A stretch of 40,255 bases of DNA from Spirirestis rafaelensis WJT71-NPBG6 (GTDB lineage: Bacteria > Cyanobacteriota > Cyanobacteriia > Cyanobacteriales > Nostocaceae), in the NCBI GenBank assembly GCA_019359015.1, contig JAHHID010000071.1, positions 1-40,255 of the forward strand, in the 5' to 3' direction. Below are positions 1-40,255 of this stretch, one piece after another. Every line of letters begins with the position of its first letter. Within the stretch, counting starts at the first letter, position 1. The notes beneath the pieces were generated by a model that was given only the letters and a program-made list of their open reading frames with translations, had not been told where the DNA came from and did not search any database. The translations under genes and the position numbers were made by a program.

Positions 1-75
1 TATGGTGGTAATGCAACGTGGTCTAAGAGCCGTAGGGCATACGGTCAAGATGCTTGGCGAGGGGTTAAGCAATAG
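1..75 (+). CDS. C-terminal end of a probable IS200/IS605 TnpB-type protein (partial)
   Basis: An open frame enters from the left edge and reads 24 codons to a TAG at 73-75, ending in the basic tail AWRGVKQ. No domain can be seen in so short a piece. The TnpB identity is inferred from what follows: a G/C hairpin (96-116) and a TCAA (121-124), which resemble the right end of cyanobacterial IS200/IS605 elements. The rest of the gene lies outside the window. It could instead be the tail of an unrelated protein. Confidence 0.45.
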   Translation, partial: YGGNATWSKSRRAYGQDAWRGVKQ

Positions 76-95
76 CTCCCCACTAACCCAAGAAT

Positions 96-124
96 CCCCC
101 GTTTTATAAACGGGGGAGTGTCAA
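96..124 (+). mobile_element. Putative right end of an IS200/IS605-like element
   Basis: A perfect 9-bp stem (CCCCCGTTT at 96-104, AAACGGGGG at 108-116) with a 3-nt loop lies just after the TnpB-like stop codon. The tetranucleotide TCAA follows at 121-124. Subterminal hairpins with a TCAA-type right cleavage site are known for IS608-like elements. The TCA of the TCAA is also the stop codon (TGA on the minus strand) of the methyltransferase, so the element appears to abut or define that gene's end. Confidence 0.5.
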
Positions 125-738
125 TAATCTTTAACTGCTACACCTTTGTAGAGATAGCCAAATATTTTTGGCAAATTCTCACTATAAAACTCTTCGATTG
201 TCAAATGGCTGAAGTGATTTTCAACTAGATGCTTGATGTCGCGATTTAAATGACAGCCATCGGCAATGACTTTTTGAATCGGGGTGAGACGATTTTGCCA
301 AACTTGCACTTTCGCATCGTTACTCAGTCCATGTTCGATAAAAAAGTATTTTCCTTGCGGCTTCAGAACACGGTAAATTTCCTTTAAAGCTTGCTCGACG
401 TTGGCAATGCTGCATAATGTCCAAGTAGTAACCACACTATCGAAGCTTTGCGAAGCGAAGGGTAGATTTTCGCCACTGAGTACGTTATGCTCGACAACAA
501 TATCTGAAGCCTGAATGCGTTTCAAGGCAAGTGCATTCATCCCTGGATTGGCATCAACTGTTATCAGTTTTTTGATATGTTTGGGATAGTAGGGTAAATT
601 TAATCCTGTCCCAAAGCCGATTTCTAAAGTTTCACCTTTGACCTGTGCCAATACTTGCTGACGATAATTAGATAGACTCGCATCAGACATGCTCCAGTCT
701 TGTAAGCGAGGCACAATAAATTGACTGTACAGATTCAT
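121..738 (-). CDS. Class I SAM-dependent methyltransferase (Methyltransf_11/UbiE-like)
   Basis: This 205-aa soluble protein should transfer a methyl group from S-adenosylmethionine to a small molecule; the substrate cannot be told from sequence. Motif I is LEIGFGTGLNL at about residues 38-48. An acidic ribose-binding position follows in ITVDANPGM, then the post-motif SFDSVVTTWTLC and the LKPQGKYFFIEHG strand typical of the UbiE/Methyltransf_11 group. The length is normal for the compact METTL7-like branch. Its stop codon is formed by the last bases of the IS-like right end, so the original C-terminus may have been a few residues different. It stands alone, with no operon partner. Confidence 0.85.
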   Translation of the reverse strand: MNLYSQFIVPRLQDWSMSDASLSNYRQQVLAQVKGETLEIGFGTGLNLPYYPKHIKKLITVDANPGMNALALKRIQASDIVVEHNVLSGENLPFASQSFDSVVTTWTLCSIANVEQALKEIYRVLKPQGKYFFIEHGLSNDAKVQVWQNRLTPIQKVIADGCHLNRDIKHLVENHFSHLTIEEFYSENLPKIFGYLYKGVAVKDY

Positions 739-775
739 CTTGGCAAGGGGTGACGCATTGTAATACCAATTCTAT

Positions 776-1111
776 ATGAGGTTCTTGACCCTAGAAGGGT
801 GGACGGCACATGCGCGACTGCCGGGAAACCCGTCCAAGTGGCTCGGCTATATGAACAAAGCCTGCGAAGGCAGGCTAATTAGGCGTATCTTTATAAAAAA
901 ACGGTGTAAAGTTCTTGTTTGGAACACGAAACTTGAGCTTCTGAACATGAAACTTGAGCTTCTGAACATGAAACTTCGTGCTTGGAACTCGAAACTTCGT
1001 GCTTGGAACTCGAAACTTCGTGCTTGGAACTCGAAACTTCGTGCTTGGAACTCGAAACTTCGTGCTTGGAACTCGAAACTTGAGCTTCTGAACTTGAAAC
1101 TCAGAGTTTGA
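776..1111 (+). repeat. 21-bp minisatellite in a low-credibility open frame
   Basis: From about 918 to 1105 a 21-bp unit is repeated. Five near-identical copies are flanked by variant copies. Because 21 is a multiple of three the frame stays open and would encode heptapeptides LRAWNSK and LELLNMK. There is no good ribosome binding site, and the upstream part (about 776-900) is a dispersed-repeat type sequence. I treat it as a tandem repeat (STRR type, common in heterocystous cyanobacteria), not as a gene. Confidence 0.7.
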
Positions 1112-1130
1112 CTCTTGACTTTTGACTTCC

Positions 1131-1158
1131 GTAGAGACGCGATAAATCGCGTCTCTAC
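1131..1158. terminator. Perfect inverted repeat; likely terminator-like hairpin
   Basis: GTAGAGACGCGAT and its reverse complement are separated by 2 nt, giving a 13-bp stem. It sits 10 bp after the stop codon of the minus-strand aminotransferase gene. No strong T-run follows, so it may be a dispersed palindromic element serving as an mRNA 3' end. A related sequence (GTAGAGA...GCGTCTCTAC) occurs near 21269-21299. Confidence 0.5.
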
Positions 1159-1167
1159 AACTGTTGA

Positions 1168-2352
1168 CTAAATACGCGATCGCACAAATTTCTCTAATCT
1201 ATCCATTCCTTTCTCAATTGTTGCCATATCGGTGGCGTAAGATAGACGAATATTGTCATCAGCGCCAAAAGCGACTCCGGGAATAACTGCGACTTGCTCT
1301 TTTTCTAGCAAAGCGTCACAAAATTCTAGGGATTTGACATTGAGTTTGCTGATGTCGGGAAACATGTAAAAAGCACCATCTGGCTTTTCACAAGTTAAAC
1401 CGGGAATGGCGTTGAGTCTATCTAACATTACTTGCCGACGTTTGGCGAAAGCTTGACGCATTTCTTCTACACAGTCTTGTGAGGATTCTAATGCAGCGAT
1501 CGCGCCATATTGAGCAAAGGTACACACATTTGATGTACTGTGACTTTGGATGGTGATTGTGGCTTTAATTATTTCTGTTGGTCCTGCAAGATAACCAATC
1601 CGCCATCCTGTCATTGAGTAAGCTTTCGCAAAGCCGTTACTGACAATAGTCCGGTCGAAAATCTCCTTTCCTACAGAACCGATGCACAAATGTTCTGCAC
1701 CGTCGTAGAGTATTTTTTCATAAATCTCGTCGGAGACAACAAGTATATCTTTTTCAACTATTATCTCTGCTATAGCTCTGATTTCTTCAGGCGTATATAC
1801 CATCCCCGTGGGATTCGAGGGGGAATTGAGGACAAATAACTTTGTTTTCGGCGTGATTGTTTCTCGCAGCTTTTCGGGTGTAATTTTATAGCCCGTCGAA
1901 GAATCTGTATGTACAATCACCGGAACACCACCCGCCAAAATTACCATTTCTGGATAACTTAGCCAGTAGGGAGCGGGGATAATTACTTCATCGCCTGGGT
2001 CGATGAGGGCGACAATTAAATTGTAGAGAGAATGTTTACCGCCGTTAGAGACGATGACATTTTCTGCTTTGTAATCAAGATGATTGTCTGTTTTTAACTT
2101 GTGAGCGATCGCTTCTCTTAACTTTGGTTCACCAGACGCTGCACCATACTTGGTTTTGTTTTCATCTAAAGCTTTTACCGCTGCGGCTTTGATGTGAGCC
2201 GGTGTGTCAAAATCCGGTTCTCCAGCGCTAAAACTACAAACATCGATACCTTCTGCCTTCATTGCCTTAGCCTTGGCTGCGATCGCTAAGGTTAACGAAG
2301 GGGACACTTGACTTACTCTTGCTGCCAGCTTCATTCTTACTTCTTTCGGCAC
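1168..2352 (-). CDS. aspC: Class I/II aminotransferase, aspartate (probably aspartate/prephenate) aminotransferase
   Basis: This PLP enzyme interconverts aspartate and oxaloacetate, and the 1-beta branch often also transaminates prephenate. In the 394-aa frame one sees SNPTG (178-182), DEIY (208-211) and the PLP Schiff-base lysine in [20 protein letters not shown] (Lys243). The substrate-binding arginine is in NIRLSYA near the C-terminus. The second methionine (residue 7, [10 protein letters not shown]) matches the usual family start and may be the true one (CDS then 1168-2334). The gene is monocistronic and followed by the hairpin at 1131-1158. Confidence 0.92.
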
Positions 2353-2408
2353 ATTCTCACCTATTTAAGAGTATCTCACAATCCCTCCCCAGATTTTTCT
2401 CTTAAGAA

Positions 2409-2512
2409 TTCCTTCGTTCCCAGTCTCTGGCTGGGAATGCAGTAAAGGAGGCTCTGCCTCCAGCCTTTTGCGGGAGGCAGAGCCTCCCGACTTACGTCAC
2501 AAGGCAGAGCCT
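2409..2512. repeat. Dispersed cyanobacterial palindromic repeats
   Basis: The stretch contains TTCCCAGTCTCTGGCTGGGAA, then complementary blocks built on GAGGCTCTGCCTCC and GGAGGCAGAGCCTCC, and a CAAGGCAGAGCCTTG palindrome. A related copy of the first part lies in the opposite orientation at about 15245-15296. These are non-coding dispersed elements between the aminotransferase and RDD genes. Confidence 0.7.
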
Positions 2513-2524
2513 TGTAACGAGAGA

Positions 2525-2625
2525 ATGGGCATTGGGCATTGAAAATCGGATAAATTCTCCCCTGTCCCCCTGTCCCCCTGTCCCCCTCTCTCCAGTCCCT
2601 AGTCCCTAGTCCCTAGCCCCGTCCC
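2525..2625. repeat. Short tandem repeats (STRR)
   Basis: The block holds GGGCATT repeated twice, TCCCCCTG repeated three times and CCCTAGT repeated three times. The last array supplies the stop codon and the final residues (GDGARD) of the minus-strand RDD-family protein, so that C-terminus is repeat-derived. Confidence 0.8.
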
Positions 2626-3397
2626 CAGTTTCTTTATAAGCTAGATAAACACCTTCCAAAAAGACATCAGGGACAACGTTTTCTGGTAGCTTTTCTAAAT
2701 CGATAATGTCTTTAACCTGCTTAGTCAATTCTAGAGCCAGTGACGCTCTTGCTTTTGTTGACATGACGCTGCGTCTGAGTAAATATTCGCGAATAACGGC
2801 AAAATCATCGGGCAATAATGGCGATAAATCGGCAACTTGCAGCAAATGCTCATATACTGGCTTTGCCTCTTCGGAAATTGTCAAAGTGGTTGATGCAAGT
2901 GGTTTTTGAGCTTGAATGACTATTGTGCCGGCGGCTAAATCACCTACGCGCTTTTCGCGATCGCTAAAGATGATAAATAAACTGCCAAGATAGAAAAACT
3001 CATCAATCGGTCTAAGCAAAGCGCGTAATGTTGCTTGTTGCAAACCAACAGGTCTACCATCATCTCGAACAACGCGAATTTTCGCAAAGCGTTTGCCCGG
3101 GGTTTGACCTTGCCATAAAGTTTCAAAGAAGACAAAGTAACCTGCGTAAATAGCAAAGCCGGTGATTAAGGCGATCGCTATTAACCACAAACTCACCTGC
3201 TTGCCAAAAATCGCTGTCCAGAAATCCCCTAACTGCACTGCAAGAGTTACCCAGACAACAATAAACACCGTCATTATCGCAGCCAAAACGTGATAATCAA
3301 TTAACAATGCCCAAGCGCGATTACCGATGCCGGCAAGAGTAAATTCTAGTTCTACACTTTCTGGTGTGCGGAATTTAATTTTGTTGAATAAGTGCAT
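2606..3397 (-). CDS. RDD family membrane protein
   Basis: The 263-aa membrane protein has the RDD domain at its N-terminal half. It contains AGIGNRAWALLIDYHV (the R..D signature, about residues 23-38), two or three hydrophobic segments, and GQTPGKRFAKIRVVRDDGRP (the conserved GxTxGKR block). A third block is LRALLRPIDEFFYLGSLFIIFSDREKRVGDLAAGTIV. The C-terminal ~90 residues are soluble. The function of RDD proteins is generally unclear; ion or solute transport has been proposed. It follows the 282-aa membrane protein by 20 bp, so the two are probably co-transcribed. Confidence 0.88.
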   Translation of the reverse strand: MHLFNKIKFRTPESVELEFTLAGIGNRAWALLIDYHVLAAIMTVFIVVWVTLAVQLGDFWTAIFGKQVSLWLIAIALITGFAIYAGYFVFFETLWQGQTPGKRFAKIRVVRDDGRPVGLQQATLRALLRPIDEFFYLGSLFIIFSDREKRVGDLAAGTIVIQAQKPLASTTLTISEEAKPVYEHLLQVADLSPLLPDDFAVIREYLLRRSVMSTKARASLALELTKQVKDIIDLEKLPENVVPDVFLEGVYLAYKETGDGARD

Positions 3398-3417
3398 AGC
3401 AGTTTTTATACTAATGT

Positions 3418-4266
3418 TTAAATATCGCGATCGCGTAACTTCAATCCCATCCCTTCCCGACGACTCCGCAAGTCATAATAAACTACTGCTTTGATTGACT
3501 GCCAAAACGGTACAATCAACGCGGCACTTATTAAACCAATAATTAGACTCAACAATTGTGAAAGAACAGCGTAACCGGAATTTTCTTGAGCTAAGGATGC
3601 TAAAGCTGCCTGAATAATAGTGCTAACAATAGTAAAGGGAATTTGTATTGGTATCGTAATTAAATAACCCACAAATAAAATCGCGACAATTCGCCAAGTA
3701 TGTCCTTTAGTTAATTCCCAACTGCGACCAATCGTCGAGGTTCCATCAACATTGTCTTCAATAGCCAGTGGAACTTCAACAACAAAAAAGCGAGCTTGTA
3801 CCCAGAGGAAAGCAACGAAGAAAACTAAAATCAAAATAAGTGTTAACAAAGAAACAGCCAAAATAATAGTTGGACTTAGGGTAACACCTGCGGCAATACT
3901 TCCCGCTAAAAAAAAGGTAACAATCCCGATAAAAATAGAAAAGGGTATTAGCAAACCTATATTGATCGCAAACATTAACAAACCCATAATGAAAAACTGC
4001 CACATGCGCGAATTTACGATTCTGCGACCTTGTTCAATAGATTCCGGTTGCTCGACCAATTCACCAAAGGCTAACCGGGATATTAAAGCTAAAATTGCCC
4101 CACATTTTGCCCAACCATAAATTGGTACAAATATCCACGCATAAGCATTAAATGCCAGTTTAAGATAAGACTTGAGGTGAGAACGATATAGCCGCATTCC
4201 GGCACTGACGACATTACCGAGGCTAAGTGGTTGTATTGGGCTGGGAGAACCGAGATTAAGAGACAT
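3418..4266 (-). CDS. Polytopic membrane protein, function unknown
   Basis: The 282-aa protein has about six hydrophobic segments and a conserved-looking start (PLSLGNVVSAGMRLYRSHLKS) resembling the N-terminus of GPDP membrane-domain/DUF975-like proteins. A soluble loop contains IEDNVDGTSTIGRSWELTKGHTWRI, a feature of that loose group. No catalytic motif is visible. It is transcribed with the RDD gene and divergently from the SpoIIM-family gene, 80 bp apart. Partners of this kind are common beside SpoIIM/RDD/DUF58 genes, which suggests a membrane complex. The family name is tentative. Confidence 0.75.
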   Translation of the reverse strand: MSLNLGSPSPIQPLSLGNVVSAGMRLYRSHLKSYLKLAFNAYAWIFVPIYGWAKCGAILALISRLAFGELVEQPESIEQGRRIVNSRMWQFFIMGLLMFAINIGLLIPFSIFIGIVTFFLAGSIAAGVTLSPTIILAVSLLTLILILVFFVAFLWVQARFFVVEVPLAIEDNVDGTSTIGRSWELTKGHTWRIVAILFVGYLITIPIQIPFTIVSTIIQAALASLAQENSGYAVLSQLLSLIIGLISAALIVPFWQSIKAVVYYDLRSRREGMGLKLRDRDI

Positions 4267-4345
4267 GATGCTAAATTTTCTTGTAAATTAAGTTTTGAAT
4301 TTGAAGCTATCTTAAGATAACTTCAATTAAGTATTCCGAAAGTTT

Positions 4346-5299
4346 ATGAATATTCAACGTTGGATTTCTCGAAGGGAACCAAATTGGCAACGTCTAGATG
4401 CTTTATTAAGACAAGTAGAAAAAAAAGGAATCAAGTCACTGCAAGCTGGGGAAATTAGAGAGTTAGCGAGTTTATACCGTTCAGTAGCGGCAGATTTAGC
4501 CCGTGCTCAGACTCACAAAGTAGGCAATACTTTGACGCAAAGTTTACATTTTTTGACAACTCGCGCTTATACGCAGATTTATCAAGGTTCAAGACGACAA
4601 GAATGGCAAGCAGTGGTGGAATTCTATAGTTGGGGATTACCAGCAGTGGTGCAGCAAACATTTCCATATATTGCCACAGCCACTGCTACATTTATGCTAG
4701 GGGCATTAGTTGCTTGGTGGTATGCGTGGCAAGATCCCACCTTTATATCACTTGTGGTTCCAGAAAGCTTAATTTCCCAGGTGCGAGATGAGCATAAATT
4801 GTGGATGGGGTCAATAGTCGGAATTGAACCTTTAGCATCGAGCAATATCACAATTAATAATTTATCAGTGTCGTTTGGTGCGATCGCTGGTGGCATGACA
4901 GCTGGAATTTACACCACATTTTTATTATGGTTCAATGGTTTATTGATTGGTGCCCTTGCCACCTTAGTGGGTCAAAATAATCTTGCTTATCCCTTTTGGG
5001 CATTTGTATTTCCGCATGGTTCTCTAGAATTACCCGCCATCTTTTTTGCTGGTGGTGCAGGTTTTTTACTCGCCAGAGCGATTTTATTTCCCGGTAAATA
5101 TCGCCGTCGTGACGCACTCAAATTTTACGGCTCTCTGGCTGTGCAGTTACTATTTGGCATTATCCCAATGTTGACAATTGCTGGTACTATCGAAGGATTT
5201 ATTTCTCCTAATCCTAGTATACCAAGTCCTTTTAAATACCTCCTGGGGATGAGTTTGTTTGTGTTTTTGCTAGTGTATTCTAGTCGCAAGCGGAGGTAA
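4346..5299 (+). CDS. Stage II sporulation protein M (SpoIIM) family membrane protein
   Basis: The 317-aa protein has a soluble helical N-terminus with WQRLDALLRQVEKKGIKSLQAGE and LYRSVAADLARAQ (residues ~14-57), which is characteristic of bacterial SpoIIM-like proteins outside Firmicutes. Several membrane helices follow, with the conserved NNLSVSFGAIAGGMTAGIYT region and a PHGSLELPAIFFAGGAGFLL segment. Cyanobacteria do not sporulate, so the name reflects only the family. The related protein of spore formers acts in engulfment together with peptidoglycan hydrolases. It diverges from the RDD/membrane-protein pair and belongs functionally with the MoxR/DUF58 genes downstream. Confidence 0.88.
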   Translation: MNIQRWISRREPNWQRLDALLRQVEKKGIKSLQAGEIRELASLYRSVAADLARAQTHKVGNTLTQSLHFLTTRAYTQIYQGSRRQEWQAVVEFYSWGLPAVVQQTFPYIATATATFMLGALVAWWYAWQDPTFISLVVPESLISQVRDEHKLWMGSIVGIEPLASSNITINNLSVSFGAIAGGMTAGIYTTFLLWFNGLLIGALATLVGQNNLAYPFWAFVFPHGSLELPAIFFAGGAGFLLARAILFPGKYRRRDALKFYGSLAVQLLFGIIPMLTIAGTIEGFISPNPSIPSPFKYLLGMSLFVFLLVYSSRKRR

Positions 5300-5425
5300 G
5301 TATTCACATCGTAAAAAATAGCCATATTCACTTTCATGTGGTTTGACTATGCATAAACAATTAGATTGTAAACTATAAATATCTTGAGCAAAGAAAATTC
5401 ATAGGTTAGTGAAAGAAAGGCAATT

Positions 5426-6250
5426 ATGAAAAATAAATTTCTTCGGAGTTTACTTGCTGCTGCTTTAGGAACTGGTTTATTATCAATCGCTGCACCTGCA
5501 AGCGCTTTTGATATCAAAAGCCGAGATGAAGCTCCTGCTAATTTCAAAAATATTCTTCAAGACTTTAGAGCTTTTGTTGGCGAAGAACGTCGTTATTTGT
5601 CTCCTGAGAGCATTAAGGCAAAACAGGTTAATCTGTCTGACCTAACGCTGAAATTGAACTATGATCCCAAAGTATTCTTTATCGGCGAAACGGCTAACTT
5701 ATATCGCGATCGCTTAGATTTCAAAGCTACTACTGGCTCTCAAGTCCAGACAGGTCAAATAATTTTCGGCGATACCTCTTGTAATACTGGCGATAGCAGT
5801 TTCACTAATTTTAGTCAGTTTTGCCCAAACCCGAACGACGCGTTACAAGGCAAAGTTGCACCCTATCAACCTTTGAATGTTGGTGACTGGGTGAATATAG
5901 GCTCGTTACCAGCTGGTACAAAATTGGATTTCCAGTTAGTTCCAAACGATATTAACGGCGGTATCTACGAAAATGGAGTTAAAGGTATCTTTGGTCTAAA
6001 TCAAGATCTCAACCCAGATAATTTGCAACACGCTGTAGCTTATTACTATAAAGACTATCTGGTGCTAGGTTTCGAGGATTTATGGGGTGGTGGCGATCAA
6101 GATTATAACGATACAGTGTTTGCGATTGATATTGGTAAAGCAAATGCTCGTGCAGCAGCTAATGTGCCAGAACCTTCTGTAGCTGCGGCAATGTTTGCGA
6201 TCGCCATATTGAGCTTAATGAAAACTCGTCGTCGTCAAGCTGTCGATTAA
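5426..6250 (+). CDS. Exported DUF4114 protein with PEP-CTERM anchor
   Basis: The 274-aa protein has an N-terminal signal peptide (basic start, hydrophobic LLAAALGTGLLSIAAP, cleavage near ASA-F). The DUF4114 core includes LVLGFEDLWGGGDQDYNDTVF, whose acidic cluster probably binds calcium. The C-terminus carries a PEP-CTERM tail from about residue 247: VPEP, a hydrophobic segment, then TRRR. Such proteins are exported and are thought to be processed by an exosortase; no sorting gene lies in the window. A good SD (GAAAGAAAGG) precedes the ATG. It converges with the DUF58 gene, and the two stops overlap by 4 bp. Confidence 0.88.
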   Translation: MKNKFLRSLLAAALGTGLLSIAAPASAFDIKSRDEAPANFKNILQDFRAFVGEERRYLSPESIKAKQVNLSDLTLKLNYDPKVFFIGETANLYRDRLDFKATTGSQVQTGQIIFGDTSCNTGDSSFTNFSQFCPNPNDALQGKVAPYQPLNVGDWVNIGSLPAGTKLDFQLVPNDINGGIYENGVKGIFGLNQDLNPDNLQHAVAYYYKDYLVLGFEDLWGGGDQDYNDTVFAIDIGKANARAAANVPEPSVAAAMFAIAILSLMKTRRRQAVD

Positions 6251-7566
6251 AGTTGATTCCGGGCTTTCAGTCGCAAATATTGCTCAACTAATTTATCTGT
6301 AATCTCATTAGCTGGTGCATCTAATACTAATACACCTTTTTGCTTCAACTTTGCAAAGGCTACTCGCCGTTGTGCTAATAAATCTAAAGCGACAGCACGG
6401 GCATAAGCATGTGTAACATTTCCCGTTGAGGTGTGTGCCAATTTATCAACTTCGGGATCGCGCAGAGCGACGCAAAACGGCAGATAGCGCGGTGCTAATT
6501 TAGAAAGTGCGGCAAGAAGTTCGGCGGAGGCTGTGACATCAACTAAGTCAGTAATTACCACTACAAGCGCTCTCCGGGTTTGTTGCCGCACAACATTTGT
6601 CACTGCACCTAAATAATCAGATTCTAGTAGTACTGGTTGAATCGGAGTTAGGCGATCTATGAGATTACCTAAATGATGTTGTCCACGTTCTGGGGGTATC
6701 CACGTATGCGTTTGGCGGTCAAATACACCAACGCCGACGCGATCGCCTCGATGTAAACCCGCCAAAGCTAAGGACAATGTTGCATTCAAACCCCAATCAA
6801 ACCGCTGCAAACCTTGTACTTTTGCTGTCATCAACCGCCCGCGATCAAGTAAAATCAGTAAGGTTTGTTCTTGTTCTGCTTCCAAAACCCTCACGAGTGG
6901 GGATGCATTTCCATAGCCACCTACCCGACGCGCTGTGGCTTTCCAATCAATAAACCGCAAATCGTCTCCTGTGCGATAGTTTCGCAGTTCAGCAAACTCT
7001 GTACCCATACCCGATTGCCGTTGACGCATGGAACCGGATGATTGTAGTGTCAAGCGAATTGAAAGCGATCGCAAGCCAATTAAATCAGGATAAACTTTCA
7101 CCCGCAGACTTTGCGGAATCTTCCAATCATCCCACGCTAAACCCCAAAGTCCCAATTGTCGTACCTGAATATCGCCCCAAGGAAACTCTCCCCGCTGTGT
7201 CGGCTTAACGGTATAATTTAATTCTTTGGTGCTGTTCCTTTCCACAGCAGCACGGATTGTTGGTGTAGATATGGCAAAGCCGGAAGGGTAATAATCGCGG
7301 ATTAAAATTACGGTGTCTGTGTTACTTGTTACCGTTAGCACCACCGGATTATCTCGCCCAATTGATAGTCGCGGTGGTAACTCGCGCTTGATTTCTACAC
7401 GGTGACGACGCGATCGCCTACCATCTACAATCATTAAGCTTAAGACTATGACATCAAATAGTAAAGCGATCGCAATGCTACTAAAGATATTAAGAAACAT
7501 TGCGACAATTGGAGCGATCGCAATTCCCGAAACTAATAAAAAATAAACTCGTCTGGAAGGAACCAT
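6247..7566 (-). CDS. DUF58 domain-containing protein (MoxR partner)
   Basis: The 439-aa protein has two N-terminal membrane helices (about 7-25 and 29-46), an intermediate beta-rich region and the DUF58 signature GTEFAELRNYRTGDDLRFID at 188-207, continuing WKATARR. The C-terminal part resembles a vWA fold, with LLILLDRGRLM standing where a MIDAS-like strand would be. DUF58 proteins are typically encoded beside MoxR AAA+ ATPases and are thought to act with them as membrane-linked chaperone/assembly factors. The partner moxR lies about 1 kb upstream on the same strand, separated by a general-stress gene. Confidence 0.9.
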   Translation of the reverse strand: MVPSRRVYFLLVSGIAIAPIVAMFLNIFSSIAIALLFDVIVLSLMIVDGRRSRRHRVEIKRELPPRLSIGRDNPVVLTVTSNTDTVILIRDYYPSGFAISTPTIRAAVERNSTKELNYTVKPTQRGEFPWGDIQVRQLGLWGLAWDDWKIPQSLRVKVYPDLIGLRSLSIRLTLQSSGSMRQRQSGMGTEFAELRNYRTGDDLRFIDWKATARRVGGYGNASPLVRVLEAEQEQTLLILLDRGRLMTAKVQGLQRFDWGLNATLSLALAGLHRGDRVGVGVFDRQTHTWIPPERGQHHLGNLIDRLTPIQPVLLESDYLGAVTNVVRQQTRRALVVVITDLVDVTASAELLAALSKLAPRYLPFCVALRDPEVDKLAHTSTGNVTHAYARAVALDLLAQRRVAFAKLKQKGVLVLDAPANEITDKLVEQYLRLKARNQL

Positions 7567-7742
7567 ATATTGATTGCAAACCTCGATTTTTAGGCTTAAC
7601 AGCCAATCTCAACGTTCCCATAGTCTGCATCTAACTGCAAACTGCCATAACAAAAATGAAGAAAAGGGCGATCGCCATGATTGCGAACCTGATTGACAAA
7701 AGAGGCGATCGTACCCCCACTTACCCACATTAACTATATGAT

Positions 7743-8282
7743 TTATTCAGAGACAAACCAATCTTGAATGCCACCACGGCTAAGAATAGTTTCAGCGCGA
7801 CCGATATCGTCTTCATCTCCTTCTACCATCACTAGATAAGCACCGCGTGACAGCCAGTCTTTGTAAGCTTGGGCTTTTAGTTCAGGAATTGCTAGACTAC
7901 TCATCCCCCCCACTAAGCCGCCAGCTGTTGCCCCTACAGCAGTACCCGCGAGGGTTGATGCTAAAGCAGTTGCCGTAGCACCTCCTAGGGCTAGAGCACC
8001 CAAACCAGGAACTGTTAAAGTTGCAATACCAGTTAATACGCCAGCTAGTCCGCCTAATGCTCCCCCAGAAATCGTCCCGGCTCTAGCAGCTTGATCGCCT
8101 TCATTTTCGACATTACCAAGGTTGTTAGCCGCAGCCTTTATCTCCTCTGGATTTGTATCCGGTCCAATCACGGAAACTTTATCCATCGGAAAGTTAGATG
8201 CCTTGAGTTCATTGATTGCCTTTTCTGCATCAAAACGGTTAGGAAATACACCAATAGAGCGCTTTTGTTCGGGTAAAGCCAT
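7743..8282 (-). CDS. General stress protein 17M-like with glycine-zipper segment
   Basis: This 179-aa protein starts with a compact alpha/beta domain (IGVFPNRFDAEKAINELKASNFPMDKVSVIGPD) matching the GSP17M/YflT-like domain of cyanobacterial stress proteins. A long Gly/Ala-rich hydrophobic stretch (about residues 71-130, with many GxxxG steps) follows and probably inserts into or associates with membrane. A second short alpha/beta piece ends the protein (AYLVMVEGDEDDIGRAETILSRGG). No catalytic residues are visible. It sits between moxR and the DUF58 gene on the same strand, although its fold suggests a stress role and not a MoxR-complex role. Confidence 0.8.
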   Translation of the reverse strand: MALPEQKRSIGVFPNRFDAEKAINELKASNFPMDKVSVIGPDTNPEEIKAAANNLGNVENEGDQAARAGTISGGALGGLAGVLTGIATLTVPGLGALALGGATATALASTLAGTAVGATAGGLVGGMSSLAIPELKAQAYKDWLSRGAYLVMVEGDEDDIGRAETILSRGGIQDWFVSE

Positions 8283-8450
8283 TGTTCTACACGCTAATGA
8301 AAGTATCGTTTGTGCTTTAATCTTGCTGTTTCTCAGTGGCTTTCACATCTCTCAGAAGATGTCAATATTATTGCAATTAAACTTAACATCTATTTCAAAA
8401 GGGTGACGATCTATCGTATTCTCAATCTATGCTGCTATATTTACAAACAT

Positions 8451-8635
8451 TTACATAAGACTACATCTTTCTTGAGAACTGCCTTCCAACCAAGGTGGTT
8501 CTGGTAAAGGGGTAGCCTGACGTGAAGTTGAGGTGTAATTGTGAATACGCTTCAACAAGCGACTGAATTAAGCTTTTCCCTTGGCTCGGCAAGATGATTT
8601 TGTCCAAAGTCCAATAAGTTGGTATCAGCACTCAT
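8451..8635 (-). pseudogene. Small gene translationally coupled to moxR, with an apparent 1-base deletion
   Basis: The moxR stop (TGA, 8634-8632) overlaps an ATG (8635-8633) as ATGA. From that ATG 27 codons read to a TGA at 8554-8552, giving MSADTNLLDFGQNHLAEPRE and so on. In the -1 frame a coherent sequence continues (SRLLKRIHNYTSTSRQATPL, then PEPPWLEGSSQERCSLM) to a TAA at 8453-8451. Adding one T in the AATTC near 8566 would join both parts into a 61-aa protein. I do not recognise the family. The break could be a real mutation or a sequence error. Confidence 0.5.
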
Positions 8636-9579
8636 CTTGGTACTGATACTTTATTAATAATTGAGGCGATCGCTGCATCAATTTGCAAACCATCCAACAT
8701 TGCTTCTGGTTTTAAAATGAGACGATGACGCAGCAAAGGTGCTGCAACTGCTTTAACATCATCTGGGGTGACAAAATCTCTTCCACTCAACCACGCTGCT
8801 GCTTGAGATGTCTGCAACCAAGCACCAGTGGCGCGAGGAGATGCACCCAAAGCTAAATCAGGATGTTGACGGGATGCTTTAACTAAAGCCAAAAGATAAT
8901 CAACGATCGCTTCCGATACTTTAACTTCTTTTACCGCTTGCCGCGCCTCTAAAATTTCCCCTACCGTTGCGACTGATTTCAAACGTGCAATATCCAAGCG
9001 TCGCGCTGCAAAACCGGCTTGACGATTCAGCAACATTTGCTTTTCCGCAGCTTGATCCGGGTAATCTACCACCAACTTAAACAAAAACCTGTCTAATTGC
9101 GCTTCAGGCAAAGGATAAGTCCCCTCAAATTCTAAAGGATTTTGGGTTGCAATCACCCAAAAGAACTCTGGCAAAGCCAAACTTTCACCATCTAGCGTTA
9201 CCTGCGTTTCTTCCATAGCTTCAAGTAACGCTGCTTGTGTTTTTGGGGGAGTGCGATTAATTTCGTCGGCTAATAGCACTTCAGTAAATACTGGTCCTTT
9301 TTTGAGAGTAAAATTGCGAGTATTTAAGTCAAAAATATTTGTACCAGTAATATCAGATGGTAAGACATCCGGTGTTAATTGAATGCGGCGAAAGTCGGCT
9401 TTAATCAATTGTGCCAGCACTTTTACTAAAAGCGTTTTCCCAGTTCCTGGTACTCCTTCCAAAATAATGTGTCCACCTGCCAGCAGCGCTACTAATATCT
9501 GCTGTATTAGGATAGATTGTCCAACAATTATACGATTTAGCCCTTGATCGAGGCGTTTTAAGACAGGATGGTTATTCAT
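8632..9579 (-). CDS. moxR: MoxR-family AAA+ ATPase
   Basis: The 315-aa ATPase (start chosen at ATG 9579; a GTG 13 codons upstream is less typical) carries Walker A GVPGTGKT (residues 42-49) and Walker B LLADEIN (102-108). It also has the MoxR/AAA_3 sensor block PEFFWVIATQNPLEFEGTYP, the PEAQLDRFL arginine-finger region, and a C-terminal lid with SPRATGAWLQ. MoxR ATPases act as chaperones that assemble or activate membrane or cofactor-containing complexes with DUF58/vWA partners. It lies in a same-strand series DUF4129, DUF4350, moxR, small ORF, stress protein, DUF58. Confidence 0.93.
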   Translation of the reverse strand: MNNHPVLKRLDQGLNRIIVGQSILIQQILVALLAGGHIILEGVPGTGKTLLVKVLAQLIKADFRRIQLTPDVLPSDITGTNIFDLNTRNFTLKKGPVFTEVLLADEINRTPPKTQAALLEAMEETQVTLDGESLALPEFFWVIATQNPLEFEGTYPLPEAQLDRFLFKLVVDYPDQAAEKQMLLNRQAGFAARRLDIARLKSVATVGEILEARQAVKEVKVSEAIVDYLLALVKASRQHPDLALGASPRATGAWLQTSQAAAWLSGRDFVTPDDVKAVAAPLLRHRLILKPEAMLDGLQIDAAIASIINKVSVPR

Positions 9580-9639
9580 ATTGTTACTTATAAAGAATCC
9601 ACATAAAAGCGCAAACACTCTAACAATCTTTTTGAATCT

Positions 9640-9771
9640 TTCAGGACTTACATAAAGTCATGAAAAAACGAACCGCATTCGCTTTGGTCTCCGTGATTTA
9701 GAAAAACGCAAAGAACACAAAGGAAGAAGGATGAGAGAAGACTTTTGCCTAAGTCCAATCTTTGCGCGAAA
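9640..9771. repeat. Degenerate dispersed intergenic repeat
   Basis: The gap between moxR and the DUF4350 gene holds GAAAAAACGAACCGC...CGCAAAGAACACAAAGGAAGAAGG. This resembles purine-rich intergenic repeats seen again, in degenerate form, at about 20360-20400 and 38166-38213. No gene is visible. Confidence 0.4.
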
Positions 9772-10860
9772 CTAATAATAACGGCGCAAAGATTGCCATT
9801 TCTCCAACCAGCTTATCAAGTGTCGCTCACTCATGGGTTGTTGTCGAGATTGTACTTTCAAAACTGCTTTAAGTTCTGTTGCAGTCGCGCTTGTTTTCTC
9901 CACCCAAGCGTCTATCAAAGTTTCATGTTCGATAGGTACTTGACCTAATCCTAAGGCTTTTTGCAGTTGCAGTTGTTCATATGAGCCTAACATCTCAACA
10001 ACAAAGTCATTTTTATCAGCTTTTTGCAAGACTCCTGCTAAAGCTTGGATGTATGCTTGGCTATTGTTAACCTCTGGTGTATCCTCAGTTTCTGGTTTAC
10101 CAAAGCGGCGATTTTGTGCCCAAATTAACACCCCAAGGACGGCGATCGCTTGCACTAACATCGGTAATAAAGGAGTTTTCGCCAAATAACTAAATAAGTC
10201 TCCTTGACCTTCACTCTTTCTCACGCTGGCATCTTTGTAGCCGTGGATATATTCATCTACAAATAATACATTGCCTTTTTTGCTTACTAAATCAGCTAAA
10301 TACTGGAAATTACTTAGATTATCTTGATAAGCATTAGCAGCTAAATAAGGAGTAGTGGCAAAAATCGCTTTTCCTTTACCGTAGTTCTTTTCCCAGACTA
10401 CTGCACCAAAGCGATCGCCTAAATCAACTTCTTCCCCTGCTTCCAATTGCCGCCGCCGCCCGGTATCAATCTTGACATCACCAACAGGTGATTTTTGCAT
10501 CGTGCTAAACTTGGCTGCTGTAACTTGCTCCCGCACACCCAAAATTACCAAATTATTGCCTTTTTCTAACCATTTTTGCTCTTGAGGCGAAATAATTGGT
10601 GTGTTCAGGTAGCTGTTTACCTGTAAAAGAGTCACAGGACGTGTTTGGGTCTCTAATTCCTTAAAAGGCTTTTGCCAGCGCTGGATAGAAGCTTGTCGCT
10701 CTTGCATAAAAGCATACCACGCGCCATAGCCATCAGGAGCGCGGTTATAAGTGGAACCAATATTAATTTTGCTATTGCTGGGAGCAGCGATTAAACTAAT
10801 TAAAATTATGACAGAAGCGGCGATCGCTCCAAACCAAATAACGCGGTTTGAACGTTTCAT
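9772..10860 (-). CDS. DUF4350 domain-containing membrane protein
   Basis: The 362-aa protein (start chosen at ATG 10860 over a TTG four codons upstream) has an N-terminal membrane helix (VIWFGAIAASVIILISLIAA). The DUF4350 domain follows, with NRAPDGYGAWYAFMQERQ and the strand NNLVILGVREQVTA. A later segment VLFVDEYIHGYKD is typical of the family. A second hydrophobic segment (PMLVQAIAVLGVLIWAQNRRFG) and a cytoplasmic tail end it. DUF4350 proteins occur almost always beside DUF4129 and MoxR genes. It follows the DUF4129 gene by about 50 bp. Confidence 0.87.
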   Translation of the reverse strand: MKRSNRVIWFGAIAASVIILISLIAAPSNSKINIGSTYNRAPDGYGAWYAFMQERQASIQRWQKPFKELETQTRPVTLLQVNSYLNTPIISPQEQKWLEKGNNLVILGVREQVTAAKFSTMQKSPVGDVKIDTGRRRQLEAGEEVDLGDRFGAVVWEKNYGKGKAIFATTPYLAANAYQDNLSNFQYLADLVSKKGNVLFVDEYIHGYKDASVRKSEGQGDLFSYLAKTPLLPMLVQAIAVLGVLIWAQNRRFGKPETEDTPEVNNSQAYIQALAGVLQKADKNDFVVEMLGSYEQLQLQKALGLGQVPIEHETLIDAWVEKTSATATELKAVLKVQSRQQPMSERHLISWLEKWQSLRRYY

Positions 10861-10909
10861 ATTTAATTGCAAATCGAAAACAGGCTAATAGCTAATCATA
10901 AGAGGGCAA

Positions 10910-11518
10910 TTAGCCATTAGCAATCTCCCGATATGCTTCCCGACACTGCTGATAATTTTCGCTCGATATCTCAGTATTACCAAAGCATAATTGCTCGTGA
11001 GTGGTAATCAAAGTTTCATAAGCCTGTATCGGAGTGACTTTATATTGTAGCAATTGCAGATATTCTGCATCAGTGCGGCTGAATTTGTGAGGTGCAATGC
11101 TGGTATCATCCAAGTGTTGCAACATCGCCAAATAAAGACAACGGCAAGCCTCACGGTAATTATTTTGATGATAAAGTTCTTGCGATCGCGCTAACCACCC
11201 AGACACTGACAAATCACTGCCGCCGATTTTTACCTGAGAATTAGCAGTATTTCTAGCCCTAAGTCTTGCATACAAATAAGGGCTAAATACTCGCCACAAT
11301 CGCCAACCGACCCAAATTAAAAGCAAGGCTACTAAAACCCAAAAAACCAAGTTCAGCAAGTTACCCAGCCAAGAATTATCAAGCGACCATCCGTCAGGCA
11401 ATTGTGGAAAATCTAGTTTCAAGCGGGACAATTGGTACTCCACCCATTCTCCCACCTGTTGCCGCAACTGAGACAACTGCCAACTCCAACTTGTTTTTTC
11501 AAAGGATTCTGTAGACAT
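10910..11518 (-). CDS. DUF4129 domain-containing membrane protein
   Basis: The 202-aa protein has one membrane helix in its middle (LLNLVFWVLVALLLIWVGWRLW) and a C-terminal cytoplasmic DUF4129 domain. That domain shows WLARSQELYHQNNYREACRCLYLAMLQHLDD and a DAEYLQLL...YETLITTHEQLCFG pattern. The domain often ends transglutaminase-like proteins but here stands alone. It is the first gene of the same-strand DUF4129-DUF4350-moxR series. Its ATG is immediately preceded by C-rich tandem repeats with no Shine-Dalgarno sequence. Confidence 0.87.
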   Translation of the reverse strand: MSTESFEKTSWSWQLSQLRQQVGEWVEYQLSRLKLDFPQLPDGWSLDNSWLGNLLNLVFWVLVALLLIWVGWRLWRVFSPYLYARLRARNTANSQVKIGGSDLSVSGWLARSQELYHQNNYREACRCLYLAMLQHLDDTSIAPHKFSRTDAEYLQLLQYKVTPIQAYETLITTHEQLCFGNTEISSENYQQCREAYREIANG

Positions 11519-11520
11519 AG

Positions 11521-11700
11521 GGGGGACTGGGGATTGGGGGAGATGAGGGAGCAGGGGGAGCAGGGGGAGCAGGGGGAGCAGGGGGAGATGGGGGAGCAGG
11601 GGAAGAAATATTTCTTCTTTCTTGCCTTTTACCCTTTACCCTTTTCCCTTTCCCCCTCCTCAATTGCCCCATGCCCAATTAATGACTATTGACTATTAAC
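11521..11700. repeat. STRR array upstream of the DUF4129 gene
   Basis: The plus strand reads a GGGGGAGCA unit in five or so copies, then a degenerate part, then the TGACTATTGACTATTAACTATTGAC heptamer type at the right end. The array starts 3 bp before the DUF4129 ATG and ends inside the last codons and stop of the DUF2243 gene. Any promoter for the DUF4129 series must lie within or beyond it. Confidence 0.8.
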
Positions 11701-12297
11701 TATTGACTCTTGTTTGCTTTGTTGTATCATTATCCAGCCTATGGCAACAAGAAGCGCACCAAAAGCAAGAAATCCTAAATCCCACGCTAACTGATTCGGA
11801 CCGGGTTTAACATGATGGATACCGAGAATTTGATGATCGATTAATCCTTCAACCAGGTTGAACAACCCAAAACCGATCAGCAAAGATGCGAAGAAGGTTT
11901 TTGATGACCAACGAACATCATCGCGTCCTCCGGCACGCCATAGCAATACTATTCCAATGACAGTCATCACCCAGTCGAATGCGTGAAACAATCCATCCCA
12001 AATCATGTTTAAATCTATATTAGAGATAGTTGTCAGCGGTCGAACATTACTAAGCATGTGATGCCACTGAAGAATCTGATGTAGGACGATGCCATCAAAG
12101 AATCCTCCTAGACCAATACCAAGGACAATCCCGGCTGTAATTACAGGTGATTGTCGGTTGCTTGTCTCACTATGAGTCACAATATTAAACCTTATAGACA
12201 GACTTGTTGACACAATAGAACTGTCTTCCGAGAGATTTCCTCTGCCCATAGGCAAGTACTGCTCTTTAATTAAAATTAAGTACCTGATAGTCTGCAT
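11686..12297 (-). CDS. DUF2243 domain-containing membrane protein
   Basis: The 203-aa protein has four hydrophobic segments. Conserved blocks are AGIVLGIGLGGFFDGIVLHQ, LQWHHMLS, WDGLFHAFDWVMTVIGIVLLW, GFGLFNLVEGLIDHQILGIHH and a final PNQLAWDLGFLAFGALLVAIGW. These are the DUF2243 hallmarks, with repeated His-containing helices that could bind metal or haem. The function is unknown. Family members usually start near the first helix, so the N-terminal ~50 residues or the start codon are uncertain (Met17 at 12249 is an alternative). The last residues and stop fall in a tandem repeat. Confidence 0.82.
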   Translation of the reverse strand: MQTIRYLILIKEQYLPMGRGNLSEDSSIVSTSLSIRFNIVTHSETSNRQSPVITAGIVLGIGLGGFFDGIVLHQILQWHHMLSNVRPLTTISNIDLNMIWDGLFHAFDWVMTVIGIVLLWRAGGRDDVRWSSKTFFASLLIGFGLFNLVEGLIDHQILGIHHVKPGPNQLAWDLGFLAFGALLVAIGWIMIQQSKQESIVNSQ

Positions 12298-12341
12298 CTA
12301 CAGGCATGATGGAAATTGATACATAAAAGAGCAATTTTCAA

Positions 12342-12812
12342 ATGACTATTTACTTTTACAAGGTTTGGGAGCCTTACGGCTGTTTTTCTAACTTTTCTCC
12401 CCACGGAATCGAGATCCGGGGTACTTACTGGTCAACAGTCGAGCATTATTATCAAGCGCAAAAGTTTGTCGGCAGCGTCGATGCAGTAATCATACCTTCA
12501 ATTTATGCCGCCGAAACGCCAGAACAAGCTGCTGCCTTGGGACGCTGTAGCACACGTCAACTTCGTTGTGATTGGGATGCAGTCAAAACTGAAGTTATGC
12601 GCGAAGCTGTACTCAAAAAGTTTCTCACTCATGCCGAAATTAGAGAAATTCTGCTGACTACAGGCGATAATTTACTTGTAGAAAACTCCCCTAACGATTA
12701 TTTCTGGGGCTGTGGTGCAGATAAAACTGGTCAAAACTGTCTTGGTAAAATCCTTATGAATGTGCGTGAAGAAATCCGCAAGCTAGTCTCGTTATCAGTA
12801 ATTTCCGATTAG
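12342..12812 (+). CDS. NADAR family (YbiA-like) protein
   Basis: The 156-aa protein matches the NADAR fold throughout. It shows FYKVWEPYGCFSNFSPH (residues 4-20), YWSTVEHYYQAQKF (30-43), the middle RCDWDAVKTEVMREAVLKKF and the C-terminal LVENSPNDYFWGCGADKTGQ followed by N-CLGKILMNVRE. NADAR proteins of the YbiA type are N-glycosidases. Some act on early riboflavin-pathway intermediates and others are linked to ADP-ribose or NAD chemistry. The key acidic and aromatic residues (E34, W in YFWG) appear intact. It is monocistronic and divergent from the DUF2243 gene. Confidence 0.9.
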   Translation: MTIYFYKVWEPYGCFSNFSPHGIEIRGTYWSTVEHYYQAQKFVGSVDAVIIPSIYAAETPEQAAALGRCSTRQLRCDWDAVKTEVMREAVLKKFLTHAEIREILLTTGDNLLVENSPNDYFWGCGADKTGQNCLGKILMNVREEIRKLVSLSVISD

Positions 12813-12828
12813 CTAATACTACGATAAA

Positions 12829-12851
12829 CCCACAGGTTTTTAGGCTGTGGG
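12829..12851. terminator. Bidirectional terminator-like hairpin
   Basis: CCCACAG and CTGTGGG form a 7-bp stem with a 9-nt loop. It lies between two convergent genes (NADAR on plus, cytochrome on minus). The T-rich loop and lack of a long T-run make it a weak but well-placed candidate. Confidence 0.5.
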
Positions 12852-12876
12852 CTGCTTGCAAGAGTATTTTGTTTGT

Positions 12877-14937
12877 CTACTGATTTTGAGGTGGAATAAT
12901 TTCCGGGTTGTCGTCTAGTGAGAGAAGAAATTCTATCAAGTCAGTTTGGTCTTGAATATTAAAACCAGCCTGTTTATCAACCCAGTAATTATGTCCGCTA
13001 CCGTCTACGTTCGACTTTTGCAAGTTGGAATTAGCATGGTTGGCTAAAACTACTTGCCTACGCAAGTTACGATCTACAAGCACGCGCAAACTCGCACTTG
13101 GATCTGGTGCAATGTTTTTTAAGGAAGTACCTGCTAGCCCTAATTGGTCAGGATTAACGATTTGATAGCCGTTTTTATCGACTTGCAGTGCTTCTTGTCC
13201 GGCAGCAACACCACCATCGTGCAAATACGGTGCGGTGACGGATAATCCTATCAAGCTAGGCACTTTGTAACCACCGGCGTTACCAATGGCAAATGCCAAC
13301 CTGTAGTCTTCTTCGGATGTGATATCTGTGGGAACATTTAGGACTGTTGTATTTTCTGGCAACGGAACTTGGACGTTACTGGGATAAGTCTGCGGTTCTG
13401 TGAAGTTGCGGGCGACAGGTGCTTGTGCTTTTGCCCGTGAAGGCTGAGATTTGATTTCCTGTTCCGCAATTACATGATTGTTGGTAAAGTAACGCCCACT
13501 ATGGCACTCAACGCAGCCTGCCTTACTGAAAATCACTGCCCCATGCTTTACGGCATCAGAATTAGTAGACTGATTTGGTGGCGGTGCTAGAGAGTTTTGA
13601 AACGCTGACATGCCGTTGAGTTGTGCAGCAAGTGGCATTCCCGGTGAATTTGCCATCAACCCATCAAGGATAAACGGTGAACCTTTCGGGTATCCCGGCA
13701 TGGGAACCACCTCATTCATGGCAGGTGTGCCAGGAGTGGGGTCAATTTTCTGGAAAAATTCCGATGGTTTAGCGCCTTTTGGTAATCTGAAGTCCGGATT
13801 GGCAGAATTTTGGAAAATTATGCCTAAGTAAGTTTCTTTATCAATGCCTAATAGCTGCTTACTTGCATCAGCAGTCGATGTCATGTCTGAGTTTGTCCCA
13901 TGAACATTGCTGTTGAGTGTAGTCAGCCCGTGAAACCAACCAATAGCGGCGTTACCACTCCAGCCGTAGGGGTATGCTCCGAAAGTATAGGAAGATGGAT
14001 TTTGAGAGGGATTGTTAACATTGTCGGGGGTTGAGTCAAAGTTGCCGGGAGACCAAGTTAAAAATTCGGCATCGACGGCATCTTCTAAAGCTTTTGTGTC
14101 TGGTAAACGTGCTTCCCTGCCGTCAGCTTTGATGTAAGTAGTTTCACCACGGCGCATTGTCTGCGGGTTAACACCACTTTGCCGGAACATTGCTGCTGAG
14201 TTACTGGCTAATGCCAGAATTAAGCCAGTATTAAGGTCATTATTTGGTGCACCTTCTAAAATGCGTCCGGTTTTTTTATCAAGAGCGGCATGGCACGCTG
14301 CACAAGTTATACCGACGCGAATTTTGCCCTGGTTGATGTGGGTAATCATTCCCAGTGGGACGAGGGAACTTGCGGGAACATCAAGCCCGGTGTTGAGGAT
14401 ATCGCCTTTTTTGAAACTTCGATCGCCTACTTGCATATCTCGATCCATCGTCACTTGCAGATTTGTGGTATGCTTGCCACCAAGAGAGGCGATCGCTTTC
14501 CCCAAGTTCCCAATATTCAGTGGACCATCTAAGGCACCAGTTACATCAGTCAAGAAAACCTCATTCCCAAAGGTTTCTGTATAAAAAGCTTGGCGACCAA
14601 GTTTAATCAAATCTTCCGTGATAGCTACAGCACCATTATCTGCTGACAGTTGCTGTTTACCTTCATCTGTTTTCAACAAACTTGCAGCTTCATCTTTACT
14701 GATAACTTTACCCAACACATCATAAGAACCTATTTCTTGTGCTGTGGGTTGGGTAATTGGTGTATATGTATTGTTAATACTTGGCGTTCCGGGAATGGCG
14801 ATATCAATTTGATATGCCAAGAAACTAATAAAGACAATCAAAGCTAGCAGTATACTAACCCGACGTAGCCCTAAATTTTGCCTTTGCGCTTTCAGGTTTC
14901 CATCTGCGCTTTTCGCCTGTTCGGGAGAAGATACCAT
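12877..14937 (-). CDS. Membrane-anchored di-haem c-type cytochrome (CcP/MauG/RoxA-like)
   Basis: The 686-aa protein has one N-terminal membrane anchor (about residues 25-44, VSILLALIVFISFLAYQI) and a large extracytoplasmic part. Two covalent haem c sites are present: CAACH (212-216) and CVECH (475-479). After the second haem there is APYLHDGGV, the conserved segment of di-haem peroxidase/RoxA-type proteins, where a Met or other distal ligand is expected. The length is close to that of RoxA-type oxygenases and above that of classical CcpA peroxidases (about 330 aa). The substrate is unknown. It is transcribed 26 bp after a 75-aa membrane protein, probably one operon. Confidence 0.8.
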   Translation of the reverse strand: MVSSPEQAKSADGNLKAQRQNLGLRRVSILLALIVFISFLAYQIDIAIPGTPSINNTYTPITQPTAQEIGSYDVLGKVISKDEAASLLKTDEGKQQLSADNGAVAITEDLIKLGRQAFYTETFGNEVFLTDVTGALDGPLNIGNLGKAIASLGGKHTTNLQVTMDRDMQVGDRSFKKGDILNTGLDVPASSLVPLGMITHINQGKIRVGITCAACHAALDKKTGRILEGAPNNDLNTGLILALASNSAAMFRQSGVNPQTMRRGETTYIKADGREARLPDTKALEDAVDAEFLTWSPGNFDSTPDNVNNPSQNPSSYTFGAYPYGWSGNAAIGWFHGLTTLNSNVHGTNSDMTSTADASKQLLGIDKETYLGIIFQNSANPDFRLPKGAKPSEFFQKIDPTPGTPAMNEVVPMPGYPKGSPFILDGLMANSPGMPLAAQLNGMSAFQNSLAPPPNQSTNSDAVKHGAVIFSKAGCVECHSGRYFTNNHVIAEQEIKSQPSRAKAQAPVARNFTEPQTYPSNVQVPLPENTTVLNVPTDITSEEDYRLAFAIGNAGGYKVPSLIGLSVTAPYLHDGGVAAGQEALQVDKNGYQIVNPDQLGLAGTSLKNIAPDPSASLRVLVDRNLRRQVVLANHANSNLQKSNVDGSGHNYWVDKQAGFNIQDQTDLIEFLLSLDDNPEIIPPQNQ

Positions 14938-14963
14938 AAGAATTCACTGGCAAGGGGAAAATT

Positions 14964-15191
14964 TTAGAATCTAGAACCGCAAATTTGATCAACAACTGCT
15001 GCTGGTCGGCTGCTATTTTCTTGTCGACAAATCAAAGTCCTAGCTAAAGTTTGCTGATAATAGTATTGATGAGCAAACCAACCGATAGGTGTACCTGCGA
15101 TCGTGCCGATAGCTAAACCAGTAATCAAACTATAAATTAGATGTTTTCTTTTAATAGAATTCTCCCTGTCAATAGTGTTTGTTTTCACCAT
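14964..15191 (-). CDS. Small single-pass membrane protein
   Basis: The 75-aa protein has a basic N-terminus, one membrane helix (LIYSLITGLAIGTIAGTPIGWF) and a short outer tail with two cysteines (LICRQ, DQICGSRF). I do not recognise the family. It lies directly upstream of the di-haem cytochrome gene with a 26-bp gap, so it may help anchor or mature it. That link is from position only. Confidence 0.65.
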   Translation of the reverse strand: MVKTNTIDRENSIKRKHLIYSLITGLAIGTIAGTPIGWFAHQYYYQQTLARTLICRQENSSRPAAVVDQICGSRF

Positions 15192-15244
15192 AGTTTTTTA
15201 CTTTCCTATTGATTTATGAGAAATAAATTATTGTATTTTTAGTC

Positions 15245-15296
15245 GAGGTGGAGCCTCAATCAATGCATTCCCAGTCAGAGACTGGGAACGAGAATA
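15245..15296. repeat. Dispersed palindromic repeat, second copy
   Basis: TTCCCAGTC-AGA-GACTGGGAA (15268-15288) forms a perfect 9-bp stem and is flanked by GAGGTGGAGCCTC. Reverse-complemented, the stretch matches the repeat at 2409-2460. It follows the stop of the 151-aa carotenoid-protein-like gene and may serve as its terminator. Confidence 0.65.
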
Positions 15297-15303
15297 TCAG
15301 AAC

Positions 15304-15759
15304 TTAAGCTTTTGAAAGTACCTGTTGCATAAAGGACATTATTTGTTCGCTACTATTCATCTCGAATAAATCCAACACTTCTGCTGCTTGTTCCGAAGGA
15401 ATGTAATCTTGTGGTATACCAACAACTGAACCGCCCAAATTTTCACCTAACTGATACCAAAAAGCCAATTTAGATTCAGCATCCATTGAGGCATAGCTAT
15501 CAGTGGAAATTGTTGTTTCCTCACCTTCTTGATTTTGCAACTTCCGCAAGGCTAATATTTGGTCGGGCTGGGATAAATTTTGAATTTCTGCTACCAAATC
15601 TGCTGTACCATGATTCGGCAGAGAATTCATAGCGCTAGCAGGAATTTCCTCATTAATTTGACTAAAAAGTACTGCTAGCACAGCCAAGCGATCGTCTGCA
15701 TTCAAATTCTGAAATTTTGATACGGCTACTTCGGTAAAATCGATATTTGTAGAAGTCAT
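15304..15759 (-). CDS. Helical carotenoid protein-like (OCP N-terminal domain), divergent copy 2
   Basis: The 151-aa all-helical protein aligns over its whole length with the N-terminal carotenoid-binding domain of orange carotenoid protein. It shows FQNLNADDRLAVLAVLFSQI (about 16-35) and SKLAFWYQLGENLGG (late), and it ends in SEQAAEVLDL plus a final helix. The WY pair of the second carotenoid contact is kept in FWYQL. The Trp and Tyr of the first helix that contact the carotenoid in OCP are replaced by Ala29 and Phe32. It is the third gene of a same-strand triplet. Carotenoid binding is therefore uncertain. Confidence 0.8.
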   Translation of the reverse strand: MTSTNIDFTEVAVSKFQNLNADDRLAVLAVLFSQINEEIPASAMNSLPNHGTADLVAEIQNLSQPDQILALRKLQNQEGEETTISTDSYASMDAESKLAFWYQLGENLGGSVVGIPQDYIPSEQAAEVLDLFEMNSSEQIMSFMQQVLSKA

Positions 15760-15831
15760 AAAAACCTCGCATTAATTAAGTAAAAATTGGAAAATATGCC
15801 TAGTTTCAAATTTATGTGGCAATTTTAATTA

Positions 15832-15856
15832 TAGAGGTGGATAATACCCACCTCTA
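15832..15856 (-). terminator. Hairpin between two carotenoid-protein genes
   Basis: TAGAGGTGG and CCACCTCTA form a 9-bp stem with a 7-nt loop. On the minus strand it follows the stop of the 169-aa gene and is followed by an AT-rich run, so partial termination between the two genes is likely. Confidence 0.5.
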
Positions 15857-15873
15857 AGTTTAATTAGAAAAAT

Positions 15874-16383
15874 TTACAACACTTTATTCAAGAAAGAAAC
15901 TAAATCTTCAGTGTTGGTTGATTGAAGAGAATTCAACACTTCTGTTGCTTGTTGAGAAGGTTGATAGTTACCTGGTAGACTGCTTATTGCTGTTGCCAAT
16001 CTTTGTGCTAGTAAATACCAAAAAGCCAACTTTCCTTCAGGCTGCAAGTGACCATATTCACCAGTAGGAATTGTATTTCCGCCATGAGCGAGTTCAAGCG
16101 TCGCTTTGCTAGGATTTGGATCGAGCATTACTTCGTCTTGGTCATTTTTGTTTGCTGGTAGCAAATCACGCAAAGCCTCTAGCTGTTCTACCGAGGACAA
16201 GTTCTGAACTTGTGTCACTAAATTCCCAGCATTTTCTGTTGGCAACGAATCTGTAATATTAGCAGGCAGCTTATCAGCAATTTGGCTAAAAAGTAATCCC
16301 AATACTGCTAGGCGATCGTCTATCTTCAATCGTTGAAATGCTGCTACAGCTTGTTGTGATGGGTTAACATTTGTAGAAGTCAT
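15874..16383 (-). CDS. Helical carotenoid protein-like (OCP N-terminal domain), divergent copy 1
   Basis: The 169-aa OCP-N-like protein carries FQRLKIDDRLAVLGLLFSQI and GKLAFWYLLAQRLATAISSL, followed by the conserved LPGNYQPSQQATEVLNSL block. The FWY pair is present. In the first contact helix the Trp and Tyr of OCP are Gly29 and Phe32. An insertion of about 20 residues (DPNPSKATLELAHGG, with flanks) precedes the EYGHLQPEGK loop and is absent from the other two copies. Family: helical carotenoid protein, usually a singlet-oxygen quencher or a carotenoid carrier to OCP C-terminal-domain partners. No CTDH gene is in the window. Confidence 0.82.
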   Translation of the reverse strand: MTSTNVNPSQQAVAAFQRLKIDDRLAVLGLLFSQIADKLPANITDSLPTENAGNLVTQVQNLSSVEQLEALRDLLPANKNDQDEVMLDPNPSKATLELAHGGNTIPTGEYGHLQPEGKLAFWYLLAQRLATAISSLPGNYQPSQQATEVLNSLQSTNTEDLVSFLNKVL

Positions 16384-16546
16384 GGAGCCTCCGATAAGTT
16401 AGTGATGCATCTGTAGTTGTTCTTGTCTGGGAGGAAAAGTCCGAGCGACACCTGAAGCCGCTCGAAACTAAGGGGGAATTAAACCTTGTCTGAAAGAAAA
16501 TTATTAAGTAGCGCAGCTTCGGCTACCAATCAAAAATCTCAAAGCT
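16384..16546. other. Intergenic region with small hairpins
   Basis: This 163-bp spacer separates the canonical from the first divergent carotenoid-protein gene. It holds small stems (GAGCG...CGCTC at about 16442-16462 and GTAGC...GCTAC at about 16507-16525). No ORF is visible. It may contain a separate promoter for the downstream pair. Confidence 0.4.
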
Positions 16547-17038
16547 TTAAATTTCGGCACCCGCTTTAGGTTCAGCACCGAATGGGGCAACGTAATCACG
16601 GAAGAGAGTGATTTGCTGCTCAAAACCAAGTTGCTTAATTTTGTCTAACAGTTGTTGAGATCCAGAAGAAAGCTGATAGTTAGCAGGCATAGGAATGATA
16701 GTAGCGTTATCCATGCCTTGAGCTAGGCGATACCAAAATAACAGCTTGGTGGTTTCACCCAAAGAGCCATATTCACGAGTTAATTGGTTATCTACACCAT
16801 TAATCAAGTCACGCTGAAGTTGCAGTTGTTCTTCGTGAGATAATTCTTTAACTTGATTAAATAAACCTTCGGCAATTTCGGTAGAAACGGTGCTTGCTCC
16901 GGGTGCTGCTGGGGTGACTGAGCTACCCATTTCTTTGTAAACGAACCAAAATAAAGCAAGCTGATCGTCTACGTCTAAAGCTTGCCAAGCTTGGACATGT
17001 TCGCGAATAGTTGGATCATTGGTTTGGGTAAATGTCAT
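16547..17038 (-). CDS. Helical carotenoid protein (canonical OCP N-terminal domain)
   Basis: The 163-aa protein is a stand-alone OCP N-terminal domain. It shows WQALDVDDQLALFWFVYKEM (18-37) followed by the conserved PAAPGA linker. Later blocks are LTREYGSLGETTKLLFWYRL and PMPANYQLSSGSQQLLDKI. Trp31 and Tyr34 match the W41/Y44 carotenoid contacts of Synechocystis OCP, and Trp102-Tyr103 match W110/Y111, so carotenoid binding is well supported. It should bind a ketocarotenoid and quench singlet oxygen or phycobilisome energy, or hand the pigment to a CTDH. It is the first of three tandem paralogues on this strand and diverges from the SDR gene. Confidence 0.93.
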   Translation of the reverse strand: MTFTQTNDPTIREHVQAWQALDVDDQLALFWFVYKEMGSSVTPAAPGASTVSTEIAEGLFNQVKELSHEEQLQLQRDLINGVDNQLTREYGSLGETTKLLFWYRLAQGMDNATIIPMPANYQLSSGSQQLLDKIKQLGFEQQITLFRDYVAPFGAEPKAGAEI

Positions 17039-17139
17039 AACAAACTCCGATTGCTATTAAATGATTGCTATTGCAACCCTATCAAAGGTACATCTGGCGT
17101 TTAACCCTACTGAAGACAGATGTATCTAAATCAGAGAGA

Positions 17140-17258
17140 AGAACAATTGGGACTAGGGACTAAGGATTGGGGATTAGGGACTAGGAAAGATATTATTCAG
17201 GTAAATTTGTTTCTTGCCAGTGCCCAGTCCCCAGTACCCAGTAGCCATTCCCTAGTTT
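17140..17258. repeat. STRR block upstream of the SDR gene
   Basis: Repeats of the GGGACTAGG/GGGGATTAG type and of CCCAGTCCCCAGTACCCAGT fill the space before the SDR ribosome binding site. An in-frame ATG at 17120 would translate through them, but the result looks like repeat-derived nonsense. Confidence 0.75.
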
Positions 17259-17272
17259 TAGGAGGTATATCG

Positions 17273-18148
17273 ATGGATAGACGTTTAGAGGGCAAAGTTG
17301 CGATAATCACTGGTGCTGGTACTGGTATTGGAGAAGCGATCGCTCACAAATTTGCCAAAGAAGGTGCATCAGTGATTGTCAACGGATTAGCAAGCGATCC
17401 GATTGAAGAGGTGGTGCAAGCGATTAAACATTATGGCGGAAAAGCGATCGCCTACGCAGGAGATGTTTCCCAAGAGTTTCACGCTAAAAATTGCGTGCAA
17501 ACCGCTATTAATGCTTACGGCAAGTTAGATATCTTAATCAACAATGCTGGAGTTTTCCTCGCTACCGCTCAAACTGAGGATTACCCCATCGATGTATTTG
17601 ATGACACGATTCGCATGAACATTCGTTCAGCGTTTTTGATGACCAAATACGCACTTCCCCACCTTCAAAAAACGCGGGGTAATATCGTTTCCGCAGGTTC
17701 AGAAGCAGGCTTCAACGGTTTAGCATACAACACAACCTACGGCGGTACCAAAGGCTGGATGCATTCATTCATGAAAGGTGTAGCTGTCGAACAAGCCAAA
17801 CATGGTATTCGTGCTAATTGTGTCTGTCCCGGTGCAATTGATACTGCATGGACGCACAAAGAAACTGGTCCAATGGACGCGAAGATGGAAAAATCTTTGA
17901 TTGAAGGTACACCACTAGCGCGACGCGGCACACCAGAAGAAATGGCAAATGTTTACGCCTTCATTGCCTCGGATGAAGCTAGCTACGTCACCGGCGCACT
18001 GTGGCTAGCTGATGGTGGTGTAACCGTAGCCAAAGGATCTGCCGGTTCAGATACTCCATTTTGGATGCGCTTTGCACCCAAGGGCGAATTGCGCCTTGAT
18101 CACTCCAAAGAAGGGTTAGAAAATAAAGAAACTCAGACGATGAAGTAA
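17273..18148 (+). CDS. SDR family oxidoreductase (glucose/ribitol dehydrogenase-like)
   Basis: The 291-aa classical short-chain dehydrogenase has the cofactor motif TGAGTGIG (13-20), NNAG (90-93), catalytic Ser143 and the Tyr156-GGT-Lys160 pair. The C-terminal GALWLADGGVTV block is also present. The start at 17273 is set by the strong SD GGAGG at 17260-17264. An upstream in-frame ATG reads through tandem repeats and is rejected. It reduces or oxidises a carbonyl/alcohol with NAD(P); the substrate is unknown. It diverges from the carotenoid-protein genes and begins the plus-strand stress series. Confidence 0.92.
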   Translation: MDRRLEGKVAIITGAGTGIGEAIAHKFAKEGASVIVNGLASDPIEEVVQAIKHYGGKAIAYAGDVSQEFHAKNCVQTAINAYGKLDILINNAGVFLATAQTEDYPIDVFDDTIRMNIRSAFLMTKYALPHLQKTRGNIVSAGSEAGFNGLAYNTTYGGTKGWMHSFMKGVAVEQAKHGIRANCVCPGAIDTAWTHKETGPMDAKMEKSLIEGTPLARRGTPEEMANVYAFIASDEASYVTGALWLADGGVTVAKGSAGSDTPFWMRFAPKGELRLDHSKEGLENKETQTMK

Positions 18149-18149
18149 G

Positions 18150-18316
18150 GCATGGGGCATTGGGCATTGGGCATTGGGCAATGGGGCAGGAGGAAGGGTA
18201 AAAAGTAAAAAACAAGGAAGAAGAAATATTTCTTCCCCTGCTCCCCCTGCTCCCCCTGCTCCCCCTGCTTCCTCTGCTTCCTCTGCTCCCCCTGCTCCCC
18301 CTGCTCCCCCTCTCCC
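18150..18316. repeat. STRR block
   Basis: The block holds GGGCATT units (about four), then a CTCCCCCTG unit repeated about eight times with TTCCTCTGC variants. It separates the SDR gene from a small minus-strand gene. No gene is visible inside. Confidence 0.85.
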
Positions 18317-18466
18317 CTACTCTCTCCTATCTCCATAATCTTCAGAAGACTTGGGATCTAACTCCCAGCGACCGTTGTCGCGCTGTTCTAAAATTTCGTG
18401 GGATTCCTTATCTGGATCTATACGGTTGACTTGAGCTTCTAAATCTATTTGTTGTTGATCTGGCAT
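18317..18466 (-). CDS. Small hydrophilic protein, 49 aa
   Basis: An ATG at 18466-18464 opens a 49-codon frame. Its protein starts [20 protein letters not shown], continues [19 protein letters not shown] and ends [10 protein letters not shown] before TAG. The sequence is acidic, has no membrane segment and is not low complexity, unlike the repeats that abut its stop. The codon use looks normal. I do not recognise a family, and there is no strong SD. Its reading frame is the only sensible coding candidate in this gap. Confidence 0.55.
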
Positions 18467-18641
18467 GATTCTGGCTATTTCTGCATCTGCAAAATAACGT
18501 TTTCCTTGATTTGGCTTGTCTCCCTAGAGATGTATTACTTGAGATGGAAAAAATCTATCCCTTTGGAGCGAAGAGAAGATAGTAGTTGGTGCATACCATT
18601 ACAAGTGTAAATTCATGGTCAAGCAATTTCAAGCTAAAGCA

Positions 18642-18704
18642 TTATGAGTTAGGAAAGATAATTTGGCGAGATGAAGCGCTCATTCCTATCTCATAACTTT
18701 TTTT
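18642..18704 (+). terminator. Intrinsic terminator with no obvious upstream gene
   Basis: TTATGAGTTAGGAA (18642-18655) pairs with TTCCTATCTCATAA (18683-18696) with one mismatch, and CTTTTTTT follows directly. It lies 90 nt before the DUF2267 start codon on the same strand. The preceding plus-strand gene ended 500 bp earlier. It could end a small RNA or act as a leader attenuator. Confidence 0.6.
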
Positions 18705-18793
18705 AAAAATAATAAAGTAATAATTAACGTGGATATATTTTGAAGAATTAACAAATCAAAACATTCTTTATTTTTTATACTAGGAGGAAAAAA

Positions 18794-19192
18794 GTGAAAT
18801 ACGACGAGTTTATTAAACATGTCCAAAGCGTTGCTCAATTAGATTCTCGTGAAGAGGCAGAACGTGCTACTAGTGCTACGTTGGAAAGTATTAGAGAACG
18901 CATTGTCGGCGATGAAAGTAAGGATTTGGCTTCACAGTTGCCAAAGGAATTAGGTGAATTTTTGCGCGGTCGCGAAGGCGAAAATGGTCAGCATTTCGGC
19001 TTGGAAGAGTTTATAAAGATGGTGAGTGAGAAGGAAAATGTAGAACCCACTGCCGCTGCAATTCATGTCCGGGCTGTTTTTACTGTGTTACAAAGTGCTG
19101 TAAGTCCTGGTGAGTTTGCAGATTTGCAAGCAAATTTTTCACCCGATTATGCGGAAATATTTCCAGCGGGTTCGACTGTCGTTTCGCAGTGA
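18794..19192 (+). CDS. DUF2267 domain-containing protein
   Basis: The 132-aa soluble protein has the DUF2267 pattern: MKYDEFIKHVQSVAQLDSRE at the start, ATSATLESIRERIVGDESKD, then LASQLPKELGEFLRG. A second half-repeat follows (FIKMVSEKENVEPTAAAIHV ... VLQSAVSPGEFADLQANF). The start codon is GTG, fixed by the strong SD AGGAGG 10 nt upstream. Members are small helical proteins of unknown function, often in stress operons of cyanobacteria. Here it leads the DJ-1/SRPBCC/ADH series and has a terminator-like leader. Confidence 0.88.
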   Translation: MKYDEFIKHVQSVAQLDSREEAERATSATLESIRERIVGDESKDLASQLPKELGEFLRGREGENGQHFGLEEFIKMVSEKENVEPTAAAIHVRAVFTVLQSAVSPGEFADLQANFSPDYAEIFPAGSTVVSQ

Positions 19193-19253
19193 AGGTTTGA
19201 GAATATTTGAGTACTGAAGTGCTCACTACGTAAATAATTAAATAGGTGATTCA

Positions 19254-20348
19254 ATGGCAAACTTTAATAATCATGGCAAGAGAAAAGTCGCTATCCTCAT
19301 TGAAAATGGAGTAGAGGATGCGGAATTTCAAGTGCCTTATAACGGGCTAAAACAAGCGGGGATGGACGTAGTTGTCCTCGGTGGTCGGATGAATGAAAAG
19401 TATAAGGGCAAACAAGGCAAAGTTTCTCAGCAAGCTGATGGGACTACTACAGAAGCGATCGCCTCTGAATTTGATGCGGTGGTAATTCCCGGTGGGATGG
19501 GTCCGGATCACATGCGACGCAACCCTAACACTGTACGCTTTGTAAAACAAGCAATGCAGCAAGGTAAATTGGTGGCTGCGGTTTGTCACGGACCCCAAGT
19601 TTTGATTGAAGGGGATTTGCTCCAAGGTAAACAAGCTACTGGTTTCAGCGCTATCCGTAAAGACATGATCAATGCGGGTGCAAAATTTGTTGATGAACCG
19701 TTGGTAGTTGACGGAAATTTGATTACCTCACGTCAACCGGGAGATTTGGCAATCTTCACCACAGCTATCTTGAGTCGTTTGGGTTACGGTGGCAAAGATG
19801 CTGCATTACCCAGCGAGAATGATACAAGCGCGGAATGGTGGAAGCTAGCTGATGCTTGGGGTGGTTCTACCAAAGGTGATATTGTCAAAGGTCTAAATAC
19901 TGCTCTTGCTGGTGAGCGTTATTCGCTAGAAGCTTTAAAGAAGTATTCTGAGAAAGAGTCAGATGCTCAAATCCAGTCGCTCTTTCAAGAGATAATCGCG
20001 TCAAAGCTGCGTCACATCTACAACCTGGAAACTTATCTTGAGCGATTGGGCGAAAAACCTTCTTTAACGGCTAATATCGCCAATCAATACGCGAAAGTAA
20101 AAACGGCTATGACCGGAAGTGACGATATATTTCAATTACGTTCCGCTTTGGGCGATGTGCAAACTGGTATAGGTGATATTGGCAATTTGTGTGCTATGTA
20201 TACCGACCCGGTAGCTACTGCGCTATTTACGGATATTTACAACGATTTGGTAGCTTCTGAACAGCGATTGGTAGAGCTGTATCAAACGCGGATGGGGCTG
20301 GATATTAAGCCTGCCAAGCCCACGACGGGTGCGGCTGTGTCGATGTAG
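19254..20348 (+). CDS. DJ-1/PfpI amidotransferase-like protein fused to a ferritin-like helical domain
   Basis: Residues 10-180 form a DJ-1/PfpI (type 1 glutamine amidotransferase-like) domain. Glu21 is in ENGVEDAEF, the nucleophile elbow is AAVCHGPQ (Cys111-His112), and FDAVVIPGGMGPD lies before it. Related enzymes act as glyoxalase III, protein deglycase or protease. Residues ~205-350 are helical, with ERYSLEALKKYSEKESDAQI and SKLRHIYNLETYLERLGEKP. They resemble the ferritin-like/DUF892-DUF2383 bundle, though few metal-ligand ExxH pairs are clear. PfpI alone is normally about 170-190 aa, so this is a fusion. Spacing to neighbours (61 and 104 bp) suggests a stress operon. Confidence 0.88.
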   Translation: MANFNNHGKRKVAILIENGVEDAEFQVPYNGLKQAGMDVVVLGGRMNEKYKGKQGKVSQQADGTTTEAIASEFDAVVIPGGMGPDHMRRNPNTVRFVKQAMQQGKLVAAVCHGPQVLIEGDLLQGKQATGFSAIRKDMINAGAKFVDEPLVVDGNLITSRQPGDLAIFTTAILSRLGYGGKDAALPSENDTSAEWWKLADAWGGSTKGDIVKGLNTALAGERYSLEALKKYSEKESDAQIQSLFQEIIASKLRHIYNLETYLERLGEKPSLTANIANQYAKVKTAMTGSDDIFQLRSALGDVQTGIGDIGNLCAMYTDPVATALFTDIYNDLVASEQRLVELYQTRMGLDIKPAKPTTGAAVSM

Positions 20349-20363
20349 TTTTTTTTAACGTAG

Positions 20364-20414
20364 ACGCAAAGACACCAAAACCGCTAAGGAAGAGGTTATA
20401 GAGGGTCTTTGCGT
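20364..20414. repeat. Inverted repeat in intergenic region
   Basis: ACGCAAAGAC (20364-20373) and GTCTTTGCGT (20405-20414) are perfect complements around a 31-nt loop, preceded by a run of eight or more T at 20349-20356. It is a degenerate copy of a common cyanobacterial intergenic repeat and may terminate the DJ-1 fusion transcript. Confidence 0.5.
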
Positions 20415-20452
20415 CTTTGCGGTTATTTTTACTGATAGGAAGAGATAAAAAT

Positions 20453-21151
20453 ATGGCTTCGAGTTCGGGAAATGAGTTGAGTAAGAGTCAAGGCACTGAG
20501 GCTGGTGAAACTGAGCGTTGGGCGTCTCTGGTGGGTGGTGGTGCAATGGTGCTGATGGGTTTGAGTCAGCGTTCTTTGCGCGGGGTGCTGATGGCTGTAG
20601 CTGGGGGCGGTTTGGTATATCAAGGTGTAACTAAGCAAAGCACGATTCAGCAAGCACAGGAAGCTATAGGTATAAATAAATCTATCAAAGTCGAAAAGAC
20701 GGTAACGATAAATAAACCAGCGGATGAACTTTATCGCTTTTGGCACGACTTTGAGAATTTGCCTAGGTTTATGAAGCATCTCAAATCTGTGACTGTACAA
20801 AATGACAAAAGGTCGCATTGGATTGCGAATGCACCTTTGGATAATACTGTGGAATGGGATGCAGATATATTGGAAGACCGAGAAAATGAGTTTATTTCTT
20901 GGGCTTCGGTGGAAGGTGCAGACGTAGAAAACTCTGGTTTTATTCGCTTTAAGAAAGCACCAGGCGATCGCGGCACTGAAGTAAAGGTAGTTCTTGAATA
21001 TAACCCGCCCGGTGGAGCGCTTGCATCTGCATTTGCCAAACTTTTTGGTGAAGAACCAGAACAACAAATTGGTGATGATTTGCGCCGTTTCAAAATGTTG
21101 ATGGAAGCTGGCGAAATAGCCACAACTGAAGGACAACCAAAGGGAGGGTAA
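20453..21151 (+). CDS. SRPBCC family protein (polyketide cyclase/COQ10-like) with N-terminal hydrophobic segment
   Basis: The 232-aa protein (ATG at 20453 with SD AGGAAGAG; an ATG 12 codons upstream lacks one) starts with a Gly-rich hydrophobic DUF2892-like segment (residues ~25-65). A SRPBCC ligand-binding domain follows: VEKTVTINKPADELYRFWHD at the start, FENLPRFMKHLKSV, WDADILEDRENEFISWASVE and the C-terminal helix PEQQIGDDLRRFKMLMEAGE. The ligand is unknown; such proteins are common in cyanobacterial stress clusters. It lies between the DJ-1 fusion and the first dehydrogenase. Confidence 0.87.
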   Translation: MASSSGNELSKSQGTEAGETERWASLVGGGAMVLMGLSQRSLRGVLMAVAGGGLVYQGVTKQSTIQQAQEAIGINKSIKVEKTVTINKPADELYRFWHDFENLPRFMKHLKSVTVQNDKRSHWIANAPLDNTVEWDADILEDRENEFISWASVEGADVENSGFIRFKKAPGDRGTEVKVVLEYNPPGGALASAFAKLFGEEPEQQIGDDLRRFKMLMEAGEIATTEGQPKGG

Positions 21152-21153
21152 GA

Positions 21154-21384
<231 letters not shown>

Positions 21385-22554
21385 ATGAAAGCAGTCTGCT
21401 GGCATGGCGCCAATGATGTGCGGGTGGAAACGGTGCCAGACCCGAAAATTCTCAACCCGCGTGACGCTATTATCAAAATTACTTCAACGGCAATTTGCGG
21501 TTCTGATTTGCATATTTACGGTGGCTACATTCCCACAGTGCAAGCGGGTGACATTATCGGTCACGAATTTATGGGGGAAGTGGTTGAAGTTGGTAGTAAC
21601 ATAACTAATTTAAAAATAGGCGATCGCGTTGTTGTTCCTTCGATGATCGGTTGCGGTAACTGCAATTATTGCCAGCGTGATATGTGGTCGCTGTGCGACA
21701 ATTCCAATCATAAAGGTTGGATGGAAGAAAAATTGTATGGTAGTATCACCTCAGCAATTTACGGCTACTCCCATACCTTCGGTGGTTATGCCGGCGGACA
21801 AGCAGAATATGTACGCGTACCTTTTGCCGATGTCGGTGTGGTAAAAGTCCCTAAAGACATACCCGATGAAAAGTTGCTTTTTATCTCCGATGCCATCCCC
21901 ACGGGCTATATGGGTGCAGAATTATGCGATATTCAGCCGGGTGATACTGTAGCAGTTTGGGGTTGCGGTGCTGTCGGACAATTCGCCATGATCAGTGCTT
22001 ACATGATGGGTGCTGAGAAAGTTATCGCGATTGACCGCTTTCCAGAACGCTTAGAAATGGCAAAAAATTTCGCCAAAGCCGAAATTATCAACTATGAAGA
22101 AGTTGATGCTGGCGAAGCATTAAAAGAAATGACCGGCGGTCGCGGTCCCGATGCATGTATTGATGCAGTGGGATTAGAAGCGCATGGCGTCGGTTTTGAA
22201 GACTTTTACGACCAGACAAAGCAAAAGCTGCGGTTAGAAACTGACCGTCCCCACGTACTGCGGCAAATGATGCTTGCTTGTCGTAAAGGAGGCACCCTTT
22301 CAATTATGGGTGTTTACGGTGGTTTTGTGGACAAAATACCGTTTGGTGCAGCCTTTAACAAAGGTTTGACTTTCAGGATGGGACAAATGCATGGGCAAAA
22401 ATACATGCATAAGTTGCTAGAGCTAGTTTTAGATGGAAAATTAGATCCATCTATGGTTGTTAGCCATCAATTACCCCTGGAACAAGCACCCCACGGCTAC
22501 CACATTTTTCAACAGAAAGAGGACAACTGTATCAAAGTTGTTCTCAAACCATGA
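21385..22554 (+). CDS. Zinc-dependent alcohol dehydrogenase, copy 1 (MDR family)
   Basis: The 389-aa medium-chain dehydrogenase has catalytic zinc ligands Cys38 (AICGSDLH) and His60-Glu61 ([12 protein letters not shown]). The structural zinc cysteines are 90, 93, 96 and 104 ([15 protein letters not shown]). The nucleotide motif [13 protein letters not shown] is present. It matches the glutathione-independent formaldehyde/alcohol dehydrogenase-like group; the insertion [20 protein letters not shown] is a feature of that group. It should oxidise an alcohol or reduce an aldehyde with NAD(P). A close paralogue of identical length lies at 23709-24878. Confidence 0.92.
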
Positions 22555-22611
22555 AACGGCTAATTGCTAATAGCTATTAGCCGCAGACAAATAACTAAAT
22601 CGGAGGCTTTG

Positions 22612-23190
22612 ATGAAAAAATTTTTGCATAGAGTTTTGACAGTTGTTTTCGCGGGATTTGTATTTTTAGGCGCTCAAGCTTTTGGCTTCACTCAACAGCA
22701 AGCCTTTGCAGATGAAACTGTAGTATCACCTTACGGTTATTATTACAAAGGAACCCCAGATGAGTCCGTGGTTAACAAAGACAATACAGCGGTAGAAGGT
22801 GCCAAGAATAAGCTCAAAAATACTGTTGATAATGTCAAAGGAATTGCTAAAGATGCTGCGAATTCAACCAATAAAGGAATTGAAGACGCTGCCAAATCGG
22901 CAAATAATGTAACTGGGGAAAATGGAACTGTAGTATCACCTTACGGGTATTATTACAAAGGCACGCCCGACCCAGCTGTAATAGAAAATGACGCGAACAG
23001 CATTAACAATAAGTCTGCTGATAGTAAAAATCCTTTGGAAAGTATCGCTGATAATGTACGCGAAAAACTCAATCTTGATGAACCACTTCCTAAAAGCACA
23101 AAAGAGTTTTTAGGTTCAACAGAGAAAAGAATTGAAAACGTCGTTGAACCAATAACTGGAAATAAAGAAGGTTATCACCAAATCAGATAA
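22612..23190 (+). CDS. Exported protein with duplicated YGYYYKGTPD motif
   Basis: The 192-aa protein (ATG 22612 after SD CGGAGG) has a signal peptide with likely cleavage AFA-DE near residue 33. The 14-residue motif VVSPYGYYYKGTPD occurs twice, at 37-50 and 107-120. Between them is a Lys/Ala/Asn/Asp-rich amphipathic stretch (KNKLKNTVDNVKGIAKDAAN) reminiscent of LEA-like helices. The C-terminal domain (NVREKLNLDEPLPKSTKEFL, then EPITG) is shared with the next gene. The function is unknown. It sits 57 bp after the first dehydrogenase, so it is probably co-transcribed. Confidence 0.8.
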   Translation: MKKFLHRVLTVVFAGFVFLGAQAFGFTQQQAFADETVVSPYGYYYKGTPDESVVNKDNTAVEGAKNKLKNTVDNVKGIAKDAANSTNKGIEDAAKSANNVTGENGTVVSPYGYYYKGTPDPAVIENDANSINNKSADSKNPLESIADNVREKLNLDEPLPKSTKEFLGSTEKRIENVVEPITGNKEGYHQIR

Positions 23191-23208
23191 TCAATTTTGA
23201 TTTTTAAA

Positions 23209-23241
23209 AGAGTTATGAGTGAAGTTTAAACTCATAACTCT
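23209..23241 (+). terminator. Hairpin between the two exported-protein genes
   Basis: AGAGTTATGAGT (23209-23220) and ACTCATAACTCT (23230-23241) form a perfect 12-bp stem with a 9-nt loop, followed by an A-rich run. It could terminate, or stabilise the upstream mRNA. Confidence 0.5.
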
Positions 23242-23280
23242 AACTAAAAAATATGTAATTGAACGTGTTTAAGGAGGCAG

Positions 23281-23649
23281 ATGAATTTGCTAAAACTTTT
23301 CCGTATACGTCAGATTATTAAAGCTATTTTGATAGTATTTGCACTTTGCTGCATACAAACTTTGTCTTACAGTCCTGCACTGTCGGCGCAGGCTGATACC
23401 ATAAAAACTCCAGAGGCTAAATATTACAATGTAGAGCCAACTGAGAAAGACAAAGAGTTGGTTGACAATGCTAAAAATAACCTCAAAGACATTGGCGATA
23501 ATATTCGTGAAAAACTTAATCTTGATGAACCTTTACCTCAAAGTACGAAAGAGTTTTTGAATTCAAGCGAAAAGAAACTTGAAGATACAATTGAGCCAAT
23601 AACTGGAAAAAAGCAGGGATATTACCAAAATAATATACAAGCAAGGTAA
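23281..23649 (+). CDS. Exported small protein, paralogue of the preceding one
   Basis: The 122-aa protein has a signal peptide (hydrophobic AILIVFALCCIQTLSYSPAL, cleavage near LSA-QA) and an abbreviated motif KYYNVEPTEKD. The C-terminal domain REKLNLDEPLPQSTKEFLNS...EPITGKKQGYY is closely related to the end of the upstream 192-aa protein. The YGYYYKGTPD repeat is missing or eroded here. The SD AGGAGG is good. It precedes the second dehydrogenase by 59 bp. Together they repeat the arrangement of the first dehydrogenase and exported protein. Confidence 0.8.
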   Translation: MNLLKLFRIRQIIKAILIVFALCCIQTLSYSPALSAQADTIKTPEAKYYNVEPTEKDKELVDNAKNNLKDIGDNIREKLNLDEPLPQSTKEFLNSSEKKLEDTIEPITGKKQGYYQNNIQAR

Positions 23650-23708
23650 TTTTTCTTTTGTTTTTTTGCGTGCATATCACAACTAACAACTAACAACGAA
23701 TAAATATT

Positions 23709-24878
23709 ATGAAAGCACTATGCTGGCACGGCGCAAATGATGTAAGAGTTGATACAGTGCCAGATCCAAAAATTCTTAACCCGCGTGATGCGATTGTCAA
23801 AATTACATCAACGGCGATTTGCGGTTCTGATTTGCATCTTTTCAATGGCTACATCCCCACGATGGAAAAAGGCGATATCCTTGGTCATGAATTCATGGGG
23901 GAAGTCGTTGAACTTGGTAGCGCTGTTAATAATATAAAAATAGGCGATCGCGTTGTTGTTCCTTTCACAATATCTTGTGGTAACTGCTTTTTCTGCAATC
24001 GCGATTTATGGTCACTTTGCGATAACTCCAATCCCAACGGTTGGCTAGCAGAAAAAATCATGGGTCATTCTCCCGCAGGTCTATTTGGCTACTCTCACAT
24101 TTTCGGTGGTTACGCCGGCGGTCAGGCAGAATATGCCCGTGTACCCTTTGCCGATGTGGGTTTATTCAAAGTACCCGATGGAATGACGGATGACCAAGTA
24201 TTATTTCTAACTGATATTTTCCCAACTGGCTATATGGCAGCGGAGAACTGCAACATCAAACCCGGTGATATCGTCGCGGTTTGGGGTTGTGGACCAGTTG
24301 GACAATTCGCCATCAGAAGCGCTTACATGTTAGGCGCTGAACGTGTGATCGCCATTGATCGCGTTCCCGAACGCTTGCAAATGGCTAAAGAACAGGGCAA
24401 GGCAGAAGTCCTTAACTACGAAGAAGTTGATGTCGGTGAAGCCCTCAAAGAAATGACCGGTGGTCGCGGTCCCGACGCTGTGATTGATGCAGTCGGACTA
24501 GAAGCACACGGTACTGATGCGATGGGATTATACGACAGAGTAAAACAAGAGTTGCGCCTGGAATCAGACCGACCAACCGCATTACGAAACGCGATCGTAG
24601 CTTGTGGCAAAGCTGGTCACGTATCAGTTGCAGGTGCTTACGGTGGCTTCCTCGACAAAGTGCCAATGGGTGCAGCCATGAACAAAGCCTTAACCTTCAA
24701 GATGGGACAAACCCACGTCCACAGGTACTTGCGACCCTTATTAGAACACATTCAAAACGGTGATATCGATCCAACATTCATCATCACCCATACCCTACCT
24801 TTAGAACAAGCGCCCCACGGTTACGATATTTTCAAGCACAAGAAAGACAACTGCATCAAAGTTGTACTCAAACCTTGA
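23709..24878 (+). CDS. Zinc-dependent alcohol dehydrogenase, copy 2 (MDR family)
   Basis: The 389-aa paralogue of the gene at 21385 aligns without gaps by eye. All ligands are kept: Cys38, His60-Glu61, and structural cysteines 90, 93, 96 and 104 ([15 protein letters not shown]). [13 protein letters not shown] forms the nucleotide site. The two differ mainly in the substrate-lining segments (for example [13 protein letters not shown] versus [13 protein letters not shown]), so the copies may have different substrates. It follows the second exported-protein gene and precedes the broken Gfo/Idh/MocA gene. Confidence 0.92.
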
Positions 24879-24970
24879 GAGGAATTGGGGACTAGGGATT
24901 AGGTACTAGGAAAAATTCTTCCTAATCCTTAATACCCAATCACTAATGCTTGTCTAATAACTAAACTTCC

Positions 24971-26135
24971 ATGCTTGACTTATTAAAATCAGAACTCACC
25001 CGTCGTACTCTTTTATATAAAGCTGGTTTTGGGTTAATTACACTCGGTATTGTCCCAGCAATTTTTAAACCCAGCCGTAGTTTAGCTCAAGCAGCAAAAG
25101 AGCCAGCGATGCCGCCAGAAAAAAAGTTAGGATGGGCAGTTGTGGGTTTAGGAAAATTTGCCACCCAACAAATTATTCCTTCGTTTGCTGAGTGTAAGCG
25201 TTCAAAATTGGTAGCATTGGTGAGTGGCGATCGCACTAAAGCCGAACACTATGCACGGCAATACGGCGTTAATTCCAAAAATATTTATAATTACCAAAAT
25301 TACGACACTATCCGGAATAACCCTGAGGTAGATGTTATTTACATAATCTTGCCTAACGGTTTACACGCAGAATACAGCATTCGCGGCGCACAAGCTGGCA
25401 AGCACATCATGTGTGAAAAGCCGATGGCAGTCACCGTCGCCGAATGTCAAGCGATGATTGATGCTGCGAAAAAAGCAGAGCGCAAATTAATGGTTGCATA
25501 TCGCGCTCAATATGAACCATTCAATCTCGCTGCGATTCAACTGGCGCAAAGCGGAAAACTTGGCAAGTTGAAATCTATCGTCTCTGACCACGGACGGAAC
25601 CTCGACCCCAAAGACCCCGCAGACCGCTGGCGTGCTAACAAAAAACTAGCTGGGGGGGGTTCTGTTTATGACATCGGTATTTACAGCTTACAAGCCACAA
25701 GATACATCACAGGCGAAGAACCCGTAGAAATCAGCGCCATCATGTATAGCACCCCCAACGACCCCCGCTTTCGGGAAGTTGAGGAAAATGTCAACTTCCC
25801 GAAAGCGTTTTCCTAGCGGCGTGCTTGCCAATTGTACATCTAGCTACGGCTACTCTGACACCAAACGCATCCAGGTTTTTGGATCTGAAGCTACCTTGGA
25901 GTTAGACCCAGCCACCGATTACTACAAACACCGTCTGACCGTTAAGCGCAAAAACGGCAACGAAGAGCAAAATATCAAAGAACAGAATCAATTCGCCTTA
26001 GAGATGGATCACCTTTCTGAGTCCATCATGAATAACAAACAGCCCAAAACCCCCGGCGAAGAAGGTTTGCAAGATGTCAGACTGATGCAGCTAATTTACG
26101 AAGCAGCTCGCACAGGTAGAACAATCAAGGTTTAA
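24971..26135 (+). pseudogene. Gfo/Idh/MocA family oxidoreductase, glucose-fructose oxidoreductase-like, frameshifted
   Basis: The N-terminal part (24971-25816) holds a Tat-like signal (TRRTLLYKAGFG), the dinucleotide motif VVGLGKFATQQIIP and the EKP motif (CEKPMAVT). The domain-joining DPADRWRANKKLAGGGSVYD follows, then it ends early at FPKAFS. The C-terminal part (25779-26135, RFPSGVLANCTSSYGYSDTK) continues in the +1 frame to ARTGRTIKV. Removing one C of CCC at 25798-25800 joins them into a 387-aa protein of normal length. The break sits in a perfect 17-bp inverted repeat (25766-25807). The product would be a periplasmic or cytoplasmic sugar oxidoreductase using bound NADP. Confidence 0.88.
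25766..25807. repeat. Perfect 17-bp inverted repeat at the frameshift
   Basis: CGCTTTCGGGAAGTTGA (25766-25782) and its exact reverse complement (25791-25807) flank an 8-nt loop inside the coding region of the Gfo/Idh/MocA gene. The right arm is where the reading frame breaks. Confidence 0.95.
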
Positions 26136-26136
26136 C

Positions 26137-26153
26137 AAGCGCAAAGAGCGCTT
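26137..26153 (+). repeat. Small hairpin with GCGCTTACTAC motif
   Basis: AAGCGC and GCGCTT form a 6-bp stem (loop 5 nt) right after the stop of the broken oxidoreductase. The following TACTAC makes the sequence like the elements at 19218-19230 and 38154-38164. Confidence 0.4.
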
Positions 26154-26174
26154 ACTACAAAAAAGGAAAAAAAC

Positions 26175-26516
26175 ATGGCTGATACCAGCGTTAAAAAAGT
26201 AGACTCCGCTTATTCCCCCAAAGGTCAACAAGGTCAAAAATATCTTGCATCTGGTAAAACTGTATCGATGCGCTTGTGGGAGAATGAGCAACCGGACGAA
26301 GCTAAAGAACCAACAGCACGGGAATATGAAACTGTTGGTTATGTAATCAACGGTCGGGCAGAGTTACACCTTGAAGGTCAAGTAGTTCTACTTGAGCCAG
26401 GAAACTCTTGGGTAGTGCCAAAAGGCGCATCCCACACTTACAAAATCTTGGAATCATTCACCGCAGTTGAAGCAACCAGTCCACCTGCCCAAGTTCACGG
26501 GCGTGATGAAGATTAG
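26175..26516 (+). CDS. Cupin domain-containing protein
   Basis: The 113-aa single-domain cupin has motif 1 around ETVGYVINGRAELHLEGQ (GxxxxxxG..E..E pattern partly kept) and motif 2 around LEPGNSWVVPKGASHTYKIL, with PxGxxH intact. One histidine of the usual metal triad in motif 1 is replaced, so metal binding is uncertain. The SD AAAGGA lies upstream. It follows the broken oxidoreductase by 39 bp and may be co-transcribed. It may be a small-molecule binding or isomerase-type protein; the substrate is unknown. Confidence 0.85.
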   Translation: MADTSVKKVDSAYSPKGQQGQKYLASGKTVSMRLWENEQPDEAKEPTAREYETVGYVINGRAELHLEGQVVLLEPGNSWVVPKGASHTYKILESFTAVEATSPPAQVHGRDED

Positions 26517-26747
26517 TTTTGACAGCATTTTTCAACGATTAGGAAGGCATAAGCATGAAACCTAACCAGGCGATCGCTAGCTAATCTTTACAATGTTGAG
26601 AGCAAATGTTACAACCTGATAGTGAAATGGTATTAGGTAAACGGTTATGCAGTTGAAGCGACCAATTTACTTATGCAAATTCAGGTGTACAAGCAATAAA
26701 AATTTATACTTAGCTAAATGTTAGCTCATTAAAGCTAGGTAATACTT

Positions 26748-26783
26748 AACCAGAGGCTTTGCCTTTGGTTTTTGTTTTATTTT
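26748..26783 (+). terminator. Intrinsic terminator downstream of the cupin gene
   Basis: AACCAGAGGC (26748-26757) pairs with GCCTTTGGTT (26761-26770) with one mismatch and a 3-nt loop, followed by TTTGTTTTATTTT. It lies about 230 nt after the cupin stop, leaving a long 3' region that could hold a small RNA. Confidence 0.6.
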
Positions 26784-27035
26784 ACTAAGAAAACAGCCGA
26801 TGAGAATGCATTTCCAGCCACAGTCGAGAGAAGGATGTAACCTCAGTCAATATACTTATTTTTTAAGTATTTTTTATGTGACTGGAGAATGATGTACATC
26901 AAAGATTAAACAGGTTTCCTAGAAGTATAGGCGACGAGCAGCCACCGGGTACCAGCCGAAGCGGCTGCACTAACAAATATCAGAAAAATCTGAATTTATG
27001 CCGCCTGCTCCACACGCAATAAATGAGGAACACTA
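26784..27035 (+). promoter_or_regulatory. Leader region of the manganese catalase gene
   Basis: This region has no gene. Its 3' half is markedly GC-richer and contains CAGCCG-AAG-CGGCTG (26953-26967), a small perfect hairpin 69 nt before the catalase ATG. AGGAA at 27027-27031 is the SD. Promoter elements could not be assigned with confidence. Confidence 0.4.
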
Positions 27036-27950
27036 ATGTTTTACCATAAAAAGCAACTACAGTACTTCAAACCGCCAGAAAAACCCGATGCAGTCTACGC
27101 GAAGAAAACTCAAGAACTGATCGGTGGCGTCTTTGGTGAAATGACCGTGATGATGCAGTACCTGTTCCAGGGCTGGAATTGTCGCGGACCTGCGAAGTAC
27201 CGCGATATGTTGCTGGACACCGGGACTGAAGAAATCGGTCATATCGAAATCCTTGCTACGATGATTGCTCACCTGCTGGATGATGCGCCGATCAAAATGC
27301 AAGAAGAAGGTGCTTTAGATGCAGTTGTGGGTGCGGTGATGGGCGGTAGCAACCCACGAGAAGTAATTATGGCGGCGGCGATGAACCCGCAACACGCCAT
27401 TGTCACGGGTTTAGGTGCCCAGCCAGCTGATAGCGTTGGTTACCCCTGGAACGGTCGCTTTATCGCCTCCAGTGGCAACTTGTTAGCAGACTTCCGCTCA
27501 AATCTCCATGCTGAATCTCAGGGACGCTTACAAGCGGTGCGGCTGTATGAGATGTCCAACGATCCAGGAGTAAAAGATACCCTCTCGTTCTTGATCGCCC
27601 GCGACACCATGCACCAAAACCAGTGGTTGGCAGCAATTGAAGAATTACAAGCAGATGGATTAGAAAGTACTCCTGTTCCTAGTTCCTTCCCACAGAACTT
27701 AGAGAAACGCGAGCATGCCTATCAGTTCTGGAATCACTCTGAAGGCACCCAAAGCGCTGAAGGACGCTGGGCACAAGGTCCTTCCCCAGATGGCAAAGGA
27801 CAATTCGAGTATGTGGCAGAACCTCAGCCGTTAGGACCAGAACCCATACTAAGCCAACCCGATCCACGACTACACGGCACATTGAAAGCTAGACAGATGC
27901 AGGGAATGGGTGATGGTTCAGTAATTGAGCGCAGAGAAATCGGCGGTTAA
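27036..27950 (+). CDS. Manganese catalase
   Basis: The 304-aa di-manganese catalase removes hydrogen peroxide. Ligands appear intact: Glu35 (GVFGE), Glu66 and His69 (TEEIGH), Glu160 (NLHAESQGR) and His193 (ARDTMHQNQW). The first three positions have the same numbering as the Lactobacillus enzyme. The length is normal for the family (about 270-300 aa plus C-terminal tail), and the tail ends QMQGMGDGSVIERREIGG. Codon choice looks GC-richer than its neighbours, which may reflect high expression or transfer. A strong terminator follows directly. Confidence 0.95.
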   Translation: MFYHKKQLQYFKPPEKPDAVYAKKTQELIGGVFGEMTVMMQYLFQGWNCRGPAKYRDMLLDTGTEEIGHIEILATMIAHLLDDAPIKMQEEGALDAVVGAVMGGSNPREVIMAAAMNPQHAIVTGLGAQPADSVGYPWNGRFIASSGNLLADFRSNLHAESQGRLQAVRLYEMSNDPGVKDTLSFLIARDTMHQNQWLAAIEELQADGLESTPVPSSFPQNLEKREHAYQFWNHSEGTQSAEGRWAQGPSPDGKGQFEYVAEPQPLGPEPILSQPDPRLHGTLKARQMQGMGDGSVIERREIGG

Positions 27951-27993
27951 TATCAATGTTCCTAATCCCCAATAGAAAATAACAGCTAATTAG

Positions 27994-28024
27994 CTGGCAG
28001 GTACTATGAGTACCTGCCAGTTTT
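27994..28024 (+). terminator. Strong intrinsic terminator of the manganese catalase gene
   Basis: CTGGCAGGTACT and its perfect complement (12-bp stem, ATG loop) are followed by TTTTCTT. It lies 44 nt after the catalase stop. Confidence 0.85.
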
Positions 28025-28029
28025 CTTAT

Positions 28030-28359
28030 CTACGGCATTGGGGGAAGAGAATCTAAAAATGTCCAAAGCAATTTTTTCCCCTTAACAGCCATCAAACCAC
28101 AACCAACTGTAAATAATAGACCCCAGGCAATGCTGAAAAAGGTTGCTGTTTTTGTCCATCCGTCAGTAAAGCTGGTAATGTATAACCAATAGCAAAGTGC
28201 CATCGCTCCTCCGATGATTGCACCAACGCTAAAGCGAGCGAGCAATTCTCTCATACTAAGTTTTTCTTGGTGTTTTGATTGTTCTGTCATAAATTTACTG
28301 CGACATAGTGTATAAGCTAGCGCAAATAGTACTATCAAAGCATCTTCTCCTCCTTGCAT
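28030..28359 (-). CDS. Small membrane protein, 2-3 helices
   Basis: The start chosen is ATG 28359 (SD AAGGA just upstream), giving 109 aa. A start 10 codons further up would run into the ureE start region. It has a short N-terminal hydrophobic segment (ALIVLFALAYTLC), a cytoplasmic stretch rich in Gln/Lys, and two clear membrane helices (VGAIIGGAMALCYWLYI and FFSIAWGLLFTVGCGLMAV). The family is not recognised. It is divergent from ureE with only 12 bp between starts, so the promoters overlap. Confidence 0.65.
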   Translation of the reverse strand: MQGGEDALIVLFALAYTLCRSKFMTEQSKHQEKLSMRELLARFSVGAIIGGAMALCYWLYITSFTDGWTKTATFFSIAWGLLFTVGCGLMAVKGKKLLWTFLDSLPPMP

Positions 28360-28371
28360 TTTTAATTCCTT

Positions 28372-28809
28372 ATGCTCACTTGTACGCAACGTAAACCAGC
28401 AAATCCTGATGCAGCAGTTACCTTAACTCTTGCACTCACAGCAGAAGAACGCACCCGCAGTCGTCATCGCTTTGAAACGAAAGATGGACAAGCTGTATTT
28501 TTGCGTTTACCCAGAGGAACGGTGTTACATGATGGCGATATTCTCCAAGATGAAACAAATAGCAATTTAGTCAGAATTACAGCCAAACCAGAATTAGTTT
28601 TAACTGTAACGGCACAAACACCAACATTATTACTACAAGCGGCATATCATTTAGGAAATCGCCATGTACCTGTAGAAATTACAGCCACTTATTTACGACT
28701 ATTACCAGATTCAGTTTTACGCACGATGTTGGAACAACTAGGGCTAGAAATAAGAGAGGAAATTTTACCTTTTGAACCGGAAACAGGTGCTTATGGACAC
28801 GCTCACTAA
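28372..28809 (+). CDS. ureE: Urease accessory protein UreE
   Basis: The 145-aa nickel-binding metallochaperone delivers Ni to apo-urease. It shows the N-terminal peptide-binding domain ([20 protein letters not shown]) and the conserved NRHVPVEI block with the metal-binding His in LGNRH. A short C-terminus (GAYGHAH) lacks the long His-rich tail of some species. The urease structural genes are not in the window. Its end overlaps the ureF start by 17 nt. Confidence 0.93.
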
Positions 28810-29476
28810 TAGCAATCTTTTATGTCTTTTACAGTTAGCTAGTCCAGCTTTACCTGTGGGAGCATATAGTTATTCTGAAGGATTGGAAACGCTGGTAGAG
28901 AATAATATTATTAATAATCAAGAATGTCTTTTGCACTGGTTGAAAGCAGAACTGCGTTATGGAGCGATTCGGTTAGAAGCAGCGGTGATGTTAAGAGCTT
29001 ACAATTGTGTCAAAATGGGTGATTTAGAGGCGCTATCTCGTTGGAATATGTGGTTATCTGCGGTTCGCGAAACTGAGGAATTACGCAATTCTAGTTTACA
29101 GATGGGGCGATCGCTTATCCAATTATTTGGTAAACTACAACCACAGATAAAGCCTTTGGCTGATGCTGTGGGTAATTCTTGTAATTATGCGATCGCTTTC
29201 GGCATTGCCGCTGCTTACTGGAATATCAATATAAAAGCCGCAATACTTGGATATCTGCATAGCTGGGTAAGTAATTTAATTACTGCTGGTGTAAAACTTA
29301 TACCTTTAGGACAAACAGCAGGACAGCAGTTATTACTAAACTTACAACCATTAATTAGCGATGCAACAGCATCCATTCTCGCTTTAGAAGATGATAACCT
29401 CAGTTGTTGTAGTTGGGGTTTATCCCTAGCAAGTATGGCACATGAGACCCAGTATACAAGATTATTTCGCAGTTAA
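28793..29476 (+). CDS. ureF: Urease accessory protein UreF
   Basis: The 227-aa all-helical protein bridges UreD/UreH and UreG in urease activation. Hallmarks are [20 protein letters not shown] near the start, SLQMGRSL, and the [13 protein letters not shown] block near the end. The start at ATG 28793 (MDTLTNSN) is chosen over one 7 codons upstream because it fits family length. It overlaps ureE, suggesting translational coupling, and precedes ureG by 62 bp. Confidence 0.92.
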
Positions 29477-29538
29477 CGTAGACATAGAGACGGGGAAACC
29501 CCACCCTCGCACAACCAACAACTCACAACCAATAACTG

Positions 29539-30135
29539 ATGAACACATTTCGCGTAGGTGTTGCAGGTCCAGTAGGATCGGGAAAGACAGCTTTGGTCGA
29601 TGCTTTGTGCAAAGCGATGCGTGAAAAATATAATATTGCCGTCGTCACAAATGATATCTATACTCAGGAGGATGCACAATATCTGGTGCGTTCTCAAGCA
29701 TTAACAAGCGATCGCATTTTAGGTGTAGAAACTGGCGGTTGTCCTCACACAGCTATCCGCGAAGATGCTTCGATGAATTTGGCAGCAATTGAACAGTTAG
29801 AAGTGCGTTTTAGCGATTTAGATTTGGTATTTTTAGAAAGTGGCGGCGATAATTTGGCAGCTACCTTTAGCCCAGAGTTAGTAGATTTAACTATTTACGT
29901 TATTGATGTTGCAGCAGGCGATAAAATTCCCCGTAAAGGTGGTCCCGGCATTACTAAATCTGATTTATTAGTGATAAATAAAATTGATTTAGCTCCCTAT
30001 GTTGGCGCTGATTTAAATGTAATGGAACGTGATGCAAAAAAAATGCGTGGCGATAAACCTTTTATTTTCACTAATTTGAAAACTCAGTCAGGACTGGCGG
30101 ATGTGATTAAGTTTGTGGACACAAATATTTGTTAA
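29539..30135 (+). CDS. ureG: Urease accessory GTPase UreG
   Basis: The 198-aa SIMIBI-class GTPase has the P-loop GPVGSGKT (10-17) and the metal-binding CPH motif (68-70 in [11 protein letters not shown]). [15 protein letters not shown] and the guanine-specificity motif [10 protein letters not shown] follow. It drives nickel insertion into urease with UreE and UreF. All motifs are intact. A degraded second copy lies at 33400-33962, and similarity continues about 45 bp beyond both stop codons. Confidence 0.95.
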
Positions 30136-30640
30136 TAAGTCAATGCGCTGGAGGCAGTATGAGGGTAAGGAGGGTAAGGCTAGTACCGCTTCGCGGAAGT
30201 CAAAAGTCAAAAGTCAAAAGTCAAAAGTAATATGGAGTAAGCTTTTTAGCGATTGAGAATGGTTGGTTTATTTACGCCAGCCTGTACTAGTACCGCTTCT
30301 CCTTCAAAGACGCTTGTCTGCGATACGCTGCTTTGTAGCTTGCTTGTCGGTTCGCGGAGCGTCTGGGTGATTGATATCGTGTTCGGTTAAAGACTTATCA
30401 TGGTTGTCCGTAAGGGGGCAGGGAGCAGAGGGAGAAAGAGTTTTAAGATTTTTGCACAGATAGAGGAATCATAACTAATCAGCCAGACATGATATGAGAA
30501 GGGAAAGAGTACGCGAACGTGGAATTCACGCACTCGCCCTTAGATGCCTTGTGATGCCTGCGGCAATCTCTAACGCTCGTTCGCGGAGCGTCTTTCCTTC
30601 TCCCTCATAGAAGAGGCGCTTCGCCAAGGGAGAAGACTCG
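30136..30640. repeat. Repeat-rich intergenic region
   Basis: After ureG come a heptamer array (TCAAAAG repeated four to five times at 30199-30228) and several fragments of the dispersed TTCGCGGAGCGTCT/CGCTACGCGAACG family that is common in Nostocales. No intact gene is visible. Similar fragments recur at about 30915-30945. Confidence 0.65.
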
Positions 30641-30804
30641 CTATCGGGTTCAGGGACAGGTGTGATTGCCGTGAAGTATTTGTCGAAGATAGAGTAGTCC
30701 CAATTGCAGGCGATGGCTCCAAAGCATGAGAAACTTTGGTGCGAAAGGGCGATTCCACGGTCATGTAAATCCGTATTTTGCGGAATCGCTCCTTTTATTA
30801 ACAA
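30626..30804 (-). pseudogene. Possible remnant of a PEP-CTERM protein gene
   Basis: A minus-strand open frame (30804 down to 30526) carries YFTAITPVPEPDSESS, resembling the FTKITPVPEPASM junction of the intact PEP-CTERM protein at 34047-34664. The DNA of 30647-30690 matches 34126-34171 well by eye. The membrane tail after PEP is replaced by dispersed-repeat sequence, so the frame cannot encode a working PEP-CTERM protein. The match may also reflect only the conserved motif. Confidence 0.4.
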
Positions 30805-31057
30805 CGCTTAATGGATAACCGCAAGTGTTTGTGTGCAGCAGAAACACACGCTTTAGTCATACCAAGTTGCGTTAAGCTCGTGGTAGCTCAAAGTCCATTT
30901 TTATTGCTTCCTTCTCCTGTCGGAGACGCTACGCGAACGTCGCTTCGGACTGAGTACTACCAATGACAATGCAACTTCGTATCAGCAGGCACTCTACGTT
31001 GATACAATACTTACCTCATCCATTACCGTTGCTTTTTTCATCAATGCAGCAGCGTTG

Positions 31058-32632
31058 TCAAATAGGACTTGAATACTCGTAGGCACCTATATCAATGCCA
31101 GCACCTTGGTTTCGTTGCTTGCCATCCTTATCAATCTGTGCATACTCACCAATGTCCAAAGAGCCAATATCAATTGCGCTCGATGCAGATGTCAGATGGA
31201 AATCATTGCCATCTAAATTGACAAATCCAACCGACCCAACCTTAGTGTTGTTACTAGCTTTCACGTTCCCAGGTTTACCTCCAACTTCGTAGAGTTTCTC
31301 AAACTTATCCGAGAATAAGTTGTGATCTAAGGTCACGTTGTCCACATTTTCGATAAACCCATTCCGGTAGGTGCTATCGGCAAAGATATTGTTGCGAACC
31401 ACAATGTTACGAGGTTTATAACCGCCAGTGTAATCAGAGCCATCGATGACAATGCCTTGGACATTCTTGGCAACGGTATTGTTGACAATCGTAACGTCAC
31501 GAACATTACTGGTAACGGTAATTCCTTGACCGCCATTCACTCCCTGTATTCCATTGCCATAGACAACGTTGTTGTAGACTCGGATATCAAATACATCCCC
31601 TTGATTAGGAGATTCATCTGCAATCACAATTCCATCAGCAGTGTTGTTGAAGACAACATTGTTGTAGACATCAATGTTAAACGAATTAGCACGACCGCCA
31701 TCAACGTAGACGGCAGCACCACCGTTGTAGCCCCTAGGTGTACCCTCAACCAGGGCTGCACCAGTCACAGTGTTGTGGTGAATGGAGCCATTGCGAGAAC
31801 CAGTTTTGGCATCTATGCCTTCGCGATTGCCTTCTTTGAGGGTATTATTCGCCACCTCAAAACCATCGACACCCCAGATGCTTAGTGCTTCCTGCGTCCC
31901 ATTTGGGTCACCGTTGCCTTGCCATCTCCAGTTGGCTCGTTCAACAGTATTGTTAAGCACCTTGATATTTTTACTGGTGACCTCGGCTTCCCCACCGTCA
32001 AAGTAGCTGCCAGGTAGGACGATGATACCTGAGGCACCTGTCTCATAGGTATGGTTGTTTTGGATAATCATGTCGTTGGCATCACTCAGAGCAATTCCAG
32101 CCCAGGAGGAGTTCTCAATGCGGAAGCCATCAATCTTCCAATGACCCACACCAGTTGACTGGATAATTCCTTCCCCGAAGCCACCGTTGATAGCGTCAGG
32201 GTCGCGCAATGTGACATTACCATTGGCTTTGAGTGTGATATGACCCGACTCACTATTACCAGATTTACCAAGGGTGATTAGCTCTGTGTAGGTGCCAGGC
32301 TGAACCAGGATAGTATCACCTGCCTTGACGGTAGAGTCTTTACTAACCGCATGGTTAATGGTTTTCCAGGGCTTATCACTTGTACCTGGATTGTCATCAC
32401 TACCATTTGTTGAAACATAGTAGGCAGCCCCAGAGTTATTGGCTGGAGAAGTTGGAGAAGGGCTGGATATAGGCATCGTCGGCGCTGAACTAGACGAGCT
32501 AGACGAGCTAGACGATACACTGCTTGCTCCATTCAAAGTTTGAATGGGGTCTGCGAAAGGGTTGCGAGAATTAGTGATAACATTGGCGCTCAAAGCATTT
32601 GCTTGAAGTCCACGAGATTCTGTAAAGTTCAA
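31058..32632 (-). CDS. Right-handed parallel beta-helix repeat protein
   Basis: The 524-aa protein has a low-complexity Ser/Pro linker (about residues 38-67, with ten consecutive serines). AAYYVSTNGSDDNPGTSDKPW is the typical N-cap of PL9-like/pectate-lyase-type beta helices. Many coils of the NNTV/NNVV type follow (VLNNTVERAN, VYNNVVFNN, VRNNIFADS), then a C-terminal HLTSASSAIDIG...GAGIDIGAYEY block. Such proteins bind or cleave polysaccharides outside the cell. No classical signal peptide is seen, so export would have to use another route. It is flanked by repeats. Confidence 0.88.
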   Translation of the reverse strand: MNFTESRGLQANALSANVITNSRNPFADPIQTLNGASSVSSSSSSSSSSAPTMPISSPSPTSPANNSGAAYYVSTNGSDDNPGTSDKPWKTINHAVSKDSTVKAGDTILVQPGTYTELITLGKSGNSESGHITLKANGNVTLRDPDAINGGFGEGIIQSTGVGHWKIDGFRIENSSWAGIALSDANDMIIQNNHTYETGASGIIVLPGSYFDGGEAEVTSKNIKVLNNTVERANWRWQGNGDPNGTQEALSIWGVDGFEVANNTLKEGNREGIDAKTGSRNGSIHHNTVTGAALVEGTPRGYNGGAAVYVDGGRANSFNIDVYNNVVFNNTADGIVIADESPNQGDVFDIRVYNNVVYGNGIQGVNGGQGITVTSNVRDVTIVNNTVAKNVQGIVIDGSDYTGGYKPRNIVVRNNIFADSTYRNGFIENVDNVTLDHNLFSDKFEKLYEVGGKPGNVKASNNTKVGSVGFVNLDGNDFHLTSASSAIDIGSLDIGEYAQIDKDGKQRNQGAGIDIGAYEYSSPI

Positions 32633-32780
32633 TGTTTTGCCTCCATCAATTTTTAGGTTGGCGTCGTAACTGGAAATGACGCGATGAAAGGCAGGACCCT
32701 GTATGTTCGAGCAATCAGAAAAGCCCTAACAGCTCATAGAGCTTAGGTTATTGTTGGAGCAGAGCACTTTTGACCTTAAC

Positions 32781-32815
32781 CTTTATGACCAGAAGCATTT
32801 CTTGTGGTCATAAAG
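32781..32815. repeat. Imperfect palindrome upstream of the beta-helix gene
   Basis: CTTTATGACCA and TGGTCATAAAG are perfect 11-bp complements, extended by AAG/CTT after one G-G mismatch, around CATTT. It lies about 150 bp before the beta-helix start codon and could be an operator or a transcript 3' end. Confidence 0.6.
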
Positions 32816-32940
32816 TTCAAAGTCTCTTAAACTCAAATCACTCTGCGGTAAGAATTAGGTAAATGCTTAATTAGTTCTGGGCTTAACCATTGCTTTTGAA
32901 TGTATAGACCTAGTTTGGCTGAAGCACCCTAGAAATTAAG

Positions 32941-33180
32941 AGGAATTTCCTTTTGCTGTCGATTGTATGGGAACTTACGCAAAACGTCACTAGTAAGTGA
33001 GGATTTTTTTGTTGCTCCCAGAGGAATTTCCTTTTGCTGTTGATTGTATGAGAACTTACGCAAAACGTCACTAGTAAGTGAAAATTTTTTAGCTGCTCCC
33101 AGAGGAATTTCCTTTTGCTGTCGATTGTATGATAACTTACGCAAAACGTCACTAGTCGTGAGGATTTTTTTGTTGCTACC
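32941..33180. repeat. Three tandem copies of an ~81-bp unit
   Basis: Units begin AGGAATTTCCTTTTGCTG at 32941, 33022 and 33103, each containing ACTTACGCAAAACGTCACTAG. The third copy is about 3 bp shorter. The spacing of 81 is a multiple of three, so spurious frames stay open on both strands. No gene call is made. The ACTTACGCA core resembles sequences common at cyanobacterial IS ends, but no transposase is present. Confidence 0.85.
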
Positions 33181-33399
33181 ATCTGGTAATCCGCCTGGAG
33201 AGCATGTTTACGCATTGGCAGAAAACTGATGCATTTTGGAAAGTCAGGGTTATTCCATTACTTTTTATACTGACTATTTTCTCCTATACACGCATTAGAT
33301 AAAGACTGCTGCTGTCGTTGGGTCGTGCATGGGCGCACTTATTACTGGTATCTAAGGACTCATCTCTTAGTAAGTGTTCGAGCAGATCAGGAGGGCAAC

Positions 33400-33962
33400 C
33401 TTGGGCAAGACGGCTTTCGTGGATGCTTTGTGTAAGGGGATACGTGAAAAATATAATATTGCCGTCGTCACGAATTATATATATACTTAGGAGCATGCAT
33501 GCACAATTTTTGATGCCTTCTCAAGCGTTAACAAGCGATCGCATTTTGGGTGTTTAAACTGGCGCTTGTCCTCACACAGCTATCCGCGAAGATGCTTCGA
33601 TAAATTTGGCAGCAATTGAACAGTTAGAAGTGCGTTTTACTGATTTAGATTTGGTATTTTTAGAATGCGGTGGCGAGAATTTGGCGGCTACCTTTAGCCC
33701 AGAGTTAGTAGATTGAACTATTTAGGTTATTGATGTTACAGCAGGCGATAAAATTTCTCGCACAGGTGGTCCCGCAATTACTAAATTTGATTTATTAGTG
33801 ATAAATAAAACTGATTTGGCTCTTTATCTCAACGCAGATTTAAATGTGATGGAACGCGATATTAGAAAAATGCGCGGCGACAAAGCTTTTATTTTTAGGA
33901 ATTTAAAAAGACAATCGAGATTAGCCGATATAGTTAAGTTTGTATCCACTAATATTTGTTAA
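33400..33962 (+). pseudogene. Degraded second copy of ureG
   Basis: The DNA parallels ureG from the P-loop lysine region to its stop (ending AATATTTGT-TAA as in the intact gene). It lacks the first ~14 codons and carries several in-frame stops: CAG to TAG at the YTQED position, GTAGAA to GTTTAA, and GATTTA to GATTGA. There is also a small insertion around 33488-33505. Similarity continues past the stop (GTCAATGCGCTG, 33966 onward). It can produce no functional UreG. Confidence 0.93.
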
Positions 33963-34046
33963 TAAGTCAATGCGCTGCATGCAGTATAAGGGCAAAAAGG
34001 GTAAAGCTTACTTAGCCTTACCCTTTAGCTTTAACCTGACAAATTG

Positions 34047-34664
34047 TTAATTATATTGCCGCTTCCGCTTCAAGAGTGAAATTGTGCCTAAAGCAGACAA
34101 CGTTAAAATGCCTAACATAGAAGCTGGTTCAGGGACAGGCGTAATTTTTGTGAAAGCATTTATCGAAGATAATGTAGCTCCTGTGGGAGTATTGATAAGC
34201 GCGAGTGCGGAAGACGGGAGCGAAGCGGCTATATCAGATAAAGCATCGGAGCGCAGCGAATTCGGTAGGTAAGCAAACGTAGCCAAAAATTGAGGATTGC
34301 TAGGATTGAAATTTTGAAAATCATCAAAACCGATTACATCTGCACGCAAGCCACTATTATCCGGTCTCAAGAAATCACGTGCCACTACAATTGAGTTGGA
34401 AGAACCTGTAAAGACATCTTCTCCTACATTGATAGTATATTTTGAACTCGCGTTTCCATAAAAAGTGCCGCCATCTGGTGTCACACCCGGTTGGATTGAG
34501 TCATCGAAGACAAAGTTACCGTTAACTAACTCACCGGTTTCTTGAGCGTTGAACTTAAATTCAAAGTTGAAAACAGAAGCTTGAGCAGGAGCAGTACTCA
34601 TAGTTGCAAGCAATGTAAATATTGCTCCAGCGGTTGCCATTAAGGACTTTTTCTTGGCTTTCAT
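34047..34664 (-). CDS. Exported PEP-CTERM protein
   Basis: The 205-aa protein (start ATG 34664; a GTG three codons upstream is possible) has a signal peptide (MKAKKKSLMATAGAIFTLLA, cleavage near AQA-SV), a beta-rich middle of unknown family and a PEP-CTERM tail. The tail is PVPEPASMLG, a hydrophobic segment, then KRKRQYN. It should be exported and membrane-held until processing. The middle does not match a family I recognise. It converges with the degraded ureG. Confidence 0.85.
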   Translation of the reverse strand: MKAKKKSLMATAGAIFTLLATMSTAPAQASVFNFEFKFNAQETGELVNGNFVFDDSIQPGVTPDGGTFYGNASSKYTINVGEDVFTGSSNSIVVARDFLRPDNSGLRADVIGFDDFQNFNPSNPQFLATFAYLPNSLRSDALSDIAASLPSSALALINTPTGATLSSINAFTKITPVPEPASMLGILTLSALGTISLLKRKRQYN

Positions 34665-34673
34665 AAAAATCAC

Positions 34674-35342
34674 TACTTTAAATTCAAAAAGGTAGATGCT
34701 GGCAATAAAGAAACTTCAAATTGCCAAGGGTAGGCGTTGCAGATATTCCAACTTTGATTCAATTAATTTTGCCAGTCAGTGGAAACTCTTACTATCCCAC
34801 TCAACAATATATTTTTAAACACAATAGAAATTGAATTATATTTAGGTAAATTTGAGCTATTATTCCTTATTGATGAGATTCCTTTCAAAAAATTAACAAT
34901 ACAAGATGCAAAATAAATTGTGGTAGTTGCGTCTATGGCTAAAGACACTCAAAAAATCAAAGCGGAAGTTACGAAACTCACATCTTGTACCAAAAATAAT
35001 TGATGGAATTCGGTAACTCAGTATTCAACCAAAAGTGCTTTATTTAGGGAGAAAAGCCAAGAGAAATTATGTAACTTTATCGCGCATCTTTTTAGCTTAT
35101 ACGGTATTCTACGGTTAGGTGCAAGATATGAGGAAAGGCATTTTTATCCTCACAAAAGTCAAAATGGAAATGTATTTGTATTTTTCTAACTTTAGATTGA
35201 CTTTAATTAGCTTTTATGACACTAAAATGATAGATTTTTGCTAGTTTCAGCTACAAATTAAGCAAGCAAGATAAAAAATGAGTTAGTAGACATCAAACCC
35301 GCTATCTTAAGCAATAATACTGAGCAAGCAGAAAGCGCGGCG
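34674..35342. other. AT-rich intergenic region, no gene seen
   Basis: These ~670 bp separate the PEP-CTERM gene and the divergent formamidase gene. I see no credible ORF, tandem array or strong hairpin. Only short, spurious frames are present. It presumably carries both promoters. Confidence 0.6.
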
Positions 35343-36308
35343 ATGACTCACCATATTTTAAAAGCCACGAAGAAAACCGTTCATCTAGGTGGTTTCTCCC
35401 AAGAGCTAGAACCATCACTGATTATAGATTCTGGCGATACGGTTGACGTAGAAACTTACACGGGTTACTACATTTATGACAAAGCGCCATCGGAGTTTCT
35501 GACACCAGAATTTATCGATATTTGCGAAAATCTTGCGCCAGAACGCAAAGTTGGTGGGGGACCGCATTTACTCACCGGACCGATTTATGTGCGAGGCGCG
35601 GAAGCAGGGGATGTTTTGGAGGTAAAATTAAAGGCAATTAAACCCAGTTTACCTGTTGGCTTCAATGCGATTCGTACAGGTTGGGGAGCCTTACCGCACC
35701 AGTTTACTCAACCGGCTCTTAGATTCATTTCTCTTGATTTAGAAAATAATATCGCTGAATTTCCTACGGGTAGTAACATTAAAATTCCCCTCAAACCCTT
35801 TTTTGGTATTCTTGGTGTCGCTACTCCAGAAGCATCCCGAAATTCAATTCCTCCTGGTTGTTATGGCGGTAATATTGACAACCGCGAATTGCAAACAGAT
35901 TCTAGAGTATTTTTGCCTATTTTTGTTCCTGGTGCATTATTTTCTATTGGTGATGGACATTCCGCACAAGGAGACGGGGAAGTTAATGTTACCGCGATTG
36001 AAACTTCGATGAACGGTACAATAGAACTGAAACTTCGCAAAGATTTGCAACTAACAACACCCATCGCCGAAACTGCTACCGATATCATTACAATGGGGTT
36101 TGGTCAAAGTTTAGATGAAGCTTTAGAATTTGCTGTAAAAAATATGATTAATTTTCTGGAACGCTTCGCAAATTTGTCGCCAGAAGATGCTTATGTATTG
36201 TGTAGTATATCTGTAAATTTCCGCATTACTCAAGTTGTCAACAGTCCGCAAAAAGGCGTTCATGGAATGCTGCCAAAGTCAATATTTGCGAAGCAAATTA
36301 GTTTATAA
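35343..36308 (+). CDS. Acetamidase/formamidase family protein
   Basis: The 321-aa enzyme matches the FmdA/AmdA family. Conserved blocks are LIIDSGDTVDVETYTGYY, GGGPHLLTGPIYVRGAEAGD near 92-111, LGVATPEASRNSIPPGCYGG and VPGALFSIGDGHSAQGDGEV. These include the metal/active-site His, Glu and Asp residues of the family. It hydrolyses short amides to ammonia and acid, in the cytoplasm. It is 23 bp ahead of the TauE-like gene, so probably one transcript, ended by the terminator at 36706. Confidence 0.93.
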   Translation: MTHHILKATKKTVHLGGFSQELEPSLIIDSGDTVDVETYTGYYIYDKAPSEFLTPEFIDICENLAPERKVGGGPHLLTGPIYVRGAEAGDVLEVKLKAIKPSLPVGFNAIRTGWGALPHQFTQPALRFISLDLENNIAEFPTGSNIKIPLKPFFGILGVATPEASRNSIPPGCYGGNIDNRELQTDSRVFLPIFVPGALFSIGDGHSAQGDGEVNVTAIETSMNGTIELKLRKDLQLTTPIAETATDIITMGFGQSLDEALEFAVKNMINFLERFANLSPEDAYVLCSISVNFRITQVVNSPQKGVHGMLPKSIFAKQISL

Positions 36309-36331
36309 TTAGCAATTTACCAACGATTTTT

Positions 36332-36703
36332 ATGTCTAACGTAATCATTCAAATGCTGCTAATTGGTTTAGTAGCTGGCGTTGCTGGCGGTATGTTTGGT
36401 ATCGGTGGCGGTGCAATTATGGTGCCAGCAATGGTCTTGCTAATTGGTATGGATCAGAAGTTTGCTACTGGCACTTCAGTTGCCGCTCAAATATTGCCAA
36501 TCGGCATCCTAGCAGCAATTGTTTACTATCGCAACGGTAATGTCAATATAAAATATGCTGTATTTATTGCAGTTGGTTTAATAGTTGGTAATTTCTTTGG
36601 TGCCCTATTTGCCAATCAACCGTTTATTAGCAGTGCATTAATTAAGAAGCTATACGGTATCTTTTTATTAGCGATTGGTTGTAGATATTTGTTTTTCCGC
36701 TAA
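36332..36703 (+). CDS. Half-size TauE/SafE (TSUP) family membrane protein
   Basis: The 123-aa protein has four membrane helices and one copy of the TSUP signature (GLVAGVAGGMFGIGGGAIMV and ATGTSVAAQILPIGI). Usual TauE/SafE proteins are about 250 aa with two such halves, so this one likely dimerises. The frame is complete, from ATG to TAA with a terminator right after, so it is not a fragment. It may export a small organic or sulfur anion; being co-transcribed with formamidase suggests an acid product. Confidence 0.85.
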   Translation: MSNVIIQMLLIGLVAGVAGGMFGIGGGAIMVPAMVLLIGMDQKFATGTSVAAQILPIGILAAIVYYRNGNVNIKYAVFIAVGLIVGNFFGALFANQPFISSALIKKLYGIFLLAIGCRYLFFR

Positions 36704-36705
36704 GG

Positions 36706-36756
36706 AGTGGTAATGATACCACTTTTTTTGTAGGTAAGGTTATTTACTTTACCTAC
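36706..36756 (+). terminator. Intrinsic terminator after the TauE-like gene, followed by a second hairpin
   Basis: AGTGGTA-ATGA-TACCACT followed by seven T is a clear Rho-independent terminator (36706-36729). A second stem, GTAGGTAA...TTACCTAC (36730-36756), follows immediately. Confidence 0.85.
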
Positions 36757-36980
36757 ATTTTTTGAGTTGTGAGCTAGGCGATCGCTTATTTTTCAGTATT
36801 AATCTAATTCTCATTTAATTTGCAAAACTTAGTATCGCAGTCTTACCAAAATTTAGTATAATCTAAATCATTATTATGACAATTTTTAAGTAAGTTGCCG
36901 ATCACAGCAAAAAGCTAAAATCAAGCAAATAGATGATTGTATATTTCTGTTGCTGCTACCAATAAAAAATCTTTTTGAAT

Positions 36981-38120
36981 ATGGATCGTCGTAAGTTTCT
37001 TCATTATGCGACTTTATCAGGGGCTGGCTTTACCTTTGCTGGCTGTACTGGCAGAAAATCCAATCAACAGGGTGAGGTGTCTAGTGCGGCATCGCCTTTA
37101 GCGGCAAATGAAGCTCTCAAGGTAGGATTTATATATGTTGGACCTGTAAACGATTTTGGCTGGACTTATGCCCATGATTTAGGTCGTAGAGAATTGCAGG
37201 CTAATTTACAGAATAAGGTGAAAACTACCTTTGTAGAAAATGTCAGCGAAGGTGCTGATGCTGAAAGGGTAATTCGTCAATTGGCTTTAGACGGAAACAA
37301 GTTGATTTTTACAACTTCTTTTGGGTTCATGAACCCGACAATAAAAGTTGCAAAAGACTTTCCGAAAGTTTTTTTTGAACATTGTACCGGATACAAACGC
37401 GCGGCAAATGTCGGCACTTATTTAGGACGTTTTGAAGAACCGCGATATTTAACTGGAATGATTGCCGGCAAGATGACAAAATCTAATATCATCGGTTTTG
37501 TCGGTGCATATCCAATTCCGGAAGTAATTCGCGGGATTGGTGCTTTCACTCAAGGAGTGCGGGCAACAAATCCCAAAGCACAAGTTAAAGTAATTTGGGT
37601 GCAAAGTTGGTTTGAACCGGCGAAAGAAAGGGAAGCAGCGCAAGCTTTGGTAAATTTGGGTGCGGATGTTTTATCACAGCATACTGACTCGGCTGCTGCG
37701 ATTCAACTAGCAGAAGAAAAGGGTATTTATGCTTTTGGTTACAACACCGATATGAGTAAGTTTGGAACTCAATCACATTTAACATCAGCAATTAATAAGT
37801 GGGGCAAGTTTTATACTGATAAAGCTTTGTCTGTGATCAATGGAACTTGGAAATGTCAAGAAGTTTGGTATGGTATTAGTCAAGAAATGGTGGATATTTC
37901 GCCGATGAATCAGGTGATTCCTGGTGATGTTCAGCAATTGGTAAATGCAAAGCGTGATGAGTTTATTAAGGGTGCGGCACATCCTTTTGATGGTCCAGTG
38001 AAAGACCAACAAGGTGTGGTGCGAGTTCCACAGGGTAAGGTGTTGGATGATAAGGGACAATTGGCTATGAATTGGTATGTTGAAGGTGTTGAGGGAACGC
38101 TTCCGAAGGAGAGGTCTTGA
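36981..38120 (+). CDS. BMP-family ABC transporter substrate-binding lipoprotein
   Basis: The 379-aa protein (ATG 36981; a TTG two codons upstream is not needed) starts with a Tat-like DRRKFL and a lipobox FAGC near residue 20, so it is likely a lipoprotein. The BMP/PnrA domain follows: KVGFIYVGPVNDFGWTYAHD, ERVIRQLALDGNKLIFTTSF, ... GFVGAYPIPEVIRGIGAFTQ, QHTDSAAAIQLAEEKGIYAFG. BMP proteins bind nucleosides or other purine-type solutes. Its ATPase follows; permeases should lie beyond the window. Confidence 0.93.
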   Translation: MDRRKFLHYATLSGAGFTFAGCTGRKSNQQGEVSSAASPLAANEALKVGFIYVGPVNDFGWTYAHDLGRRELQANLQNKVKTTFVENVSEGADAERVIRQLALDGNKLIFTTSFGFMNPTIKVAKDFPKVFFEHCTGYKRAANVGTYLGRFEEPRYLTGMIAGKMTKSNIIGFVGAYPIPEVIRGIGAFTQGVRATNPKAQVKVIWVQSWFEPAKEREAAQALVNLGADVLSQHTDSAAAIQLAEEKGIYAFGYNTDMSKFGTQSHLTSAINKWGKFYTDKALSVINGTWKCQEVWYGISQEMVDISPMNQVIPGDVQQLVNAKRDEFIKGAAHPFDGPVKDQQGVVRVPQGKVLDDKGQLAMNWYVEGVEGTLPKERS

Positions 38121-38134
38121 GAAGTTAAAAATGT

Positions 38135-38164
38135 CGTAGTAAGCATTAAAGCGCTTACTACGAA
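38135..38164 (+). repeat. Inverted repeat between binding-protein and ATPase genes
   Basis: TCGTAGTAAGC (38135-38145) and GCTTACTACGA (38154-38164) are a perfect 11-bp stem with an 8-nt loop. It probably stabilises the binding-protein mRNA or lowers read-through. Its CGCTTACTACG core resembles elements at 26148 and 19218. Confidence 0.6.
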
Positions 38165-38214
38165 ATGAAAAAACAAACCGCGAAGGATGCGTCCGTTATT
38201 GAGAAGGAAGAGGG

Positions 38215-39762
38215 ATGAAGGAGGCTTATCGTTTACAGGTAAGAAATATTAGTAAGTCGTATGCTGGTTCTTTGGCAAATAATCAGATAAATTTGACGAT
38301 TCAGCCGGGTGAAACTCATGCTTTGTTGGGAGAAAACGGAGCGGGTAAGAGTACTTTGATGAAGATTATTTACGGGTTGGTAAGCCCGGATGCAGGAGAA
38401 ATTTTTTGGGAAGGACAACGAGTTAATTTTAATAGTCCGGCACAGGCAAGAATGCTTGGTGTGGGTATGGTGTTTCAGCACTTTTCTTTGTTTGAAACTT
38501 TGACTGTGACTGAAAATATTGCTTTGGCACTTCCGAAGACGGAAAAATGGGATTTATCAAGAGTTGATAGAAGAATTCGCATTCTATCTAATGAATATGG
38601 TTTAAGTGTTAATCCAGACCGTCCGATTCATACATTAGCTGTGGGTGAAAGGCAACGAGTTGAAATTATCCGTTGTCTTTTTCAAACTACGAAGTTGTTG
38701 ATTTTAGATGAACCTACGGCGGTTCTTACTCCCCAAGAAATAGAAAAGCTGTTTGCAATTTTACGGCAAATTGCTGCTACTGGTTGCAGTATTTTATTCA
38801 GCAGTCACAAGTTAAAAGAGGTGCAATCTCTGTGCAATCATGCTACGGTGCTGCGGAATGGTGCGGTTGTGCAAGAGTGTAATCCTCAAGCTGAGACGCC
38901 TGCAAGTTTGGCGCGGATGATGATTGGTTCTGATGTGCCATCCAGCAAACAACGTCAATATCAACCACCAGGTCCGATGTGTTTGCATGTTCAGGATTTG
39001 TGTCTAAAACCGAAAAATCCATTTGGTACGGGGTTGCAGCACATCAATTTGCAACTTCACATCGGCGAAATCGTGGGGATTGCAGGTGTTGCTGGCAACG
39101 GACAAACAGAATTATTATCAGCTTTGAGTGGTGAAGTCATCTGCCCGCAGGCAGAGATGATTATGTTGGGTGAGATGCCGATCGCTCGTTATGATGTTTC
39201 TCAACGTCGCCGTTTGGGATTAGCATACGCCCCAGAAGACCGTTTGTGTAAGGGTGTAGTGCCAAACTTGAGTTTACAGGAAAATGCTTTGCTGACGGCT
39301 TACGGGCAAGGACTTGTGCGTCGGGGAATGATTCGCTTTCCCAAGTTGAAAAACTGGACTGTGAGAATTTGTGCTGCTTTTAATGTCAAACAAGCGGGGG
39401 TAAATTCGACTGCCGGGAGTTTATCGGGTGGGAATTTACAAAAGTTTATCATGGGGCGGGAAATTAACCAAAATCCAGCAGTGTTAATTGCAGCGCATCC
39501 GACTTGGGGTGTGGATGTCAACGCAACTGCAAGTATTCATGAAGCGTTGATTGAGATGCGGGATAATGGTGCTGCGGTGTTGGTGATTTCGGAAGATTTG
39601 GATGAGTTGTTTGGTTTATGCGATCGCATTGGGGTAATCTACAAAGGGCAACTTTCTCCCCTAAAGTCGATACAAGATACTAACCGAGATGAAATTGGGC
39701 GATTAATGGGCGGAATTGGCTTTGATAATTCCACAAAAGGTGGAAGTATGCGAGTTAACTAA
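38215..39762 (+). CDS. ABC transporter ATP-binding protein with two NBDs (BMP/nucleoside type)
   Basis: The 515-aa protein has two fused ATPase domains like RbsA/NupA. NBD1 has Walker A GENGAGKST (39-47), signature LAVGERQRVEI and Walker B LLILDEPTAVL. NBD2 has a degenerate Walker A (GVAGNGQTELL), signature SGGNLQKFIMGREI and AHPTWGVDV in place of a normal Walker B. Asymmetry like this is normal for the family. It powers uptake by the BMP-type binding protein encoded just upstream, in the membrane complex with permeases not present here. Confidence 0.94.
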   Translation: MKEAYRLQVRNISKSYAGSLANNQINLTIQPGETHALLGENGAGKSTLMKIIYGLVSPDAGEIFWEGQRVNFNSPAQARMLGVGMVFQHFSLFETLTVTENIALALPKTEKWDLSRVDRRIRILSNEYGLSVNPDRPIHTLAVGERQRVEIIRCLFQTTKLLILDEPTAVLTPQEIEKLFAILRQIAATGCSILFSSHKLKEVQSLCNHATVLRNGAVVQECNPQAETPASLARMMIGSDVPSSKQRQYQPPGPMCLHVQDLCLKPKNPFGTGLQHINLQLHIGEIVGIAGVAGNGQTELLSALSGEVICPQAEMIMLGEMPIARYDVSQRRRLGLAYAPEDRLCKGVVPNLSLQENALLTAYGQGLVRRGMIRFPKLKNWTVRICAAFNVKQAGVNSTAGSLSGGNLQKFIMGREINQNPAVLIAAHPTWGVDVNATASIHEALIEMRDNGAAVLVISEDLDELFGLCDRIGVIYKGQLSPLKSIQDTNRDEIGRLMGGIGFDNSTKGGSMRVN

Positions 39763-39789
39763 TTCCACCCAAATGCCATTACTTTATCC

Positions 39790-39954
39790 TTAATCCTCGT
39801 ATTTTCCTATTATGTAAGAAGCTGATTCCAGCCATCCACAATTAGATTTATTATGACGTGCGTCTTTTTTGTTGCGTTCCATCTTTTTCAGTTTTAACTG
39901 ACTCAATAGCAGAGTTAACCCAATCAGCAAAATCAGGACAATAATTAATCGCAT
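39790..39954 (-). CDS. Small membrane ORF, 54 aa
   Basis: An ATG at 39954-39952 opens 54 codons ending TAA. The protein has a single N-terminal membrane helix (LIIVLILLIGLTLLLSQL) followed by a basic stretch KLKKMERNKKDARHNKS and a C-terminal NCGWLESASYIIGKYED. Composition looks protein-like, but no family is recognised and there is no clear SD. It converges with the ATPase gene. The spacer beyond it (39955-40220) is very AT-rich and shows nothing else. Confidence 0.5.
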   Translation of the reverse strand: MRLIIVLILLIGLTLLLSQLKLKKMERNKKDARHNKSNCGWLESASYIIGKYED

Positions 39955-40223
39955 TTATAAATACTGTAATAAATTATTTCGTTTAAATTATTTTAGCGAA
40001 GAAAAATGATGCTTAGTAAAAAATTGTATGATTATTATTTAAATTATTAGTAAATTTATGACTAAGTAACTCTGTGTAGAAATATTAATAGATGTAAAGA
40101 TAAATACGGAGAATACATCTACCGAGGTAACTAGTACAGCACGGCGTAAGTAAAATATCCATAGTATGAGATACTAAGCACAAGCATTAAATAGCACTAA
40201 AAGCAGAAAGAAGGAATGAAGAG

Positions 40224-40255
40224 GTGGCACAATTAGCTCCAAAATCCTTAAGCCT
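40224..40255 (+). CDS. Possible start of a downstream gene (partial)
   Basis: A GTG at 40224 follows the purine-rich AAGGAATGAAGAG, reading MAQLAPKSLS to the window edge. Too short for any assignment; it is reported only as a possible gene start. Confidence 0.3.
   Translation, partial: MAQLAPKSLS

Follow-up and report, generated by a model that had tools for sequence, protein, structure and literature searches.

How did the reading frame of an enzyme gene come to break exactly inside a perfect inverted repeat, and what did the break do to the gene? The gene in question belongs to the Gfo/Idh/MocA family and lies in the window, i.e., the whole analysed stretch of 40,255 bases, which is a complete contig (C71) of a 7.07-Mb draft genome (G000) of 143 contigs. 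The original prediction, made before any relatives were compared, described a perfect 17-bp inverted repeat with an 8-nt loop and a change of frame in its right arm, and attributed both to a template switch. The repeat is present as described, with 17-nt arms at 25766-25782 and 25791-25807 that are 100% complementary (17/17 pairs) and separated by 8 nt. It is the longest perfect inverted repeat with a loop of 3-20 nt in the 40,255 bases scanned. The window holds six such repeats of at least 12 bp, the runner-up measuring 15 bp, while none of at least 12 bp was found in 30 dinucleotide shuffles of the window. The span initially proposed for the lesion, 25766-25812, correctly contains both arms, but it includes five extra bases beyond the right arm, which ends at 25807. 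The features of the locus are the following:

23709-24878, + strand: upstream neighbour, intact, zinc-dependent alcohol dehydrogenase family, 389 aa
24971-25816, + strand: 5' ORF of the frame-broken Gfo/Idh/MocA gene (glucose-fructose oxidoreductase-like), 281 aa, ending just past the repeat; Pfam PF01408 and the first part of PF02894/PF22725
25766-25782, + strand: left arm of the perfect repeat (17 bp), which presumably served as template; same in the same-genus orthologue
25783-25790, + strand: 8-nt loop, same in the same-genus orthologue; contains an ATG (25788-25790) in the frame of the 3' piece
25791-25807, + strand: right arm, presumably the rewritten one; it exceeds that of the 40 homologous loci read by one base
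25799-25804, + strand: inner right-arm block, 6 bases vs. 5 in the same-genus orthologue, from which it differs
25788-26135, + strand: remainder of the gene (3' piece), read in the other frame from the loop ATG to the normal stop, 115 aa
26175-26516, + strand: downstream neighbour, intact, cupin-domain protein, 113 aa

The frame of the gene does change inside the right arm, as had been claimed. The stop codon of the 5' frame occupies 25814-25816, six bases past the arm, and the C-terminal family domain resumes in a different frame and runs to 26135. Both the NAD-binding Rossmann domain and the C-terminal alpha/beta domain were detected, the second one across two frames. Pfam places the NAD-binding domain and the first part of the C-terminal one in the 5' piece, and the rest of the latter in the 3' piece. 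PF02894 (218 positions) is split by the frameshift so that the 5' piece covers profile positions 5-81 and the 3' piece positions 90-218. No single ORF spans the whole protein; a 281-aa ORF is followed by the remainder out of frame. The window copy is thus most likely a broken, not working member of the glucose-fructose-oxidoreductase-like Gfo/Idh/MocA enzymes.

A DNA search of 59 genomes, the window's own included (E threshold 0.001), gave matches in 12. The nearest intact relative was found in the same-genus Hassallia byssoidea VB512170 (G002), which matches at 92% DNA identity and where the orthologue forms a single intact ORF of 387 aa. By sequence, the closest solved relatives of this intact orthologue are the Zymomonas-type glucose-fructose oxidoreductase structures 1ofg and 1h6a (E 9.7e-120), followed by the aldose-aldose oxidoreductase 5a02 (E 1.1e-107). 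Compared to these enzymes, to which the cyanobacterial family is likened by sequence, the window copy is split by the frameshift. In the Hassallia orthologue the left arm and the loop show no difference from those of the window, while the right arm is one base shorter. Across 25766-25807 all differences are located in the right arm, in an inner block of 5 bases in the orthologue and 6 in the window, in agreement with the forecast that the palindrome of relatives would be imperfect, shorter by one base and different solely in the right arm. The block accounts for four substitutions and one insertion in six alignment columns, each of them matching the left arm, and its version in the window exactly equals a part of the window's own left arm in reverse complement. 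In the orthologue it is flanked by stretches that already pair, 8 nt on the loop side and 3 nt on the outer side. The hairpin RNA has a stability of -30.7 kcal/mol in the window and -18.3 kcal/mol in the orthologue. In the same gene, the window has a run of eight G at 25652-25659 where the orthologue has GGTGGCGG; the length is equal and in frame, and there is a C-to-G change nearby.

Since the two flanks already pair in the orthologue and the differing block equals the reverse complement of the left arm, we read the change as the left arm having been copied onto the right one. The changes are limited to one arm and templated by the other, and the derived repeat is perfect, while the ancestral one is imperfect with paired flanks. 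With an identical left arm and loop and a right-arm block templated by the left arm, the geometry of the Hassallia orthologue supports the template-switch reading, and a quasipalindrome-correction mutation very probably produced both the perfect repeat and the frameshift. The same arm could in principle have been perfected by chance, through separate point mutations plus an insertion; with the two species 8% apart over the stretch, single substitutions are common. However, four substitutions and one insertion would have to fall within six columns and each fit the left arm; the rest of the gene comparison contains no further indel. Moreover, none of the shuffles reached 12 bp, and in the survey described below a single control match was longer than 17 nt, in a low-complexity tract. 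We therefore rejected this explanation on the number and fit of the changes and regard it as extremely improbable.

As judged from the relatives, the ancestral gene would have carried an imperfect hairpin with an inner stem of 8 bp and an outer stem of 3 bp, parted by a block that for the most part does not pair and comprises 6 bases in the left arm and 5 in the right. As the DNA was replicated, the nascent strand probably folded onto itself and was primed on the 8-bp stem. It would then have copied the left arm through the block before re-annealing to its proper template at the 3-bp stem. In one step, such an event would perfect the arms, lengthen the right arm by one base and shift the frame. 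Alternatively, a jump to the other parental strand may have led to an identical product, and the data fit both routes; the strand involved and the fold-back step are inferred.

We examined 40 homologous loci, i.e., 32 close ones and 8 of a subfamily that is approximately 52-54% identical, with some genomes present twice as they occur in two collections. The site was read by motif in 39 loci (26 distinct sequences), and the fortieth, L096, was read separately. All 40 have the shorter, in-frame form of the right side and a frame open across the site, and none (0/40) carries the perfect repeat. Orthologues with a perfect repeat in an intact frame, which would speak against a template switch, were accordingly not found among the 40. 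The 8-bp inner stem is present in the Hassallia orthologue and in the Nostoc-type loci L016, L017, L097 and L098, and is interrupted in the other 34 of the 39. No intermediate state of the arms, as stepwise point changes might have left, was observed among the 40 loci, which include no close strain. In addition, a scan with one genome per species (84,980 species) yielded 371 related stretches. Among the best 80 of these 371, to which the analysis was limited, the stretches aligned in one frame across the site (>50% identity) have the same short form, a result to be read with the single-frame filter in mind, which demands the open form and is blind to broken copies. A distant relative of the gene in Pontibacter silvestris (L085) has an in-frame stop near the same site.

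The open frame in the relatives also bears on whether ribosomal frameshifting might rescue the full enzyme. Four T directly follow the right arm (25808-25811), and such a run would let the tRNA re-pair after slipping. However, since all 40 homologous loci are open across the site, there is no conserved programmed site among them. Programmed or rescued frameshifting was thus rejected as the main reading, and we consider it very unlikely.

As the 17-bp stem is followed by four T, premature termination of the transcript at the new hairpin is possible. However, our terminator scan returned five terminator-like sites in the region covered, while shuffles had 4.0 on average, so that the number is about that expected by chance.

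Another reading is that the two pieces are both expressed, in which case translation of the 3' piece would start at the loop ATG, preceded by a GAGG, and both chains would assemble. A GAGG ahead of an ATG is read as a site of ribosome binding, the ATG at 25788 opens 115 codons in the frame of the C-terminal part, and nonsynonymous change in the 3' piece is low (2 nonsynonymous and 9 synonymous changes on the window branch). Nevertheless, the ATG and the GAGG are already present in the intact orthologue, where the ATG is out of frame, and hence they were not made for this role. Furthermore, the split falls within the C-terminal domain, and the low nonsynonymous count is equally explained by recent loss. 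We regard expression in two pieces as quite unlikely. The same low probability is given to a gene fission, in which one template switch would have created the split and the strong hairpin at once and, by means of the loop ATG, two overlapping and possibly coupled working ORFs.

The question of how unusual such a patch is was addressed by two comparisons with the Hassallia genome. In the smaller one, the window was compared with one contig of that genome (26,841 aligned columns, 310 difference clusters). The longest reverse-complement match (17 nt) covers the right-arm cluster; the next one (14 nt) lies in low-complexity sequence, and neither the complement nor the reversed controls exceeded 11 nt. 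In the larger survey, 24 stretches of the Hassallia genome were compared with the window plus 40 pieces of its genome, each 20,000 bases long, with 254,657 bases aligned and 1,971 difference clusters before the flank-quality filter. Seven reverse-complement matches of at least 12 nt covering a cluster were found, four in the window's genome and three in Hassallia, the latter being gap-only by our reading. Controls of at least 12 nt numbered 0 (complement) and 2 (reversed): complement controls reached at most 10 nt, while the reversed ones of 22 and 15 nt are located in low-complexity or tandem tracts and otherwise reached 11 nt. A match of 17 nt is not unique, as a second one was found in the window's genome (L177:19165) at a gap-type difference, a place that we read as poorly aligned. 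A weaker candidate for arm homogenisation was noticed inside a 270-aa ORF (L187, approximately 5235-5262; contig C2 of the same genome, approximately 65,247), where two changes relative to a third congener make the case weak. Within the fraction of the genome that was surveyed, no patch of this kind is clearer than the 17-bp repeat. A mutational propensity of the whole genus was considered and dropped, given that the survey gave seven matches, of which three were gap-only in Hassallia, and that the best other candidate was weak. Short dispersed repeats in the window (approximately 908-1101, 11519-11680, 18155-18327, 21300-21380 and 30175-30290) have many matches in congeneric genomes.

The survey is also relevant to whether the patch arose in the tube rather than in the cell. 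Self-priming at the imperfect hairpin during end repair could yield chimeric reads with homogenised arms, which might then be taken as consensus in the assembly. The product could look identical to a mutation, the gene is otherwise without decay, and inverted-repeat artefacts are described for sonicated and enzymatically fragmented libraries in the available portion of PMC10908179. According to the same portion, however, these chimeric molecules imitate such a change at low frequency, and calls that rare should lose out in a consensus. The counts above show no clear excess of patches of at least 12 nt in this assembly over that of Hassallia, and the genome is 99.98% complete with 0.52% contamination. 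A check for frame breaks was also performed on genes of at least 100 aa whose orthologues in the stretches compared (from G002, G001 and G009) are more than 70% identical. Besides the gene under study, the sole frame-broken match was a decayed duplicate of a neighbouring gene, namely the second copy at 33404-33959 of a 198-aa gene at 29539-30132, which matches in two frames. An artefact of library or assembly appears unlikely to us.

Regarding the age of the event, changes were polarised with five outgroup genes, for the two pieces separately and with the lesion codons left out. On the window branch, 9 nonsynonymous and 33 synonymous changes were counted, compared to 14 and 28 on the Hassallia branch, with 7 changes unpolarised; without constraint, a nonsynonymous to synonymous ratio of about 3:1 would be expected. 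Depending on the assumed background constraint, the part of the branch evolving without constraint has a 95% upper bound of 9-18% for the whole gene and 21-29% for the 3' piece. These counts suggest that the frameshift is recent or that the pieces are still working. As the flanking pieces are without decay, the event looks young, and an old pseudogene was rejected, neither piece having decayed. Approximately 110 C-terminal residues are lost, for which reason the function of the enzyme has most likely been lost as well. No close second copy was found in the same genome, which gave one match at E 1e-80 or better in the search of 217 genomes of the family. In the tree of the 5' piece, the window is nearest by path to Hassallia VB512170 and the congener G001; full support was obtained for 3 of the 15 inner branches, and the genus branch (91/90) is not among them.

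In several related genomes, this gene is either disrupted or absent. The protein search of the 217 family genomes gave matches in 44. Among the 23 genomes with at least approximately 80% identity, 19 have a near whole-length match without a stop and one more (G122) is whole in the alignment, while one (G141) is cut by a contig end and two are frame-broken, i.e., the window's genome and Scytonema tolypothrichoides VB-61278 (G015; L058). In the latter, a 13-bp tandem duplication (L004, 2100-2125) shifts the frame independently. The congener G001 likewise carries an independent lesion in the same gene, a deletion of approximately 1.1 kb (L006, contig C56, 500-520), by which the 5' part, ending at the equivalent of 25338, is fused to the last portion of the downstream cupin gene, starting at the equivalent of 26451. 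No match to the gene at E 0.001 (DNA) or 1e-80 (protein) was obtained in the congener G004, nor, at the same thresholds, in G003, a genome that is 54% complete. The gene neighbours in the four relatives examined are the alcohol dehydrogenase upstream and the cupin downstream, with one extra ORF between in G022. One alignment row each of G022 and G004, taken from a wrong strand or place, was left out of the analysis. Three related cyanobacterial genomes thus have this enzyme gene in broken form, each through a different kind of mutation.

Overall, the observation and the explanation given for it in the original prediction are both supported, and the ancestral state was predicted beforehand and then met in the relatives. 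The locus is an unusually clear natural cyanobacterial example, and a close relative retains the gene in intact form; mutations of this kind are known, and the instance is new. It also illustrates that one copying slip may mimic four substitutions and an insertion, which ordinary substitution models would miscount. Our literature search on quasi-palindromes combined with cyanobacteria found nothing. This type of mutation has been described in Escherichia coli reporters, yeast and rRNA genes, as far as the accessible parts of three sources go (PMC7202029; PMC8604942; PMC8794818). In the mechanism outlined in the first of them, the nascent strand templates on itself and returns, and the repeat becomes perfect or more perfect; template-switch mutations at imperfect repeats are exemplified by the E. 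coli thyA hotspot and the lacZ QP reporters (excerpts of PMC7202029). The present case would have in common with these systems an imperfect repeat made perfect or more perfect by a template switch that can add or remove bases. In contrast to the laboratory hotspot and reporters of those excerpts, it is a natural change between related cyanobacteria and is known from comparison. Template-switch origins are also reported for hairpins in RNA genes, where, similarly, a single event makes or perfects a stem (partial text of PMC8794818), while the stem studied here lies in a protein-coding gene. Finally, homogenisation of inverted-repeat arms in coding genes of Saccharomyces cerevisiae, as presented in the section consulted of PMC8604942, likewise involves multinucleotide coding changes in one arm that were found by phylogeny; the yeast changes replaced amino acids, whereas the one in the window shifted the frame.
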